Positions 1 through 64,000 of a DNA stretch of 64,000 bases are shown in pieces. The first letter of the stretch is position 1; every line of letters starts with the position of its first letter. The translations under genes and the position numbers were made by a program. The DNA is from Gemmatimonadota bacterium (GTDB taxonomy: Bacteria > Gemmatimonadota > Gemmatimonadetes > Longimicrobiales > Gaopeijiaceae): the NCBI GenBank assembly GCA_022560615.1, contig JADFSR010000007.1, positions 1-64,000 on the forward strand, in the 5' to 3' direction. Below the pieces are notes generated by a model, which worked only from the letters and a program-made list of their open reading frames with translations, was not told where the DNA came from and made no database searches.

Positions 1-2
1 AC

Positions 3-242
3 ATGTCACACGACACCTCGGGCGGCCTCGAGCATGTGGAGCGGCCGGTGGACGCGGTCATCACGCTGTGTGCCGAGGAAGTGTGCCCCCTCTGGCTCGA
101 GGACGCGTGGCGAGCGCATTGGGGATTGCCGGACCCCGCGGACGCGGTGGGCGCAGAGGGGGTGAAGCTCCAGGCGTTCCGCGTGGTGCGCGAGGAGCTG
201 AGGCGGCGGCTCGGCGTCGTATTCGCCCCGGGGGAAGTGTAG
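3..242 (+). CDS. Arsenate reductase / low-molecular-weight phosphatase-like protein, 5'-truncated by window edge
   Basis: Only the last ~79 residues are visible and the frame is open to the window edge, so the first Met is probably internal. The fragment V-D-A-V-I-T-L-C, then HWGLPDP and a C-terminal F-R-x-x-R-E-E-L-R-R-R-L helix match the C-terminal half of thioredoxin-type ArsC proteins of the LMW-PTP fold, which reduce arsenate through a Cys relay. The catalytic P-loop lies outside the window, so catalysis cannot be judged. It is followed 9 bp later by the PorX-type gene. Confidence 0.6.
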   Translation: MSHDTSGGLEHVERPVDAVITLCAEEVCPLWLEDAWRAHWGLPDPADAVGAEGVKLQAFRVVREELRRRLGVVFAPGEV

Positions 243-251
243 CTTCTCCCC

Positions 252-1829
252 ATGATCAGCCAGAACCCACGGCCCGGGAAACGCATCCTTTGGGTCGACG
301 ACGAGATCGACCTTCTCAAGCCGCACCTGCTCTTCCTGCAGGCGCGTGGCTACCACGTCGACGCCATCGCAAACGGGGACGACGCGCTCGAGCTACTGCG
401 TGACAACTCCTATGACCTGGTTCTGCTCGACGAGCAGATGCCCGGCCGTCGGGGGCTCGAAGTGCTGGAGATCATGAGGCGTCACAATCCCCACCAGCGC
501 GTCGTGATGGTCACGAAGTCCGAAGAGGACCACACGATGACCGAGGCGATCGGGAGGCGTGTGGACGACTACCTCGTGAAGCCGACGAGCCCGCGACAGG
601 TGCTGGCGGTGGTGACGCGCATTCTCGAAGGCTCGTCGATCCGGCAGCAGCAGGCAGCTCAGGACTTCGCGGCTCGCTTCGGCCGCCTCGCTTTGCTCCA
701 GCAGGAAGCCGAGACGCCCGAGGACTTCGTGAAGGTCTTTACCGAGTTGGTGGACTGGCACATCCGGTTGGAGCGGGCGGGCGAGACCGGGCTGCTCGAT
801 ACGGTCCGTTCGATCATGGACGACCTGAGGCGCGACTTCGGCGTGTGGGTCATCCGCAACTACGCGCGATGGATGGAGGACGCGGAGGACCGGCCGCGTC
901 TGTCGGTCGACCTGGTTCGGGAGTTTCTGGTCCCGCGGCTCGGTTCGGACCCCGTGTACTTCGTGGTGCTCGACTGCATGCGGCTCGATCAGTGGAGGGT
1001 GATCTCGCCGCTGCTCGCGCAGTATTTCGACATGGACGAGACGTACCACTATTCGATTCTGCCGACTGCGACTCCCTACGCTCGAAACGCGATCTTCAGC
1101 GGACAGTATCCGGACGAAATCGCCAAGAAGCGTCCGGAATGGTGGGACGCCTCGGATGACGAGGGCAGCTTGAACGCATTCGAGGACCAGCTACTTGTCG
1201 AGCAGCTCAAGCGGCTCACGGGGCGGGACGTACCGGTTCACTACGAGAAGATCTTCTCGGACCGGCAGGGTGATCAGGTCCGCGCTCGGGTCAATTCGGC
1301 GCTCAAGACACCGGGCATCGTCATCGCGCTCGTCTTCAACTTCGTGGACCTCATGACCCACGGTCGGTCGGAGTCCCCGATCCTCATGGAGGTCGCCCGC
1401 GACGAGGCGGCGTTGAGGGACCTGACTCGAGCGTGGTTCGAGCGTTCCACGGCGTTTACGGTGCTCAAGGAGGCCGCGCTTCAGGGCCACAACGTGATCA
1501 TGACGACTGATCATGGCTCGATTCTCTGCCAGCACCCGAGCACGGTTTTCGCGAGGCGCGATGCGACGAAGAATCTCCGCTACAAGTTCGGACAGGATCT
1601 GCGTGCCGAGGTGTCGACGACCGCGTACGCGACCAGGAACGAGAAACATCTGCGACTGCCGGCGGGCCGCCTCGGCATGACCTACCTCATCGCTCTCGAG
1701 GACTACTTCTTCGTCTATCCGACGAAGCTTCGGGAGTACCAGGCGCGCTACCGAAACTCGTTTCTCCACGGCGGCATCAGCCCGGAGGAAATGATCGTCC
1801 CGGTCGTGAGTCTCACTCCGAGGCAATGA
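252..1829 (+). CDS. porX: PorX-type response regulator with PglZ domain
   Basis: A 525-residue two-domain protein. The N-terminal receiver (about 10-125) has acidic W-V-D-D-E (D16, D17), phospho-acceptor D60 in LLDEQMPG, T88 and K110. The C-terminal PglZ domain (alkaline phosphatase superfamily, about 215-520) shows VVLDCMRLDQW (D241, D246), P-T-A-T-P-Y-A-R-N around T272 and TTDHGS, the expected metal-binding and nucleophile segments. This order is that of PorX, which in Bacteroidota regulates type IX secretion and whose PglZ domain cleaves oligonucleotides. No sensor kinase or T9SS gene is adjacent. Its TGA overlaps the ABC-exporter ATG (ATGA), so the two are probably co-translated. Confidence 0.85.
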   Translation: MISQNPRPGKRILWVDDEIDLLKPHLLFLQARGYHVDAIANGDDALELLRDNSYDLVLLDEQMPGRRGLEVLEIMRRHNPHQRVVMVTKSEEDHTMTEAIGRRVDDYLVKPTSPRQVLAVVTRILEGSSIRQQQAAQDFAARFGRLALLQQEAETPEDFVKVFTELVDWHIRLERAGETGLLDTVRSIMDDLRRDFGVWVIRNYARWMEDAEDRPRLSVDLVREFLVPRLGSDPVYFVVLDCMRLDQWRVISPLLAQYFDMDETYHYSILPTATPYARNAIFSGQYPDEIAKKRPEWWDASDDEGSLNAFEDQLLVEQLKRLTGRDVPVHYEKIFSDRQGDQVRARVNSALKTPGIVIALVFNFVDLMTHGRSESPILMEVARDEAALRDLTRAWFERSTAFTVLKEAALQGHNVIMTTDHGSILCQHPSTVFARRDATKNLRYKFGQDLRAEVSTTAYATRNEKHLRLPAGRLGMTYLIALEDYFFVYPTKLREYQARYRNSFLHGGISPEEMIVPVVSLTPRQ

Positions 1830-3682
1830 ACGCCGAAGCGCGCGCGTCGCTTGCGGCTTCCCCGTACCGTCGCGTTCTCTCGTATCTGAGACCGCACTCG
1901 GGCGTCCTATTCATGGCGATCGTCGCGACCGCCGTCTTCGCGGTACTCGACGCATCGGTCTACGTCCTGCTCATCCCCTTCATCGAAGCGCTCTTCGTGA
2001 GCGGAGGCGGTCCGCGCTCCGCGAGCGAGTCGGCAATGGAGAGGTTGCTCGACGGCACCGTCTACCGGTGGGTCGACCTCTCGGGAGATCCGCTCGCGGC
2101 GATCGGACGCATCATCATTCTGATCCTGCTCGTCTTCGCGGTGAAGAACTTCTTCCACTTCACGCGCACCTATCTGGTCGCGCGCGCGGAGCAGGGGGTC
2201 AACCGAGATCTGCGCAACGAGGTGTACGACCATCTCGTCGAGCTCGACCTGACCTTCTTCAGTCGCGTGCGCATGGGTCAGATCGTGAGCCGCCTCACGA
2301 CCGAGGTCGAGCAGATGCGAACGCTCGTGACCGCCGAATTTTCCAAGCTCCTATCGGCGGTCTTCGAGTTTGCGGTGGCGGTCGTCTTGATGGTCTTGAT
2401 CTCGTGGCGACTTACGCTCGCGGCGTTCGTCGTGATTCCCGGGGCGATGATCATCTGGGGTCCGTTGGTGAACGTGCTGAGGCGGCGGGATCGGCGCGTA
2501 TTGCATCTGGGCGGGGAGATCGCCGCGCATGTGCAGGAGACGCTCACCGGCATTCGGCTCGTGAAGTCTTCGTCCGCCGAGCAGCGCGAGAAGGAGCGCT
2601 TCCGGGGTCTGACCGGGGACTACTTCAGGCACTTTCTGCGAGCCGAATTCGCGCGTGCGCTCGCCGCGCCGATGACAGAAATGCTGGCCGCGTCCGGCAC
2701 GGTGATCCTGCTCTGGTTCGGTGCTCGGCTCGTCGTGGCGGGGGAGCTCACGGGGGCGATGTTCGTCGGATTTCTCGGACTTTCGATGAAACTGTATTCG
2801 CCCGTGAAGAACGTGGCCAAGTTCCCGGCGACCGCCCAGCCGGGTCTCGTGGCGGCGGAGCGGGTGTTCGAGTTCCTCGACGCACCGGTCGAGATCAAGG
2901 ACGCGCCCGGTGCCCAGAGGCTGGAAACGTTCGAATCCGTGATCGCGTTCGAGGACGTTTCGTTCTCCTACCGTGAAGGTGAGCCCGTTCTCCGCGATGT
3001 GTCCTTGAGCGTCGAGCGCGGCGATGTAGTCGCGCTCGTCGGACCCAGTGGAGCCGGCAAGACGACGCTCGTCGACTTGCTCGGCCGCTTCTTCGAGGTC
3101 GGCTCGGGTCGTATCACGATCGACGGGGTCGACGTCCGCGACGTGCGCTTGGCGGACCTGCGAGCGCTCATGGGCGTGGTGTCCCAGGAAACGGTTCTCT
3201 TCCACGACTCCGTGCGGGCGAACATCGCCTACGGGCGCCCGGAGGCGTCACAAGCGGAAATCGAGGCCGCGGCGATCGCGGCCCACGCGCACGAGTTCAT
3301 CGCCGAGATGCCGGACGCATACGATACCCTCGTGGGCGAACGCGGCGTGGAGGTCTCGGGCGGCCAGCGACAGCGCATAGCGATCGCCCGGGCCCTGCTG
3401 CGCGACCCACCGATCCTCGTCTTCGACGAGGCGACCAGCTCGTTGGATACCGAGTCGGAACGCCTCATTCAGGACGCGATCGAGCGGCTCATGGAAGGCC
3501 GCACGGTTTTCGTGATCGCGCACAGGCTCTCGACGGTGCAGCGCGCGGACCAGATTCTGGTGATGGACGGCGGACGCATTGTCGAGCGGGGAGACCACGC
3601 GACTCTCCTCGCCCGGGCCGGGCTGTACCGCCGCCTGTACGACCTCCAGTTCGACGCGGGGGCCCTGGCCGGCAGCACGTGA
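1826..3682 (+). CDS. MsbA-like lipid A / lipid ABC exporter (fused TMD-NBD)
   Basis: A 618-residue half-size ABC exporter: a six-helix transmembrane domain (about 15-310), then a nucleotide-binding domain with Walker A GPSGAGKTT (near 409), signature VSGGQRQR (near 510), Walker B ILVFDEATS (near 530) and H-loop IAHRLST (near 564). The family flips lipids, oligosaccharides or peptides across the inner membrane as a homodimer. The next gene is a lipid A-type acyltransferase and LPS-type genes lie nearby, so an MsbA role in exporting lipid A or a glycolipid is the best inference. It overlaps both neighbours by 4 bp. Confidence 0.85.
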   Translation: MNAEARASLAASPYRRVLSYLRPHSGVLFMAIVATAVFAVLDASVYVLLIPFIEALFVSGGGPRSASESAMERLLDGTVYRWVDLSGDPLAAIGRIIILILLVFAVKNFFHFTRTYLVARAEQGVNRDLRNEVYDHLVELDLTFFSRVRMGQIVSRLTTEVEQMRTLVTAEFSKLLSAVFEFAVAVVLMVLISWRLTLAAFVVIPGAMIIWGPLVNVLRRRDRRVLHLGGEIAAHVQETLTGIRLVKSSSAEQREKERFRGLTGDYFRHFLRAEFARALAAPMTEMLAASGTVILLWFGARLVVAGELTGAMFVGFLGLSMKLYSPVKNVAKFPATAQPGLVAAERVFEFLDAPVEIKDAPGAQRLETFESVIAFEDVSFSYREGEPVLRDVSLSVERGDVVALVGPSGAGKTTLVDLLGRFFEVGSGRITIDGVDVRDVRLADLRALMGVVSQETVLFHDSVRANIAYGRPEASQAEIEAAAIAAHAHEFIAEMPDAYDTLVGERGVEVSGGQRQRIAIARALLRDPPILVFDEATSSLDTESERLIQDAIERLMEGRTVFVIAHRLSTVQRADQILVMDGGRIVERGDHATLLARAGLYRRLYDLQFDAGALAGST

Positions 3683-4602
3683 CCGCGAAACCCGTCCGGC
3701 ATCGCTTGGAGTACGGAGCCTTCAGTTTGGTCACCGCGCTCTTCTTCGTGATGCCCGAAAGGGGTGCCGTTGCGCTTGCGACCTTCTTGGGATGGCTGGC
3801 GGGCAGCGTGCTGCGGATTCGGCGAACGGTGGTCGACGAGCACCTCGTGCTTGCGTTCCCCGATCGACCTCGCGGCTGGAGGAATCGCGTGGCGCGCGCC
3901 AGCTACGTGCATCTCGCGCGCGAGTGGATGGCCACGTTCCGGCTCACGCGACTGGATCGGGACAAGATTCTCTCTCGCACGAACATGGTCGGCTTCGACG
4001 CGTTCAAGGCGGCGGTCGAGGAGGGGAAGGGCGTGGTGCTCATGACCGGACACCTCGGGAACTGGGAGTTCTGTGCGGCGGGCTTCACCGCGAGGGGTAT
4101 TCCCCTGGACGCGGTCGCGAAGAGCATGGCCAATTCGGAGTTCGGCGCCGCGTTGATCGAGGCGCGCGAGCGGATCGGGATGGGCGTCATCGACGTGGAC
4201 GAGGCGCCGCGAGGGGTGCTGCGAAGTCTGCGCGCGGGGCGCGTCGTGGCGATGCTGGCCGATCAGAACGCCCATCGCGGCGGGATTTTCGTGCCGTTCT
4301 TCGGGAAGCTCGCGTCGACGGCGCGGGGTCCGGCTGTCTTCGCGCTCCGCACCGGTGCTCCTATGTTTCTGGGCATCCCGCTTCGCGATCCGGGTTGGAA
4401 GCAGGAGTACACGGTCGAGCTGCGCCGCATCGACTTCCAGCCGTCCGGCAGCCTCGATGCGGACGTGCAGGCGCTGACCGCGGTACACACGGCGGCGCTG
4501 GAGCAGGCCATAGGGGAGGCTCCGGAGCAGTACTTTTGGCAGCACAAGCGCTGGAAAAAGCGCCCTGAGGGGGAGCCGCTGAAGGAGGGGGAGCCGCTGT
4601 AG
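3679..4602 (+). CDS. Lipid A biosynthesis acyltransferase (LpxL/HtrB family)
   Basis: 307 residues from a GTG that overlaps the exporter stop (GTGA). An N-terminal hydrophobic segment (about 12-40) would anchor it in the inner membrane. The acyltransferase HxxxxE-type motif is seen as G-H-L-G-N-W-E-F near residue 124, followed by a D-Q-N segment typical of LpxL/LpxM-like enzymes. The family adds secondary acyl chains to lipid A or acylates glycolipids. Overlap with the MsbA-like gene supports coordinated lipid A maturation and export. The C-terminus ends in a short charged repeat (PEGEPLKEGEPL). The exact acceptor cannot be read from sequence. Confidence 0.85.
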   Translation: MTAKPVRHRLEYGAFSLVTALFFVMPERGAVALATFLGWLAGSVLRIRRTVVDEHLVLAFPDRPRGWRNRVARASYVHLAREWMATFRLTRLDRDKILSRTNMVGFDAFKAAVEEGKGVVLMTGHLGNWEFCAAGFTARGIPLDAVAKSMANSEFGAALIEARERIGMGVIDVDEAPRGVLRSLRAGRVVAMLADQNAHRGGIFVPFFGKLASTARGPAVFALRTGAPMFLGIPLRDPGWKQEYTVELRRIDFQPSGSLDADVQALTAVHTAALEQAIGEAPEQYFWQHKRWKKRPEGEPLKEGEPL

Positions 4603-4699
4603 GAGCGATGGAACTTCGGAACGCAGGAACCGCGCTTGTGCCTCCCGGTATAAGCCGTCGATCGGTGACTCGGGACTCCGTGCACCGGCGACGGCTAGG

Positions 4700-5482
4700 T
4701 TGATCCCTCACGGCGATGACGGCCCCGTGATCTACGTCTGCATCCCAGCGCACAACGAAGCCTCGACCATCGGCGTCCTTCTGTGGAAGGTGCGTCGCGT
4801 TCTCGGCGAGTTCGATCGGGACTACCGGATCGTCGTGCACGACGATGCGTCCACGGACGATACCCAGGCGGTGCTCGAACGCTACAGGCGGGCGGTACCG
4901 CTCACGGTCCTCAAGTCCGACGAGCAGATCGGCTACAGCGCCTCGGTGGAGAAGCTGCTCCGTCACGTCGTGAAGGAGGCGCCCTACCCAAAACGTGATT
5001 GCGCTGTCGTGCTGCAGGGGGACTTCACGGAAGATCCCGAGGACGTCGTGGGGCTCGTAAGGGTGCTCGAGGGCGGGGCCGACATCGTCGCGGGAGCGAT
5101 CGAGGAGGGTGATCGCCCTCTGCCGCGCGCGGTCCGCCTGGTTCGCGCGCTTGCGCGCGCGCTTCTGCGTGGCGTGGTCGCGCGGGCGCCCGTGTCGGAC
5201 CCCCTGAGCGGCTTGCGCGCCTACCGGGTGATCGTGCTCAAGAAGGCGCTGCGCGATCGCCCGGTGGAGGAGCCGCTCTTGGAGTCGGAGGGGTGGGCCT
5301 CGAACGTCGAGCTGCTCGGCAGGCTCGCGCCCCACGCACGCCGCATCGCCGAGTCGCCGCTCGGACTCCGCTATGACCTACGGCTACGCGAGTCGCGCTT
5401 CAGGCCTTGGAAGACCTTCATGGATCTGGCCCGCCTGCGCGGGGCGACTCTGTGGTCTTCGCTCGGCACGGAAACGGTATGA
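4700..5482 (+). CDS. Family 2 glycosyltransferase
   Basis: 260 residues with a GT-A fold start: VCIPAHNEAST, then VVHDDASTDDT (DxD-like nucleotide-sugar site) and a VVLQGDFTEDPED segment. GT2 enzymes transfer sugars or polyprenyl-phosphate sugars in envelope glycan synthesis. The start is uncertain: TTG at 4700 gives this length, but GTG at 4727 gives (M)IYVCIPAHNEAS, the more usual GT2 N-terminus. Neither has a clear Shine-Dalgarno. The 97-bp gap upstream shows no obvious signal. The stop overlaps the next ATG (ATGA). Confidence 0.8.
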   Translation: MIPHGDDGPVIYVCIPAHNEASTIGVLLWKVRRVLGEFDRDYRIVVHDDASTDDTQAVLERYRRAVPLTVLKSDEQIGYSASVEKLLRHVVKEAPYPKRDCAVVLQGDFTEDPEDVVGLVRVLEGGADIVAGAIEEGDRPLPRAVRLVRALARALLRGVVARAPVSDPLSGLRAYRVIVLKKALRDRPVEEPLLESEGWASNVELLGRLAPHARRIAESPLGLRYDLRLRESRFRPWKTFMDLARLRGATLWSSLGTETV

Positions 5483-6408
5483 GTGCCGTCGTGCTGCGCG
5501 GCAGGTGGGCTGTGCTCGGCGGCCTCGCGCTGTCCGCGCTCGTTCTTCCGCCGTCGTTGCTCTCACAAGACAACGAGGATGCGCGGGACCCCGTGGCGAC
5601 TCTCGACAGCCTCGCCGCCCTATACCCGACGAACGAGCTCGCGGCCGCGGTTCCGTTCGGGCCCGGGGAGCAGATGCGCTACCGGGTCGAGATCGGTTGG
5701 TTCGACGTTGGCGAAGGCCACATGACGGTCGAGGCGCTCGACAGCGTGCGCGGCAACAGCACCTACCGCGCGACGATGGAGATCGACGCCGGCATACTGG
5801 GCCTCAGAGTGCACGATATCTACACGACGTTCTTCGACGTGAGCACGCTGCAGAGCTGGCGGTTCCTGCGCGAGATGAACCAGGTGACGTACCACGCAAC
5901 CCGTCACTACGAGTTCTATCCCGAAGAGGGCATTTGGGAGAACGAGGACAAGGAAGAGGGGCACAAGGACAGGTTCGGTCCGCTCGGGTCGTCCCTCCCG
6001 CTCGACGACATCTCCCTTATCTACTTCCTGCGCCAGATGCCGCTCGAGGTAGGAAAGACCTACACGCTGTCGCGCTACTTCAAGAAGGACGGTAACCCGC
6101 TCGTGATCAAGGTCCTGCGCAAGGAACGGAAAAAAGTCGACGCTGGCGAGTTCGACTGCATCGTCGTGCAGCCGATCATCCAGACGAGCGGCATGTTCTC
6201 CGAGGGTGGCGAAGCAGAGATCTGGCTCAGCGACGACGACCGTCGGCTGATGGTCTACATGAAGAGCAATATCCAGGGTTTCCCGGGCGCGCTGGAGCTG
6301 TACCTGAAGGAGTATCGGCCGGGCGTGCCCCTGCACCCCGACTCGAGGGTGGAGGCTGCGGAGGCTAGGGAAGCCCGCGCCGAGGCAGACGCAGCCGTCG
6401 GTCGGTGA
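5479..6408 (+). CDS. DUF3108 domain periplasmic protein
   Basis: 309 residues. The ATG at 5479 overlaps the GT2 stop and begins a good signal peptide (R-G-R-W followed by a Leu/Ala-rich stretch, ending near LLSQD). The remainder is rich in beta strands: F-G-P-G-E-Q-M-R-Y-R-V-E-I-G-W and a V-G-E-G-H-M-T-V-E start the DUF3108 fold, and D-A-G-E-F-D-C-I-V-V-Q-P is a typical later strand. DUF3108 proteins are exported proteins of unknown function often beside LPS or envelope genes, as here. The C-terminal ~25 residues are an Ala/Glu/Arg-rich low-complexity tail. Confidence 0.75.
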   Translation: MSAVVLRGRWAVLGGLALSALVLPPSLLSQDNEDARDPVATLDSLAALYPTNELAAAVPFGPGEQMRYRVEIGWFDVGEGHMTVEALDSVRGNSTYRATMEIDAGILGLRVHDIYTTFFDVSTLQSWRFLREMNQVTYHATRHYEFYPEEGIWENEDKEEGHKDRFGPLGSSLPLDDISLIYFLRQMPLEVGKTYTLSRYFKKDGNPLVIKVLRKERKKVDAGEFDCIVVQPIIQTSGMFSEGGEAEIWLSDDDRRLMVYMKSNIQGFPGALELYLKEYRPGVPLHPDSRVEAAEAREARAEADAAVGR

Positions 6409-6472
6409 CGGGCGGGCTAGCTCGAGACTCGCTCTTTCTCCGCGGTAGCTCGTCGACGCCAATGGCGATCCG

Positions 6473-7015
6473 ATGGGGATGAGACGGGTCCGGACCAAGA
6501 TGGTCTGGCTGCTCGTCCTCCCGTTTCTCTGGTTTGCGCAGCCCACGCGCGGACTGCTCATTCTCGGCGCTGCGCTCGCCGCCGGTGGCTTGTTCATCCG
6601 CGGCTGGGCCGCGGGAACCATCCGCAAAGACGAGGACCTCACGACCTCGGGCCCGTACGCGTACATGCGGAATCCGCTGTACGTCGGCAGCTTTCTCATC
6701 GGGCTCGGCGTCACGCTCGCGGGTGGGCACTGGATCTGGCCCGCGCTCTTCTTCGCTTTCTATGTCGGCGTGTACGGGCGCACGATGTCCCAAGAGACCG
6801 AACTGCTCACCCAACTCTTCGGTGATCGCTTCTTATCCTACGCGCAGAACGTGCCGGCGCTGCTACCTAGGCTGACGCCGTATCGACCGGAACAGTCCGA
6901 CGTGGCCGGCGGCTTCCGCCTGGCCCAGTACAAGCGCAACAATGAGTGGGAAGCGCTGCTCGGGGCGGGCGCCGCGTTCGCGTTTCTCGCTACGAAGCGG
7001 ATGTGGCTCGGCTGA
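6473..7015 (+). CDS. Isoprenylcysteine carboxyl methyltransferase / PEMT-family membrane protein
   Basis: 180 residues with four or five hydrophobic segments. It has the ICMT/PEMT hallmark G-P-Y-A-Y-M-R-N-P-L-Y-V-G in the middle and a second acidic motif Q-E-T-E-L-L near the C-terminal cytosolic region. These enzymes are SAM-dependent membrane methyltransferases acting on lipids or prenylated thiols; the bacterial substrate is mostly unknown. It is the last + gene of the envelope cluster and converges on the frameshifted gene at 7022-7570. Two other family members lie in the window (45285 and 61832). Confidence 0.75.
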   Translation: MGMRRVRTKMVWLLVLPFLWFAQPTRGLLILGAALAAGGLFIRGWAAGTIRKDEDLTTSGPYAYMRNPLYVGSFLIGLGVTLAGGHWIWPALFFAFYVGVYGRTMSQETELLTQLFGDRFLSYAQNVPALLPRLTPYRPEQSDVAGGFRLAQYKRNNEWEALLGAGAAFAFLATKRMWLG

Positions 7016-7021
7016 GTAGCT

Positions 7022-7570
7022 CTACGCTCTGCACCGACCCACCCCTCGGTGTGCCACGCTCCCGGACCGTCCAGCGTCGGCAACGTGTCCAACTTCGGAT
7101 GCGGCCACGGCGTCACGTACCAGTACCAGCTCTCGTAGCCACCGCCCATCGGCGCCATCCCGATGCCGATGGTTTTCGACGCATGTGAGTCCTCTCCCCG
7201 TTCGACCGTGACGAGCGTCGCGATATCGAAGTGGTGGGGCCAGCAGCCACTCATGTCCCTCCTCTCGCGTCTTCCCGGCGAGCGGAAGCGAGCCGAGCGG
7301 CTCGTCGGTTTGGTCGAGCAACAGGAGGGTCAGGTCCGCAGGCCGTAGCCCCACGCGGAAGGGGTATGCACCCGCGAACGGCTCTCCCATGAACTCTCGT
7401 CGAGACGCGTCCCACGTCATGGCACGGTGGCTGTCGTCCTCGCGGGGTTCCGCGAAGCTCTGGCCGGCCGCGGCGATGAACTGGGCAGCCCAGTGGAGCT
7501 CGAGCGTCGCGTTCGTGAGATCGGCTGGTGCGACCGCCCCGAGGCGGGTCCAGGCGTCGGATGCCGACAT
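7022..7570 (-). pseudogene. Frameshifted conserved hypothetical protein
   Basis: The minus strand encodes a plausible protein starting MSASDAWTRLGAVAP at 7570, but the reading continues sensibly only after a frame change near 7252-7262. There the first frame (P-L-A-G-K-T-R-E-E-G) passes into W-P-H-H-F-D-I-A-T-L, then E-S-W-Y-W-Y-V-T-P-W and G-A-W-H-T-E-G-W-V-G-A. From memory this resembles small actinobacterial-type proteins with WPHHFD and LYVGPW motifs (possibly DUF5996-like), but I am not sure of the family. The exact C-terminus is unclear because the second frame runs into the convergent gene. Either a decayed gene or a single-base assembly error. Confidence 0.55.
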
Positions 7571-7603
7571 TCGAGGTCCTCCAAAGGGGCTACACGAGAG
7601 CTA

Positions 7604-8656
7604 CTACACGCGTACGTATCGCTCCATCGCGAGCGACACTTTCTCCAACACGGCATCCACAGTGATGCGTTGCATGCCCTCGCGATACGTCGACGTGACG
7701 GGGTATTGCTCACCAGGGTACTCGGCGTACCCGTCCACGATGAGATCCTCGAAGGCGCGATACGGTCCCAGCCGCTTCGGGTTCGTGTAGCCGTACAGCC
7801 CCACGACTGGCGTTTCGAGTGCGCGACTTATGTGCAGCGGGCCGGTATCTGGGCTGATGAGCAGCGCGCTCCCCTCGAGGATCCACACGAGCTTTCTGAC
7901 ATCGTCACCGAGTGCGTCGACGACGCTCGCACCGGTCGATGCGATCACCTCGTCGGCGATGCGCCGCTCGACGGGTGAGGGCCCGCCGATGATGACCGGC
8001 CGCAGACCGTGCTCGCTCTCGATCTGCTCCAGCACGCGAGCATAACCCTCGGCGTTCCAGTTCTTCTCGAGCTTGCTCGTGCCCAGCACCACCGCGCAGG
8101 CCGGCCGGTCGAGCTCGGTGAAAAAAGCGGTCTGCGCCGCGCGCTCCTCCTCGGAAAGACGAATGTCCCACGCCAACGGCTCGGGGTCGACGCCCAGGTA
8201 CTCCAGGAACTCCAAGTACTGATCCTGGACGTGACGTTGACCTCTGGCGGGAATGCGCCGGTTCGTGAAGAGCCACTGCGCGTCCCGCGCGCGGGCGCGG
8301 TCGAAGCCGAGCTTCACGTCCGCGCTGGTCATTGCCGTGATCACGCCTGCCTTGAAGTAGACCTGCAAGCCGATGAGCAGATCGAAGTGGCGCCCGGCCA
8401 TGGCGCGCCGCACGTCCAGGAATGCCTTCAACCCCCCGAGCCCGCGCCGGCGATGGAAGATCACGAAGTCATCGATCGCCGGATGGCCGTCGACGAGCTG
8501 GTGCGGAACAGGCTGGATCACCCACGTGATGCGGCACTCGGGCCACGCTCGCTTGAGGGCGTTCGCTACCGGCAGCACGTGTACCGCGTCGCCGAGCGCA
8601 GAGAGCATCACCATGCACACCTCGCGAGGCGGCGGTCCCGACCAGGCAGAAGTCAT
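7604..8656 (-). CDS. Family 9 glycosyltransferase (heptosyltransferase-like)
   Basis: 350 residues from the ATG at 8656; longer versions would run into the gene upstream. It shows the GT9 N-terminus V-C-M-V-M-L-S-A-L-G-D-A-V-H-V-L-P and the C-terminal donor-site region L-L-I-S-P-D-T-G-P-L-H-I-S, with V-G-L-Y-G-Y-T-N-P after it. GT9 enzymes add heptose or related sugars from ADP or UDP donors to the LPS core in the cytoplasm. The gene before it on the same strand is Kdo-kinase-like, which supports an LPS core role. Confidence 0.88.
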   Translation of the reverse strand: MTSAWSGPPPREVCMVMLSALGDAVHVLPVANALKRAWPECRITWVIQPVPHQLVDGHPAIDDFVIFHRRRGLGGLKAFLDVRRAMAGRHFDLLIGLQVYFKAGVITAMTSADVKLGFDRARARDAQWLFTNRRIPARGQRHVQDQYLEFLEYLGVDPEPLAWDIRLSEEERAAQTAFFTELDRPACAVVLGTSKLEKNWNAEGYARVLEQIESEHGLRPVIIGGPSPVERRIADEVIASTGASVVDALGDDVRKLVWILEGSALLISPDTGPLHISRALETPVVGLYGYTNPKRLGPYRAFEDLIVDGYAEYPGEQYPVTSTYREGMQRITVDAVLEKVSLAMERYVRV

Positions 8657-8675
8657 TAGTGCCCCGTCCCGGACA

Positions 8676-9455
8676 CTAGCTCTCCCCGAAGCCGTCACGA
8701 AGCGCTCGCCAACACCCGTCCGATAGCTCGACGGCGTGCCGATCAGCGAGCCTTCGCAGGGAGCGCTCGAGCCGCCCACGCATGAAGTGGTGGGGGCCGG
8801 GAGCCGCCTGTGGCAGGATGTTGCAGCGATCCAGGTCGATCACGTGCGCCTCAATCTCTCCGAGGTGAATGCGAAGGAGGATGTTGCCGGCGTTGACGTC
8901 CGGATGCAGGACACGCGCGTCCTCCAGCTTGCGGACGACCTTCCCCGCGACGTGGAGGGCCTTCTCGACATCGACCTGGCTATCGCTGTTCCCGAAGAGG
9001 AGGTCTGCGAGACTTTCCGCGTCCGGGATGAGTTCGGTCGCGAGGTCGGCTCGATAGAACATGCCGGCGGAGTACGTGGCCCCGGCCACGACCGCCGGGG
9101 TCGGAACTCCCCGTTTCCGGGCTTCCACGCTCGCTTTCAGCTCGCGGACCGGACGGCTGTCCCCCCCCGCGGCTAGATATCGGTCGTCCAGGTACCGTGC
9201 CACCGCGCCGCCCCTACGGTAGTGACGCACCGCCCAGTGGTCCCGGCGGTCGGGGCCGAGCGTGGGGGCCGGAACCGCGTGGACCGTGCCGCGGCCGGTG
9301 AAGGACACTACGTGGTCATGTCCGGCTGCCCACCCGTGCAGAGTGTTCCCCCCTGCGAGGGTCGCGGCGAGCCAGTCCGCGCCGGCGGACCACACGAAGC
9401 CCTCCGAGTCGATGTCGGAGCGCACCTCGTATCCCTCCGCGCCACGGAGGATCAC
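8676..9455 (-). CDS. Kdo kinase / lipopolysaccharide kinase-like protein
   Basis: 259 residues from a GTG whose GTGA overlaps the stop of the preceding gene. The C-terminal half has a protein-kinase-like catalytic loop L-H-P-D-V-N-A-G-N-I-L-L (D and N positions intact) and a metal-binding segment H-V-I-D-L-D-R-C-N, as in KdkA/WaaP-type kinases that phosphorylate Kdo or heptose of the LPS core. An invariant-Lys region is less clear (W-A-V-R-H-Y-R-R-G-G at about 74-83). Neighbouring GT9 supports the assignment. Confidence 0.75.
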   Translation of the reverse strand: MILRGAEGYEVRSDIDSEGFVWSAGADWLAATLAGGNTLHGWAAGHDHVVSFTGRGTVHAVPAPTLGPDRRDHWAVRHYRRGGAVARYLDDRYLAAGGDSRPVRELKASVEARKRGVPTPAVVAGATYSAGMFYRADLATELIPDAESLADLLFGNSDSQVDVEKALHVAGKVVRKLEDARVLHPDVNAGNILLRIHLGEIEAHVIDLDRCNILPQAAPGPHHFMRGRLERSLRRLADRHAVELSDGCWRALRDGFGES

Positions 9456-9871
9456 GCCTCCGCGGCCTCGTCGGAATCCTCGATGAGGAAGATCCCGGGG
9501 CCCTGGAGCGTCTGTCCCTTCACTTTGACGCGAAAGGTGTACTGTCCGGCGTGCGGGAAGACGACGCCTTCCATGGGCATGATGAGCTGACTTCGCGACG
9601 GCGGGTGCCCAGGCGCTTGCGCACGCACCTGGGTCTCGCCCTCGACCGTGAGAGAGATGTTGCCCTCATCGTCCTCCAGGTCTGCCTTGAAGAGATAGCG
9701 GCCCTCGTCGCTCGCGTCCCATTCGAGCACGAGCACGAGGACCAACTGGTCCTGCTGAGCCGGAAAGCCTGGCGCGGACAGGTCGCTGTAGACGCCGTGC
9801 AGGTCGATCTTCCCCTCAGGGGTCGGACGCGCGTCGTCGCAGATCGCGGAGAAACGGATTTGAGCGCTCAT
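9452..9871 (-). CDS. DUF6941-like conserved hypothetical protein
   Basis: 139 residues from the ATG at 9871, which overlaps the stop of the HyuB-type gene. It is a single beta-rich domain: M-S-A-Q-I-R-F-S-A-I-C-D-D-A-R, then I-D-L-H-G-V-Y, P-M-E-G-V-V-F-P-H-A-G-Q-Y-T-F and a final G-P-G-I-F-L-I-E. This pattern (start naming a molecule or state, middle F-P-x-x-G-x-Y) fits the DUF6941 group of small cytosolic beta-sandwich proteins of unknown function. No catalytic residues are evident. It is translationally coupled to both neighbours. Confidence 0.6.
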   Translation of the reverse strand: MSAQIRFSAICDDARPTPEGKIDLHGVYSDLSAPGFPAQQDQLVLVLVLEWDASDEGRYLFKADLEDDEGNISLTVEGETQVRAQAPGHPPSRSQLIMPMEGVVFPHAGQYTFRVKVKGQTLQGPGIFLIEDSDEAAEA

Positions 9872-11484
9872 GATTCGCTTTGAGAAGGCTCTTCGGGAGC
9901 GACGCCCCACCCGCCGCCGCCAGGCGACCGGATGCTGATCACGTCGCCGGCGCTGACTGAGAATGTCGTTTTCCCGGGAAGGCGCTCCTCCACTCCGTCA
10001 CGGATGAGGACGTTCTCGCCTGGCGCGCCGTCTTCACCCCCCTGAGCGCCGGCCGGACCGACGGTCCGTCGTTCGCACAGGAGCGTCACGCGGGCCGGGG
10101 CCAGCAGCATGAGGTCGCGCCTCAGGCCGTCCCCACCTCGGTGGAGCCCCGCACCGCCCGAGCCCCTCCGGATGCCGTAGTGGGTCACGCGGTAGGGATA
10201 CGCGTGCTCGAGTGCCTCGATCGGCGTGTTGAGCGAGTTGGACATGTGGCAGTGCACACCGGAGAGGCCGGGTCCCGTCGGGCCCGCGCCCATCCCCCCT
10301 CCCACCGTTTCGTAGTATGCGAAGGCCTTGCCGTTGCGGGGGTCGACGCCACCCACCGTGATGTTGTTCATCGTGCCTTGAGACAGCGCCGGCATAAGCT
10401 CGGGAAGCGCGACCCCGAAGGCCCGCATGAGCACGTCGGTGATGCGCTGACTCGTCTCGACGTTTCCAGCCGCGACCGATGCCGGTAGCGCCGCGTTTAC
10501 GAGGGACCCGTCGGGCAGCTCCATCGTGACCGCGGACATCGAGCCGCCTCCCGCTGGGAGCGGCTCACCGAGCAACGCCTCCACGACGCACCGGACGACA
10601 TAGCGGACGGCCGAAGACGTGATCGCGGCGACCGCGTTGATGCCGCCGGGCACCTGGGGTGACGTCCCGGTGAAGTCGATGACGAGCCTCGGGCCTTGCA
10701 CGGTCAGCGAGACCCTGATCGGGACCGGTCCCGAGCCGAAGCCGTCATCTTCCATGAAGTCCTCGGCCTCGTACCGCCCATCGGGAATCATCTCGAGCCC
10801 GGCCTCGACCAGGCGATCGGCATACTCGATGAGCGCGTCCATGGCAGCGAGGGTGTCGTCGACCCCGCGCCGTTGGGTAATCTCGAGCAGCCGGGTCGAA
10901 CCCGCGTGCAGCGCCCCGAGCTGAGCGTCGAGGTCCCCAGCGCGCTCCACGGGCGTGCGTACATTGGCGAGCAGCGTCTTCCACAGGTCGTCGTTCAAGA
11001 CGCCCGCGCGGTACAGTCTCACCGGAGGGATGCGAATGCCCTCCTCGAAGATCTCCCTCGCGAGTGGCATCGAGCCCGGTGTGGAGCCACCGACGTCACT
11101 GTGGTGCGCGCGCGAGGCCACGTAACCGAGCAGGCGGGTCTCGGGGCCGTGGACCGCTGAGATGAGCGTGATGTCCGGCAGGTGCGTCCCGCCCCGGAAC
11201 GGATCGTTGACGCATACCACGTCGCCCGGGTCCAGGCTCCCGAGCTCCTCGAGGGCCGCCTCCACGCTCATCGGCATCGCACCGAGGTGCACCGGCATGT
11301 GGTCGCCCACCGAGACCGCGGACCTGGCCGGATTGAAGAGCGCGCACGAGTAATCCTGGCGCTCTTTGATGTTCGGCGAGAACGAGGCGCGCTTCAGGGC
11401 GGCGCCCATTTCTTCCGCCAAGGCAGTGAAGAGATGGCGGAAGACTTCGAGCGCGACTGCGTCGGACGCCGAGGGTATGGACAC
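9868..11484 (-). CDS. Hydantoinase B / oxoprolinase family protein (HyuB-type subunit)
   Basis: 538 residues, full family length. Diagnostic segments are K-E-R-Q-D-Y-S-C-A-L-F-N near the N-terminus, V-N-D-P-F-R-G-G-T-H-L-P-D, S-R-A-H-H-S-D-V-G-G and the C-terminal I-R-S-P-G-G-G-G-W-G. HyuB subunits work with HyuA in ATP-dependent hydrolysis of hydantoins or oxoproline, or in acetophenone-type carboxylases. No HyuA-type gene is beside it, which is unusual. It is the first gene of a minus-strand overlapping series that continues into LPS genes; the functional link is not evident. Confidence 0.88.
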   Translation of the reverse strand: MSIPSASDAVALEVFRHLFTALAEEMGAALKRASFSPNIKERQDYSCALFNPARSAVSVGDHMPVHLGAMPMSVEAALEELGSLDPGDVVCVNDPFRGGTHLPDITLISAVHGPETRLLGYVASRAHHSDVGGSTPGSMPLAREIFEEGIRIPPVRLYRAGVLNDDLWKTLLANVRTPVERAGDLDAQLGALHAGSTRLLEITQRRGVDDTLAAMDALIEYADRLVEAGLEMIPDGRYEAEDFMEDDGFGSGPVPIRVSLTVQGPRLVIDFTGTSPQVPGGINAVAAITSSAVRYVVRCVVEALLGEPLPAGGGSMSAVTMELPDGSLVNAALPASVAAGNVETSQRITDVLMRAFGVALPELMPALSQGTMNNITVGGVDPRNGKAFAYYETVGGGMGAGPTGPGLSGVHCHMSNSLNTPIEALEHAYPYRVTHYGIRRGSGGAGLHRGGDGLRRDLMLLAPARVTLLCERRTVGPAGAQGGEDGAPGENVLIRDGVEERLPGKTTFSVSAGDVISIRSPGGGGWGVAPEEPSQSES

Positions 11485-11631
11485 GTGTATGGCTTGGGTT
11501 TGGCCGATAAGGTGATCGCGGTTACGTTATCAGGCTAATGAAGAAACCTAGCTAATGAAGACCACAAACGGCGCGCGGAATGCGCGCTCATGAAACGATA
11601 AGCGGAGACTGGTTTGGGCAAAGAGAAACTC

Positions 11632-11874
11632 ATGGAGCGGGCACGCGACGAGCTGTTTAGCCACATCAACCGTTGCGGCGTCCTGCAGGCCGAAGATGAC
11701 GACAAAAAGCATTGGATGGATGAGACCATCGACTATATCGGCGAGCGTTACCCCGATCTGACCGATGGCGATTTGACGGGTCTCCGCGAGATCGGAATCC
11801 GATTCTGCCAGCCGGCCATCCCGCATGGCGCCGGCAGTGCCTCGAAGAAGCTGGACGACGCAACCGTGGCGTAA
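11632..11874 (+). CDS. Small conserved-looking hypothetical protein
   Basis: 80 residues from ATG 11632 (TTG at 11614 would add six residues). The protein is acidic and helical (M-E-R-A-R-D-E-L-F-S-H-I-N-R-C-G-V-L and W-M-D-E-T-I-D-Y-I-G-E-R-Y-P-D-L), with even codon use like the neighbours, and ends just before a strong intrinsic terminator. I do not recognise a family. A single Cys is followed by Gly, and there is no signal peptide. The coherent composition and downstream terminator favour a real gene. Confidence 0.6.
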   Translation: MERARDELFSHINRCGVLQAEDDDKKHWMDETIDYIGERYPDLTDGDLTGLREIGIRFCQPAIPHGAGSASKKLDDATVA

Positions 11875-11902
11875 CGCCGGTTCGCGAACTTCACGCAGGG
11901 GC

Positions 11903-11932
11903 GCGGGGAGCCGCGGGGAGCCGCGGGGAGCC
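11903..11932 (+). repeat. Three perfect tandem copies of a 10-mer (GCGGGGAGCC)
   Basis: The unit GCGGGGAGCC occurs three times head to tail at 11903, 11913 and 11923, between the stop of the small gene and the terminator hairpin. The G-rich arms could compete with the terminator stem. Probably slippage-generated. Confidence 0.85.
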
Positions 11933-11935
11933 TAT

Positions 11936-11960
11936 GGGGCCTCCCGTGCCCCCTTTTTTT
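11936..11960 (+). terminator. Intrinsic terminator
   Basis: GGGGC (11936-11940), a 7-nt loop, GCCCC (11948-11952) and then seven T (11954-11960). It lies 62 bp after the stop of the small gene on the + strand and would isolate it from the asparaginase gene. An alternative GGGAG/CTCCC pairing uses the last tandem repeat. Confidence 0.7.
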
Positions 11961-12111
11961 AGCTTCTGACTTTCAAGACGTTCGTGCTCGCCCAGCGGCG
12001 GCGAATCCTCCCAAATCCTCGGCTTTTTGTGTCGGCTTTTTGGGTGGCGAGGAGTTGGCTTCCCGCATATACTTCCGGCCGCTCGTCGCTGGATTTACCG
12101 AGGAGGACTCC

Positions 12112-13209
12112 ATGGGCAGTAGGCGTAATTTCATCAAGACGTCGGCGGGAGTGGGTGCGGTCGCGGCTCTCGGCGTGTTTCCCAAGAGCCTGCAAGGCGC
12201 GCCGGCCGTGGTGATTCGCCGGGTGACGCCGACGTGCGTCGCGTCCGCGAACGGACTCCGTGCGGTCAGCCGGGCGATCGAAGAGCTCGCGAACGGAGCG
12301 GAAACGATCGACGCGATCGTGCGTGGCGTGAACCTCGTGGAAGAAGACCCGAACGACACGTCGGTCGGGTACGGGGGACGGCCCAACCAGGACGGGGTCG
12401 TCCAGCTCGATTCCTCCCTCATGCACGGACCCACGCGCGGTGCCGGTGCGGTCGCCGCGATCGAGGGTGTCAAGCGACCTTCGCTCGTCGCGCTCGACGT
12501 GATGCGCTACACCGATCACCACTTGCTCGTAGGTGAGGGTGCGCAGCGCTTCGCGAGGTCGATGGGGCACAAGATCGAGGATCTGCTGACCGAGGAAACC
12601 CGTCGACGTTGGATCGAATGGAGGGCGCGCCTGAGCGATCAGGACGACTACCTGATGCCGGCGGAGTCCAGCGAGCGTGTGACGCGGTTCCGCGAGCCTG
12701 AAGAGTTCGGCGACAGCCTGCTCGACTCTCACGACGGCTTTCGCCCTCAGGGTACCATCAACTGCGACATTGTCGACGCGAACGGCGACCTGTCCTCGGT
12801 CACCACGACCTCGGGTCTCGCGTATAAGATCCCCGGTCGCGTGGGCGACTCCGCCATCATCGGCGCGGGCCAGTACTGCGACAACGACGTGGGGGCCGCC
12901 GGATCGACGGGACGCGGCGAGGCGGTCATCAAGACGTGTGGCAGCTACACGGTCGTCGAGTTCATGCGCAACGGCATGCATCCGAAGGACGCGTGCCTGG
13001 AAGCGCTTCGCCGAATCGTGCACGTGACCGTGGAGTCCCGTCTCATTCGGGAGGACGGCCTTCCCAACTTCGGCGTGAACTACTATGCCGTGAACAAGAA
13101 CGGTGAGTACGGCGGCGCCGCGATCTATTCGGGCGCGCGGTTCGCCGTGAGCGTGGACGGAGACTCGAGGCATGAGGACTCCGCCTATCTCTTCGAGCGC
13201 GCGCAATGA
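12112..13209 (+). CDS. Exported N4-(beta-N-acetylglucosaminyl)-L-asparaginase (Ntn hydrolase)
   Basis: 365 residues from ATG 12112, chosen because GAGGAG lies just upstream and the N-terminus then reads S-R-R-N-F-I-K, a twin-arginine signal with a hydrophobic Ala/Val region. The asparaginase-2 / glycosylasparaginase fold is clear: V-G-Y-G-G-R-P-N, M-H-G-P-T-R-G-A-G and the self-cleavage site Q-G-T-I-N-C-D with nucleophile T215, followed by T-T-S-G-L-A-Y-K and G-A-A-G-S-T-G-R-G-E. The family removes the Asn-linked GlcNAc unit or isoaspartyl groups. A Tat-exported form would act in the periplasm on glycopeptides. It overlaps the next gene by 4 bp. Confidence 0.88.
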   Translation: MGSRRNFIKTSAGVGAVAALGVFPKSLQGAPAVVIRRVTPTCVASANGLRAVSRAIEELANGAETIDAIVRGVNLVEEDPNDTSVGYGGRPNQDGVVQLDSSLMHGPTRGAGAVAAIEGVKRPSLVALDVMRYTDHHLLVGEGAQRFARSMGHKIEDLLTEETRRRWIEWRARLSDQDDYLMPAESSERVTRFREPEEFGDSLLDSHDGFRPQGTINCDIVDANGDLSSVTTTSGLAYKIPGRVGDSAIIGAGQYCDNDVGAAGSTGRGEAVIKTCGSYTVVEFMRNGMHPKDACLEALRRIVHVTVESRLIREDGLPNFGVNYYAVNKNGEYGGAAIYSGARFAVSVDGDSRHEDSAYLFERAQ

Positions 13210-13544
13210 CGGATGTGCTGCAGATAGACGACGAAAAGCGAGTGCTGAAGCAGTACTATGGCGGTGTCCAGATGGACTCCCCGAACGGGGGCTTCCTCAT
13301 GGTACTCGGAATCCGACCTGGCGAGGGCGGCACCGCAGTGTGCTTGCTGGAGTGCAGCGTCTCGTCGCTCCGCTACCGGATCGTGATCCCCAAGGCCACG
13401 AAAACCGAGCGCAGGAAGGTCAAGGACGTACTGGATGCGGGCGACGATCCCGACTGTCCGCGCCATGGCCCTGGCACGCGCCTCGTCCGGGCAGGGAAGA
13501 ACTTCGTCTGCAACTCCTGCGGAGTGGCGTATGCCCGCGCATAG
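13206..13544 (+). CDS. Hypothetical protein with C-terminal zinc-ribbon-like Cys motif
   Basis: 112 residues starting at the ATG overlapping the asparaginase stop. The N-terminal ~75 residues are beta/alpha mixed without a recognised domain. The C-terminus has C-P-R-H-G then C-N-S-C-G, a plausible one-zinc ribbon (C-x2-H ... C-x2-C). No signal peptide. Translational coupling to an exported asparaginase is its only context. Confidence 0.6.
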   Translation: MTDVLQIDDEKRVLKQYYGGVQMDSPNGGFLMVLGIRPGEGGTAVCLLECSVSSLRYRIVIPKATKTERRKVKDVLDAGDDPDCPRHGPGTRLVRAGKNFVCNSCGVAYARA

Positions 13545-13667
13545 CGGTCCGCGGAAGGCATCGAACCGTCTCATTTCCAGGGTGGTACGAGCTAAATCCG
13601 CGCATTAGATTGCTCTAGAAATCTCTCATTCGCGTCGACCTGCGGCGGTCGGCAAGGAGCTTCCTAC

Positions 13668-14780
13668 ATGCCCGACCGATTCCTCAGTTCAGAGGAATAC
13701 GACGAGCAGGCGCACAAGCTCTACAATGATGGCGACTATGACGGGGCCCTCGAGATGCTAAAAGAGGGCCTCTCATTATATCCCAACGACGTTGAGCTCT
13801 ACGTCGGCCTGGGATATGCGCGATTGGCGAGAGAGGAGTATGCCTGGGCTCGGAAGGCTTTCGAGCAGGCGGCCGTCCTAGATGGCGCCCACGAAGATGC
13901 CTTGGTCGGCCTCGGCGAGACCTTGCTCCGTTTCGGTGAGCAAGAGCGCGCGCTGAAGCTCTTCGATGAAGTCGCGGCCATGGGGTACGATGACGACATC
14001 GAGCTCATGCTCACGATGGGGCGCGCGCTGTACCGCGAGGCGCTCTATTCCCAGTGCCGAGACGTCTTCGCGAAGGCCGCCGCCGCCCGACCCGATAGCG
14101 CAGATGCCGCTGCCTCGCTCGGCTATGCGCTGCATCGACTCGGAGACGATGTCGGCGCGGGTCGCCAGATTCGCAGGGCGCTACGCCTCGATCCCGACCT
14201 GCACGAGGCGCGCGTCTATCTCGGTCACCTCTTGTACGACCGGGGCGACTGGGAAGGCGCGCTGCGCGAGCTCGAGCGTGTGCCCCCGCAGGAGCACTGG
14301 GATGCGCTTGCCGTGTGGAGGCTCATGGAGCTGAAGCGCGCGCTTTGGCATCTGGACGCCGGTGACTCACGGTTGTCGCCGTGGGAGCGGCGTCTGCGGG
14401 AACTCGAAGATCTCGACGACCCGATCGATCGGCTCTTGGCCGAGGTCGAGTCGCAGATGCGAGGCGCGGAGCCCGGTGCCTACTTCGATCCCAGCCAGCT
14501 CGAACTCTTCGAGCGGAGCCAGTCGGGAGAGTCGGAGGGCCGACACGTCGTGCGGCTCACGGACGGACACCAGGTGCGTGGGACCTGGCATGAAATTGTT
14601 CGACAGATGAGAGACCAGGCAGGCTTTTCGCATGAGACGATTGCACACTACATGCGTCGACTCGCGGAGCGCTGGCATGAGCAGAGTGGTGTGGAGATCC
14701 CGTTCGCCGACCCCGAGTCGTTCCTGAGAGCCGCCGTCGAGGCGGGGTTGGTGCGGCTGGAGGTCGAATCGGAGGAGTGA
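13668..14780 (+). CDS. TPR-repeat protein
   Basis: 370 residues. At least five tetratricopeptide repeats span about 8-205 (examples: K-L-Y-N-D-G-D-Y-D-G-A-L, A-L-V-G-L-G-E-T-L-L-R, Y-L-G-H-L-L-Y-D-R-G-D-W-E-G-A-L). A distinct C-terminal region contains H-Q-V-R-G-T-W-H-E-I-V-R-Q-M-R and S-H-E-T-I-A-H-Y-M-R-R, not TPR-like and of unknown function. A good ribosome site (AAGGAG) lies 8 nt before the ATG. It has no signal peptide, so it is probably a cytosolic scaffold. Its stop overlaps the ATG of the zinc-ribbon protein, suggesting the two work together. Confidence 0.8.
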   Translation: MPDRFLSSEEYDEQAHKLYNDGDYDGALEMLKEGLSLYPNDVELYVGLGYARLAREEYAWARKAFEQAAVLDGAHEDALVGLGETLLRFGEQERALKLFDEVAAMGYDDDIELMLTMGRALYREALYSQCRDVFAKAAAARPDSADAAASLGYALHRLGDDVGAGRQIRRALRLDPDLHEARVYLGHLLYDRGDWEGALRELERVPPQEHWDALAVWRLMELKRALWHLDAGDSRLSPWERRLRELEDLDDPIDRLLAEVESQMRGAEPGAYFDPSQLELFERSQSGESEGRHVVRLTDGHQVRGTWHEIVRQMRDQAGFSHETIAHYMRRLAERWHEQSGVEIPFADPESFLRAAVEAGLVRLEVESEE

Positions 14781-15433
14781 TGGGCGAGACCGAACAAGTA
14801 CTCTCGAGGTTCTACGGCGTACTCGTCGACGAGATTCGTGCGCAACGGCCCGACGATCTCACGGGGCCGTTCACGGTCGCGGAGATCTACCAGAACCTCG
14901 TTCCGTACGGTTCGCACCGCGACCGCATCGGTGTGGAGATGAACGGTGACTACGAAGACGCTCTGCTGCGTCTGCTCGCGGGGGAGGGCGGCTACCTGAT
15001 CCTCGAGTCCGAGGCGGCGCTCCGGAACCTGCGCGAAGAGCTCGAGTCCTCGAACCCCAACACCGGCCTGTACCGCGAGTATGCTGCTGTGGACGTGCGC
15101 CTCAATTCCGACCGGCTCGGTGGACAGGAGGTCGCTTCCCAGGAGGTCCCCGTGGACGATCCGAGCTCGGACGAGCCGGAGGGCGATGTCGACGCGGGCC
15201 TTGTCAGCGCCGCCGGGGACGAGTCGGCTGAGGAGGCGTCGGAATCCGAGTCCGACGGCGAACCGCTGACCGCCTGCCGCTGGTGCCGGGCCGATCTCCC
15301 GCAGAGGGGCACGCTGAACTTCTGCCCGTTCTGCGGCATGGACGTGCACGTCGTGCCCTGTCTGGGGTGCGGCGAGGAGTTGGCGCCGGAGTGGCGTTTC
15401 TGCGCGGCCTGCGGCGCCGAGGTCCAAGCTTGA
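14780..15433 (+). CDS. Zinc-ribbon protein with N-terminal helical domain
   Basis: 217 residues. An N-terminal ~95-residue helical region (E-Q-V-L-S-R-F-Y-G-V-L-V-D-E-I and a P-F-T-V-A-E-I-Y-Q-N-L start) is followed by an acidic low-complexity linker (about 115-165). Then come two zinc ribbons: C-R-W-C ... C-P-F-C-G and C-L-G-C-G ... C-A-A-C-G. Such double ribbons mediate protein or nucleic-acid contacts. ATG 14780 overlaps the TPR gene stop (TGATG). Confidence 0.7.
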   Translation: MGETEQVLSRFYGVLVDEIRAQRPDDLTGPFTVAEIYQNLVPYGSHRDRIGVEMNGDYEDALLRLLAGEGGYLILESEAALRNLREELESSNPNTGLYREYAAVDVRLNSDRLGGQEVASQEVPVDDPSSDEPEGDVDAGLVSAAGDESAEEASESESDGEPLTACRWCRADLPQRGTLNFCPFCGMDVHVVPCLGCGEELAPEWRFCAACGAEVQA

Positions 15434-15897
15434 GAGGAGCGCTCCGTCAGAGGCCCTTTCTCTGTGCGCTCCTGATCGCCGCCGCCGGCACGTCGTGTCA
15501 GGTGGACTCCGAGTTGCAGCCGGATGAAGTGCTGCGCTCGGAACTCGGATTGACCGATCGTGACGAGGTTCACCGTGTGGTAATCACGGGAGGGGACGTC
15601 GAGCTGGCCGAGCCGCAGGCCACCACTATTCAGCCCGGAGCCTACCTGGAGTTCGTGACGGGTGACTGGTTCGTGCATGAGATCATCTTCGAACTCGACT
15701 CCTTGCTTCCGGAAGCTCGGGCGTTCTTGGAGAGAACGGACCAGGTCGCGTCGCCTCCGCTACTGCGGTTGGACAGCAGGTACGTGGTGGACTTCGAGGG
15801 TGGCCCTCCCGGCCGGTATCCGTTCGTCCTGGAGGGCAGTGGCGCCGCGGGGCACGGGGTGGTAGTGGTCAAAGTGAAACCCTCAGAAGGCTGTTGA
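15430..15897 (+). CDS. Putative lipoprotein with cupredoxin-like domain
   Basis: 155 residues if read from TTG 15430, whose TTGA overlaps the stop of the zinc-ribbon gene. The start gives R-G-A-L-R-Q-R-P-F-L-C-A-L-L-I-A-A-A-G-T-S-C, a lipoprotein-type signal with Cys near residue 22. The mature part ends with W-F-V-H-E-I-I-F-E and P-G-R-Y-P-F-V-L-E-G-S-G-A-A-G-H-G-V-V-V-V, resembling the last strands of cupredoxins, though a full Cys/Met copper site is not visible. The last four codons and the TGA lie inside the left inverted repeat of the palindromic element, so the native C-terminus may have been altered. Confidence 0.6.
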   Translation: MRGALRQRPFLCALLIAAAGTSCQVDSELQPDEVLRSELGLTDRDEVHRVVITGGDVELAEPQATTIQPGAYLEFVTGDWFVHEIIFELDSLLPEARAFLERTDQVASPPLLRLDSRYVVDFEGGPPGRYPFVLEGSGAAGHGVVVVKVKPSEGC

Positions 15898-16249
15898 AGA
15901 AGTACAGTGGGTCGCGCACATGGTGCTTGCGCGCGTTCAGGCAAGGAACGACGAGGAGTCGTAGCAGGGCGGGCACCGCCGCCGAAGGCGGTGGTCCGAC
16001 GAGGAGAGACGATGGATCAACCGCGCAACCACCATGTGCCCAACACCGTGGCTGATAGGAACATACGAGTCTGTGGGTTGGGGTGGCACGGCCCCATCTC
16101 CGTCGTTGGAGCTCCTAGCCGTAGCGACGGCTATGGCGTCGTTGCTCCGCGACCCGCGCGTTGCGCGTGTGCCCTCTGGGGCCGTGGCATCCCGGGGACC
16201 CGTGCGTTAGCACGGGTGGCGGCCCGCTGTACTTCTTCAACAGCCTTCT
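15885..16249 (+). repeat. Palindromic structured element, copy 1 (365 bp, terminal inverted repeats, nested hairpins)
   Basis: It starts AGAAGGCTGTTGAAGAAGTA and ends with the reverse complement. 23 bp are perfect and the match extends to about 30 with two T/G positions that could pair G-U in RNA. Helix 2 pairs 15916-15933 with 16022-16039 (17 of 18). Helix 3 pairs 16087-16095 with 16178-16186. GGAGC 16108-16112 pairs with GCTCC 16144-16148. Hairpin 16116-16133 has a 7-bp stem. Extra hairpins absent from copy 2 are at 15974-15993 and 16198-16217, with a GC-rich insert around 16150-16172. No transposase ORF. It resembles a MITE-like or REP-like non-autonomous element or a structured RNA. Confidence 0.9.
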
Positions 16250-16250
16250 A

Positions 16251-17315
16251 ATGCCCAGAGTCGCGCTCATTCCCGGAGACGGTATCGGCGTCGAGGTCGT
16301 GCGCGAGGCTCGCCGCCTGCTGGAGGCGTTGAACGCGCCCGAGGGTCTCGGCTTGCAGCTGGACGACTGGGACCTCGGTGCGGAGCGGTACCTGCGCGAG
16401 GGTGTCACGATCACGGACGAGGAGTTTGCTGCGCTCGCCGAGTACGATGCCGTGCTCTTGGGGGCCCTGGGTGACCCACGCGTGCCCGGCAACGAGCACA
16501 CGAAGGACATTCTGCTCGGCATGAGGTTCAAGCTCGACCTGTACGTGAACTTCCGGCCGTGCGTGCTGCTTTCGCCGGAGCTCTCGCCGCTCAGAGATCT
16601 AGCGGGCCCGCTGCGTTTGGAGCTCTTCCGCGAGAACACTGAGGGTGCCTATACGGGTATGGGGGGTAGCTTCAAGACGGGAACACCGGACGAGGTCGCG
16701 ATCGAGGAAGACGTCAACACGCGAAAGGGGGTGGAGCGGATCATCCGGGCGGCCTTCGAGTTCGCGGACTCCCGTGGGCGTGGTCGCGTGACCTTGGTGG
16801 ACAAGGCCAACGTCCAGAGGCATGCGGGCGGTCTTTGGCGTCGCGTCTTCGCGGAAGTGGGCGCCGGCTATCCGGACATAGACCAGGACGCGATGTATGT
16901 CGATGCCATGGTCATGGATCTGGTCCGGCGACCGGAGCGCTACGAAGTCATCGTAACGTCGAATCTCTTCGGTGATATCCTGAGCGATCTCGCCGCAGAA
17001 GTGACGGGCGGGCTGGGTCTCGCTCCTTCGGCCAATATCCATCCAGGACGGAACGCGCTGTTCGAGCCCGTGCACGGATCTGCCCCGGACATCGCGGGCA
17101 CGGGAACCGCGAACCCCATTGGGGCGATTCGTTGCGTTTCGCTCATGCTCGACCACTTTGGTCGTTCTGACCTTGCGGAGCGTGTGGAGGCTGCGGTTGC
17201 CGCCTCGGTAGCAGCGGGGAGGACTACCCCCGACCTGGGGGGGAAGCACTCGACGGAAGATGTCGGCCAGTGGATCACCGCGCATGTCGCGGGCCTCCGT
17301 GCCGCGAGCAACTAG
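16251..17315 (+). CDS. Isocitrate/isopropylmalate dehydrogenase family protein (LeuB-like)
   Basis: 354 residues with the beta-decarboxylating dehydrogenase fold: A-L-I-P-G-D-G-I-G at the N-terminus, the substrate and metal region F-R-E-N-T-E-G-A-Y, the metal-binding T-S-N-L-F-G-D-I-L-S-D and the NAD loop H-G-S-A-P-D-I-A-G-T-G-T-A-N-P. Length and loop fit 3-isopropylmalate dehydrogenase or the related homoisocitrate/tartrate enzymes; no leuA, leuC or leuD lies here to decide. The ATG is 2 bp beyond the palindromic element, so any leader and ribosome site must lie within the element; no clear Shine-Dalgarno is seen. Confidence 0.85.
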   Translation: MPRVALIPGDGIGVEVVREARRLLEALNAPEGLGLQLDDWDLGAERYLREGVTITDEEFAALAEYDAVLLGALGDPRVPGNEHTKDILLGMRFKLDLYVNFRPCVLLSPELSPLRDLAGPLRLELFRENTEGAYTGMGGSFKTGTPDEVAIEEDVNTRKGVERIIRAAFEFADSRGRGRVTLVDKANVQRHAGGLWRRVFAEVGAGYPDIDQDAMYVDAMVMDLVRRPERYEVIVTSNLFGDILSDLAAEVTGGLGLAPSANIHPGRNALFEPVHGSAPDIAGTGTANPIGAIRCVSLMLDHFGRSDLAERVEAAVAASVAAGRTTPDLGGKHSTEDVGQWITAHVAGLRAASN

Positions 17316-17416
17316 AAGCGGACCGAGACATCTGACGGGGTGAACCGGCGGCGCCCTCGGGGGGTAGTTTGTGGTCCACGATTCTTGCATCTGATTCCCG
17401 CTCGAGCTGAGGCCCA

Positions 17417-18622
17417 ATGCCAACCCAAGGCCACCCTCGCGACGTCGTTGTTCTCTCCGGCAAGCGAACCGGGTTTGGCACTTTCGGCGGATCGCTCAAG
17501 GACTTCACGGCCACCGATCTCGGTGTGATCGCCAGTACCGCCGCGATCGAGGCGGCAGGCATCTCGGCGGACCAGGTCGATCACACTTTCTTCGGCAACG
17601 CTCTGCAGACCTCCGCCGACGCGATCTACCTGGCGCGTCACGTAGCGCTGCGCGCCGGCGTTGGGCAGGAGAAGGGTGCGCTTACCGTGAATCGCCTGTG
17701 TGGCTCTGGCTTCGAGGCGATCGTTCAGGGCGCCAAGGAGATCATCCTCGGCGAGGCTGACGTCTGCCTCACCGGCGGTACCGAGTCGATGAGCCAAGCC
17801 CCGCACGTGGTGCGCGGCGCCCGCTTCGGCAACCTCCGACTCGGGGCTGCCGGCAGGCAGTTCGAGGACCTTCTCTGGGAGTCCTTGCTCGACACGTATT
17901 GCGACCTGACCATGGCGCAGACCGCCGAGGAGTTGGCGGACCGCTACGAGGTGTCACGGGAGGAGGTCGACCGCGTCGCCGTGGGCTCTCAGCAGCGCGC
18001 CAAAGCCGCCTGGGACGCCGGCTACTTCGACGCGGAGATCACCCCAGTCACGATCAAGACTCGAAAGGGTGAGGTCACGTATGCGGCAGACGAGCACATG
18101 CGTCCCGAGACGGCGCTGGAGGCGCTCGGCGCGCTGCGCCCGTATTTCAAGGAGGACGGCTTGGTCACCGCTGGGAACGCGAGCGGCATTGGTGACGGCG
18201 CGGCGAGCGCTGTTCTCGCGAGCGCCGAGTGGGCGGAGGCGAACGGCGTGCAGCCCCTTGGCCGGATCGTGTCGTGGGGCTTCGTCGGTGTCGAGCCGCA
18301 AGTGATGGGCATCGGACCCGCGCCCGCGTCCCGTCTTGCGCTGGAGAAGGCCGGAATGTCGTTGGAGGACATGGACCTCGTCGAGGTGAACGAGGCGTTC
18401 GCCGCGCAGTACAAGTCGGTCGAGAAGGAGCTCGGCCTCGATCCGGAGAAGACGAACGTGAACGGCGGCGCGATCGCGATCACGCATCCACTGGCGGCTT
18501 CCGGTGCGCGGATCACGATCCACCTGCTCCACGAGCTACGTCGTCGCGGCGGCAAGTTCGGGCTTGGCTCGGCGTGCATCGGCGGAGGTCAGGGCGGCGC
18601 GGTCGTCGTCGAGGCTCTTTAA
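17417..18622 (+). CDS. Acetyl-CoA acetyltransferase (thiolase)
   Basis: 401 residues, full thiolase length. The nucleophile is C95 in N-R-L-C-G-S-G-F-E-A. Other landmarks are N-E-A-F-A-A-Q-Y, the His motif here G-G-A-I-A-I-T-H-P-L (commonly G-H-P) and the second Cys in S-A-C-I-G-G-G-Q-G. It condenses or cleaves acetoacetyl-CoA or longer 3-ketoacyl-CoAs in the cytosol. The 3-hydroxyacyl-CoA dehydrogenase lies two genes downstream on the same strand, so the cluster fits fatty-acid or ketone metabolism. The Thr before the catalytic His-Pro is a minor variation. Confidence 0.92.
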   Translation: MPTQGHPRDVVVLSGKRTGFGTFGGSLKDFTATDLGVIASTAAIEAAGISADQVDHTFFGNALQTSADAIYLARHVALRAGVGQEKGALTVNRLCGSGFEAIVQGAKEIILGEADVCLTGGTESMSQAPHVVRGARFGNLRLGAAGRQFEDLLWESLLDTYCDLTMAQTAEELADRYEVSREEVDRVAVGSQQRAKAAWDAGYFDAEITPVTIKTRKGEVTYAADEHMRPETALEALGALRPYFKEDGLVTAGNASGIGDGAASAVLASAEWAEANGVQPLGRIVSWGFVGVEPQVMGIGPAPASRLALEKAGMSLEDMDLVEVNEAFAAQYKSVEKELGLDPEKTNVNGGAIAITHPLAASGARITIHLLHELRRRGGKFGLGSACIGGGQGGAVVVEAL

Positions 18623-18637
18623 GGGTTCCGGGGGAGT

Positions 18638-19495
18638 ATGAGCGACCAGACCGGTAAGGGCCTCACCCGACGCGAGTTCGAGGCGGTCATCGGTCGCGCC
18701 GCCGAGCTGTCGTCGTCGGATGGGGGCAGCGGTGACGGAGAGCTTTCCGAGGCCGAGCTCTTCCGCATCGCCGGGGAGGTCGGCCTCAGCAGTATGCACG
18801 TCCGGCAGGCGCTGGACGAGGTGCGGTCGGACTCAGCCTTCGGCGGGCCCCTGGACCGATGGTTCGGGCCCCAGTTCATCCGAGCTGCTCGCGTGGTTCC
18901 CGGGAACCCGTCGGAGCTGTCCAAGCGCTTGGACGACTTCCTGGTGGGCACGCAGCTGCTGCAGGCGGTGCGCAGGGGAAGCGAAGTCCTGCTGTATCGT
19001 CCCGCCGTCGACTGGGTGTCACGGATCGCCCGCGCTGCGAGCTCTCAGTCGCGGAAGTACTACATCGCGTCCGCGAAGTCGGTGGAAGTACACCTGCAAC
19101 GGCTCGAGGAGGGCAGGTCGCGTGTCGAGATCGTGGTCGATCCTGGTACGCGTGGGAACAGCGTGGGAAGTGCGGTCGTGTTCGGCGGACTCGGCGGCGC
19201 GGCGTCTGGGACGCTTGGGGGATGGGCGCTCTCCACTCTCACGCCGGTCGCTTTGGCGGTAGCTGCCGGGGTTCTCCTGGGCGGTGGCGTCACGGGTGGC
19301 ATCGCGTACCTGACTGGCGCGTCGGCCAAGAAGAAGTTGCTGGAGGCAAAGACCGAACTCGAAGGCATACTCGACACTCTGGAACTCGGGCGTTCGCTCG
19401 AGCCGCCCCCGGCAGCCTGGCGGCGCTGGGTCAAGCGCCATTTCCACGGGGTAGCCCGCGACGTGATGAGGTCGGACGATGCAAACGATGCCTGA
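18638..19495 (+). CDS. Hypothetical protein with SHOCT-like N-terminus and two TM helices
   Basis: 285 residues. The N-terminus (T-R-R-E-F-E-A-V-I-G-R-A-A-E-L ... L-S-E-A-E-L-F-R-I-A-G-E-V-G-L) is a short helical module that I associate with Gemmatimonadota membrane proteins. The middle is soluble alpha/beta. Two hydrophobic helices lie at about 180-225 (Gly/Ala-rich), and the C-terminus is helical and basic. Function unknown. It sits 15 bp after the thiolase and just before the dehydrogenase, likely cotranscribed. A 48-residue ORF at 38907 shares the N-terminal module. Confidence 0.65.
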   Translation: MSDQTGKGLTRREFEAVIGRAAELSSSDGGSGDGELSEAELFRIAGEVGLSSMHVRQALDEVRSDSAFGGPLDRWFGPQFIRAARVVPGNPSELSKRLDDFLVGTQLLQAVRRGSEVLLYRPAVDWVSRIARAASSQSRKYYIASAKSVEVHLQRLEEGRSRVEIVVDPGTRGNSVGSAVVFGGLGGAASGTLGGWALSTLTPVALAVAAGVLLGGGVTGGIAYLTGASAKKKLLEAKTELEGILDTLELGRSLEPPPAAWRRWVKRHFHGVARDVMRSDDANDA

Positions 19496-19529
19496 ACGGG
19501 CGTCCCAACAAATCGACACGGAGATAGAA

Positions 19530-20408
19530 TTGGACATCAGCAAGGTCGGCGTAGTCGGCTGTGGCCTCATGGGCGGCGGCATCGCGGAGGTCGCCGCGAA
19601 GAGTGGCTTCGACGTAATCGTTCGAGAGGTGACAGACGAGCTGCTCGAGAAGGGAGAGGCGCGCATTCGCAAGTCGATGGAGCGGGCCGTCCAGAAAGAA
19701 AAGCTCACCGCCGAGGACCGCGACGCGGCGCTGGGGCGCCTCAGCTTCACGACGGAGGTACCTGACCTTCAGGGCTGCGACATCGTGATCGAGGCGATCG
19801 TCGAGGAGCTGGCGGCGAAGAACGCTCTGTTCGGCGAACTCGATAGCCTGTGCGGTGGAGGCACCATCTTCGCGTCGAACACGAGCTCGCTCACCATCAC
19901 CGATATGGCCGCGGCGACATCGCGCGCCGACCGCTTCGTGGGCATGCACTTCTTCAATCCGGTACCGGTCATGAAGCTCGTGGAGGTGGTCCGAACGATC
20001 GCGACCAGCGACGAGACGTTCGACCGTGCCTTCGCGTTTTCAAAGGCGCTCGGCAAGACGCCTGTCGCGGCGAAGGACAACTCGGGTTTCATCGTGAACC
20101 TGCTGCTCGTGCCGTACATGCTCGACGCGATCCGGCAGCTGGAGCGGGGCGTCGCCGGCGTAGAGGACATTGATACGGCGATGGCGCTCGGGTGTGGATA
20201 CCCCATGGGCCCGTTCGTCCTCTGTGACTTCGTGGGCCTCGACACACTGAACATGATCGGCGAGATCATGTACGAGGAGTACCGTGAGGCGCGGTATGCT
20301 CCCCCTCCACTTCTCAAGCGGATTGTAGCGATGGGGCGATTCGGTCGTAAGACTGGAATGGGCTTCTATGACTGGTCGGGAGACAAGCCCGTTCCTCTTC
20401 CGTTGTAG
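19530..20408 (+). CDS. 3-hydroxyacyl-CoA (3-hydroxybutyryl-CoA) dehydrogenase
   Basis: 292 residues from TTG 19530, preferred because GGAG lies 6 nt upstream and the protein then begins (M)DISKVGVVGCGLMGGG, a normal family N-terminus. ATG 19479 would overlap the preceding gene and add an unrelated 17 residues. It has an N-terminal Rossmann NAD site G-x-G-x-M-G-x-G, the catalytic region M-H-F-F-N-P-V-P-V-M-K-L-V-E and a C-terminal all-helical domain (D-N-S-G-F-I-V-N, G-Y-P-M-G-P-F). It interconverts 3-hydroxyacyl-CoA and 3-ketoacyl-CoA. With the thiolase it forms a short-chain acyl-CoA module. Confidence 0.9.
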   Translation: MDISKVGVVGCGLMGGGIAEVAAKSGFDVIVREVTDELLEKGEARIRKSMERAVQKEKLTAEDRDAALGRLSFTTEVPDLQGCDIVIEAIVEELAAKNALFGELDSLCGGGTIFASNTSSLTITDMAAATSRADRFVGMHFFNPVPVMKLVEVVRTIATSDETFDRAFAFSKALGKTPVAAKDNSGFIVNLLLVPYMLDAIRQLERGVAGVEDIDTAMALGCGYPMGPFVLCDFVGLDTLNMIGEIMYEEYREARYAPPPLLKRIVAMGRFGRKTGMGFYDWSGDKPVPLPL

Positions 20409-20470
20409 CGAGGCTCGTACGCTGGGCGAATTCGCACCCTGGGCGAGAATAGCTGGCGCGATGAGGAGGT

Positions 20471-20498
20471 TCGGTAGCACTATATCGGTAGCACTATA
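20471..20498 (+). repeat. Perfect 14-bp tandem duplication upstream of AraC-type gene
   Basis: TCGGTAGCACTATA occurs twice head to tail (20471-20484, 20485-20498), 57 bp before the preferred start of the AraC-type regulator. Each unit ends in an AT-rich ACTATA that could serve as part of a -10 region. Paired direct repeats are a usual layout for AraC-family sites, so autoregulation is possible but not shown. Confidence 0.75.
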
Positions 20499-20554
20499 GA
20501 AGACGGGCCCGACTCATGGGCACCGGCATCAGAACGTCGGAGGGGGGACTGCCG

Positions 20555-21343
20555 ATGATCGTCGCATTACTCTCAGATCCGTATCTCAGGACGGTTGTGG
20601 GGCATGCCGCACGTCCGGACGAGGATGTGGTGTTCGATCCGGTCCTTGCGACGTCTGCGCTCGAACGGGGCTTCCCACGCCTCTTGATCCGCTCGGGCGC
20701 GAGGACGCAGCCGTTCAGCGGCATTCGTCCGGATCTCCCGGTTCTCTTGCTAGACCGAGCCTTGATGAGGAGCTGGGAGGTGGACCGCCTGGGCCGGGAC
20801 GTGCCGGCTCCACGCCTCGAGTACCTCACCGCGCGTCTGCGCGACGTCATCGGCAGGCAAGAGTACGGCGTGTCCTGGGTGGACAGAACGCTGGCCGACC
20901 TGAGCAAAGCGGCGGGGACCCCCCTGCCGGGTCCGCTCCGTGCATTTGCACGCCGCGTTCTAGAGTTCCCGACGCATTATCACGACCTGCACGCGATGGC
21001 TCGGGCATGCCACCTGAGCAGGGGGGCGTTGAAGGCGAGATTCCGCAGGCGTGGCTTGGAGTCGCCGTACACGTACCTGCGATGGTTCAGAATGATGGCC
21101 GTAGCGTACCTGTTGTCCGATCGCGAGGTCACCGTCGCGCAGGCGGCGTACAGGCTCGGCTTCACATCGGATGGCAACCTGTGCCGCGCGATGGTCTCAC
21201 TGACCGGACTCACGCCGACCGAGGTGCGGACCGTCCGGGGGTGGAACCGTCTGCTTATCGCGTTCGTGTGGACCTACCTGACCCCCTCGTCGCTCCACGC
21301 GTGGGCGGGGTTGGGCGAGCTCTTCGAGCAGCGCGCCGCGTAG
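20555..21343 (+). CDS. AraC-family transcriptional regulator
   Basis: 262 residues from ATG 20555, which has a purine-rich GGAGGGGGG upstream; ATG 20516 would add 13 residues without a ribosome site. The C-terminal half has the AraC double helix-turn-helix: L-H-A-M-A-R-A-C-H-L-S-R-G-A-L-K-A-R-F, then V-A-Q-A-A-Y-R-L-G-F-T-S-D-G-N-L-C-R-A. The N-terminal ~130 residues match no known ligand domain that I recognise. A tandem 14-bp repeat lies in the promoter region. Target genes unknown. Confidence 0.8.
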   Translation: MIVALLSDPYLRTVVGHAARPDEDVVFDPVLATSALERGFPRLLIRSGARTQPFSGIRPDLPVLLLDRALMRSWEVDRLGRDVPAPRLEYLTARLRDVIGRQEYGVSWVDRTLADLSKAAGTPLPGPLRAFARRVLEFPTHYHDLHAMARACHLSRGALKARFRRRGLESPYTYLRWFRMMAVAYLLSDREVTVAQAAYRLGFTSDGNLCRAMVSLTGLTPTEVRTVRGWNRLLIAFVWTYLTPSSLHAWAGLGELFEQRAA

Positions 21344-21373
21344 GAGTGCCATGCGGCCCGGCTCAGGCTGTGG

Positions 21374-21568
21374 CTAGCGCCTATTTCGACGCTGACGCCT
21401 GCGCTCGCGACGAATCGCCGCTTCACGCTTCCGCTTACGCTGGGCGCTCGGTTTCTCATAGTACCGACGCTTGCGCAGTTCGGAGTAAAGACCAGAACGC
21501 TGCACCTTGCGCTTGAAGCGCCGCAGTGCGCGGTCGAGGCTCTCGTTATCCTGGACGACTACTTCCAA
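21374..21568 (-). CDS. rpsU: 30S ribosomal protein S21
   Basis: 64 residues. The family signature is clear: [20 protein letters not shown], then [14 protein letters not shown] and a strongly basic tail. The start is decided by the ribosome site AAGGAG (minus strand, ending at 21579): it is 1 nt from GTG 21577 but an ideal distance from TTG 21568, which gives (M)EVVVQDNES as in homologues. S21 is a late-assembling small-subunit protein. Confidence 0.92.
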
Positions 21569-21678
21569 GACGATCACGCTCCTTAGGCATTGGATCTGAA
21601 CAATAAAGCCCAGAAAACTAAATGTGGGGCTCGGGTCGCACAACGGGCTTCACCCCCCCACGCCTCTACCGTGGGCCG

Positions 21679-22362
21679 CTACGGGAGTCGTCCCTCCCGA
21701 TGGAGCGTGTGTGTGTATAGGCGGTACGCTTCGGGGTGCGCCAGAAAGTCCTGGGCCCAGGTCTCGAAGTCGGGAAGCGGCAGCAACCTTTCGATATGGT
21801 CGACGACCATCATCGCGAACTGAACCCGGTCCTTGCTGCGGAAGTCGATGCTCTCGCCATCGAGGATTTGGTCGACCGCATGCTCGAAGTCCGCCAGCTC
21901 GACCAGGCAGATGAAGTGCGAGACCTGGTCCAGGCGGTAGGAAGTGTAGAGCGACCTGAGTTCCTCGAGCTCTTCACGCTTCGGAAGAGACACGTCGGCG
22001 GTCGCCCAATCACCGGCGATTTCGTGGGCGTTCTCCCTGAGAAGTCTCCGGAACCGCCCCCTGAGCCGAGGGTTGCCGTTCCCGTTTCGTCGGCTCGTGT
22101 GCAGGGCGGAATCCAGCAATCCGGTCAGGAGAGGGCGGCCCAGCCCGCGAGCCTTGTCGTGGATCTCGGCTTCCGAGTCTTCGATGAAGATGTCGGCGGT
22201 CCGAACCTCGTCCTCTTCGGCTTCTCCATGTCCTGGTCGGAACGAGAAGTAGCCGTGCCACAGCCCCTCTTCTTCCACGAACGTGACGAGGAAACACGCC
22301 CACGGTTGGCCATCGTTCTCGATGAACGCGACCGAGCGTCTACGTTCGTTGAGCATCGTCAT
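21679..22362 (-). CDS. Hypothetical protein with C-terminal LPxFxxW-AHPExY motif
   Basis: 227 residues. The N-terminal half is beta-rich (V-A-F-I-E-N-D-G-Q-P-W-A-C-F-L-V-T-F) and the C-terminal half helical, ending in L-P-L-P-D-F-E-T-W-A-Q-D-F-L-A-H-P-E-A-Y-R-L-Y. The same C-terminal pattern occurs in the 110-residue protein at 24522, so the two share a domain. No catalytic motif or signal peptide is seen. I do not recognise the family. Confidence 0.6.
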   Translation of the reverse strand: MTMLNERRRSVAFIENDGQPWACFLVTFVEEEGLWHGYFSFRPGHGEAEEDEVRTADIFIEDSEAEIHDKARGLGRPLLTGLLDSALHTSRRNGNGNPRLRGRFRRLLRENAHEIAGDWATADVSLPKREELEELRSLYTSYRLDQVSHFICLVELADFEHAVDQILDGESIDFRSKDRVQFAMMVVDHIERLLPLPDFETWAQDFLAHPEAYRLYTHTLHREGRLP

Positions 22363-22580
22363 GAAGGATGGGCGGGTCCGTTGCGGTTCGGCTGGGGTCG
22401 TCCCAAGATGATCGGGGTGCCTGGACTGAGCAAGGCGCGATCCACGACCTGACCATCACCGGCCAGACGTTTTCCTTGCGGTGGCCGTAAACAGGTCGTT
22501 AACGTTGGTACGGATCGTGAGTGCCAGATCCTACGAAAGCGTTGTGTGTGTTGGGGTGTTGCCCCGACCCGACTCAGTCG

Positions 22581-22607
22581 AACCCGGCCCCCGGCCGGGT
22601 TTCTTTT
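22581..22607 (+). terminator. Intrinsic terminator in a gene-free leader
   Basis: AACCCGGCC (22581-22589), loop CCC, GGCCGGGTT (22593-22601), then TCTTTT. It is a perfect 9-bp stem with a T-rich tail on the + strand only. Upstream (22363-22580) there is no convincing ORF, and the next gene starts at 22661. A hairpin GGGG-TGTTG-CCCC lies about 20 bp before it. This is either an attenuator for the downstream gene or the end of a small RNA transcribed from about 22450. Confidence 0.7.
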
Positions 22608-22660
22608 CCACAAAAAGGCGCGTCCGTGCCCCGTGGGGTCGGCGCGAACGAGACCAGGCA

Positions 22661-23548
22661 ATGGATCCGAGCACGCAGACCTACGCCCGCCCCGAGGCGA
22701 TGGGGGATGTTCCCGGGATCTGTGAGCTTCCGCTCACTCGCGCGATTGTGCAATACAGGGACGTTCATGAGATGGACGCTCCCGGGGGTCGCATCGAGGA
22801 CATCGGGCTCGCGCTCGTGGTCGAGGGCCGCTACGCTGCTTCCGCCGAAGTCATAGACCTCGGGAGCGGTCGCGTGAAAGTCCTCGATCTCAGTACCGAG
22901 CTCGTGGTGCTGGACTGGGTCTACGAGCCGACCCTGGACCACGTCGCGAGCCTGATTACCGCGACCGCGGCTACCCGCGACGAAAGCCCACTCCGTCAGT
23001 ACTCGTTCAAGCTCGGGCTTCGGATTCTGGAGCGCGTGGGTTTCGGTCCGCTCACACGCCCGACCTTCCTGCGGATCGGCTACCGGGATATTTGCCGCGA
23101 CCTGGACCTGCACGAGGGCACGTCGATCCGGTTTGTGCTCGGACCAGGGCGACTCACCCGAGTACACCTCGACTACGATGCTTGTGCACTCGTGTTCAAG
23201 ACGGCGTTCAGCGAGCCCGACGGTCCGCTCGAGCATGCGCTCTCGGAAGCGTTTCCGAGCGCCGAGGTATGTCGCTTCGAGCCAGTCTGGGACGCTGACT
23301 CGATCGAGTACCGCGTGCGGCTTCCTCTGCCGACCACCTTCCGAGAGGCCCGCACGAGTCTCGCGGCGATGCGCCGAGGACTCGTCTCGATGATGGCTCG
23401 CTTCGAGCCGGACCGCTTCAGGTCGGTCGAGCACATGCTGGACACCTTTGGTGAACGTGAGACGCTCGATAGTCTCCGTGTTCAGGAGTCGATGGTCGAG
23501 GCGGTGACGTTGGCACGGTCGGCGACGGGCTCGCTCGTGGTGCACTAG
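22661..23548 (+). CDS. Hypothetical protein, no recognised domain
   Basis: 295 residues from ATG 22661, the first start after the terminator. The protein is soluble and mixed alpha/beta, with segments G-R-I-E-D-I-G-L-A-L-V-V-E-G-R-Y-A and V-H-L-D-Y-D-A-C-A-L-V-F-K-T-A-F. The C-terminal ~70 residues are helical (M-R-R-G-L-V-S-M-M-A-R-F-E). No signal peptide, TM helix or catalytic motif is seen. It has coding character like its neighbours. The terminator 54 bp upstream suggests conditional expression. Confidence 0.6.
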   Translation: MDPSTQTYARPEAMGDVPGICELPLTRAIVQYRDVHEMDAPGGRIEDIGLALVVEGRYAASAEVIDLGSGRVKVLDLSTELVVLDWVYEPTLDHVASLITATAATRDESPLRQYSFKLGLRILERVGFGPLTRPTFLRIGYRDICRDLDLHEGTSIRFVLGPGRLTRVHLDYDACALVFKTAFSEPDGPLEHALSEAFPSAEVCRFEPVWDADSIEYRVRLPLPTTFREARTSLAAMRRGLVSMMARFEPDRFRSVEHMLDTFGERETLDSLRVQESMVEAVTLARSATGSLVVH

Positions 23549-24194
23549 CTTACTAGCAGCCCGTGGTCGCCGGGGGCAACGGCGGCCGAGGCCCCGTGGC
23601 GACGGTGGACGTGCGCACGGCCCGTTACGCGAGTTCACGGCACTTGAAGTCGTTACGCGGGGGTCCGGCGCGGCGAGGGTGTGTCGCATTCCAGAATGGG
23701 GACTCGGGGCGGGCCTACCGAACCGCGATGATCGTCAGTGCGACCGATCCTGCGGCACCACCGGAGCGCTTCATCGGCTCTGAGAAAGCACCCCTAATAG
23801 CGTTTCTCTGCTCTACCCTCCCGTGGCACTTTATTTGTAAAAAGTTCTTGACGGTCGACTGTGTGTGAGCGAGAAGTTCGGATCTCCAAACTCTGTGAGC
23901 CACTTGCACTTCCGCGACACGCACGCTGTGGAGTATAAGATGCGATGAAGTTTGGGAACAGTTGGTTTAGGGAAAATAGGGAAATCGTAAGTCGTTACAG
24001 GACAACACTTTACCGATCACACATTTTCTTGTGGCCCGGCCAACAAAGGGGTTGCGTACACCTGACGAGTGACTTACTGTGGTGAACAACATCGATGATG
24101 GCGCCGCCGCTCAGCCGAACCATCGTCGACATCCTCCCGCGATGAGCGGGACTCGGAAAACCGTGTTTTTTCATCCTGCAGTCGAGGGCGAGGT
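23549..24194. other. Long intergenic region, partly AT-rich
   Basis: No convincing gene. The first ~200 bp are GC-rich with only a doubtful ORF (23563-23868). From about 23790 to 24080 the sequence is AT-richer than the surroundings, with short TTGAC and TATAAG-like words but no pair at good spacing. A terminator-like hairpin follows at 24136-24171. The layout (AT-rich stretch, about 100 nt, terminator) could be a small RNA or a leader, but I see no known RNA. Confidence 0.5.
24136..24171 (+). terminator. Tandem hairpins plus T-run
   Basis: CCCGC-GATGA-GCGGG (24136-24150), then a short imperfect hairpin around CGG-AAAA-CCG (24151-24166) and six T (24166-24171). It lies just before the RHH-like gene on the + strand. 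Confidence 0.55.
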
Positions 24195-24218
24195 GTGTCT
24201 ATGTGGGAGATGTGTTCC

Positions 24219-24410
24219 GTGCAACTCACAGTGCGCTTGCCGCGCGACATCGCCGCTCAGGCTGAAGAGGTCCAGAAGACGGATCCCGAGTTTCTGAGCC
24301 GCGTGGTCTTGTACGGTCTGACCCGGCGCTTCATTTACCGGCACCTACGCGAGCAGAGCAAGACCGAGCCGCCCCAAGAGGTCCAAGAGGCGCCCCAGGC
24401 CGTTTCCTAG
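24219..24410 (+). CDS. Small ribbon-helix-helix-like protein
   Basis: 63 residues from GTG 24219, which has GGGAG 9 nt upstream and gives (M)QLTVRLPRDIAAQAEEVQ, the usual N-terminal strand and helix of ribbon-helix-helix proteins. ATG 24201 and GTG 24195 are alternative longer starts. A second helix follows (L-S-R-V-V-L-Y-G-L-T-R-R-F-I-Y-R-H-L), then a Pro/Gln/Glu-rich tail. RHH proteins are small DNA-binding repressors or antitoxins; no toxin gene is next to it. Confidence 0.6.
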   Translation: MQLTVRLPRDIAAQAEEVQKTDPEFLSRVVLYGLTRRFIYRHLREQSKTEPPQEVQEAPQAVS

Positions 24411-24520
24411 AGCTTGCGCTTCAAAGCCTTCCGGTCCATACCTTTGGCGCGATCGAACCCGACGTAACCGATCGCGCCCGGCGTAGCCGGGGGCTTCTTC
24501 ACGTCCAGCGGGAGCGTCAC
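24407..24520 (-). pseudogene. Remnant of a phosphate-binding (PstS/PBP-like) protein C-terminus
   Basis: A 37-codon frame on the minus strand reads V-T-L-P-L-D-V-K-K-P-P-A-T-P-G-A-I-G-Y-V-G-F-D and ends K-A-L-K-R-K-L-stop. T-P-G-A-I-G-Y-V is the characteristic C-terminal motif of PstS-type periplasmic phosphate-binding proteins. The frame is closed upstream by a TGA, and the rest of the protein (normally ~300 residues) is missing. It overlaps the RHH gene stop and nearly touches the start of the following + gene, so it appears to be an eroded gene end. Confidence 0.5.
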
Positions 24521-24521
24521 C

Positions 24522-24854
24522 GTGGACGCGGGTCAACAGGGCTCCGAAGAGCCGCCAGAGGTCCTGCGCGCCAAGTATGTCGACTACTGCTCGGCGCAGG
24601 TCGCGGATCTCCTCCTCTATCTGAGCCCGGACGAGATCTACCTGCTCGCCCAACGGGCCTACAGCGAAGACGGCGGAGACGAGGAACTGACGTACGTCGA
24701 GATGGTTCGCATCGCTACCGACTGGCTGTCCCGCAAGATCTCGCTACCGCCCTTCCAGATGTGGCTAGACGATTACCGGGCTCACCCCGAGAGGTATGAA
24801 GAGTACTTCCTGGGCCTCTGGGAGTCCGAGGCCGAGGTGCCTGTAGACAGCTAA
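24522..24854 (+). CDS. Small acidic hypothetical protein sharing LPxFxxW-AHPExY motif
   Basis: 110 residues from GTG 24522. It is acidic and helical, ending with S-L-P-P-F-Q-M-W-L-D-D-Y-R-A-H-P-E-R-Y-E-E-Y. This matches the C-terminus of the protein at 21679-22362, pointing to a shared small domain of unknown function. No signal peptide or catalytic residues. SSB follows convergently 10 bp downstream. Confidence 0.6.
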   Translation: MDAGQQGSEEPPEVLRAKYVDYCSAQVADLLLYLSPDEIYLLAQRAYSEDGGDEELTYVEMVRIATDWLSRKISLPPFQMWLDDYRAHPERYEEYFLGLWESEAEVPVDS

Positions 24855-24864
24855 ATAGCCGAGC

Positions 24865-25335
24865 CTAGAAGGGCAGGTCGTCGTCCGGCTCGGTGGCACT
24901 GGCCTGACTGCCTTCGCCACCTCCACCCCCACGTTCACTACCGCCGCCACTGAACTCGCCGCCGGCCCCGCTCCCGCGATCGAAGCTTGCGCCGCCGCCG
25001 CCGGTCGTCGAGCCGAGCATCACCATCTCGTTGACAACGATGTCGGTCCAGTACTTGGTCCCGCCCTCGCCCTCGGTCTGGGAGTACTCGATGCGGCCTT
25101 CCACGTAGAGCCGGTCACCCTTCTTCACCCATTGCTCGACGATGTCGACCAGGCGCCCGAAGAAAGTCAGCCGGTGCCACTCGGTCTTCTCCTGCTGCTG
25201 GCCGGAGCGGTCGGACCAGGACCGGTTCGTCGCCACGGAAAGCTTGGCCACGCGCGCGCCTGATGAAGTCGCCCGGATCTCCGGGTCGTTACCGACGTTT
25301 CCGATCAGCATCACCTTGTTCAGGGACCGGCTCAT
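24865..25335 (-). CDS. ssb: Single-stranded DNA-binding protein
   Basis: 156 residues from ATG 25335. The OB fold spans about 4-110 (S-L-N-K-V-M-L-I-G-N-V-G-N-D-P-E-I, E-K-T-E-W-H-R-L-T-F-F-G-R-L, L-Y-V-E-G-R-I-E-Y). A Gly/Ser-rich linker and the conserved acidic tip D-D-D-L-P-F follow; the tip binds RecQ, RecO, PriA and other partners. It coats ssDNA in replication and repair. It is monocistronic here, without rpsF or rpsR. Confidence 0.95.
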   Translation of the reverse strand: MSRSLNKVMLIGNVGNDPEIRATSSGARVAKLSVATNRSWSDRSGQQQEKTEWHRLTFFGRLVDIVEQWVKKGDRLYVEGRIEYSQTEGEGGTKYWTDIVVNEMVMLGSTTGGGGASFDRGSGAGGEFSGGGSERGGGGGEGSQASATEPDDDLPF

Positions 25336-25530
25336 GTACGCTCCTACTTCGGGCCTCTCGCCCGATTCGGACAGGGAAAATGGCGGGCGCGGGTGCGGAC
25401 GTGTGCGCACCGAATCGCGCGGCTCAGCGCGCAAAGGTAAGGGCTGGGAGGGCATTTTTCCATCGCTGGTCGAGCCGTTATCTTGCTCGGTTCCGACAGC
25501 TGCACACGCTCTGGGAAGGACCGCCCGAAC

Positions 25531-26316
25531 ATGGCCGATCTGACGTACATCCGAGTCGAACAAGACGCCGAGATCGCAGTTATTTTCATCGATCGGCAGG
25601 ACAAACTCAACGCGCTCAACGCCGAGGTGGTCGCCGAGTTAGGGCAGGTTTTCGAGAGCCTGAGGGAGGACGACAGCGTACGGGGTGTGATCGTGACGGG
25701 GGCGGGTGAGAAGGCGTTCGTCGCAGGAGCGGATATCGGTGAACTCGCGAAGATGGACTCGATCTCGGGGGTTCGAGTGAGCCGGGACGGCCAGGATGTC
25801 TTCATGGCGATTGAGCGTTTCCCGAAGCCCGTGCTCGCAGCGGTCGGGGGATTTGCGCTGGGGGGAGGCTGCGAGCTCGCCCTGGCATGCCACCTCCGCA
25901 TCGCGAGCGAGAACGCCCGCTTCGGTCAACCCGAAGTTGGTCTCGGCATCATCCCCGGCTACGGAGGAACGATCCGACTCTCCCGCCTCGTGGGTCTCGG
26001 TAGGGCGATTGAACTCACGCTCACCGGGGAGATGGTTGGCGCGGAACGCGCCGAGCAGATTGGGCTCGTGTCTGCCGTCGTGCCCCGCGAGTCGTTGCTC
26101 AGCGACGCCAAGAAGTTCATGCGTAGGATCACCAAGAACGGACCCATCGCGGTGCGCATGGCGCTGGAGTCGATCTACAGAGCGCTCGACACCGCGACGC
26201 CGGATGCTCTCGCCTTCGAGTCCTCCCTCTTCGGTCTTCTCGCCTCGACGGAGGACATGAAGGAGGGCATGGCGGCGTTCATGGAGAAGCGGAAAGCGGA
26301 CTTCAAAGGACGCTGA
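25531..26316 (+). CDS. Enoyl-CoA hydratase/isomerase (crotonase family)
   Basis: 261 residues from ATG 25531 (a GTG 48 nt upstream would add an unlikely extension). The crotonase oxyanion-hole motifs are A-F-V-A-G-A-D-I-G-E-L and A-L-G-G-G-C-E-L-A-L-A-C-H. The two catalytic Glu positions of hydratases are plausible in the G-C-E-L and Q-P-E-V-G-L-G-I-I-P segments. It hydrates 2-enoyl-CoA in beta-oxidation or butanoyl pathways, consistent with the thiolase and dehydrogenase at 17-20 kb. It faces away from ssb; the promoter would lie in 25336-25530. Confidence 0.92.
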   Translation: MADLTYIRVEQDAEIAVIFIDRQDKLNALNAEVVAELGQVFESLREDDSVRGVIVTGAGEKAFVAGADIGELAKMDSISGVRVSRDGQDVFMAIERFPKPVLAAVGGFALGGGCELALACHLRIASENARFGQPEVGLGIIPGYGGTIRLSRLVGLGRAIELTLTGEMVGAERAEQIGLVSAVVPRESLLSDAKKFMRRITKNGPIAVRMALESIYRALDTATPDALAFESSLFGLLASTEDMKEGMAAFMEKRKADFKGR

Positions 26317-26494
26317 TCGGGGTGACCTTCGGGGCTTGATTCTGGGGGAAAGCCATACACATGACGGTGGCGGGATGGAGCGCCGAAAAGCGTTCTGCCA
26401 CAAGCGTTTCGGGCACTTCCACTCGGGGTAGTCCTGCGCTCGAAAATCCATTAAATTGTCCTATGCGCTCCGGGACTCTCCCAACCGCTGGTCC

Positions 26495-27615
26495 GTGCGT
26501 CTGAGCGGGCTCGCGATTCGCCACTTCCGAAACCTCGGAAGTCAGGATCTGGAACTCCCGTCCGAGGGTGTCGCGTTGATCGGTGACAACGCGCAGGGCA
26601 AGTCCAATTTCCTCGAGGCGATCTACTACCTCGAGACGTTCCGGTCCTTCCGAGGTGCTCGCGACGAACAACTCGTAGCGTTCCACCAGGGGGTCTTTAG
26701 GGTCGCCGGCACCTTGGAGGAGACAGACGCGGGCGGGTCATCGGAGGTCGCGGCGGCCTTCGAGAAGAAAGGAAAGCGGAAGAAGGTCTCGGTCGACGGC
26801 GCGGAGCCCGAGCGCATGGGCGACGCGCTGGGGCGCCTCGCAGCAGTGATCTTTTCCCCTGCCGACGTGGAGCTCGTGAGCGGAGGCCCCTCGGAGCGCC
26901 GGCGCTTTCTCGACATCGTGCTGTCCCTCAGCGAGCCCGGGTACCTCACGGCGCTCCAGGACTACCGAAAGATCCTGGTGCGCCGCAACGCTTCGCTCAA
27001 GGACGGGCAGCCCGCTTCGGTCGTCGTGGCGTGGGACAGGGGGCTCGTCAGGAGCGGCGCGGGGGTGATGCGAGCCAGGCGGGACTGGATCGAACAGCGG
27101 TGCGGGGCGTTCGGGGACTATTACCGGGAGGTCTCGGACGGTGTCGTTGCGCAAATGACGTACCGGCCGAGCGTGACGCTTGATGCCGCCGTGTCCGAAG
27201 AAGAGATCGCGGCTGCCTTCCGCGACGCCCTCGCCGAGGCGAGCGAGCGCGAGCGGAGAATGGGAACAACGGTCGTCGGCCCGCACCGGGACGATCTCCT
27301 CCTGCGGCTGGAAGACCATGCGAACGGCCTCGACCTGCGCACGTACGGCTCGGGCGGGCAGCGCCGCACGGCTGCGCTCGCGCTCCGGCTCGTCGAGGCT
27401 AGGACGATCCGGGAGACTCGCCAGCGAAGGCCTTTGATCCTCCTGGACGACGTCTTCGCGGAGTTGGACAGCGGGCGGGGCGAACGGGTGCTTGCGCTGA
27501 TGGAGAAGGAAGAGATGGGGCAGGTCGTGCTGACGTCGCCGAAGGAGGCCGACGTGAAGATCCGGAAGGATTCGCTCGCCCGTTGGCACATCGAAGCAGG
27601 CAGGATCACCGCGTG

Positions 27616-27616
<1 letters not shown>
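26495..27616 (+). CDS. recF: DNA replication and repair protein RecF
   Basis: 373 residues from GTG 26495, giving (M)RLSGLAIRHFRNLGSQDLEL, the normal RecF start; TTG 26456 would add 13 residues. SMC-like ATPase features are Walker A G-D-N-A-Q-G-K-S-N, signature Y-G-S-G-G-Q-R-R-T-A-A-L-A-L and Walker B L-I-L-L-D-D-V-F-A-E-L-D. RecF loads RecA at gaps with RecO and RecR. The stop overlaps the DUF721 ATG, and gyrB follows, the classic recF-gyrB order. dnaA and dnaN are not upstream here. Confidence 0.93.
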
Positions 27617-29887
<2,271 letters not shown>

Positions 29888-29904
29888 GATGAGGTGTCGC
29901 TGCT

Positions 29905-30208
29905 AGAAGGCTGTTGAAGAAGTACAGTGGGCCGCGCACATGGCGCTTGCGCGCGTTCAGGCAAGGAACGACGAGGAGTCGTAGCAGGGCTACGGCGACG
30001 AGGAGAGACGATGGATCAACCGCGCAACCGCCATGTGCCCAGCACCATGATGAAATGAACATACGAGTGTGTGGGTTGGGGTGGCACGGCCCCATCTCCG
30101 TCGTTGGGGCTCCTAGCCGTAGCGACGGCTATGGCGTCGTCGCTCCGCCTAGGATCTGGGGCCGTGGCATCCCCAACGCGGCCCGCTGTACTTCTTCAAC
30201 AGCCTTCT
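29905..30208 (+). repeat. Palindromic structured element, copy 2 (304 bp)
   Basis: Same orientation and ends as copy 1. Terminal inverted repeats match over about 32 bp with one U/G-type position. Helix 2 pairs 29936-29953 with 30021-30038; helix 3 pairs 30085-30093 with 30158-30166; GGGGC 30106-30110 pairs with GCTCC 30142-30146 (one G-U); hairpin at 30114-30131. It lacks the two extra hairpins and the GC-rich insert of copy 1, having 5-7 nt substitutes instead. The first 86 nt differ from copy 1 at only two positions, both in stems and both keeping pairing. It lies between gyrB and the convergent ATPase gene, whose TAG stop uses its last two bases. Confidence 0.9.
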
Positions 30209-31610
30209 AGTCCAGACCAGCCAAGGCCTGGGCATCGACCACCCTCGCGTCGAGCCTGCGCGCGACCTCCCGTTTGAGACCGCGCGGTAGCGGCTGGCCC
30301 GTGAAGATGAGGCGTATGCGTTGCTCGCGCCCGAATCCGTAGCTCGTCTCGCGTATGGCGGCATCGAGTTGCTCGAGCGGGCGGTCCTCCGACGCGAGCC
30401 GTACCCAGTAGCTGTCGCCATAGTAGGCGGCGCCGGACGACAGGATGCCTGCGATGCCGATCTGATAGCCCGTACCCCAGAGCGAGCCACCTTCCCGGGC
30501 GTTGGCCCCGAACGCCTCGATCGCATCGAATTGCATGAAATCCCTGCATATCGCAGGAAAGACACCGACGACGTGTCTGTCGAGCTCGCTTCGAATGACC
30601 TCGCTCACGTACGCCGCCGAATCTAGACCGGTAGGATTGTGGAGGCGGGGAAGCACGAACCGAAACCAGAAGGCGAGGAATGGGTCCCGGATTCGGTAGC
30701 GTCGCGAGCGGTTCCGCGGCTTTGCGTCCATGGACTGCCTGATCTCCAACAACCCGAGTTCGAGCAGGCGCTGCAGATAGGGTGCGATCTGGCCGCTCGT
30801 CGTCAAATCAGGCACCCCTGCATGTACCGTCTTCCAGCTCGCTTCGCCGCTCGAGAGGGTGGAGAGCACGGCGTAGTAGCGCGCGGGGGTTTGCAGGTCC
30901 GCTTCGAGCCAATCCCGTCCGGCTTCCGCGAGTGGGCCGCTGGTGTCGAACACGAGGTTTCGGAGGTTGGTGCCGAGCGTGGTCGATGGATCGAGCATGC
31001 GTAGAACCCGAGGGATGCCGCCGAAGACAGTGTACGCGCGGACCAGGTCGCGCGGCTGCCCTCTCGGCAGCAGCGGCACCGCCGAGCGGAAGGGAAGGGG
31101 GCCCAGGTCGAGGTGCATGCCGAGCACGTCGGTGAACGCCTCGGTCGCTGCGCTCGTGAGTGAGTGACTCATGAGCACGACATGCAGCGCGCGGCCCTCC
31201 GCGCGTGCCTTCTCGAGTGTCGCACGAAGCGGTGCCTGAAACCGTGATCTCGCATGCCGGAGGCGGTGTGCGTCGTCGAGCACCAACACGTACGGTGCGG
31301 CACTGGGTTTTGCGCGCCCGAGCGCTACCCCGAACAGCTCCGCCCAAGCGGCCGGGTAGGGAAGCGCCGACTCCGCTCCGGAATCTGGGTCGGTCCCCCT
31401 TTGCAGCGCCCGAGCGAGCGTCTCCCGCTGTGCTTGGTCCGGCAGTGGCGGGCATCGCAAACGCAACGCCTCGAAGCCATCGAGGGCCCTGATCACAAGG
31501 GCCGTTTTGCCGACTCCGCGCATGCCGGAGACGGTCACAACGGACGCCTCTGGGCGGTCGAAGGCCGCGCGTAGCAGACCCAGCTCCCGGCTTCTTCCGT
31601 AGAATGTCAT
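30207..31610 (-). CDS. AAA-type ATPase with DUF234-like C-terminal domain
   Basis: 467 residues. The N-terminal ATPase has Walker [10 protein letters not shown] (about 29-37) and Walker [11 protein letters not shown] winged-helix-like region follows, then a C-terminal [15 protein letters not shown] segment that is the hallmark of archaeal-type ATPases with DUF234. These STAND-like proteins are often stress or defence linked, but the function is unknown. The stop codon TAG is formed by the right end of the palindromic element. It is divergent from glutamine synthetase III. Confidence 0.85.
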
Positions 31611-31698
31611 GGCTCGAGCATATAATGATCGAAATAACTCTATTTACTTTAGCGTATTAAAACTTAGGCAATTCGACGCGCCTTCGCTCTTGAAGAGG
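31611..31698. promoter_or_regulatory. AT-rich divergent promoter region
   Basis: An abrupt AT-rich stretch (about 31615-31672) between divergent genes, including an exact TATAAT at 31621-31626 (+). No matching -35 at ideal spacing is seen for either direction. It presumably holds promoters for both the ATPase and glnN-type genes. Confidence 0.45.
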
Positions 31699-31707
31699 AT
31701 GTCCGCG

Positions 31708-33954
31708 ATGGCGACTTTCAACTCCCGTGACGAAAACCCCGTCGGCTCGACCAGGAGATTGCTGCCCGTGACTCGCGTGATTCCCCGCTTCGATTCTTTG
31801 GCTGCGGCCAAGTACACGCCGGCTCCGGCCAACGGCCGTGAGGACCAGGAGCGCATCGATCTCGAGGAGGTGTTCGGGCAGAACGTGTTCGGACTACACC
31901 AGATGAAGTCGCGCCTCCCCAAGCCACAGTATGAGGCACTGCTGTCGACGATCCAGAACGGTACCGAGCTCGATCCGTCGGTGGCGGACACGGTGGCGAT
32001 TGCCATGAAAGACTGGGCGATAGAGAAGGGCGCCACCCACTTCACGCACTGGTTCCAGCCGCTCACGGGCCACACCGCGGAGAAGCACGATTCATTCCTG
32101 AAGCCGACCGGCGACGGGCGGGCGATCACGGAGTTCAACGGCAGCGAGCTCGTGCGGGGTGAGCCGGATGCGTCCTCCTTTCCCTCTGGCGGGTTGCGCG
32201 CGACCTTCGAGGCCCGCGGATATACCGCGTGGGACCCGACCTCGCCGGCGTTCCTCATGGAGGGGGCCGGTGGCGCTTACCTGTGCATTCCCACTGCGTT
32301 CGCTTCGTGGGCTGGTGACGCGCTCGACACCAAGACGCCGCTGCTGCGCTCCATGCATGCGCTCGACGAGCAGGCCAGACGCGCTCTGGTCCTCTTCGGT
32401 TCACCACCGCAGCCCGTGCGCGCGACGTGCGGCTTCGAGCAGGAGTTCTTCCTCGTCGACGAGGAGTTCTTTTACCGCCGCCCCGACCTTCAGACGACCG
32501 GGCGCACGCTCTTCGGCACGAAGCCGCCAAAGGGTCAGGAGATGGACGACCACTACTTCGGGTCGATCCCCGAGCGGGTGCTCGAGTACATGAACGAGGT
32601 GGAGCTCGAACTGTACAAGCTTGGCGTGCCGCTCGAGACGCGCCACAACGAGGTGGCGCCGGGCCAGTACGAGATGGCGCCGATCTTCGAGGATGCGAAC
32701 CAGGCCGCAGATCATCAGCAGCTCATGATGTCCACCCTCCGTCGGGTCGCCCGGAAGCACGGCCTCGTGTGCCTATTGCACGAGAAGCCGTACCAAGGCG
32801 TGAACGGTAGCGGCAAGCACCTGAACTTCTCGTTCGGAACCAAAGATCAGAACCTGCTCGAGCCGGGCGAGACGCCGCACGATAACATGCAGTTTCTGTT
32901 TTTTTGCTCCGCTGTTCTCAGAGCGGTCGCGAGACACCAGGATCTGCTGCGAGCGTCTGTGGCCTACGCAGGCAACGACCACCGCCTCGGGGCGAACGAG
33001 GCTCCGCCGGCGATCATCTCCGCTTTCATTGGCGATCAGCTGCAGGATATCTTCGAGCAGATCGAGGAGGCCGGTGAGGCCAAGTCGAGCAAGTCGCACG
33101 GTTTACTGGGCCTCGGCGTGAAGGTTCTGCCGCGCCTGCCCAGGCACGCGGGGGATCGGAACCGGACGTCACCGTTCGCGTTTACGGGCAACAAGTTCGA
33201 GTTCCGCTCGCTCGGCTCGGCGCAGAGCGTCTCGTTCCCGGTGACGGTCCTCAATACGATCGTGGCCGAGTCGATCGACGAACTGTGTGGCCAGCTCGAG
33301 GGAGCCCTGGAGAAGGGCACGTCGTTCGACGACGCTCTGCGCTCGCTGCTCGCCTCCGAGATCCACGAGTTCAAGCACGTGATCTTCAACGGCGACAACT
33401 ATTCAGACGAGTGGGCCGTCGAAGCGGAGAGTCGCGGATTGCTCAACCTACGCAGCACGATGGATGCGTTGCCGAAGCTGGTCGAGGAGAAGAACACATC
33501 GCTCTTCGAGAAATACGGCGTGCTCTCGCACCGCGAGCTCGAGTCCCGCTACGAGATCTTCGTCGAGCAGTACTTCATGACGGTCAACATCGAGGGTGAG
33601 AGCGCGCAGCAGATCGCGCAGACGATGATCCTGCCGGCCGCGGTCCGCTACTTGAGCGACCTTCTCGCCACAGCCCAGAGTGCCGACAACCTCGGCATGA
33701 AGAGCGACGGCGTGCTCGCGATCGCTGGGCAGATGAACGAGCTCGTCGACGCTCTGAGCCAGAAGCTGAGCGTGCTCGCGACGCGGAACCAGGAGCTCGG
33801 TGGTGACGACCTGGTGTCGAAGGCGGCGCACATGCGCGACAACATCATTCCGGCGATGACCGAGGTGCGGGACGTGGTGGACCGACTCGAGCGGCTCGTT
33901 CCGGATGATCTGTGGCCGGTGCCGACGTACCGCGAGATGCTCTTCGTGAAGTAG
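31708..33954 (+). CDS. glnN: Glutamine synthetase type III
   Basis: About 748 residues, characteristic of GSIII rather than GSI or GSII. Family landmarks are [13 protein letters not shown] at the N-terminus, [35 protein letters not shown] and the ATP region [11 protein letters not shown]. It makes glutamine from glutamate and ammonia. ATG 31708 is preferred because AAGAGG lies 9 nt upstream; ATG 31699 abuts that site. No nitrogen regulator is adjacent. Confidence 0.93.
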
Positions 33955-33965
33955 CTGCGTCGCGC

Positions 33966-34580
33966 GTGCTCGAGACTGTCTTCAGGCTCAGCGGGAATGA
34001 TGTAGCGGAGGTAGTCGACGTCCTGTGTGAGGCCTTCTTCGACTACCCGGTGATGCGCTTCGTACTCGATGCCGACGCCGTGGACTACGAGCAGCGACTC
34101 AAGATCCTTGTCCACTTCTTCGTGGAGGCGCGAGTCCTACGCGGAGAGGTCCTGCTCGGGATCGGGCACAGACGAAGTTTCGATGGGGCTGCACTGGTGT
34201 CGCGTCCTAGCGGGCCGCCGAGCCCGCCGGAGTTGAGCGATCTTCGCGAGCGGGTATGGGCTGAGTTGGGCTCCTCGGCGCGAGCCAGATACGACTCTTT
34301 TTCTGCCGCTTGTGCGCCGTTCGAGGTGGAAACTCCACACATCCACCTCAACATGATCGGCGTGCGCCGCGCAGCGAAGGGCAAGGGGCTCGGCCGCAGG
34401 CTGATCGAGCATGTCCACCTCATGTCCCGTGAGGACTCCGGTTCTGAAGGTGTGACGCTCACGACTGAAGACGAGGCCAATGTCCCACTCTATCAGCACT
34501 TCGGCTACGAGATCGTGGGCCACGCGACCGTCGGATGGGGACTGAAGACTTGGGGCTTCTTCAGACCGGACGCCGGCTGA
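33966..34580 (+). CDS. GNAT-family N-acetyltransferase
   Basis: 204 residues from GTG 33966, 11 bp after glnN. The C-terminal acetyl-CoA site is I-H-L-N-M-I-G-V-R-R-A-A-K-G-K-G-L-G-R-R-L-I-E-H (motif A, R/Q-x-x-G-x-G/A form), followed by N-V-P-L-Y-Q-H-F-G-Y-E-I-V. N-terminal segment F-F-D-Y-P-V-M-R-F-V-L is typical of a large GNAT subgroup. Substrate unknown. Close spacing suggests cotranscription with glnN. Confidence 0.8.
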   Translation: MLETVFRLSGNDVAEVVDVLCEAFFDYPVMRFVLDADAVDYEQRLKILVHFFVEARVLRGEVLLGIGHRRSFDGAALVSRPSGPPSPPELSDLRERVWAELGSSARARYDSFSAACAPFEVETPHIHLNMIGVRRAAKGKGLGRRLIEHVHLMSREDSGSEGVTLTTEDEANVPLYQHFGYEIVGHATVGWGLKTWGFFRPDAG

Positions 34581-34583
34581 GGT

Positions 34584-36116
34584 CTACCCCTGCATCACCC
34601 GCTCATGAAGAGCCTCTACGGTCCGCCAAGCCGACTGGATGGCGCCCTCGAGCCACGCTGGGCGCCCGCTTGCGCCCGCTGACCCCAGATAGACGCGACC
34701 ATCCGCCTTGCTGAGCTGTTCGAGAAGCTCAGCGTCGGGGGTCCTCCCGTATGCGCCAAGACTGTATGGGACCTTCTCCCACCACACACAGTACGCGTTC
34801 TCGAACTCTTCCCTCATCTGCGGGTGGACCTTGCTGGCCTGAGTGAGCACATGCTCGACCCGGTCTCGAACCGGCATGTCCGATAGCCCGGCTTGCCCAC
34901 CACGGCCGTAGTAGCCCAACAGCACACCTTTGTCCGTGAAGTAGTCGTTCGAGGGATAGGAGAACTCTCCCAGTTGCAGGCTCGAGCTCCAGAGGTGCCC
35001 ACCGAAGATCCCGTCGTCCTCCTCCCAGAAGCGGCGCTTCATCTGCAGTCCCATTTTTGCGCTCGAGCTGTGCTCGGTTTTGCTCACGGCGTCCGCCATC
35101 TCGGGCGACAAATTGACGTCGATTCCCTTCAGCACGGACATCGGTAGGCAGCACACACAGAAGTCCGCGGTCTCCTCCCGCTCCTGTCCGGACCGGGTGT
35201 CCCTGTACACAACTCGCACGCCGTCTTCGGTCTGGTGAATCGACCCCACGTCGGCCCCGAACCTGATGTGGTCACCGATCGCTCGCTCGAAGGCGAGCGG
35301 GATCTGGATCATGCCCCCGATCGGCTGAAAGACGGGGTCCGGTCCCCCGGTGCCGGCGTAGAGGGAGCGTACCCGGCTTCCGAAGTCGGAACGGAGTAGG
35401 GCGCTGAAATCGTACCGATCCTCCGACCCGCGCAGTTCCGGTGGGCCGTACAAGTGGTCCTCTGAATCCAGGTACCCGGCTCGCACCAGGAACTCCATCA
35501 GGAGGACTTTGTCCTCTTCGGTGAGCGGTGCGTCGATCTGGCCCTGGTCCATCGCCTTGGCCAGCAGCTCGGTCGTGGAACCCCACAGGTCGGCCTTGAC
35601 CTCGCGCAATCGGACTCGCTTGCCGGAGAGGGGGCCCAACTCGGGGTCCTCTTCGTAGAAGTAGTTCGCGTCGCTTAGGTTCACGAAAAGTTGGAGAGGG
35701 ACGCCCAGCTCCTTGCAGTAGCCCAGGACCCCCTGGTCGCGGTGCGGAATCCGCCACGCCCCCGCGTTGAAGTACTGCCCTTCGTCAAAATCGCACACCT
35801 GAGTCTCGCCGCCGATCTCCGTGTGCTGCGTTCCGCGCCGGACGGTCCAGCAGAGACCGCCCACGGAGTCGCGTGCCTCCAGGACGCTGTAGTCGTACTC
35901 CAGCTTCCCCAGCTCGTAGCCGACAGTCAGCCCCGACAGTCCCGCACCGAGCACGATGACCTTCGTGTCCGGCCGCGTCCCCTTCAAGACGGGGCGCGGG
36001 CCTGACGGCTGACCCATCAGGTCCCATGCCCCCATCGCACCCATCACGAGCGATGAGCCGCCGACGGCTCCGAACCTCTTGAGAAGCTGGCGCCTGGTCA
36101 TCTTGCTGGCGTCCAT
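34584..36116 (-). CDS. Tat-exported flavin-containing amine oxidase
   Basis: 510 residues. The N-terminus M-T-R-R-Q-L-L-K-R-F-G-A-V-G-G-S is a twin-arginine signal. The FAD dinucleotide fold follows, V-I-V-L-G-A-G-L-S-G-L-T-V-G-Y-E-L then L-E-A-R-D-S-V-G-G. The C-terminal FAD segment is R-V-Y-L-G-S-A-G-A-S-G-R-P-A-W-L-E-G-A-I, near the usual G-x-x-x-x-G-x-x-E-G-A motif. The family oxidises amines or related C-N bonds, giving H2O2. The substrate is unknown. It is divergent from the TrmH-type gene. Confidence 0.85.
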   Translation of the reverse strand: MDASKMTRRQLLKRFGAVGGSSLVMGAMGAWDLMGQPSGPRPVLKGTRPDTKVIVLGAGLSGLTVGYELGKLEYDYSVLEARDSVGGLCWTVRRGTQHTEIGGETQVCDFDEGQYFNAGAWRIPHRDQGVLGYCKELGVPLQLFVNLSDANYFYEEDPELGPLSGKRVRLREVKADLWGSTTELLAKAMDQGQIDAPLTEEDKVLLMEFLVRAGYLDSEDHLYGPPELRGSEDRYDFSALLRSDFGSRVRSLYAGTGGPDPVFQPIGGMIQIPLAFERAIGDHIRFGADVGSIHQTEDGVRVVYRDTRSGQEREETADFCVCCLPMSVLKGIDVNLSPEMADAVSKTEHSSSAKMGLQMKRRFWEEDDGIFGGHLWSSSLQLGEFSYPSNDYFTDKGVLLGYYGRGGQAGLSDMPVRDRVEHVLTQASKVHPQMREEFENAYCVWWEKVPYSLGAYGRTPDAELLEQLSKADGRVYLGSAGASGRPAWLEGAIQSAWRTVEALHERVMQG

Positions 36117-36276
36117 TCGTCCCTCCTATGGATGGTCCCTTCCTCGGGCAAGCGGGAATGTAGCGCACGGGCCGCCGCCCACCACCTCTACTTTGGACTA
36201 CGTTTGGGACACCGCCCTACTTGAAGGGGGCACGGATCAGCCGCACCCTAGATCTGGGACTCAGCCGTTGGGACAA

Positions 36277-37107
36277 GTGCCGCGGATACTTCCTGTCGAG
36301 TCGAAGAACCAGTGGTTTCAGCGAGTGGAAGCGCTCGGCCGAAGTCGAAAAAAGCGCCATCGCTACGGCGAATTTGTGGTCGAAGGTGTTCGATCGCTGA
36401 ATCAGCTCATGGCCAATCCGGAGTGGAGGATCGAGGCGTTCCTTTATGCGCCCTCACGCCCACTATCGGCTTGGGCTCAAGACACATTGCGCTCATCCCG
36501 CGCTCGCCTGCACCTCGAGCTGAGTCTTCCCCTGATGGAGGAGCTCAGTGACAAGGATGACGTCTCGGAATTGTTGGCGGTCGTCAAGATTCCGAGCGAT
36601 GATCCTGCGCGCCTCCCGGCAGGGCCGCAGCCACTCTACGTCCTGCTCGATCAGCCGTCGTTGCCTGGCAATCTCGGTACGGTCATCCGCTCTTGTGATG
36701 GACTCGGAGTAGATGGCGTCGTCATCTTCGGCCGCGCGGCGGACCTCTATGATCCACGCACCGTCCGTGGTGCTGCGGGCTCTCTGTTTGCTCAGCCCGT
36801 GGTGCGGGTCACGACCTGGGGTGGCCTGAAGGGTTGGCTCGAGGGGGTGCGGAGTCAGACGCAGAATCTCCAACTAGTCGCGACAACGGCGCGTGGGGGA
36901 GTGTGGCCCGACGAAGTGTCCTTTTCGAATCCGACCGTGCTCATGCTCGGTAACGAGACCGCCGGCCTCAGTCACAAGGTCGCCGAGCTCTGTGACACCA
37001 GCGTGACCATCCCGATGAGCGGGTCGGCTTCCTCCCTGAACGTTGCCTCCGCCGCAACGGCTATTCTGTACGAAGTGAGGCGGCAACGGCGGGCCGATGG
37101 CGCATAA
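36277..37107 (+). CDS. TrmH/SpoU-family RNA methyltransferase
   Basis: 276 residues from GTG 36277 (TTG 36268 possible). The N-terminal substrate-binding region has R-H-R-Y-G-E-F-V-V-E-G-V-R-S-L. The SPOUT knot motifs are L-P-G-N-L-G-T-V-I-R-S-C-D-G-L-G (motif 1), V-L-M-L-G-N-E-T-A-G-L-S (motif 2) and I-P-M-S-G-S-A-S-S-L-N-V-A-S-A-A (motif 3). It transfers a methyl group from SAM to a 2'-OH of rRNA or tRNA. The position modified cannot be inferred. Confidence 0.9.
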   Translation: MPRILPVESKNQWFQRVEALGRSRKKRHRYGEFVVEGVRSLNQLMANPEWRIEAFLYAPSRPLSAWAQDTLRSSRARLHLELSLPLMEELSDKDDVSELLAVVKIPSDDPARLPAGPQPLYVLLDQPSLPGNLGTVIRSCDGLGVDGVVIFGRAADLYDPRTVRGAAGSLFAQPVVRVTTWGGLKGWLEGVRSQTQNLQLVATTARGGVWPDEVSFSNPTVLMLGNETAGLSHKVAELCDTSVTIPMSGSASSLNVASAATAILYEVRRQRRADGA

Positions 37108-37124
37108 CCTGTGCCGGCTTCCTC

Positions 37125-37478
37125 GTGGCCCTGAGGGCCTCCGCGGGCCAAATTGGCAATGCAGCGAAGCTCGAGGACCAGCTCGCACAGATGATGGACG
37201 TGATGACCGAGAACAAGACCTGTGGCGTCCGACTGCCTGGACGTGTCGTGCTCGACTCCGAATCGAGGGCGGCCGAAGGGCAGTACGGCTGCAACCCGGG
37301 TTGGCATCGGGGTATCCGGATTGGCAGCGTGACCGACGGCGTATTGACCGGCTTTATTCCGGACCCCTGCACGCACGGAGCCACGAGCCACCCCGAAGGC
37401 GTTTCGGTCAACGACCAGGGCAACATCTGGGGAGCGTCCGTCGGCGACCGAACCGTTTGGAAGTGGGTCAGGAACTGA
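37125..37478 (+). pseudogene. Remnant of an NHL / beta-propeller protein C-terminus
   Basis: The 117-codon frame contains C-N-P-G-W-H-R-G-I-R-I-G-S-V-T-D-G-V, then F-I-P-D-P and E-G-V-S-V-N-D-Q-G-N-I-W-G-A-S-V-G-D-R. This is the last blade and closing strand of secreted NHL or SMP-30-like propeller proteins, which are normally several hundred residues with a signal peptide. Here no signal peptide and only one blade remain, so it is probably a 5'-deleted gene. A full NHL-repeat gene of a different subfamily is at 47812. Confidence 0.6.
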
Positions 37479-37482
37479 GACG

Positions 37483-37896
37483 ATGCCCCGGGTTCGGCGA
37501 ATCTTGGAGACCGCCCTCTACGTCGAGGATCTTGATCGGGCGGTCCGCTTCTATGAGCGCGTGATCGGACTGAACGCCATGTCGCGAGGAGATCGCCTGG
37601 CCGCCCTGGACGCAGGGGAGGGCACAGTGCTCCTGCTCTTTCTTCGTGGAGCCACCACTTCAGGAGCGTCGTTCAGAGGCGGATGGATTCCTTCCCACGA
37701 CGGTGGAGGCCCGGCGCACTTCGCCTTCGCCATCGACTCGGGGGACCTCGACTCGTGGCGTCGGCACCTCGCGGCGGAGGGGGTCGATATCGAGAGTGAG
37801 GTGAGCTGGGAACGAGGCGGAAAGAGCATGTACTTCCGTGACCCTGACGGGTACTCTGTGGAGCTTGCAACACCGGGTGTTTGGGAAGTCTTCTGA
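37483..37896 (+). CDS. VOC-superfamily (glyoxalase/bleomycin resistance-like) protein
   Basis: 137 residues, one glyoxalase fold: R-I-L-E-T-A-L-Y-V-E-D-L-D-R-A-V-R-F-Y (first beta-alpha unit) and G-G-G-P-A-H-F-A-F-A-I followed by M-Y-F-R-D-P-D-G-Y-S-V-E-L. The His in P-A-H-F and the Glu in S-V-E-L are the expected metal ligands. These enzymes act as lyases, isomerases or resistance proteins. Substrate unknown. Confidence 0.85.
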   Translation: MPRVRRILETALYVEDLDRAVRFYERVIGLNAMSRGDRLAALDAGEGTVLLLFLRGATTSGASFRGGWIPSHDGGGPAHFAFAIDSGDLDSWRRHLAAEGVDIESEVSWERGGKSMYFRDPDGYSVELATPGVWEVF

Positions 37897-37941
37897 GCTG
37901 GGGCTCGGCGTGTCAGCAGTCCTCTTTTTAGGAGCGCATGA

Positions 37942-38889
37942 GTGACGCTAGATCCACAGGTCCAGTTCATACTCGATCTCGCGGAGAGGAGCACGCGCCC
38001 CCTGCTCGAGAGCCTCGATCCACCAGCGGCACGGATTCAATACGCTGAGATGGTCGCCTCAGTCTCGGAAGATCCTCCGAACGGAGTGGTGACGCAGGAC
38101 AGTACGATCCCCGGCCCCGGTGGCGAGCTTCCGACGCGGCTCTATCGCCCGCAGGATGCCGAAGGTCCGCTCCCGATCCTCATCTTTTTCCACGGTGGCG
38201 GCTACGTGATCGGCGATCGGGATACACACGATATCCCCTGCCGTCGGCTGTCTCTGGGCGCGGCGTGCCTCGTGGTGTCTGTCGACTATCGGCTCGCCCC
38301 CGAGCACCCGTTCCCGGCGCCGGTCGATGATGCCTGGGCGGCGACCCGTTGGGTGGTGGATCATGCGGCCGAGCTCGGGGGAGACCCCGCTCGCGTAGCG
38401 GTTGGCGGGGACAGCGCGGGCGGGAATCTGGCGGCGATCGTCTGTCACATGGCGAAGCGGGATGGCGCCCCGCAGCTGGCGTACCAGCTCCTCATCTATC
38501 CAAGCACGGACCTCACGGGCAGCATGCCGTCACACAAGACATTAGCCCAGGGCTACCGTCTGACCACCGAGCTGCTCGACTGGTTCATGAACCATTATTT
38601 CGGCCAGGGCGGGAATCGGCGCCAGCTCATCGCTTCGCCCCTCTTCGCCGATGACTTCGCGCACCTTCCCCCGGCCTTCATCCTCACAGCGGGATACGAC
38701 CCGTTGAAGGACGAGGGACGTGCCTATGCCGACAAGTTGCGTGAGGCTGGAGTCGAGACTGGGTTCGTGGAGTACGAGGGGATGATTCACGGGTTCATCA
38801 CGATGGGGGGGATGGTAGACGCGACGACGGAGGCGCTCGAGGAGTGCGGTGAGGCCCTCCGTAGGGCATTTGACTCGGGCTCGAGCTAG
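37942..38889 (+). CDS. Alpha/beta hydrolase (HSL / esterase family)
   Basis: 315 residues from GTG 37942, with AGGAG about 6 nt upstream; the nearby ATG 37938 is in another frame. Oxyanion motif F-H-G-G-G-Y-V-I-G-D and nucleophile G-D-S-A-G-G-N-L-A-A are diagnostic of hormone-sensitive-lipase-type esterases. The acid is probably in D-P-L-K-D-E-G and the His in G-M-I-H-G-F. No signal peptide; a cytosolic esterase for short acyl esters. Confidence 0.9.
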   Translation: MTLDPQVQFILDLAERSTRPLLESLDPPAARIQYAEMVASVSEDPPNGVVTQDSTIPGPGGELPTRLYRPQDAEGPLPILIFFHGGGYVIGDRDTHDIPCRRLSLGAACLVVSVDYRLAPEHPFPAPVDDAWAATRWVVDHAAELGGDPARVAVGGDSAGGNLAAIVCHMAKRDGAPQLAYQLLIYPSTDLTGSMPSHKTLAQGYRLTTELLDWFMNHYFGQGGNRRQLIASPLFADDFAHLPPAFILTAGYDPLKDEGRAYADKLREAGVETGFVEYEGMIHGFITMGGMVDATTEALEECGEALRRAFDSGSS

Positions 38890-38906
38890 GGGAGGGACGT
38901 ATCGAT

Positions 38907-39053
38907 ATGCCTGATCGTCGATACTCCGACGAGGAGTTCGCGCTCATTTTCCAGCGAGCGTCGGAGCTGCAGGACCGAGCGGATGGTGCTGAGCCCAATT
39001 GCGGGACCGAGCCGAAGGTGGGTCGACAACTGAAGAGATCGCCAAATACCTGA
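38907..39053 (+). pseudogene. 48-codon remnant sharing the SHOCT-like N-terminal module
   Basis: ATG 38907 preceded by GGAGGG. It reads M-P-D-R-R-Y-S-D-E-E-F-A-L-I-F-Q-R-A-S-E-L-Q and then about 25 residues of unrelated basic sequence to a TGA. The first 22 residues resemble the N-terminal module of the membrane protein at 18638 (T-R-R-E-F-E-A-V-I-G-R-A-A-E-L). Since the usual protein continues for more than 150 residues, this is most likely a truncated gene start, though a real small protein cannot be excluded. Confidence 0.45.
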
Positions 39054-39097
39054 CCCGGTGACTGTTTCTTGCGCTCAACAACCGACCCGGCCAAACC

Positions 39098-39529
39098 ATG
39101 ACGATTCGCCCCAGTCGAGCTTCAGACCGCGAGGAGTTGCTCCGGATGCGGACGGCGCTGTGGCCGGATTCCGACCTGGACGAGATCGATGCCGTTCTTC
39201 ACATGCCTACCTCCGAGGGCATCGTCCTCGTTGGGGAGCGCGACGAGGGCGGACTGAGAGGATTCGCCGAAATCGGGCTCCGCAAATACGCGGACGGGTG
39301 CGGCACCTCGCCCGTCGCCTACCTCGATGGCATCTGGATTGATACGGACTCGCGCCGAAGCGGCGTCGCCTCCGAGCTTGTTCGAGGGGGTGAAGCTTGG
39401 GCCCGCTCACTGGGACTGACCGAGTTCGCCTCGGATTGCGACATCGAAAACCACGTGAGCGAAGCGTTCCACCGGGCAGCCGGGTTCGAGGAAGTTGAGC
39501 GGCACATTTGCTGGAGGCGCGATCTCTGA
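39098..39529 (+). CDS. AAC(6')-like aminoglycoside N-acetyltransferase (GNAT)
   Basis: 143 residues, the exact size of chromosomal AAC(6')-I enzymes. Shared features are an N-terminal L-R-M-R-T-A-L-W-P-D, then G-T-S-P-V-A-Y-L-D-G-I-W, the acetyl-CoA loop S-R-R-S-G-V-A-S-E-L-V and the C-terminal E-F-A-S-D-C-D-I-E-N and H-R-A-A-G-F-E-E-V-E-R. These positions are those that distinguish AAC(6') proteins from generic GNATs. The family acetylates the 6'-amine of aminoglycosides; other amines may be natural substrates. The preceding 207 bp hold only a remnant ORF. Confidence 0.75.
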   Translation: MTIRPSRASDREELLRMRTALWPDSDLDEIDAVLHMPTSEGIVLVGERDEGGLRGFAEIGLRKYADGCGTSPVAYLDGIWIDTDSRRSGVASELVRGGEAWARSLGLTEFASDCDIENHVSEAFHRAAGFEEVERHICWRRDL

Positions 39530-39542
39530 CTTTGCCTCGCGC

Positions 39543-40367
39543 CTAGACTGCCAGAGCGGTCTGGGAGCGCTCCACGAGACGGCTGTCGCCGAGACGCTCT
39601 GCGTAACGCGCGAACTCGGGAGTCGGACCCAGCCAGCGGAGCTCGTCGACCTCACTGAATAGGGGCGCATCCGTTCTGAGTGTTGCGAGATCCTTGAAGA
39701 GCAGCGCCAGGTCACGGCGATCCCCGAGCACCGAGTCCGGAAAGCTCTCGATGGGGCCGTGCTGGTTCAGAAGCCGTGAAGCTGTGACTCGACCGATGCG
39801 GGGAATGCCCGGGAAGCCGTCGGCAGCGTCGCCAACGAGGGCGAGGAAGTCGGGTATCAAGGTCGGCTCGACCCCGAACTTTTCACGCACTGCGGCAGCG
39901 TTGCGGACCTGGTTCGCTCTGCGGTCCACCTGCACGACGCGGTCGCCTCGGACGCACTGCGCCAGGTCCTTGTCGGGGGTCCAGATGGAGACCTTCTCCA
40001 CGCTTTCGTCCGCTGAGGCGAGATGGGCGGCTGACGCTAGTGCATCGTCGGCCTCTAGCTCGATCATGGGCCACACGGCTACGCCCATGGCAGCGAGCGC
40101 TTCTTCCAGCGGATGGAACTGGGCCAGGATTGCCGGATCGATGCCCTCTCCGGTCTTGTAGTCGGCCCAGAGATTGTTGCGGAACGACTCGATGACGTGG
40201 TCGGTCGCCACACCGATATGGGTCGCTCCCGTCTCGATCATCTGCAAAACGGAGTGCAGCACACCGTTGACCGCCGCGAAGGGCCCCTCCTCACGCTTGG
40301 AGAAGCGGCGAATGCCATAGAACTGGCGAAACAGCTCGTACGTGCCATCTATCAGGTGAACGATCAT
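39543..40367 (-). CDS. 5'-3' exonuclease (PolA-type FEN domain)
   Basis: 274 residues. N-terminal I-V-H-L-I-D-G-T-Y-E-L-F-R, acidic metal ligands L-E-A-D-D-A-L-A-S and W-T-P-D-K-D-L-A-Q, and the helix-hairpin-helix L-V-G-D-A-A-D-G-F-P-G-I-P-R-I-G are those of the 5' nuclease domain of DNA polymerase I. It stands alone without a polymerase domain, like the ExoIX/Xni group. It probably removes RNA primers or 5' flaps. Confidence 0.87.
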   Translation of the reverse strand: MIVHLIDGTYELFRQFYGIRRFSKREEGPFAAVNGVLHSVLQMIETGATHIGVATDHVIESFRNNLWADYKTGEGIDPAILAQFHPLEEALAAMGVAVWPMIELEADDALASAAHLASADESVEKVSIWTPDKDLAQCVRGDRVVQVDRRANQVRNAAAVREKFGVEPTLIPDFLALVGDAADGFPGIPRIGRVTASRLLNQHGPIESFPDSVLGDRRDLALLFKDLATLRTDAPLFSEVDELRWLGPTPEFARYAERLGDSRLVERSQTALAV

Positions 40368-40574
40368 GTTGCAGTATAGGGGCTATCGAATCCCAGACCC
40401 ACGGATGGTGCGCCAGTGAATACTCGAACCGTTTCCCGACGTGTTGTCCTCGGCTGGACCAGACGCTCGCCGAGCAGCTACCGTTGATCGGCCTATCGCT
40501 CACGTAGTTCGACTATGTGGCCTTCTCTCACACCTTCCCTCGCATCTAGCTCTAGCTCTAGCACTGGAGGTCCG

Positions 40575-41112
40575 ATGCCCACCGAAACCGTCCTCGCAGA
40601 AGCCACCTTCAACCGAAGGGTTCGTAGTTATTGGCTCCTCTACGGCTCCATCCTCTGTGTGGTCACCGTTGTCGGGATCATTCTCCTTCCAGTGTGGCTT
40701 CTGTTCGGGCACTTTTTCACCGAGCGATACCTGCAACACATGAGCTGCGTCCTGACAGACCGGACGCTGAAGGTGAGTCGGGGCATCCTCGTGCGTCAGG
40801 AGAAAACGGTGCCCCTGGAGCAAGATCACGGACATGGGGCTCATCGAGGGTCCCATCATGCGGTACTTCGGCCTGCAGACCATTTCGGTAGAGACGGCCG
40901 GGTCGGCGGCGGGCGCCCTCATCCAACTCGTGGGAATCGACGGGGCGCGAGAGTTTCGGGACAAGGTGCTACACCAACGGGACGTCGTGGTGGCGGGGTC
41001 CCAGCAAGCCCTCCCCGAGGCGGTCGTGTCGGCCTCGACGAACGATGGGCAGATCCTGGTCGAGATTCGCGACGCGCTGTTGCGTATCGAAGAACGTCTG
41101 CCCAAGGGTTGA
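40575..41112 (+). pseudogene. bPH2-domain (YdbS-like) membrane protein, frameshifted
   Basis: ATG 40575 has GGAGG upstream. The first frame gives two TM helices (S-Y-W-L-L-Y-G-S-I-L and I-I-L-L-P-V-W-L-L-F) and the PH-domain start V-L-T-D-R-T-L-K-V-S-R-G-I-L, ending at V-P-L-E. The normal continuation (K-I-T-D-M-G-L-I-E-G-P-I-M-R-Y-F-G-L-Q-T-I-S-V-E-T) is in the +1 frame and runs to 41112. A single extra C at about 40821 explains it. Either a recent inactivation or a one-base assembly error; the rest of the frame is intact. Confidence 0.75.
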
Positions 41113-41147
41113 TGTGGAGACGGACCTCCGCCTAGCGAGCGACTGAC

Positions 41148-41792
41148 ATGGAATCGTTGAACCATCGCCTGGCAGCTCTTCGGGCGGAGAAAGAAGCAGC
41201 AAGAGACCCCGCCGCGACGGCTCTCATGAACCGGGCTACGGACGATCTACGCGCGTCTGGGATCTTGGATCGTGTGAGCTCAGTAGGCGACACCGCCCCG
41301 CTCTTCGCTCGTCCGAATATCGAGGGGACGACGGTACGACTTCGCACCTTGCTCAAGCGCGGACCGGTGGTCGTCAGTTTCTTCCGCGGCAGGTGGTGAC
41401 CCTATTGCCGACTTGAGCAGGTTGCTCTCCAGTCCGCTCTACCTGAAATCGCCGCGAAGGGCGCGACGCTGGTGACGCTTCAGCCTCAGCTTCAGGACTT
41501 CGCACGACCCTGGGCCGACGAGGACGGGATCGAGTTCGACGTGTTGCTCGACTTGGGCCTAGGCATCGGCCGTGACTACGGGCTCACGTTTCGGGTTCCC
41601 GACGACCTGCGACGCCTCTACATCGAGAGCTTCGGGCTCGATCTCGTCCGCTTCAATGGGGACGAGTCGTGGCAGCTTCCCATCCCGGCTACGTTCGTCG
41701 TCGACCAAGGTGGGACCATCGTCTTCGCATCTGCCGATCCGGACTATACGGTGAGAGCCGAGCCGGCCGATATTCTGGCTGCAATCCCTTAG
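41148..41792 (+). CDS. Peroxiredoxin-like selenoprotein (TGA-encoded Sec84)
   Basis: The frame is open through TGA 41397-41399 to TAG 41790, giving 214 residues. It matches AhpC/TSA-type peroxiredoxin-like proteins over the whole length: A-L-M-N-R-A-T-D-D-L-R-A-S-G-I-L, V-G-D-T-A-P, V-V-V-S-F-F-R-G-R-W-(TGA)-P-Y-C-R-L-E, P-I-P-A-T-F-V-V-D, and D-Y-T-V-R-A-E-P-A-D-I-L at the end. In relatives the TGA position is the peroxidatic Cys (W-C-P-Y-C), so Sec-x-x-Cys is expected. A GGU-loop hairpin follows 20 nt after the TGA. It would reduce peroxides in the cytosol. No sel genes are in the window. Confidence 0.82.
41410..41434 (+). promoter_or_regulatory. Candidate bacterial SECIS hairpin
   Basis: GACT (41410-41413), GAGCA (41415-41419), triloop GGT (41420-41422), TGCTC (41423-41427), TCC, AGTC (41431-41434). 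The GGU loop starts 20 nt after the TGA, within the usual 16-37 nt range for SelB-binding elements inside the coding region. Confidence 0.7.
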
Positions 41793-41806
41793 ATCGAGGG
41801 AGACTC

Positions 41807-42655
41807 ATGATCTCTAGCACCGCGGACCTCAGCACTTTGCAGCGCCGAGAGTTCTTTTCGGCCGGCGCGGTGGCCATCGCGGCGACCGCCTTCGGGGGCG
41901 GGAGCGGGATGCTACCTGAGGAGCATCCACCTCGGGCGGTCCGCCCTCAGGAGGTGTCCGACGTCGTGGCCCTCACCTTCGACGTATTCGGGACAGTGGT
42001 CGACTGGCGGACGTCGATCATCCGTGAGGGGAGGATGTTGTCGCAGGCGAAGGGACTCGAAGTGGACTGGGAGAGGTTCGCCGATCGGTGGCGAGCTGGT
42101 TACGGCCCGGCCATGAACCAGGTCCGTACCGGCGAGTTGCCGTGGATGAAGATCGATCAGCTCCATCGCAGAATCCTCGATGACCTCGTGATCGAGTTCA
42201 AGCTATCAGATCTCTCCGAAGGCGAGATCGACGATCTGAACCGGGTATGGCATCGCCTCATACCTTGGCCCGATACGGTGCTGGGCCTCGGCCGTCTGAA
42301 GTCGAAGTTCGTGCTGGCCACTCTGTCCAACGGCAACGTGTCGCTGTTGACCAACATGGCGAAGAACGCCGGCCTGCCGTGGGACTGTGTGCTGTCCGCC
42401 GAGCTATCCGGACACTACAAGCCTGACGCGGAAGTGTACGAAAAGGCGGCGGATCTTCTGGATCTTCCGCCCCACCGGATCATGATGGTGGCTGCGCATA
42501 AGGGCGACCTGCGGGCCGCTCAGGCCGTCGGATTCAAGGCGGCTTGGGTGCCGCGGCCGCTCGAGTATGGTCCAGGTCGGACCATTGATACTACGCCCGA
42601 TCCCGAGTTCGATATTTCGGCGACCGATTTCCTGGACCTGGCCGAGCAGCTTTAG
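41807..42655 (+). CDS. Haloacid dehalogenase type II-like HAD hydrolase, exported
   Basis: 282 residues. The start R-R-E-F-F-S-A-G-A-V-A-I-A-A-T-A-F-G-G is a twin-arginine-like signal. HAD motifs: T-F-D-V-F-G-T-V-V-D-W (nucleophile Asp), T-L-S-N-G-N (Ser/Thr), K-P-D-A-E-V-Y (Lys) and M-M-V-A-A-H-K-G-D-L-R-A-A (acidic motif). The F-D-V-F-G-T-V form and R-P-x-E-Y-G-P-G end are those of L-2-haloacid dehalogenases. Export of such an enzyme is unusual. It starts 14 bp after the selenoprotein. Confidence 0.85.
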   Translation: MISSTADLSTLQRREFFSAGAVAIAATAFGGGSGMLPEEHPPRAVRPQEVSDVVALTFDVFGTVVDWRTSIIREGRMLSQAKGLEVDWERFADRWRAGYGPAMNQVRTGELPWMKIDQLHRRILDDLVIEFKLSDLSEGEIDDLNRVWHRLIPWPDTVLGLGRLKSKFVLATLSNGNVSLLTNMAKNAGLPWDCVLSAELSGHYKPDAEVYEKAADLLDLPPHRIMMVAAHKGDLRAAQAVGFKAAWVPRPLEYGPGRTIDTTPDPEFDISATDFLDLAEQL

Positions 42656-42691
42656 CAGCGGGTGCTTCGATCGGTTCTGGGACTGCTCTCC

Positions 42692-43522
42692 TCAGTCTGC
42701 GAGACCGAGCTGCGTTAACAGACCTTCGGCGTATTCCTCGAACGGCACAGCACTGCGCGCGGCCCGCATGACTTCAGCGTCCTGGCCCGCGACGTAGCGA
42801 AGTCGCGGGGTGCCATCCGTTGCCGCGCCAAAGATGACGTCGGCGATTTGCTCGGGAGTGGAATAGCCCTGCGTACGCGATCGTGCGCCTTCCATCATCT
42901 TCAGCACCTTCGCCGTGTACGCGTCGGTCGAGCCGTCGTCGGACGCATCCAGAGACCTACCGCCGAAGTCCGTATGCACGCCACCCGGTTCGACGATTTT
43001 GGCCTGCAGGCCGAAGAAGCCGAGCTCGTACCGGAGCGACTCGGTCAGGCCTTCCACGGCCCACTTGGTCGCGTGGTAGAGCGAGAAGAACGGGAAGGTC
43101 GTAAAACCCCCGACGGATGTGATGTTGACGAACACGCCACGCCCTGCCTCACGCATGCCCGGGAGAAAGGCCCGGGTCACATCGATGAGGCCCGTCAGGT
43201 TGGTCGCGATCTGCCGATCGATCTTCTCCTGCGGGGAGGTCTCGAGTGGTCCGGCGGCGCCGTAGCCGGCGTTGTTGATCACAGCGTGCGGGACACCGAG
43301 ATCAGCCACGATCGACTTTGAGGCGGCGGCGACCTCATCTCGATCGGTGACGTCGAGAGGGTACAAGTTGACGCCCTCGACGCTCCCAAGCTCCTCATGA
43401 TCCTCTGGGCGGCGCATGGTAGCAGCGACCCTCCAGCCTTCGCTGGCGAAGCGCTCGGCCGTTGCGCGGCCGATTCCGGTGGAGGCTCCGGTGATGACGA
43501 CGGTCTTCGGTTGTTCGCTCAT
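42692..43522 (-). CDS. Short-chain dehydrogenase/reductase
   Basis: 276 residues from ATG 43522 (a GGGAAGAG ribosome site precedes it). Rossmann motif T-G-A-S-T-G-I-G, N-N-A-G-Y-G and catalytic S/Y-x-x-x-K in I-T-S-V-G-G and Y-H-A-T-K-W-A-V-E-G are all present, with C-terminal P-G-G-V-H-T-D-F. It uses NAD(P)H on an unknown alcohol or ketone. It converges on the HAD gene. Confidence 0.9.
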   Translation of the reverse strand: MSEQPKTVVITGASTGIGRATAERFASEGWRVAATMRRPEDHEELGSVEGVNLYPLDVTDRDEVAAASKSIVADLGVPHAVINNAGYGAAGPLETSPQEKIDRQIATNLTGLIDVTRAFLPGMREAGRGVFVNITSVGGFTTFPFFSLYHATKWAVEGLTESLRYELGFFGLQAKIVEPGGVHTDFGGRSLDASDDGSTDAYTAKVLKMMEGARSRTQGYSTPEQIADVIFGAATDGTPRLRYVAGQDAEVMRAARSAVPFEEYAEGLLTQLGLAD

Positions 43523-43709
43523 TCTCTTCCCCACATGTGCCGCGCCTCAACGGCTAGCAACGGCTTAGAAGGTAAGCCTGGGGCGCTTTCTTCTGGATGG
43601 GAAGGGGACTGGCCAATGTTTGGATGGGCTTCCTCCCTGTGATCGCTCGGCTGTCCCCGGAATGGTCCCCTTGGGTACATTGGCCCACATCGCCACCTGA
43701 GGGAGAGTC

Positions 43710-43763
43710 ATGTCTGAGCGGATCCAGCAGCTGAATGAGGCGCTCGAGGGGTGCGGTCCGTGA
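43710..43763 (+). pseudogene. Eroded 5' end of a serine/threonine protein kinase gene
   Basis: ATG 43710 with GGGAGAG upstream reads M-S-E-R-I-Q-Q-L-N-E-A-L-E-G-C-G-P-stop. R-L-N-x-A-L-E-G, normally followed by R-Y-x-I-x-x-x-L-G-x-G-G-M-A, is the N-terminus I associate with the many Hanks-type kinases of Gemmatimonadota. Here all of the kinase domain is gone and the next gene starts in the same bases (GTGA overlap). The original promoter and ribosome site may now drive that gene. Confidence 0.5.
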
Positions 43764-44203
43764 GCTCACCCACCATACGGTCGTTCCGATCCGCAGATCG
43801 TGCGGCGCTGGTCGAGCTTTGGTCCGAGGTCTTTCCCGAGGATCCGCCTCGGAACGCGCCGGAATCGATGATCGACAACAAGCTCCGAGTCCAAAGCGAC
43901 CTGCTCATGGTCGCCGACGTCGACAACCGGTTGGTTGGTGCTGTGATGGCGGGGTTCGATGGGACGAGAGGATGGATTCATCATCTGGCGGTCGCTCCCC
44001 GATACCGCCTGAAGGGTATCGCCACTGCACTCCTAAGAGCGGCGGAAGATGGGCTGCAGCGGCTCGGATGTCCGAAGGTCAATCTGCAGGTGCGCGCTGA
44101 GGACGACGGTGTCGTCGCGTTCTATCGCGCCCTGGGCTATAGCGCGGAGCGGCGGGTGAGCATGGGGAAAGTGCTGGGGACCGAGCCGACCGACGCTAGG
44201 TGA
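43760..44203 (+). CDS. GNAT-family N-acetyltransferase (YpeA-like)
   Basis: 147 residues from GTG 43760 (GTG 43751 also possible). Motifs: I-R-S-F-R-S-A-D-R-A-A-L-V-E-L-W, motif A W-I-H-H-L-A-V-A-P-R-Y-R-L-K-G-I-A-T-A-L-L-R-A-A-E, then V-N-L-Q-V-R-A-E-D-D-G-V-V-A-F-Y-R-A-L-G-Y. This is the common YpeA/RimI-like single-domain form. Substrate unknown. It overlaps the kinase remnant by 4 bp. Confidence 0.85.
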   Translation: MSSPTIRSFRSADRAALVELWSEVFPEDPPRNAPESMIDNKLRVQSDLLMVADVDNRLVGAVMAGFDGTRGWIHHLAVAPRYRLKGIATALLRAAEDGLQRLGCPKVNLQVRAEDDGVVAFYRALGYSAERRVSMGKVLGTEPTDAR

Positions 44204-44310
44204 TCGCCACTCGTGATTGCCACTGGGCAGCTAGGATGACCATCTTGGCGGCGAGAACGAACGCAGTGGTGGTCGAGCGTCAGCCAAGCCCAGGACCCGG
44301 AGGTGATCGA

Positions 44311-45273
44311 GTGAGTGACGCCCAGGTCGGCCGTCGCCGTGGCCCGATGTCGGGGCCACGGTATATGCATATCGCGACGTTCATGCGGACCCCGCTGATC
44401 GCGGACGCGTCCGAGTTCGATATCGCGCTCGTTGGTGTGCCGTATGATGGAGCCGTGACCAACCGTCCCGGTGCGCGGCACGGGCCTCGAGAAGTACGCA
44501 ACGCCTCGAGCATGATGCGCGCCATTCACCCCACCACTCGAGTGAACCCCTACGAACTGTGCAGGGTCGGCGACGGTGGCGACGTACCGTTCACGCGAGT
44601 GTTCGAGCCCGAGGCGGCTCATGAGGACATCGAGCGCTTCATCTCCGGCTTCAAGAGCGACGGAGTCCTCACCCTGGTCGTTGGGGGTGACCATTCGGTC
44701 ACTCTGCCGGTGCTCAGAGCATTGGTCTCTGACGGACCGGTGGGCCTGATTCACATCGACGCGCACACCGACACCTGGGACGAGTTCATGGGGTCTCGCT
44801 ACTCGCACGGCGCGCCGTTCCGTCGGGCGGTTGAGGAGGGACTCGTCGACCCTGGCCGAACGATTCAGATCGGCATCCGCGGAGCGCAGGACTCGACGGA
44901 GGGATGGGACTACTCGGCGGCGACCGGGATGCGGGTGGTCTCCATGGATGAAGTAACCCGCATGGGCGTGGAAGCAGTGGGCCGGGAGGCTCTTCGTATC
45001 GTGGGGACGGGGCCCACCTACCTGTCGTTCGACATCGATAGTATCGATCCAGCGTTTGCGCCTGGGACGGGGACGCCGGAGATCGGTGGCCTCACGTCGG
45101 TCGAAGCCCTCACTCTTCTTCGGACCCTGCGCGGTGTCCAGCTGATGGGGGCCGACGTGGTCGAGGTGGCACCGCCCTTCGATCCGACGGGCGGGACCTC
45201 CCTGATCGCCGCTACCGTCTTGTATGAGTTGCTCTGTCTGATCACCGAGGCGATGAGTGGCCGGAGGGAATAG
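44311..45273 (+). CDS. Ureohydrolase family protein (agmatinase/guanidinobutyrase-like)
   Basis: 320 residues from GTG 44311, with GGAGG 7 nt upstream. The binuclear manganese site is complete: V-V-G-G-D-H-S-V, H-I-D-A-H-T-D and S-F-D-I-D-S-I-D-P. The segment A-F-A-P-G-T-G-T-P-E-I-G-G-L-T is typical of agmatinases rather than arginases. It hydrolyses a guanidino compound to urea and an amine. Which one (agmatine, guanidinobutyrate, guanidinopropionate) is not decidable. Confidence 0.9.
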   Translation: MSDAQVGRRRGPMSGPRYMHIATFMRTPLIADASEFDIALVGVPYDGAVTNRPGARHGPREVRNASSMMRAIHPTTRVNPYELCRVGDGGDVPFTRVFEPEAAHEDIERFISGFKSDGVLTLVVGGDHSVTLPVLRALVSDGPVGLIHIDAHTDTWDEFMGSRYSHGAPFRRAVEEGLVDPGRTIQIGIRGAQDSTEGWDYSAATGMRVVSMDEVTRMGVEAVGREALRIVGTGPTYLSFDIDSIDPAFAPGTGTPEIGGLTSVEALTLLRTLRGVQLMGADVVEVAPPFDPTGGTSLIAATVLYELLCLITEAMSGRRE

Positions 45274-45284
45274 GCCTCGTCGTC

Positions 45285-45584
45285 ATGGTGGTCGCGAGCC
45301 GGCAGTTCAGGACCGCTCAGACCGGCATCAATCCCTTCGAGAAGCCGTCGGCGTTGGTCGCCACTGGACCATTCTCGGCGAGCCGGAATCCCATGTACCT
45401 GTGCATGGTTCTCATCTTGCTCGGGGCGGCGATCGCTTGGGGCACCATGTCACCGTTCCTCATTCTTCCGCCGTTCGTCCTGGTCCTCTCGAGGCGATTC
45501 ATCTCTGTGGAGGAGGCCGCCATGAGTGAGGCGTTCGGAGCGGAGTACGAGGAGTACAAGAAGCGAGTGCGGCGCTGGATCTAG
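45285..45584 (+). CDS. ICMT/PEMT-type membrane methyltransferase, N-terminally short
   Basis: 99 residues. It has F-R-T-A-Q-T-G-I-N-P-F-E-K-P-S-A-L-V-A-T-G-P-F, the hallmark S-R-N-P-M-Y-L and a C-terminal E-E-Y-K-K-R-V-R-R-W. Relatives are about 150 residues with two further N-terminal TM helices, absent here because the agmatinase gene ends 11 bp upstream. The catalytic C-terminal half is intact. It may be a 5'-deleted gene. Confidence 0.65.
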   Translation: MVVASRQFRTAQTGINPFEKPSALVATGPFSASRNPMYLCMVLILLGAAIAWGTMSPFLILPPFVLVLSRRFISVEEAAMSEAFGAEYEEYKKRVRRWI

Positions 45585-45615
45585 GGCAGCCCCGCCGCAG
45601 TCGCAGAAGGACGTC

Positions 45616-46521
45616 ATGCCGAGCTATCTACTAATCGCGAACCCCTCGTCCGGTCGGGGCCAGGGCCGGCGCCGGGCAGAGGCGCTGCGGTCCGCCCTGC
45701 CCGATGCGGGCCGTGTCGAGGTCGTCGAGACCACTCACCGCGGCGCCGCCACGGAGCTCGCTGCCAAGCACGCCCACGAGGTGGATCGCTTGATCGCCGT
45801 TGGTGGTGACGGGACGCTGAACGAGGTTCTCTGCGGGCTGATGCGTACGGGGCGCGAGGCGCATGATCTACCCGAGCTCGGCTTCCTGCCTTCCGGTACG
45901 GCGAACGCGGCCGCCCGAGCCTTCGGGCTGGCATCCGATCCGGCCGTCGTCGGGAGGTCGCTCGCGCGGGCGGTGTCTCGGCCGGTCGACGTGGGCGTCG
46001 TAAGCCACGCCGGTGGCGAGCGGGCCTTCCTCTTGTGGTTCGGAGCAGGCTACGATGCCGTGGTGATTCGAGCCCTCAACGAGACGCGTACGGGCCTCAT
46101 GGGCATGTCCGGCCTGTTGGGCAAGGCGCCCAGGGTTGTGTCCGCACTGGCGGGGTACGGTGCGCCGCGAATCGACGCGGAGGTGGAGGGATCGTCCTTT
46201 GGTATTTGGTCCAGTGTCGTCGTTACCAACGTCAAGGAGATCGCCTTCGGAGGCGTTCTCGCACAGGACGCGGACCCGTTCGACGGACAGTTCGATGTCG
46301 TGGGGATTCCGCAGGCAGGCGTCCCCGGCCTGGTTCGCCTCGTTGCGCGGATGCTTACGTCGAGCCTCGCCGGGGCGGAGGGCGTCCGACATCGGACGGC
46401 TACCCGAGTCACTCTGAGATCGGAGGGAGAGGTGCCGTTTCACCTCGACGGGGAGCCTGTAGGCATCTTGCCCGCAGTCGCTACTCTCAGGTGCGGCGCG
46501 GTCCGCTTTCTGAAGACATGA
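45616..46521 (+). CDS. Diacylglycerol/lipid kinase family protein
   Basis: 301 residues from ATG 45616. Nucleotide-binding motifs I-A-N-P-S-S-G-R-G-Q-G and A-V-G-G-D-G-T-L-N-E-V are those of the DAGK catalytic domain; F-L-P-S-G-T-A-N-A-A-A-R and the C-terminal H-L-D-G-E-P-V complete the family pattern. It phosphorylates diacylglycerol or a related lipid, recycling it to phosphatidate at the membrane. Confidence 0.9.
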   Translation: MPSYLLIANPSSGRGQGRRRAEALRSALPDAGRVEVVETTHRGAATELAAKHAHEVDRLIAVGGDGTLNEVLCGLMRTGREAHDLPELGFLPSGTANAAARAFGLASDPAVVGRSLARAVSRPVDVGVVSHAGGERAFLLWFGAGYDAVVIRALNETRTGLMGMSGLLGKAPRVVSALAGYGAPRIDAEVEGSSFGIWSSVVVTNVKEIAFGGVLAQDADPFDGQFDVVGIPQAGVPGLVRLVARMLTSSLAGAEGVRHRTATRVTLRSEGEVPFHLDGEPVGILPAVATLRCGAVRFLKT

Positions 46522-46605
46522 GGACTCAGTGGCAGGCCGTCTGCACGTGTACGGAATCACGAAGCCTCAGCGATAGCGCCGTGCTCCGGCGAGAGGCTGC
46601 TAGCG

Positions 46606-47634
46606 CTAGCTTCCCGGTCCGTCTCCCAGCCGCCTCAAGGCGTTCTCCCGCACCACCTGAGCGCTGCCGACCGGCACCCGCACGTACGTGTTTCGGCTCG
46701 GTGGGGTCACGCCGCTGATGAACTCGGGGTTCAGGCGCGTGATCTCCTCCTGGCTCGTGCCCGCAGCGCGTGCAACCGCTGCCAAGGAGGTGCTGGCCGC
46801 AACGAGCACGCGATCGAACACAAACGGATCGGGCTGGGGCTTCTCGTATCCGTGCGCCTCTGGGTCGGCCGCGACGACCACGGCTCCGAGAAACTTCGGC
46901 ACGAAGTCGCGGGTCTCGGCTGGCAGATGATGGCGGATGGCCCAGTAGAGGCTGTCCGAGAGAACCGCCCCGGGCGCTCGCCGCTCGAGGATGCCACGAA
47001 TACGGTCCGGCCCCGCGTTGTACGCCGCTAGCGCGAGGAACCATGATCCGAAGTCGGTGCGCAGCCGACCGAGGAAACTGGCGGCGGCTTCGGTGGACTT
47101 GAATGGATCGCGGCGCTCGTCGACGAGCCGGCTGACCTCCATGTCGAAGTCGCGGGCGGTCGGTTCCATGAATTGCCAGAGCCCCACTGCGCTCGCTGTG
47201 CTGACTGCGGAGGGGTTATACCCGCTTTCCAGGATCGGCAGGAATCGGAGGGACCAAGGGAGCTCGTGCGCAGCGAGCACCGCATCGACGTTGTCTTCGA
47301 ACCACGTCATCCGTTCCAGATAGGTCGGGAGCCACTTGGAGTGCGTGGTCTCCCAGAAGCGCACCCACCGCCCGACTTCGGCCAGGAACTCGGGGTCCCG
47401 GAACATCGGCGAAGCGAGTAGCTCGTCCGCCATTTCCGTGAGGCTCGCCGCCACGATGGAACTCTGAGGTGGCGCCACGATCGGCTCCGCCGCGGCAACC
47501 GCGGTGACCTCGTCCGGGTGAGCGCCGTAGAGCCCGACCGTGACGGCACACACGATGGATGCGAACAGCAGGAGCGTAAGGCCGGGACTGCCCCTTCCGT
47601 TCCACGCCTCGTCCGTTGCCTGCCTGTGATCCAT
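46606..47634 (-). CDS. Membrane-anchored lytic transglycosylase (SLT/MltD-like)
   Basis: 342 residues from ATG 47634. One N-terminal hydrophobic segment (L-T-L-L-L-F-A-S-I-V-C-A-V-T-V-G-L) is followed by the SLT domain: L-P-I-L-E-S-G-Y-N-P (catalytic Glu), G-L-W-Q-F-M, A-A-Y-N-A-G-P. The C-terminal region (V-A-R-A-A-G-T-S-Q-E-E-I-T-R-L-N-P) is LysM-like. It cleaves murein glycan strands in the periplasm. Confidence 0.9.
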   Translation of the reverse strand: MDHRQATDEAWNGRGSPGLTLLLFASIVCAVTVGLYGAHPDEVTAVAAAEPIVAPPQSSIVAASLTEMADELLASPMFRDPEFLAEVGRWVRFWETTHSKWLPTYLERMTWFEDNVDAVLAAHELPWSLRFLPILESGYNPSAVSTASAVGLWQFMEPTARDFDMEVSRLVDERRDPFKSTEAAASFLGRLRTDFGSWFLALAAYNAGPDRIRGILERRAPGAVLSDSLYWAIRHHLPAETRDFVPKFLGAVVVAADPEAHGYEKPQPDPFVFDRVLVAASTSLAAVARAAGTSQEEITRLNPEFISGVTPPSRNTYVRVPVGSAQVVRENALRRLGDGPGS

Positions 47635-47811
47635 CGATTCGCCCCACGCGTGTAGTCGTGCGCTTGGTCTCTCCAGTTGGATGCCCCTTACCGCGTTCGG
47701 GTTGCGATGGGTTGCCCTGCCAGAGCCGTCCGGGCCGCGATTGCGAGGCGCTGAGCTCGGCGGCACTTTCCTCCTTCTCGATCCACGAAGTCGCTGACGG
47801 AGAAGTGAAGA

Positions 47812-48951
47812 ATGCAGAGATCGATTAGAGTGGGGGCGGTCATCCTGCTAGTGATCCTAGGGCTCGGCCTGAGATGGCGCTTGGGATCTGACGAGGGTGG
47901 CACCCCTGGTGCCACCGGTACCGGCGGTGGCGTACCGACGTTCACCGTCGATCCGTCGTGGCCGCTCGAGATGCCCAACAGGTGGATCATGGGCGCCGTG
48001 ACCGCAGTCTTCGTGGACGCGCAGGATCACGTCTGGGTCACCCACCTCCCCGAGACGCTCACGCCCGAGGAGATCTCGGTCGTACAGGATCCGCCGCTCG
48101 GAACGTGCTGCGTGCCCGCTCCCATCGTGATCGAGTTCGACGCGCAGGGCAACGTGATCCAGGGATGGGGTGACCCCGCTACGCAGGATATCTCCGAGTT
48201 CCCGAGGAACGCGCACGGGCTGTTCATCGACCACAATGACTTCGTGTGGATCGGTACGTTTCGGCATCACCGCGTGATGAAGTTCACGCGTAGCGGAGAG
48301 CTGGTGATGCAGATCGGGGAATACGAGGTGAACGCGGGCAGCAACGACGAGAGCCTTCTCGGGGGGCCGGCGGGGATCTGGGTCGATCCTTCGACGAACG
48401 AGGTCTTCATCGCGGACGGGTACAGGAATCGCCGCGTGATCGTGTTCGACGGCGAAACGGGGGCCTACCTACGTCACTGGGGTGCGTACGGGGACCGGCC
48501 TGACGACGCGTACGAGTACGGCGATCGCGATCCGGCCGGCCCACCCCCGCGTCAGTTCTCTACCGTTCACGGTCTCATGGGCTCGAACGATGGACTCATC
48601 TACGTGGCCGATCGTCGCGGCAACCGCATCCAGGTGTTTCGGCAAAGCGGAGAGTTCGTCACGGAGAAGATCATTGCTCCTGAGACCCGGGCATCGGGCT
48701 CCGCGTTCGTCGTTGGCCTGTCGCCCGATGCCGAGCAAGAGTGGCTCTACCTCGCGGACGGAACGAACCACAAGGTTTGGATCCTGCGCCGCTCCGACCT
48801 GGAAGTCGTCGGCGACTTCGGACGAGGTGGTCGCCAGGTCGGCCAGTTCCTGCGTCCGCATGGCATGAGCGTGGATTCGCAAGGCAACATCTACGTGGGT
48901 GAGGCGTCCACGGGTCGGCGTGTGCAGAAGTTCACTGTCTCGGGCGGCTGA
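47812..48951 (+). CDS. Membrane-anchored NHL-repeat beta-propeller protein
   Basis: 379 residues with a good GGAG ribosome site. The N-terminal hydrophobic helix (V-I-L-L-V-I-L-G-L-G-L) anchors a periplasmic propeller. NHL-type repeats include N-A-H-G-L-F-I-D-H-N-D-F-V-W-I-G, G-I-W-V-D-P-S-T-N-E-V-F-I-A-D-G-Y and the last R-P-H-G-M-S-V-D-S-Q-G-N-I-Y-V-G. Such proteins bind ligands or act as lyases or lactonases. No catalytic assignment is possible. Confidence 0.85.
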   Translation: MQRSIRVGAVILLVILGLGLRWRLGSDEGGTPGATGTGGGVPTFTVDPSWPLEMPNRWIMGAVTAVFVDAQDHVWVTHLPETLTPEEISVVQDPPLGTCCVPAPIVIEFDAQGNVIQGWGDPATQDISEFPRNAHGLFIDHNDFVWIGTFRHHRVMKFTRSGELVMQIGEYEVNAGSNDESLLGGPAGIWVDPSTNEVFIADGYRNRRVIVFDGETGAYLRHWGAYGDRPDDAYEYGDRDPAGPPPRQFSTVHGLMGSNDGLIYVADRRGNRIQVFRQSGEFVTEKIIAPETRASGSAFVVGLSPDAEQEWLYLADGTNHKVWILRRSDLEVVGDFGRGGRQVGQFLRPHGMSVDSQGNIYVGEASTGRRVQKFTVSGG

Positions 48952-48986
48952 TCTGAGTCGGTATCTCACGAACGGGCGCCACTTGC

Positions 48987-49433
48987 GTGCCTGAGGCGCA
49001 TGGAGCGAGCGCGAGTGCCCAAGCCACTCCGACCGTCTCGATCGAAGGCCGCGTGATCGACGCGGTCGCGCTCACCCCTGTTCCCGGAGCCGTGATCCGG
49101 CACCTGTCTTCATCGGCCACGGCCGTCGCCGACAACGAGGGGCGCTTTTCTCTCGAAGTGGAAACCATCGGTGTGTACGTGCTCCGGGTGGAGCAACTCG
49201 GCTACGAGGACTCTCAAGCGGTGCTGCCTTCCACCGCGCCCATCGAGTTCACGACGATCTCGATACAGCCGAAGCCGATCGAACTGCAGGGCCTCGAGGT
49301 CAGCGTCGCGAGCCAGTTCGAACAGAGGCGAACCGCGTCCGCTCGCGAGGTCAGGGTTCTCGATCACCCATCATTCTCAGCATCAACCTGTTCCTGCTGT
49401 TCCGGCCGGAGTGGTTCCACTGGCAGTTCGTGA
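48987..49433 (+). pseudogene. Truncated CarboxypepD-regulatory-like / TonB-dependent receptor N-terminus
   Basis: From GTG 48987 the frame gives the end of a signal-like region (A-S-A-S-A-Q), one carboxypeptidase-regulatory-like beta domain (V-S-I-E-G-R-V-I-D-A-V-A-L-T-P-V-P-G-A ... Y-V-L-R-V-E-Q-L-G-Y) and Q-G-L-E-V-S-V-A, a form usually leading into a TonB plug. After R-E-V-R-V-L-D it runs out of frame into the following membrane-protein sequence. Both the signal peptide and everything after the first domain are missing, so this is a deletion remnant. Confidence 0.6.
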
Positions 49434-50533
49434 TCATCGCGCTCGGCTACCTCGCCAAGGAGCTCATCCGCTGGGACAAGGGCGGACGTTCGTCGCACAT
49501 CTTCAACCCGTCCTCGTTCCCGCTCGCCGTCTTCTCACTCGTGCTGATCCTTACCGGCACGACGGACACGACGCTCGGCATCGAAATCGCGACGACGCTG
49601 TTCAATCCGCCGCACATGCATTTGTTGATCTTCCTCGTGGCGCTGCCGGCGATGCTGCTCTTCGGCGTTACGACGATGACGCTTTCCGCGGCCGTGACGA
49701 CGTACCTGTTCGGTCTGGTCTATTTTGGGGTGACGGGCACGTACCTCTTCTTCGACTCCTACATCCCCATCGCGGTTTTTGTAGGGATGACGCTGCTGTT
49801 CACCGACCCGTCGACCTCGCCGAGGACGGAGTCGGGACGCGTCTTCTTCGGGGTGCTGTACGGGATGGGCACGATCGGTCTGTTCGGTATCCTGAGGCTC
49901 ATCGACGCCCCGACGTTCTACGACAAGCTGTTGCCCGTCCCGATCCTGAACATGCTGATTCAGATCATCGATCGATCGGTTACCACGGGGCCGTTCAGGG
50001 TGCTGAGTCTGTCCAAGGTGGCCACGGCGCTCAGTGGAACCCAACGGAGGGTGGCGACCGTCGGAATATGAATCCTGATTTTCGCGGCCATCGCCGCCGC
50101 CGACGGTGTCGGCGACGATCACCGGGGGCAGTGGGTCCCGTTCTGGCAGACGACATACGCCGAGGGGTCGGAGCGAGCGTGTAACTACCTCGCGGTGCAG
50201 CAGCAGAATCTGTGTGAGCGGGGTTCCGGCTGGTCGTGCAACGAACTGGGGATTCTGCTGGTCGTACAGATGCAGGATGAGCAGGAAGCCCTGAGCGTGT
50301 GGAGCTACGGCTGCTCATTGGGTTTCTCGGCTGCGTGCGACAACGCGGCACGGATGGAGGCGGGTTCGACGACATTCGCAAGCGCTGCCCTGACGCCGAG
50401 CGATCTGCCGATCGTGTTGCGGGGTAGCAAGGGACCGGTCCGGGAGCAAGACCCGGCAGCTCTGTACGCGATGGCGTGCGAGAGGGGGTGGATGAGTGCG
50501 TGCGGATCGAGATTCGTGGATCCCGCGCCATGA
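49370..50533 (+). pseudogene. Multi-pass membrane protein with Cys-rich C-terminal domain, N-truncated and interrupted by TGA
   Basis: From about 49370 one frame encodes several TM helices (L-F-L-L-F-R-P-E-W-F-H-W; S-S-H-I-F-N-P-S-S-F-P-L-A-V) resembling RnfD/NqrB-like proteins, then V-A-T-V-G-I, TGA at 50069, and in the same frame I-L-I-F-A-A-I-A-A-A-D-G-V-G-D-D leading to a Cys-rich Sel1-like part (R-A-C-N-Y-L-A, C-E-R-G-S-G-W-S-C-N-E-L-G, S-A-A-C-D-N-A-A-R-M) ending at 50533. The N-terminus is replaced by the receptor fragment. A Trp to stop change is the simplest reading of the TGA; Sec is discussed in the findings. Confidence 0.65.
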
Positions 50534-50925
50534 CATGGGGTGGGCATGGGAAAGCTGCTGCGTGGCGTTGGACTAACCCGATTCTCGAGTGGGCGTTCGG
50601 GATGGGTGTGTACGGATTCGTTTCCGGCGTCGGGTTCGGCACGCTGCTCTCGCTGAAGGAGGGACGGAAACGGCTGTTCGAGCTCTCGCTTGGGCGCGTC
50701 GCGCTCTGGGGCCTCCTGGGCTCCGCCGCGGTTCCGGCTCTCATGGGAACGCTGGGTCTACTTCCCTCAGGGACTCCGGTTGTGGAAATCATTCAGGCGA
50801 TGTTCGTGACGGGATTTCTCGGCGGGACATTCGCTCCCGGCTCGATCGCGATCGCCCGGCGGGCTCAACTGAAGCCTGGCGAGGAGCTGGGACTTCTGAT
50901 GGATGACCCTGCCTCCGGGCTATAG
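50530..50925 (+). CDS. Small membrane protein, unknown
   Basis: 131 residues from ATG 50530, overlapping the preceding stop. Four hydrophobic segments are visible, including G-V-Y-G-F-V-S-G-V-G-F-G and V-A-L-W-G-L-L-G-S-A-A-V-P-A-L-M-G. F-E-L-S-L-G-R-V-A-L-W-G is a pattern I associate with small membrane proteins of this phylum. No functional assignment. Overlap implies coupling to the degraded gene upstream. Confidence 0.55.
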   Translation: MTWGGHGKAAAWRWTNPILEWAFGMGVYGFVSGVGFGTLLSLKEGRKRLFELSLGRVALWGLLGSAAVPALMGTLGLLPSGTPVVEIIQAMFVTGFLGGTFAPGSIAIARRAQLKPGEELGLLMDDPASGL

Positions 50926-51024
50926 GGGCTCGCGTACGCGGCCTCGGACGCGCATGATGGTCGACCTGGATTCGTGCTCCCGGGCGCCTTGCGCGCCGGC
51001 ACATCACTGACAGGAGTCTCAACG

Positions 51025-51492
51025 ATGCTCAAACGGACCCTCACGCTGAGTCTCGCGGCGTTCGCGGCCGTACTGGTCGCTTCTGCCGACGCATCCGCTC
51101 AGGACAACCCACGTTTCGGCGTGTGGAAGCTCAGGTCCGACGCCCCGCCGCCGCAGGTCAACATCATGACCTACGAGCCGTACATGGACGGCGGCATGCG
51201 CATCACTGTTGCGTCCACGAACTCTCGCGGTCAGAGCAACGAGTGGGGCTACACCACGATGTTCGACGGCACGTTTCTGCCGGTCGCGGGTCAGGAGAAC
51301 TCGGAGACGGCGGTCGAGATCGTCGACGACCTGACCACCCGAATCTCCAATCGCCGGGACGGCCGCGTCTATCAGGTGATCATCAATACGCTCTCTGAAG
51401 ACGGCAATAGCATCAGCAACGAGTATGTGCGCCTCGACGAGAACGGGAAGATCACGCGGGTCACGCACGCGATTTACGACAGGCAACGCTAG
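51025..51492 (+). CDS. Exported hypothetical protein
   Basis: 155 residues with a CAGGAG ribosome site. A clear signal peptide (L-K-R-T-L-T-L-S-L-A-A-F-A-A-V-L-V-A-S-A ... A-S-A-Q) precedes a small beta-rich domain with F-G-V-W-K-L-R-S-D-A-P, G-M-R-I-T-V-A-S and Y-V-R-L-D-E-N-G-K-I-T-R. Periplasmic or secreted. I do not recognise the family. Confidence 0.7.
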   Translation: MLKRTLTLSLAAFAAVLVASADASAQDNPRFGVWKLRSDAPPPQVNIMTYEPYMDGGMRITVASTNSRGQSNEWGYTTMFDGTFLPVAGQENSETAVEIVDDLTTRISNRRDGRVYQVIINTLSEDGNSISNEYVRLDENGKITRVTHAIYDRQR

Positions 51493-51546
51493 GACCGCCC
51501 GCTCGGGCCCGAAGTCACGCGCAGCTGCCCCCCCAAACCACGTTAG

Positions 51547-51762
51547 ATGCTGCTCGTGAAACCGATGGATGCGGGGCTCTTGCAAACCCAACCCAGTTGG
51601 ATACTCGCGGTGCCGGTGATCAGCGCCGGAGCCATGGCGCTTATGTTCTCCGCTGGCTTCGGACTGTACTCGGCCGCGACCGCGCTGGTGGGCACGCTCC
51701 AGGGCCTGATCGTGCGGCGGATCGTGGCCGGGGACACGGCGGGGGACACGGCGGCCGGATAG
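51547..51762 (+). CDS. Small hydrophobic hypothetical protein
   Basis: 71 residues. It has one or two hydrophobic stretches (I-L-A-V-P-V-I-S-A-G-A-M-A-L-M-F and A-T-A-L-V-G-T-L-Q-G-L-I-V) and a short repeat G-D-T-A-G-D-T-A-A at the end. No ribosome site is evident. It may be a remnant of a larger membrane protein; weakly supported. Confidence 0.35.
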   Translation: MLLVKPMDAGLLQTQPSWILAVPVISAGAMALMFSAGFGLYSAATALVGTLQGLIVRRIVAGDTAGDTAAG

Positions 51763-51878
51763 GGCGGAAACCGGCGCCGCTCGGTACGGGGTGGGCTGGC
51801 GTCACCCGTACGAATCGCTTATCCCTGGGCAGGCGAGTCTTGCTACCGATCACCGACCCTCAATGGATAGGAGTTCCC

Positions 51879-52505
51879 ATGTCCCGCCGAATCTCTGTTG
51901 CGCTTTTTGCGCTCATGCTCGCTGTGCCGCTCGGCCTGAGCGCCCAGCTCCAAGTACGTTCTCAGGGAAGCACCGAAGCGAACGATCCGGACGATGTGCC
52001 CGACGTCTCCATCACGGAGATGGAAAGCTCGTTCACGGTGGGCACCGGCCCCGCGGCGGTGGTTTGGGATCCTGGCAACACGGTCAGCGGTGAGTACAAC
52101 TTGAAGGGCACGTTCACGCTTCTCGAGCCGAGTAGCCACGTCAACTACTACGGTCTGATATTCGGTGGTGGCGATCTCGACAACTCGAGCCAGAACTACC
52201 TGTATTTCCTCGTTGCACAAAACGGATCGTTCATCCTGAAGCATCGCGCGGACGACGACGCGGTCCACACCATCGTAAGCGGCACCCCGCACGACGCGGT
52301 GACCACGCCCGGCGATGACGGCACCTCGGTCAACGAGCTCGAAGTGCAGGTCGGAGCCGACGAGCTCACTTTTCTCGTGAACGGCACCGTGGTCCTCACC
52401 CAGCCGCGGACCGGCATGGCGGCACGTACGGATGGGATCTTCGGCGTGCGCATCAACCATGTGATCCCTGGCGTTACCGTTGCGGGACTCGCCGTCTCGA
52501 ACTAG
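51879..52505 (+). CDS. Secreted lectin-like (DUF1080/concanavalin-type) protein
   Basis: 208 residues from ATG 51879 with GGAG upstream. A signal peptide (R-R-I-S-V-A-L-F-A-L-M-L-A-V-P-L-G-L-S-A-Q) is followed by a jelly-roll type domain: G-E-Y-N-L-K-G-T-F-T-L-L-E, Y-Y-G-L-I-F-G-G-G-D-L, L-E-V-Q-V-G-A-D-E-L-T-F-L-V-N-G and I-F-G-V-R-I-N-H. This resembles DUF1080 or LamG-like sugar-binding domains. Function unknown. Confidence 0.65.
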   Translation: MSRRISVALFALMLAVPLGLSAQLQVRSQGSTEANDPDDVPDVSITEMESSFTVGTGPAAVVWDPGNTVSGEYNLKGTFTLLEPSSHVNYYGLIFGGGDLDNSSQNYLYFLVAQNGSFILKHRADDDAVHTIVSGTPHDAVTTPGDDGTSVNELEVQVGADELTFLVNGTVVLTQPRTGMAARTDGIFGVRINHVIPGVTVAGLAVSN

Positions 52506-52609
52506 AAGGCACGGGAGAACTCTCGGGATCGGGTCGCAGGCGGCGGATGCCTGCGGCCCGGTCGGGCCCTCTCCACGCAGGCAGTGAGGCGAGGGAACTC
52601 GCCGTCCCC

Positions 52610-53545
52610 TCAATAGACCGGTACTGCCGGTCTCTTCTCGCCCGCTGTCACCGCCAGCTGCAACCAGTTCTCCCTGGGTGGCAGGCCACAGACGGAAAAC
52701 GGGGTGAATACGCACGGCGCATTGTAGGCCCTGTTGAAGTCGATGGTGGTCCACCCTTCTTCGTCCGGGAAGTCGACTCTCAGGTACCGTCCAGCCTGAT
52801 AGGTCTCGGTCGTGGCCGTGGAATCCCACATCAGGACGAAGAACGACGTGCTGGTCTCGCCTGCGGTCGCAATGAGTGAGTGCTCCCGGCCGTCGAGCTG
52901 AAAGACGAGTTCCCCGGGAACGCGATACTCGATCGTTCCGGCGGTTACGTCCGCCACCGTGAGTGTGATCGGCTCCGCGTACGGCTCGAAGCGAGCGGCT
53001 ACCCGCCAAGCGGTGTCGACCGGGAACGATTCGGGCAACGCGAAGGTGTCTCGCACCGGGAGGTCCGTGTCCCAGACCCGGAGCCAGAGTCGGTCCGTCC
53101 CCGGCTCGCCGTGGATGCGCATGCCCAGCGACCCGAGCTCCACCGTGGTGGGATCGTCCGAGCGATCACTGCCCAGCAGGATGGGATCCGTGATCGGATC
53201 GCCGTCCAGGATGTTCATGTCGGCGCCCGGAGCTGGCTCGAGCCGGATCTCCTGTCCCGAGCGGTGCAGAGTACCGGCCAGCGGCGGGGAGTCGGCGGGC
53301 GGAAGCACGAGGGCCAAGCTCGTATCGGAACCGAACGGGTTGGCCCCCTGCTCCAGCTCCCAAAGCCCGATCCAGAGTAGAGGGCCCGAGGGCGGTGTTA
53401 CCAACCGCCCCCTACGGTACTCGCGCCACTCCGCGTGCTCCGCTGCGAAGACTGCGACGTCTACGGGTGGTGGAGCCGGCCACTCTTCTGCGATACAACT
53501 CGAAAGCAGCGTCGAGAGCGCTGCTGTCACGACTCGTGAGGACAT
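52610..53545 (-). CDS. DUF1684 lipoprotein
   Basis: 311 residues. The N-terminus L-S-T-L-L-S-S-C is a lipoprotein signal. Diagnostic DUF1684 segments are E-W-R-E-Y-R-R-G-R-L, P-L-L-W-I-G-L-W-E-L-E-Q-G-A-N-P-F-G, W-R-V-A-A-R-F-E-P-Y and the C-terminal D-F-N-R-A-Y-N-A-P-C-V-F-T and C-G-L-P-P-R-E-N-W-L. The family is conserved but biochemically uncharacterised. Monocistronic. Confidence 0.88.
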   Translation of the reverse strand: MSSRVVTAALSTLLSSCIAEEWPAPPPVDVAVFAAEHAEWREYRRGRLVTPPSGPLLWIGLWELEQGANPFGSDTSLALVLPPADSPPLAGTLHRSGQEIRLEPAPGADMNILDGDPITDPILLGSDRSDDPTTVELGSLGMRIHGEPGTDRLWLRVWDTDLPVRDTFALPESFPVDTAWRVAARFEPYAEPITLTVADVTAGTIEYRVPGELVFQLDGREHSLIATAGETSTSFFVLMWDSTATTETYQAGRYLRVDFPDEEGWTTIDFNRAYNAPCVFTPFSVCGLPPRENWLQLAVTAGEKRPAVPVY

Positions 53546-53633
53546 GCACGCAATCTGAGAGGTCCACGAGTCTCGGGCAATCCGCCGCGTCCGCGTCCGC
53601 CTGCCAGGTCACCAGCGGGTGTCAGTCGCAACT

Positions 53634-53663
53634 TTGACACGCAACCATACGGTTGCATATAAT
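53634..53663 (+). promoter_or_regulatory. Sigma70-type promoter with ArsR operator in the spacer
   Basis: TTGACA at 53634-53639 and TATAAT at 53658-53663, both perfect consensus, separated by 18 bp. The spacer holds a perfect palindrome GCAACC-ATAC-GGTTGC (53641-53656). The regulator ATG at 53670 is 7 nt after the -10, so transcription would start at or next to the start codon. Confidence 0.85.
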
Positions 53664-53669
53664 GGGGGC

Positions 53670-54005
53670 ATGTTAGACGTATTCGCAGCCGTAGCCGATC
53701 CCACGCGGCGCTCGATCCTCGGGCGTCTGCGTGGCGAGGGGGCGCTCTCGGTGTCCTCCTTGGCCCACGTCCTCCCGATTAGCCGACAGGCGGTGACCAA
53801 GCATCTCGACGTGCTCGAGAGGGCGGGTCTCATCCGGAAGCGGGTACAGGGCCGGGAGCGGCTCCATGAGCTCGAGGCTGAACCTCTACGCGAGGTTGAC
53901 GACTGGCTTGCGCCGTATGCAGCGGTGTGGGACGAGCGCCTCGAGCGGCTGCGGATCCACCTCGACGGAGACGGAGATGGAGTCGATGACCGAGCGGGTA
54001 GTTGA
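53670..54005 (+). CDS. ArsR-family transcriptional regulator
   Basis: 111 residues from ATG 53670. The winged helix is typical: M-L-D-V-F-A-A-V-A-D-P-T-R-R-S-I-L, helix-turn-helix L-P-I-S-R-Q-A-V-T-K-H-L-D-V-L-E and wing R-V-Q-G-R-E-R-L-H-E-L. No Cys metal sites are present, as in the ArsR group paired with SRPBCC proteins. It very likely represses its own promoter through the spacer palindrome. No ribosome site precedes the ATG, in keeping with a leaderless mRNA. Confidence 0.92.
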   Translation: MLDVFAAVADPTRRSILGRLRGEGALSVSSLAHVLPISRQAVTKHLDVLERAGLIRKRVQGRERLHELEAEPLREVDDWLAPYAAVWDERLERLRIHLDGDGDGVDDRAGS

Positions 54006-54399
54006 AAAGACGCTGCACTTTCAGGCGTCCAGGGAGCGAGTGTGGAAGGCGATCAAGGACCCGACCGAGTTGGCCATGTGGTTCGGCGACGAAGCCGAGC
54101 TCGATCTCAGGGTGGGTGGGAACGGAGCGATGACGTGGGAGAGCCATGGGCGATACGAGATGCGCGTCGAGGAGGTAGAGGCTCCACGCCGCATAGTGTG
54201 GAGCTGGGTGGGCGAGGGGGGAGTCGCGTTCGATGACGCCCAGACGACGCGGGTGGAGTGGGAACTCACCGAGCGCGAGGACGGCGGTACCACGTTGTAT
54301 CTTCGTGAGTCGGGATTCCTTACGGATTCGAGCCGTCAGGAGAACGACGGCGGGTGGGACCAGGAGCTCGGGGAGCTGGTGGAGCTGCTCGCGTCCTGA
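53986..54399 (+). CDS. SRPBCC-domain (AHSA1-like) protein
   Basis: 137 residues from ATG 53986 (ATG 53977 possible), overlapping the regulator gene. V-V-E-K-T-L-H-F-Q-A-S-R-E-R-V-W-K-A-I, A-M-W-F-G-D-E-A-E and R-I-V-W-S-W-V-G define the AHSA1/START-like fold, a hydrophobic-ligand cavity. ArsR-SRPBCC pairs are common two-gene units; the ligand is unknown. Confidence 0.9.
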   Translation: MTERVVEKTLHFQASRERVWKAIKDPTELAMWFGDEAELDLRVGGNGAMTWESHGRYEMRVEEVEAPRRIVWSWVGEGGVAFDDAQTTRVEWELTEREDGGTTLYLRESGFLTDSSRQENDGGWDQELGELVELLAS

Positions 54400-54499
54400 T
54401 ACTCGAGTGCCGAGGCCTTCTTGGATTCCGGGTCTCGTGCTCCGAGCGGGCCTACGGGCCGGGAGAATCGAGATGGAAAACGAATGCGGGTGAGGTAGC

Positions 54500-55504
54500 G
54501 TGATTCCCGCTCCGAACCCCCTTCAGCGGTTCCTCGATCACCAGCGGGTGGTGGTCCTGGACGGTGGTTTCGCGACCGAGTTGGAACGCCGAGGCGCGGT
54601 GCTCGACTCCGCGCTCTGGTCGGCCCAACTGCTCCTGGACGATCCAGGCGCGCTGGTGGAAGTCCACCGCTCCTTTTTGGAGGCCGGCGCCGACTGCATC
54701 GCGACTGCGACGTACCAGGCGAGCTTCGAGGCCTTCGAGGCCGTGGGAGTGCGCCGTGGCGAGGCGGAGCGGCTCATGCTCGGCTCCGTGGCGCTGGCCA
54801 CCCGGGCGGTTGACGACTTTTGGGCAATTGGCGAGAACCGAGCGGATCGACTTCGGCCGCTGGTCGCAGCGAGCCTCGGACCCTACGGGGCGTTTCTCGC
54901 GGACGGGTCGGAGTATGATGGGCGCTACGGCGTGGGGCGCGACGTGCTCGAACGCTTCCATCGGGACCGTTTTCGCGTCATGGCTTCGTCCGCGGCGGAC
55001 CTGATCGCTTTCGAGACGATTCCTTCGTTTGCCGAGGCCGAGGTGATTTTGCAGCTCCTCGATGAGACCCCCGACGTGTGGGCGTGGCTCAGCTTCAGCT
55101 GCCGAGACGGAGAGCACCTCAACGACGGGACCCCGATCCGGGACGTCGTGGCGGTGTGTGCGGAAACAGACCGAATCGCTGCGGTCGGAGTGAACTGTAC
55201 GCCACCGCGCTTCATGGCCGAGCTGATCTCCGAGATCCGCGCCGAAACGGGCCTGCCGGTGGCCGTCTATCCGAATTCGGGCGAAGCGTACGACGCGTCG
55301 TCGAAGAGTTGGAGCCGCGGCTCAGGCGGCACGGGGCTCGTCGGTACCGAGTTCGGTGGCGGGAAGGATGGTGGGACCCGTGACGCTTGGGGCGAAGCCG
55401 CAGCCGAGTGGGTCGAAGCAGGCGCCAGCCTCGTGGGAGGCTGCTGCCGTGTGACCGCCTCGGACATCTCCGGTGTGCGCAGCCGAGTGGTATCGCTCGG
55501 ATGA
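54500..55504 (+). CDS. mmuM: Homocysteine S-methyltransferase
   Basis: 334 residues from GTG 54500. N-terminal V-V-L-D-G-G-F-A-T-E-L-E and F-E-T-I-P-S-F-A-E-A-E fit the barrel. The zinc ligands are C in A-V-G-V-N-C and the pair in L-V-G-G-C-C-R. It transfers methyl from S-methylmethionine or SAM to homocysteine, making methionine. An extra Gly/Ser-rich loop (R-G-S-G-G-T-G ... G-G-G-K-D-G-G) is inserted before the last segment. Confidence 0.9.
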   Translation: MIPAPNPLQRFLDHQRVVVLDGGFATELERRGAVLDSALWSAQLLLDDPGALVEVHRSFLEAGADCIATATYQASFEAFEAVGVRRGEAERLMLGSVALATRAVDDFWAIGENRADRLRPLVAASLGPYGAFLADGSEYDGRYGVGRDVLERFHRDRFRVMASSAADLIAFETIPSFAEAEVILQLLDETPDVWAWLSFSCRDGEHLNDGTPIRDVVAVCAETDRIAAVGVNCTPPRFMAELISEIRAETGLPVAVYPNSGEAYDASSKSWSRGSGGTGLVGTEFGGGKDGGTRDAWGEAAAEWVEAGASLVGGCCRVTASDISGVRSRVVSLG

Positions 55505-55637
55505 TGAGATAGTTGGCTGAACCCTTGCCCGGCTCAAAGCCCCCGGTCTAGTGTGAGTGGGAGGGGGCGTCTCGCCCTCCACGTTGACACCTGTAAAACC
55601 GGTCATCACGGCCATCGCCGTGCCCTGAGAGAATCCC

Positions 55638-58259
55638 ATGAAAGCGTACCTCCCCTTCCGTCGTCTCTTCCTGGTCCTGCTCACGCTGACGTTTTGTTTT
55701 CCGGCGTGGACCGCAGCTCAGCAGATCCCGTCGCCTGAGCAGTTCTTCGGTCATCAGATGGGTGCGGACCGTCAGCTGGCTCGCTGGGACAAGCTCGTCG
55801 AGTACTACGACATGATCGGCGAGCGCAGCGACCGGGTGCAGGTCGTGCACATGGGCCCGAGCACGTTGGGGAATCCGTTTCTATCGATCTTCGTGTCATC
55901 GCCCGAGAACCTGGCGAATCTCGACGAGATCAAGCGCATGAACGCGATCCTACAGGACCCGCGAGAGCACTCACAGGCGGAGATCGACAACGCGATCGAG
56001 AACAGCAAGGTCGTCTTCGTTCAGTCGTACGGGCTGCACTCGACCGAAGTCGCTGGGAGTCAGTCCGCGGCGGAAGTCATGTACGACTTCGCCACCAGAG
56101 ATGACGACGGGATCAACGAGATCCTGGACAACACCGTCTCCATCCTGATTCCTGCGTTCAATCCGGACGGCAATATCATCGTGACCGACTGGTACAACCG
56201 CTGGGTCGGTACCGAATACGAGGGGTCGGGACCCCCGGAGCTCTATCACCACTTCATCGGCCACGACAACAACCGTGACGCGTTCATGCAGAACACGATC
56301 GAGTCGTATTATGGCGCCGAGATCTTGTTCCGGGAGTGGGTTCCACAGGCCTACATCGATCATCACCAGATGGGCCCGTACACGGCCCGCATCTATTTGC
56401 CTCCGTACGCCGAGCCGATTCGACCTGAGGGCGATCCGTTGGTGTGGCGCGAGATGGCGTGGTACGGCGCGCACATGGCGTACAAGATGGAGGAGGCGGA
56501 GCTCGACGGCGCGATCGGAGCGGCGATCTACTCCGGCTGGGGTCACTTCGGCTTCCACTGGATTACGCCGTTCCACAACATCGCTGGCATGCTTACGGAA
56601 TCGGCGAGCGCCCGACTCGCGACGCCTCTGTACGTGCATCCAGATCAGTTGGGTGGATCGCGCCAGCTACCCGAGTACGCAGAGCAGACCACGTTCCCGA
56701 GCCCGTGGCCCGGAGGCTGGTGGCACGTGCGAGATATTGTGGACCGCCAGATCATCGCAACCTTTTCGCCATTGGAACTAGCGGCTAAGAACCGCGAGAC
56801 CGTTTTGCGGAATGCGTACAACAAGGCGAGCCGGCAGACACGCAGGGGCATGGAGGGCGCTACCAAGGCGTATGTGATTTCCGCCGATCAGCACGACCCG
56901 CTCACCATGATGAAGATGGTGAACAAGCTGCTTCTACAGGGCATCACCGTGGAGCGTTCGGATGTCGGCTTCACGCACGAACGCTACGTCTACGATGCGG
57001 GCTCGTACGTGGTGTCGATGGCGCAGCCGAAGCGCGGACTGATCCGTTGGCTGCTCGGGCAGACCTACTACCCCGACAACAGCTTCACGCGCGATCGAGA
57101 TGGAAGCCCGATCCGCCCGTACGACATGTCCGGGGACGTGATCTCCGAGTTCATGGGTGTGGACGTCGATCCGGTCGGGACAGCGATCGAGGCTCCGCTC
57201 ACGGTGGTCCGCGACCTCGTCGAGCCGAGGGGCGAGGTCTCTCTGGGTCAGCACGGGTATGTGATCGACGGCGCTCTGAACGATGCGTTCACGGCCGTAA
57301 ACCTACTCTTCGATGCGGGCGCGAACGTCTGGCGTGTGGACCAGGACGGGGCCGGTGTGAAGGCGGGTGACTTCATCGTCGGTGCGGGCACAGCCGCGGC
57401 CACGATTCGGGAGATCGCCACGGAGACCGGTGTGGACTTCATGTCACTCGATACTGACGCCTCCGGCGTGAGCCATCCTCTGAGCCGGCAGCGGATCGGC
57501 ATGTATCAGCGCTATTACGGCGGAAACATGGACGAGGGTTGGACGCGTTTGCTGCTCGAGGACTTCGAGTTCGAGTACACGAGCCTCTTCGATCGCCATA
57601 TCCTGGAAGGTGACCTGCACGAGAAGTGGGACGTCATCGTCCTACCCGCCGACAGCAAGGACATGATGACCGGAATGCGTGAGGGCGGCGGCGGTCGCGG
57701 TGGCGACCCGAACCAGACGCCGCCCGAGTACCGGAGTGGGTTCGGGCAAGCGGGCATTGACGAACTCGAGGCGTTCGTGGAGAACGGCGGCACGCTGGTC
57801 ACGTTCGCGCAGGCCGGTGATCTACCGATAGACGAGTTCGAGCTTCCGATCCGTAACGCGGTCGCAGGGATGTGGGGCAACGAGTTCTGGGCCCCTGGCT
57901 CGACGCTCAAGGTCGACGTCGACACGTCGAGCCCGTTCGCGTACGGCATGCCCGAGAATGCGCTGGCTACGTACTTGGCTGGTGGTCAGGTCTACGAGAC
58001 GGTGGCGGGGGCACGAAGCTCGGACGTGCACCGGATCGTCACCTACATCGATCGGGACATCCTTCAGAGCGGTTGGTTGCTCGGCGAGGAAGCCATCGCC
58101 GACAAGGCGGCGGTCGTCTCCGTGGAACACGGTGAGGGCACGGTGTTGCTGATCGGGTTTCGGGCACAGCATCGGGCGCAGACCCACGGCACTTTCAAGC
58201 TGTTCTTCAACGCGCTGGTCAACGGTCGTATACATGTGGGTGTGGCGGCAGCGGGGTGA
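55638..58259 (+). CDS. Secreted M14-family zinc carboxypeptidase
   Basis: 873 residues. A signal peptide (R-R-L-F-L-V-L-L-T-L-T-F-C-F-P-A-W-T-A-A-Q) precedes the M14 domain. Zinc motif Y-G-L-H-S-T-E (H134, E137) and later D-H-H-Q-M-G and N-P-D-G-N are the family landmarks. A long C-terminal region (about 430-870) includes class I glutamine amidotransferase-like segments. Large M14 proteins of this type are common in marine degraders, where they release amino acids from peptides outside the cell. It overlaps the next gene by 4 bp. Confidence 0.88.
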   Translation: MKAYLPFRRLFLVLLTLTFCFPAWTAAQQIPSPEQFFGHQMGADRQLARWDKLVEYYDMIGERSDRVQVVHMGPSTLGNPFLSIFVSSPENLANLDEIKRMNAILQDPREHSQAEIDNAIENSKVVFVQSYGLHSTEVAGSQSAAEVMYDFATRDDDGINEILDNTVSILIPAFNPDGNIIVTDWYNRWVGTEYEGSGPPELYHHFIGHDNNRDAFMQNTIESYYGAEILFREWVPQAYIDHHQMGPYTARIYLPPYAEPIRPEGDPLVWREMAWYGAHMAYKMEEAELDGAIGAAIYSGWGHFGFHWITPFHNIAGMLTESASARLATPLYVHPDQLGGSRQLPEYAEQTTFPSPWPGGWWHVRDIVDRQIIATFSPLELAAKNRETVLRNAYNKASRQTRRGMEGATKAYVISADQHDPLTMMKMVNKLLLQGITVERSDVGFTHERYVYDAGSYVVSMAQPKRGLIRWLLGQTYYPDNSFTRDRDGSPIRPYDMSGDVISEFMGVDVDPVGTAIEAPLTVVRDLVEPRGEVSLGQHGYVIDGALNDAFTAVNLLFDAGANVWRVDQDGAGVKAGDFIVGAGTAAATIREIATETGVDFMSLDTDASGVSHPLSRQRIGMYQRYYGGNMDEGWTRLLLEDFEFEYTSLFDRHILEGDLHEKWDVIVLPADSKDMMTGMREGGGGRGGDPNQTPPEYRSGFGQAGIDELEAFVENGGTLVTFAQAGDLPIDEFELPIRNAVAGMWGNEFWAPGSTLKVDVDTSSPFAYGMPENALATYLAGGQVYETVAGARSSDVHRIVTYIDRDILQSGWLLGEEAIADKAAVVSVEHGEGTVLLIGFRAQHRAQTHGTFKLFFNALVNGRIHVGVAAAG

Positions 58260-58813
58260 GCACGATGGTCGTGTGGCGAATGATCACGCTTGTGGGACTC
58301 TTGGTCGCTTCGCTTTTGTCAGCGCCCGGGTCTTCGGAGGCTCAGACGCTCGGTCGGGCGGAGCTTCTCTCCGCGTCCAGGGACATCATGAGCGCTGCGC
58401 GCTACGTGGCGCTTGCGACGGTCGATGAAGAGGGCCGGCCGGCCGTGCGAGCTATGGACGCAGCGGCTCCCGACGACGACATGACGGTCTGGCTCGCGAC
58501 GAACCCGCGCAGCCGGAAGGTCAGCCAGATCCGCGCCGAGCCGCGGGTCGCCCTCTACTACCTCGACGCGGACGGACCCGGCTACGTCACCCTCGTCGGT
58601 ACCGCGCGCTTGATCGACGAACCAGCACAAAAGGCGCGCCATTGGAAGGAGTCGTGGACTCCCTTCTACACGGACCGGGACGAGAGCGTGCTCCTCATCC
58701 AGGTGACGCCACTCTGGCTGGAGGTTGTTTCCGTTCCGCACGGGGTGAACGGAGATCCTGAGACCTGGCGTGCCGACATCGTGGAGTTCGTGCCGGGCAG
58801 CTCCGGCCGCTAG
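58256..58813 (+). CDS. Exported pyridoxamine 5'-phosphate oxidase-fold protein
   Basis: 185 residues from GTG 58256 (ATG 58265 possible). A signal peptide (M-I-T-L-V-G-L-L-V-A-S-L-L-S-A ... S-S-E-A-Q) precedes the split-barrel: A-R-Y-V-A-L-A-T-V-D-E-E-G-R-P-A-V-R, V-W-L-A-T-N-P-R-S-R-K-V and V-A-L-Y-Y-L-D. Family members bind FMN or F420, which is unusual outside the cytosol unless Tat exported, and no RR is present. It is coupled to the peptidase gene. Confidence 0.8.
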   Translation: MSTMVVWRMITLVGLLVASLLSAPGSSEAQTLGRAELLSASRDIMSAARYVALATVDEEGRPAVRAMDAAAPDDDMTVWLATNPRSRKVSQIRAEPRVALYYLDADGPGYVTLVGTARLIDEPAQKARHWKESWTPFYTDRDESVLLIQVTPLWLEVVSVPHGVNGDPETWRADIVEFVPGSSGR

Positions 58814-58844
58814 TTGCTAGTCAGGACGTTCCGCGACACCCACC

Positions 58845-59393
58845 ATGGCCACAGACCTACCGTTCGACCCCACCGCGCTCGATCCCAGGCTGGTCTTCGA
58901 GACGCTGGCCGAGCTCCGTGAGCGGCCACCGTCGGGCGACCGCTCGTCCGCGGGGTGCGTGGCCGCGATCATCGCGATTGTTGCGTTCGTCTTCATGCCC
59001 GTCATCTCCCGCATTCCGGGTCTGAACTCCGCGGTGTTGCTCGGCATCGGCGCTGCGCTGCTCGCCGTGGCGATCGTGGGAGGGCTCGTCGGCATCTTCG
59101 GCGGTGGCTTCGTCGCGGGTGCGATCAGCACGGATGTCGAAGATGCGATCGGACAGCTGCTCGGGACTTTTCCGAATGGAGACCCCGCCGTGATACGCGA
59201 GTCGGCGCTGCGTATCCTCGAGGGATCGACCATCAGTACCGGTCCCGCCACGGTTGCTACATTCGACCGGCACGAAGTAGCGGACCGCCTCGGTGATGCA
59301 CTGTCCTACGTGATCGCGGTCGAGCGCCTGCTTCTCGAGCACCGCGAGATCTATCCGGTCTTCACCCCCCCTCCTCGACCGTCACGCGGATAA
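58845..59393 (+). CDS. Hypothetical membrane protein
   Basis: 182 residues. Two TM helices (C-V-A-A-I-I-A-I-V-A-F-V-F-M-P-V-I and L-L-G-I-G-A-A-L-L-A-V-A-I-V-G-G-L) are flanked by a soluble N-terminus and an alpha-helical C-terminus. No family recognised. Its last 32 bp overlap the 3' end of the convergent PPIase gene. Confidence 0.6.
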   Translation: MATDLPFDPTALDPRLVFETLAELRERPPSGDRSSAGCVAAIIAIVAFVFMPVISRIPGLNSAVLLGIGAALLAVAIVGGLVGIFGGGFVAGAISTDVEDAIGQLLGTFPNGDPAVIRESALRILEGSTISTGPATVATFDRHEVADRLGDALSYVIAVERLLLEHREIYPVFTPPPRPSRG

Positions 59394-60042
59394 TCTTCGT
59401 CAGCTCCCCGAATTCGGCGTCCAGGTATTCGTTGCCCCGCGCCTGCGCCATTGCCGCGTACGGGCCTGAGCCCCGGGGTGGCCCGTCGCCGTACTCGGCG
59501 TAGAAGGCGTCGACCACCTCCATGCCCTCGATGACCTCACCGATGGGGGAGAAGCCTTCTTCGTCGAGCCCCGCGTTGTCCCGATAGTTGACGAAGACCT
59601 CGGTCGTGCGCGTGTGCAAACCACCCTTGGCGAAGGTGACGCGGCCCCGGCTGTTCGTTTCCACGACGGGATCGTCGACGATGAACTGCGTCTTCCAGGC
59701 CTGGCTGACGTACGGATCCGCATTGATGCCGAACTGCGCCATGAAGCCGTCAATGACGCGGTATGCTCGCGAGTCGTCGAAGAAACCGTTCTTGGCGAGG
59801 TTGTAGAAGCGATCAACACCCAGGGGAGCCCAGTCGCGGTGCAGCTCGAGGACGAACTCACCGACGCTCGTCTCGAAACGCGCTCGGAACGTCGCCGGCG
59901 CGGTCTCGGTGAACCGAGCAGGCCGAAGCAGCGGGTTTGGAGGCTGGCTCGGCTCGGCATCGTCGGCGTCGCCTCCGCACATCGCCAGGAGCATGGGAAG
60001 CAGGATGAGCGAGCAGGCGGTGCTGGCGAATCTACGGGTCAC
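59362..60042 (-). CDS. Cyclophilin-type peptidyl-prolyl isomerase lipoprotein
   Basis: 226 residues from GTG 60042. The start gives [14 protein letters not shown], a lipoprotein signal with Cys near 22. The cyclophilin domain follows: [35 protein letters not shown] and [15 protein letters not shown]. It assists folding of exported proteins at the periplasmic face. Confidence 0.9.
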
Positions 60043-60178
60043 AGGAGGCTCCGGGTTGGTATGTCCGACTCTCCATGTGCGCCGGAGGCCGAGCCGCGTC
60101 AAGGCACAAACCTTGCGGCTGGCGGAGCGTCTTGGGATGCTACGCGTCCCGCCGCAGACCCGACCCCGAGTGACCGTC

Positions 60179-61243
60179 ATGATCGACTTGAGAAGCGATA
60201 CCGTCACGAAGCCGACCGAAGCGATGCGCGCCGCGATGGCGGCGGCCGAGGTAGGCGACGACGTGTACGGAGACGACCCGACGGTGAAGGCGTTGGAGGC
60301 GCGCACCGCAGAGCTGCTGGGCAAAGAGGACGCGGTCTTCGTGCCGACGGGCAGCATGTCGAATCAGATCGCGATCCGGACGCACACCGAACCCGGCGAC
60401 CTGGTGCTCATCGACCGGGCCGCGCACATCATCCGAGCGGAAGGGGGCGCCGCGGCGGCACTCAGCGGTGTGACCATGAAGCCGCTGACAGGCGCCCGTG
60501 GGATATTCAGCACGGACGATGTGGACGCGTCTCTCGAGCCGGACCATCCGTTCAACCCTTCGACGCTCAGCCCGCAAGCGAGGCTGCTGTGCGTGGAGAA
60601 CACTCACAACGGAGGTGGGGGCGCGGTGTGGCCGCTCGCGGATGTGCAGGCAGTCTGTGAAGCAGCGCGGCGTCACGCGCTCGCGACGCATCTGGACGGA
60701 GCCCGTCTGTGGCACGCGACAGCAGCTTCGGGTGTGTCTGAACGAGACTATGCGGCGCCGTTCGACACTGTGAATGTGTGCTTCAGCAAGGCGCTCGGCG
60801 CGCCGGTGGGCTCGGCGCTCGCTGGCACGAGAGAGTTGATCACGCGCGCTCGGCGCTTCAAGCAACAGTTCGGTGGCGGGTTCCGGCAGGCGGGCATCAT
60901 CGCTGCCGGTGCGCTGCACGCACTCGAGCATCACCGGCAGGATTTGGCCCAGGACGTCGAGCACGCCCGGTTGCTCGCGGAGGGGATCGCCGGCATGGAT
61001 GGGATGAGTGTCGACCTCGCTTCCGTGCAGTCCAACATCGTGCGCTTCGAGATCACGGTGATGGACGCGGGCCTTTTCGCCACATGTTGCCATGAACGTG
61101 GTGTCCACATGCTGCCCAATGGTGAGCACGGTCTGCGGGCAGTGACTCACCGCGACGTAAGTCGGGACGACGTTGTCACGTCGCTAGGGGTCATGGCGTC
61201 CGTGCTGGCGACCGCAGAGGCCGAGGTCGTCGAGCGCCTTTGA
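60179..61243 (+). CDS. Low-specificity L-threonine aldolase
   Basis: 354 residues from ATG 60179 (GTG 60170 in frame). [13 protein letters not shown] is the family N-terminus. [10 protein letters not shown] and the PLP lysine in [13 protein letters not shown] are intact, as is E-N-T-H-N. It splits threonine to glycine and acetaldehyde. Confidence 0.92.
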
Positions 61244-61292
61244 CGATGAGGACGGACAGATACGGGTCGATTCCCGGGGGGGGGGTGACACG

Positions 61293-61820
61293 GTGACCTA
61301 CGAGCGCTGGTCCGTCATGCGAGCCCGGGAGACTTCCTAGAGCGGGCAGAGTCATGGCTCCTGGCCCGTGAGGCCGAGCACAACCTCCACTTGAGTCTGG
61401 CTTATGCGCGTAGGGACGCCGGAACCGCCGGTGCCGACGTGCTCTTCGGCACGGTGGAGCAGGACGGTGACGTCGTGGGATGTGCGATCCGCACCCCCCT
61501 CACAAACTGCTGATCACCTCGATCCCGTTGGAGGCGGCCGGGGACATCGTCGAGAGGATCGCCGAAGTCTACGATCAGATCCCCGCTGTACTCGGACCGG
61601 ACGACTCCGCCGAAGCCGTCGCGTCGGCGTGGATCGCGCTGAAGGGCGGCGGCTGGGAAACCGGCATGCGGGGCATGCCTTCTTGCTCGAGCAAGGCCTG
61701 AGCTTCTGCGTGTTGTACACCGACCTCTCGAACCCGACGTCGAACGCGATCTACCTGAGGATCGGGTACAACCCCATCGCGGACGTTGGAGACGTCGACA
61801 TCGTTTCCGGCCCTCGCTGA
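61293..61820 (+). pseudogene. Degraded GNAT acetyltransferase
   Basis: A GNAT sequence is spread over several frames. It starts V-T-Y-E-R-W-S-V at 61293, shifts near 61340 to D-F-L-E-R-A-E-S-W-L-L-A-R-E-A-E-H-N, then to H-K-L-L-I-T-S-I-P-L-E-A and W-E-T-G-M-R-G-M, and after a jump to F-L-L-E-Q-G-L-S-F-C-V-L-Y-T-D-L, ending N-P-T-S-N-A-I-Y-L-R-I-G-Y at 61820. The central acetyl-CoA-binding segment is deleted. A 10-G run lies just upstream (61276-61285). Confidence 0.7.
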
Positions 61821-61831
61821 CGGCAGTCGAG

Positions 61832-62419
61832 CTACGCGTCTCGCGTGGGAATGTATCGTGGCACGCTCGCCCTATACGCCTCGTACTCCTCGCCGAATCG
61901 CTCGGCGAGCTCCTTCTCCTCGATCACGACGACCGCATGGATGCCCGGGATCGTGAGCAGGGCGAGGATGTAGCCGCCGAGGTAGTTGGCGAATGCCGCG
62001 TACGCGAGCGTGCCGAGCGCGATCTCCACGTACCGTGGGTGACGGATGACGGCGTAGATCCCCTGGTTGAGCAGCTTGCCGCCCGAGCCGTCCGCGTCGA
62101 GTTCAGGGACTCCCGCGAGAATCCCAAAGCTCAGGTACTTCGCGCGCAGGATCGCGAGCCAGATCGCAGGGATGATGAGGACCGCGGCCACGCCGACCAT
62201 GATCCAACTCGTGCCGAGGTCGGTGAGCACCAACGCGTCACGGACCGCGAACAGCCCCACGACGCTGCCGAGGAAGAGCACGGTCATCACGGTGTATGTG
62301 ATCGGTTTGCCGATCTTCCGCCAGAAACCGACGAACGGGTGGATCACGTACCACCACACGATCGCGGGCGGGAGACTGATCACGAGAAGCACAGCGATGA
62401 CGTAGCGGGCGGTCGACAT
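61832..62419 (-). CDS. Isoprenylcysteine carboxyl methyltransferase-family membrane protein
   Basis: 195 residues, about five TM helices. The family motif is G-I-Y-A-V-I-R-H-P-R-Y-V-E, with a following acidic helix I-E-E-K-E-L-A-E-R-F-G-E-E-Y. SAM-dependent membrane methyltransferase of unknown substrate. Monocistronic, divergent from the S9 peptidase. Confidence 0.8.
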   Translation of the reverse strand: MSTARYVIAVLLVISLPPAIVWWYVIHPFVGFWRKIGKPITYTVMTVLFLGSVVGLFAVRDALVLTDLGTSWIMVGVAAVLIIPAIWLAILRAKYLSFGILAGVPELDADGSGGKLLNQGIYAVIRHPRYVEIALGTLAYAAFANYLGGYILALLTIPGIHAVVVIEEKELAERFGEEYEAYRASVPRYIPTRDA

Positions 62420-62482
62420 CTGCTCGCTCCCCCTCGGAGAGTCTTGTGCGGCGGCTTTGGAAGATAGACCCTGCTGCTTCCA

Positions 62483-62508
62483 GGTAACTAGGAGAAGTAA
62501 CTAGGAGA
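62483..62508 (+). repeat. Tandem 13-bp duplication containing the ribosome site
   Basis: GTAACTAGGAGA occurs twice (62484-62495 and 62497-62508), four bases before the peptidase ATG. Each unit contains an AGGAG. The duplication gives two ribosome sites in tandem; only the second is at useful spacing. Confidence 0.8.
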
Positions 62509-62512
62509 CCCC

Positions 62513-64000
62513 ATGCGGAAGCTCGCGCTACTCCCCGTGATGCTCTTGCTGGTCGTTCCTGCCTCTGCGCAGGAGCGCCGTGCGATGACCACCGACGACG
62601 GCCTCGACATGGTCCGAGTCGGCGGAGCCACCATCTCTCCCGACGGTAGCTGGGTTCTCTTTTCGAAGTCCGAGCTCGACTGGGACGAGAACGAACGCAA
62701 GACGACCTGGTGGCGGGTTCCGACGGAGGGCGGCGAGCCCTACCGCTTCATTGGAGAAGAGGGCGGCAACGGGTTCCAGTTCTCGCCCGACGGGAGTACG
62801 CTCTCGTTCACACGTTCCATCGACGACAAGACGCAGCTGTTCCTCATCCGCACCGACGGTGGCGAGGCTCAGCAGTTGAGCAAGCACAAGGCATCCGTGG
62901 GTTCGCATCAATGGTCCCAAGACGGGTCGAAGATTTTCTTCGTGGCGCCGGAGGCTCGGAGCGAGGAGGAAGAGAAGGCTCGCAAGGACGGAGACGACGC
63001 GATCTTCGTGGACGAGGGCGCCAACGGCCAGCGCGACGGGACCTGGAACAACCTCTGGGTCATCGATGTGGCGTCGGAAGAGGAGAAGCGCCTCACCGAG
63101 GTCGATCACCGCATCGCCTCGTTCGCGGTCTCACCCGCAGGCGACCGCATCGTCTTCACTTCGCGCAGCGAGAATCGGCGAAACCAGCGGAATCTCTCGG
63201 AGATCCGGCTCTTGGACGTTGAAAGCGGCGAGATCCGTCGGCTCACCGAGAACCGCGCACCGGAGAGTCGATTGCTCTGGGCTCCGGACGGTCGGCGCTT
63301 TGCATACACCGCTCGGACCGACGGCGAGTGGGAGCTCGTGCTCGACAAGATCTGGGTCATGGATCCCGAGAGTGGCGACAAGCGCATGGTCTCGGGAGCA
63401 TTCGACGGCAATATCGGCACCTTCGTGTGGACTCCGGACGCGTCCGGCATCCTGTTCAGCGGGCTGCAGGGCACCAACAACAACCTGTTCCGCCTCGATG
63501 TCGCATCAGGCGACGTCGTCAAAGTGACGTCCGCGTTCGGCTCGCTCTCGCCGAGTTCGTTCACGCGGGATCGCACGCACATGGCATACGTCTTTCAGAG
63601 CTTCGACACGCCGACCGACGTGTGGACCGGACCGACCGACGGCACGGGCGGCGTTCGCCTCACGGACGCAAACCCATGGATCGAAGAGGAGATCGCGCTG
63701 GGGAAGGGCGAGCTGATTCAGTGGACCAGCGAGGATGGAACCGCGATCGAGGGCATTCTCATGCTGCCCAACGACGACCGCGACGAAGCGTTGCCGCTTT
63801 TGCTGCACATCCACGGCGGACCGGCGGGGGTCTTCCGGAATGCGTTCTCGACACAGAACCACGTGTGGGCGGGACTTGGCTATGCTCAGCTCTTCCCCAA
63901 CGTGCGCGGGAGCTCTGGCTACGACGACGAGCTGCTGAGCGGGAACGCGCAGGACATCGGAGGTGGAGACTACGCGGATCTCATGACCGGTGTCGACGAG
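62513..64000 (+). CDS. S9-family prolyl oligopeptidase-like peptidase, 3' end outside window
   Basis: 496 codons visible and open to the window edge. A signal peptide (M-R-K-L-A-L-L-P-V-M-L-L-L-V-V-P-A-S-A-Q) leads into a propeller with TolB/WD-like repeats (A-T-I-S-P-D-G-S-W-V-L-F, F-Q-F-S-P-D-G-S-T-L-S-F, L-L-W-A-P-D-G-R-R-F-A-Y). The alpha/beta hydrolase domain begins with L-L-L-H-I-H-G-G-P-A-G and F-P-N-V-R-G-S-S-G-Y. The catalytic Ser, Asp and His lie beyond position 64000. It degrades peptides in the periplasm or outside the cell. Confidence 0.9.
   Translation, partial: MRKLALLPVMLLLVVPASAQERRAMTTDDGLDMVRVGGATISPDGSWVLFSKSELDWDENERKTTWWRVPTEGGEPYRFIGEEGGNGFQFSPDGSTLSFTRSIDDKTQLFLIRTDGGEAQQLSKHKASVGSHQWSQDGSKIFFVAPEARSEEEEKARKDGDDAIFVDEGANGQRDGTWNNLWVIDVASEEEKRLTEVDHRIASFAVSPAGDRIVFTSRSENRRNQRNLSEIRLLDVESGEIRRLTENRAPESRLLWAPDGRRFAYTARTDGEWELVLDKIWVMDPESGDKRMVSGAFDGNIGTFVWTPDASGILFSGLQGTNNNLFRLDVASGDVVKVTSAFGSLSPSSFTRDRTHMAYVFQSFDTPTDVWTGPTDGTGGVRLTDANPWIEEEIALGKGELIQWTSEDGTAIEGILMLPNDDRDEALPLLLHIHGGPAGVFRNAFSTQNHVWAGLGYAQLFPNVRGSSGYDDELLSGNAQDIGGGDYADLMTGVDE

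Follow-up and report, generated by a model that had tools for sequence, protein, structure and literature searches.

The window analysed here is a stretch of 64,000 nucleotides from a Gemmatimonadota genome, in which a palindromic sequence occurs twice with compensatory base changes between the copies. What kind of entity is maintained in this way? A sequence-only reading had proposed a structured mobile element or RNA, and this proposal holds on both counts. With a probability of about 0.7, we regard the sequence as belonging to a protein-free MITE family of Gemmatimonadota that is transposed in trans by IS5/IS1182-group DDE transposases.

Two copies in the window

Both copies lie where they had been reported (15885-16249 and 29905-30208), and the inverted-repeat ends, described earlier as about 30 bp long, are terminal inverted repeats (TIRs) of 31 nt in copy 1 and 34 nt in copy 2, with a complementarity of 94% and 97%, respectively. 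The first 86 nt differ at only 2 positions (98% identity), as had been claimed, and the base pairs named for them can be read directly from the sequence: T15912 faces G16222 (G-U) and C29932 faces G30181 (G-C), and T15924 faces A16031 where C29944 faces G30030, a true double substitution. Folded as RNA, copy 1 reaches -222.9 kcal/mol compared with -160.2 +/- 5.3 for dinucleotide shuffles (z -11.9), and copy 2 reaches -194.3 kcal/mol compared with -122.0 (z -12.7). The parts of both copies and the adjoining genes are collected in Table 1.

Table 1. Features of the two copies and their flanks in the window. Exact element bounds assume a TA target duplication; model R1 was built from homologous left arms.
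Feature	Position	Strand	Basis or remark
Copy 1 with target-site TA	15884..16250	+	exact bounds 15886-16248; left duplicate decayed to CA (15884-15885), right TA 16249-16250; empty site in G001
Copy 1 left TIR, type 1 end, 5' side of end-to-end stem	15886..15915	+	fold, TIR comparison
Copy 1 left arm, hairpin unit, tandem G.A motif on +	15916..16039	+	fold; model R1
Copy 1 hairpin module GGGCACCGCCGCCGAAGGCGGTGGTCC, not in copy 2	15971..15997	+	sequence
Copy 1 right arm, hairpin unit, tandem G.A motif on -	16076..16178	-	model R2, 43 bits
Copy 1 right TIR, 3' side of end-to-end stem	16219..16248	+	fold, TIR comparison
Copy 2 with TA at both ends	29904..30209	+	sequence, TIR comparison; exact bounds 29906-30207, TA 29904-29905 and 30208-30209
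Copy 2 left TIR	29906..29935	+	TIR comparison
Copy 2 left arm	29936..30038	+	model R1, 115.5 bits
Copy 2 right arm	30074..30178	-	model R2, 114.2 bits
Copy 2 right TIR	30178..30207	+	TIR comparison
Gene upstream of copy 1, family unassigned	15283..15897	+	ends at TGA within left repeat
Gene downstream of copy 1, isocitrate/isopropylmalate dehydrogenase family	16251..17315	+	PF00180, E 2.9e-99; ATG abuts right TA of copy 1
Gene upstream of copy 2, DNA gyrase B / topoisomerase IV B family	27956..29887	+
Convergent gene at copy 2, AAA ATPase domain	30207..31610	-	TAG stop codon created at element boundary

A widespread family without coding capacity

Two copies turned out to be too low a count. 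A 26-nt core pattern finds 53 copies in the source genome, where blastn likewise returns dozens, and this number is a lower bound because the repeats break the assembly, several contigs (e.g. C28, C43, C54, C19) terminating within element copies. Beyond this genome, DNA-level matches occur in 35 of 98 relatives. A covariance model search of the phylum, the check that the sequence-only reading had suggested, was run with the left unit and matched 61 of the 395 Gemmatimonadota genomes searched, distributed over 32 of 138 genera. The outcome named as speaking against the idea, only two copies and no further covariation, was thus not what was found: copies are many and their helices covary. All exact-pattern matches come from records with Gemmatimonadetes in the title, apart from one titled Longimicrobiales, and the core pattern is absent from the viral contigs searched.

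That no protein is encoded was borne out as well. The lengths of 48 copies (mean 342 nt; family range ~300-430 nt) fall into the classes modulo 3 as 14/15/19, and none of the frames is kept open across them; on both grounds a protein-coding reading was rejected. Of the features by which MITEs are recognised, small size, many copies, TIRs and the lack of a transposase gene are present. A search of Rfam gave no score above any gathering threshold, only chance matches. An 87-bp end-only palindrome in G014 was set aside as an internal deletion.

Two homologous hairpin units in inverted order

A consensus derived from 55 elements in 18 genomes is predicted to form a three-way junction, in which an end-to-end stem (~33 bp) is joined by left and right arms. 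The left unit on the plus strand and the right unit on the minus strand are homologous at the same offset, with a 34 nt end followed by 52 nt at 75% identity (E 2e-5), and the models R1 and R2 each also match the opposite arm in inverted order. Alignment and model matches together show that the element consists of two homologous hairpin units, arranged in inverted order within TIRs. Both arms share the motif CGACGACGAG..TAGC-loop-GCTACGGCGAGGAGGAG, in which single G-C pairs are spaced by tandem G.A mismatches; according to alignment and covariation, these mismatches are stacked on each arm's own 5' strand.

Hairpin modules of the forms GGGCACC..GGTCC and CGACCC..GGGTGCC come and go between copies and can take up the homologous spot in either arm. 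The module present in copy 1 of the window, noted also in L007, L009, L010 and L016, occupies the left arm in many copies and the homologous right-arm place in others, which looks like copying from one arm to the other. Elements of a 'half-type', found in G027 and G021 among other genomes, were considered as doubles of the right unit, a reading dropped when the models revealed a diverged left unit in most of them; the half-type copies of G027 come nearest to being symmetrical.

Covariation and a probable strand-specific constraint on the left arm

Both units covary strongly. In the left unit both sides have changed in 24 of 30 pairs, with 95.5% of cells paired and slid controls giving 4-9; in the right unit the same holds for 22 of 26 pairs, with 93.4% of cells paired and controls of 5-11. 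For either unit, 0 of 500 shuffles reach the observed values. The comparison of the two window copies alone could not separate selection on RNA from palindrome correction; the cross-genome comparison does so, for the left arm only. To distinguish constraint on RNA from constraint on DNA, G-U and A-C combinations at consensus pairs found on both strands were compared, with RNase P of the same clade as a control (G-U:A-C 139:42). The copies of the source genome taken together have no bias (80:70), from which a pure DNA constraint was first read. This view changed with the per-arm split of the cross-genome set: counted once per genome and pair, the ratio is 45:13 in the left arm, where the p-value of the test ignores shared ancestry among genomes, 30:21 in the stem and 34:41 in the right arm. 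A mutational strand bias would hit all three helix groups, so the left arm is probably constrained as a folded plus-strand RNA. In 78 of 95 copies, RNA predicted from the plus strand folds more stably than RNA from the minus strand. The left arm might be retained as RNA for processing, stability or protein binding.

Selection or copy-out through a folded form had been offered as the reason for the compensatory changes. The selection part stands for the left arm, where the strand-specific G-U excess is joined by the orientation bias described below; the copy-out part finds no support, as DDE-type ends explain the mobility and no Y1 transposase was found in the source genome.

Mobility and insertion sites

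The mobility of the element is well supported by its 53 copies, the terminal TA, an empty site and ends like those of IS5/IS1182 elements. The site of copy 1 is empty in the congeneric genome G001, where the joined flanks give an alignment of 520 bases, their full length, at 87% identity. At the junction itself the sequence has diverged, and the TA duplication is not readable there. Among the source-genome copies, TA adjoins the repeat at 39 of 46 left ends and 36 of 46 right ends, at both ends in 32 of 46, mostly in the context CTAG. At copy 1, the original junction would have read CCC-TAATG-CCC, a stop/start overlap.

From the likeness of the element ends to IS ends we infer that the moving enzyme is a DDE transposase of the IS5/IS1182 group. 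Such enzymes would bind to the outer ~17-20 bp as their recognition sequence and use TA, for the most part inside CTAG, as the insertion target. The resemblance to IS5 and IS1182 family ISs lies in these outer ~17-20 bp and in the CTAG at many ends. Unlike these ISs, the element has no transposase gene, and, compared by eye with the inspected ends, it has no sequence in common with them past ~20 bp; the core is for this reason unlike a deleted IS.

Individual IS elements illustrate the similarity. The sequence TAGGGAAGCTCTGCACAAGT is the end of an IS5_4 element (L134) in G074, where a copy of the protein-free element (L040) has nearly that end, and a close variant of it occurs in G008 (L132). 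In the source genome, CTAGGAGCCCGTGGCAGAAAG is the end of an IS1182-like element (L119) and is close to, not identical with, the type 3 end of the family. IS-like ends elsewhere are CTAGGAGCCTGTCCGAGAAACGG in G019 (L174), CTAGAAGTCTGTTGAAAATC in G067 (L115), CTAGGAAGCTGACCGGAAAG in G017 (L113) and CTAGCAGTCCGATCGGAAAGG in G027 (L139). By NCBIfam, L132 and L134 are assigned to IS5_4 and L113 and L139 to IS1182 above the cut-off; L115, L119 and L174 match IS1182 best, but under the cut-off. No autonomous element with an exact type-1 end was found in the source genome or the 59 genomes searched.

Exchangeable ends on a common core

The outer ~18 bp come in at least seven types on one core: GAAGGCTGTTGAAGAAG, GAAGGGTGATCGGAAAG, GCAGCCCGTGGTAGAAG, GCAGGTCGCTGAAAAAG, GGGAGCCTCTGCACAAGT, GGGAAGCTCTGCACAAGT and AGGAGCCTGTCCGAGTAA. 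Both ends of every complete copy are of one type, and no mixed-end copy was seen among them. On a tree of the inner core, the end type switches at least 31 times, compared with a possible minimum of 6 and a mean of 54.6 after shuffling. This tree was built by a quick method and leaves many forks open, so that 31 is a parsimony count on this one tree, not a number of measured events. At least 15 switches fall within the source genome, and for type 1 alone, branches supported at 95% or more already require 10 changes. On the tree, the core has thus been re-ended repeatedly. It may swap its ends time and again to suit other transposases, and the likely route of exchange is a hairpin-mediated copying of one end onto the other; we propose this arm-to-arm copying as the way in which both ends change together. 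The switches, at least 31 in the sampled set, and a fold that covaries across many genera suggest a long-lived parasite that changes its helper enzymes.

Genomic place and tolerance

The directions of flanking genes were called from GC by codon position, not from annotation. Under a lax rule, 23 source-genome copies share the direction of a flanking tandem gene pair and 4 oppose it, with 14 between convergent and 7 between divergent genes. Under a strict rule the ratio of co-oriented to opposed copies is 14:2 in the source genome (p 0.004) and, more weakly, 10:4 in relatives (p 0.18). Within gene series, most copies of the source genome are therefore co-oriented with their neighbouring genes, so that the plus strand would be the one read. 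The stop codon of the upstream gene is usually no more than a few bases away from the element boundary, and in most co-oriented copies of the source genome the next start codon follows within ~15 nt of the element.

Since the repeat begins with G after TA, the TA/G junction can restore a TAG stop, so that insertions at stop/start overlaps cause little damage. In the transcript, the element would fold itself out and the end of the upstream gene would meet the downstream start codon at the base of the stem. We infer from this model that fold-out is what makes the element tolerable in gene series. The copies offer a natural many-copy experiment on the tolerance of large structured insertions between stop and start codons. 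In one copy (L002) an AGGAG lies just 5' and a GTG just 3' of the element, which splits a Shine-Dalgarno-like sequence from the start codon. A general rule of a Shine-Dalgarno sequence just 5' of the element was rejected, as it is clear in few copies such as this one and absent elsewhere, including copy 1. No promoter-like site was found in or near copy 1.

MITEs are usually regarded as decayed derivatives bound to one transposase. A wider picture, which we put forward tentatively and hold to be somewhat less probable than its negation, is that of a parasitic 'chassis': an RNA-folding core would outlive its transposases by replacing both ends, perhaps arm-to-arm via its own hairpin, and its operon insertions would be made harmless by the rebuilding of stop codons and by fold-out from the mRNA, with gene end and start meeting at the stem base.

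Alternative explanations

The same observations might be accounted for at the level of DNA alone, by a MITE whose arms are kept complementary by template-switch (quasi-palindrome) correction at replication forks and by end recognition through the transposase, with the transcript uninvolved. The arms are indeed homologous inverted repeats, both ends are always of one type, as arm-to-arm correction would yield, and the counts of G-U and A-C balance in the stem, the right arm and the source-genome copies. We nevertheless consider this explanation unlikely, if worth keeping in mind, as neither correction nor a mutational strand bias can explain an excess in the left arm that the other helix groups lack, and as the element is oriented with respect to neighbouring genes despite its symmetrical ends. 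Alternatively, the element could be a host regulatory RNA or riboswitch that is repeated by chance and not mobile. Strong covariation, the orientation bias and the place beside start codons would fit, but a non-mobile RNA is very improbable given interchangeable transposon-like ends and one site where the gene pair is conserved but the element is missing; the neighbours of the copies are moreover unrelated, Rfam offers no match, and copy 1 has no promoter-like site.

Two further possibilities concern the mode of multiplication, and we give hardly any credence to either. A retro- or copy-out element, as envisaged by the sequence-only reading, would multiply via folded RNA or single-stranded DNA, which agrees with the co-orientation with transcription and the RNA-type constraint on the left arm; neither an HUH partner nor, in searches not aimed at such enzymes, a reverse transcriptase was identified, and terminal TA and DDE-like repeats fit DNA transposition. 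In REPINs, an inverted doublet of homologous hairpin units with compensatory changes (PMC3116915) is moved single-stranded by a RAYT (Y1, HUH) transposase, and our element shares the doublet and the compensatory changes. Against a REPIN-like mechanism, the Y1 transposase PF01797 is absent from the source genome (0 matches), from G001, G004, G014 and from most other carriers, and long TIRs with terminal TA resemble DDE elements; for the source genome the mechanism is refuted, barring an HUH enzyme too divergent for the Pfam model to match. Transposition in trans by an IS5/IS1182-group enzyme, with the left arm additionally held as RNA, accounts best for the mobility and the fold.

Relation to known repeats

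Bacterial MITEs with folded transcripts have been described before. Correia/NEMIS, ERIC/IRU and RUP elements of ~100-200 bp (PMC2229807) form long stem-loops in host transcripts, where those of ERIC and Correia repeats exert effects on host mRNAs (PMC2229807, PMC10969869), and in the case of ERIC the orientation is crucial for the effect on the upstream mRNA (PMC2229807). Like these, the Gemmatimonadota element is short, protein-free, multi-copy and intergenic, with TIRs and terminal TA. Compared by description, it differs in its size (~300-430 nt), its three-way junction of two homologous units, its optional hairpin modules and the presence of at least seven end types on one core. As in REPINs, the hairpin units are paired as an inverted doublet that makes up a single long hairpin and shows compensatory changes (PMC3116915), but its units are larger, its TIRs are of DDE type with terminal TA, and its own genome is without a Y1 transposase. 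Caulobacter intergenic repeats (CIR), which resemble MITEs only partly, are similar by description in their RNA of two inverted-repeat arms and a linker (PMC2229807). In the literature searched, neither this element family nor any bacterial MITE core with changing ends is reported, which is weak evidence of absence.

Solitary, truncated and abundant ends

Several single loci complement this picture. In G027 (L269, contig C271) a further end type, AGAGGGTGTTTACATACTACG, sits on the same core. Solo ends in the source genome (C16, C89, C90, C1) were considered as autonomous partners and rejected, as none looks like one. The end on C16 (position 21803; L313 and L091) is a lone perfect type-1 end, TAGAAGGCTGTTGAAGAAGTACAG, that stands partnerless directly after a coding frame and can be read as a remnant or a one-ended event. 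On C89 (L093), an IS110-like transposase gene, its family judged by eye, lies at ~1815-3548 beside a copy without its left part; the break near CCCATCTCC sits in the conserved core, which suggests that the IS inserted into the element. On C90 (L094), a transposase gene at ~1398-2848, by eye ISL3-like, adjoins a truncated copy as if inserted. In G021, from the same family as the source genome, the type-1 end is matched 113 times, 62 of them in forward and 51 in reverse direction, the highest count among the 59 genomes searched, which suggests a recent burst.
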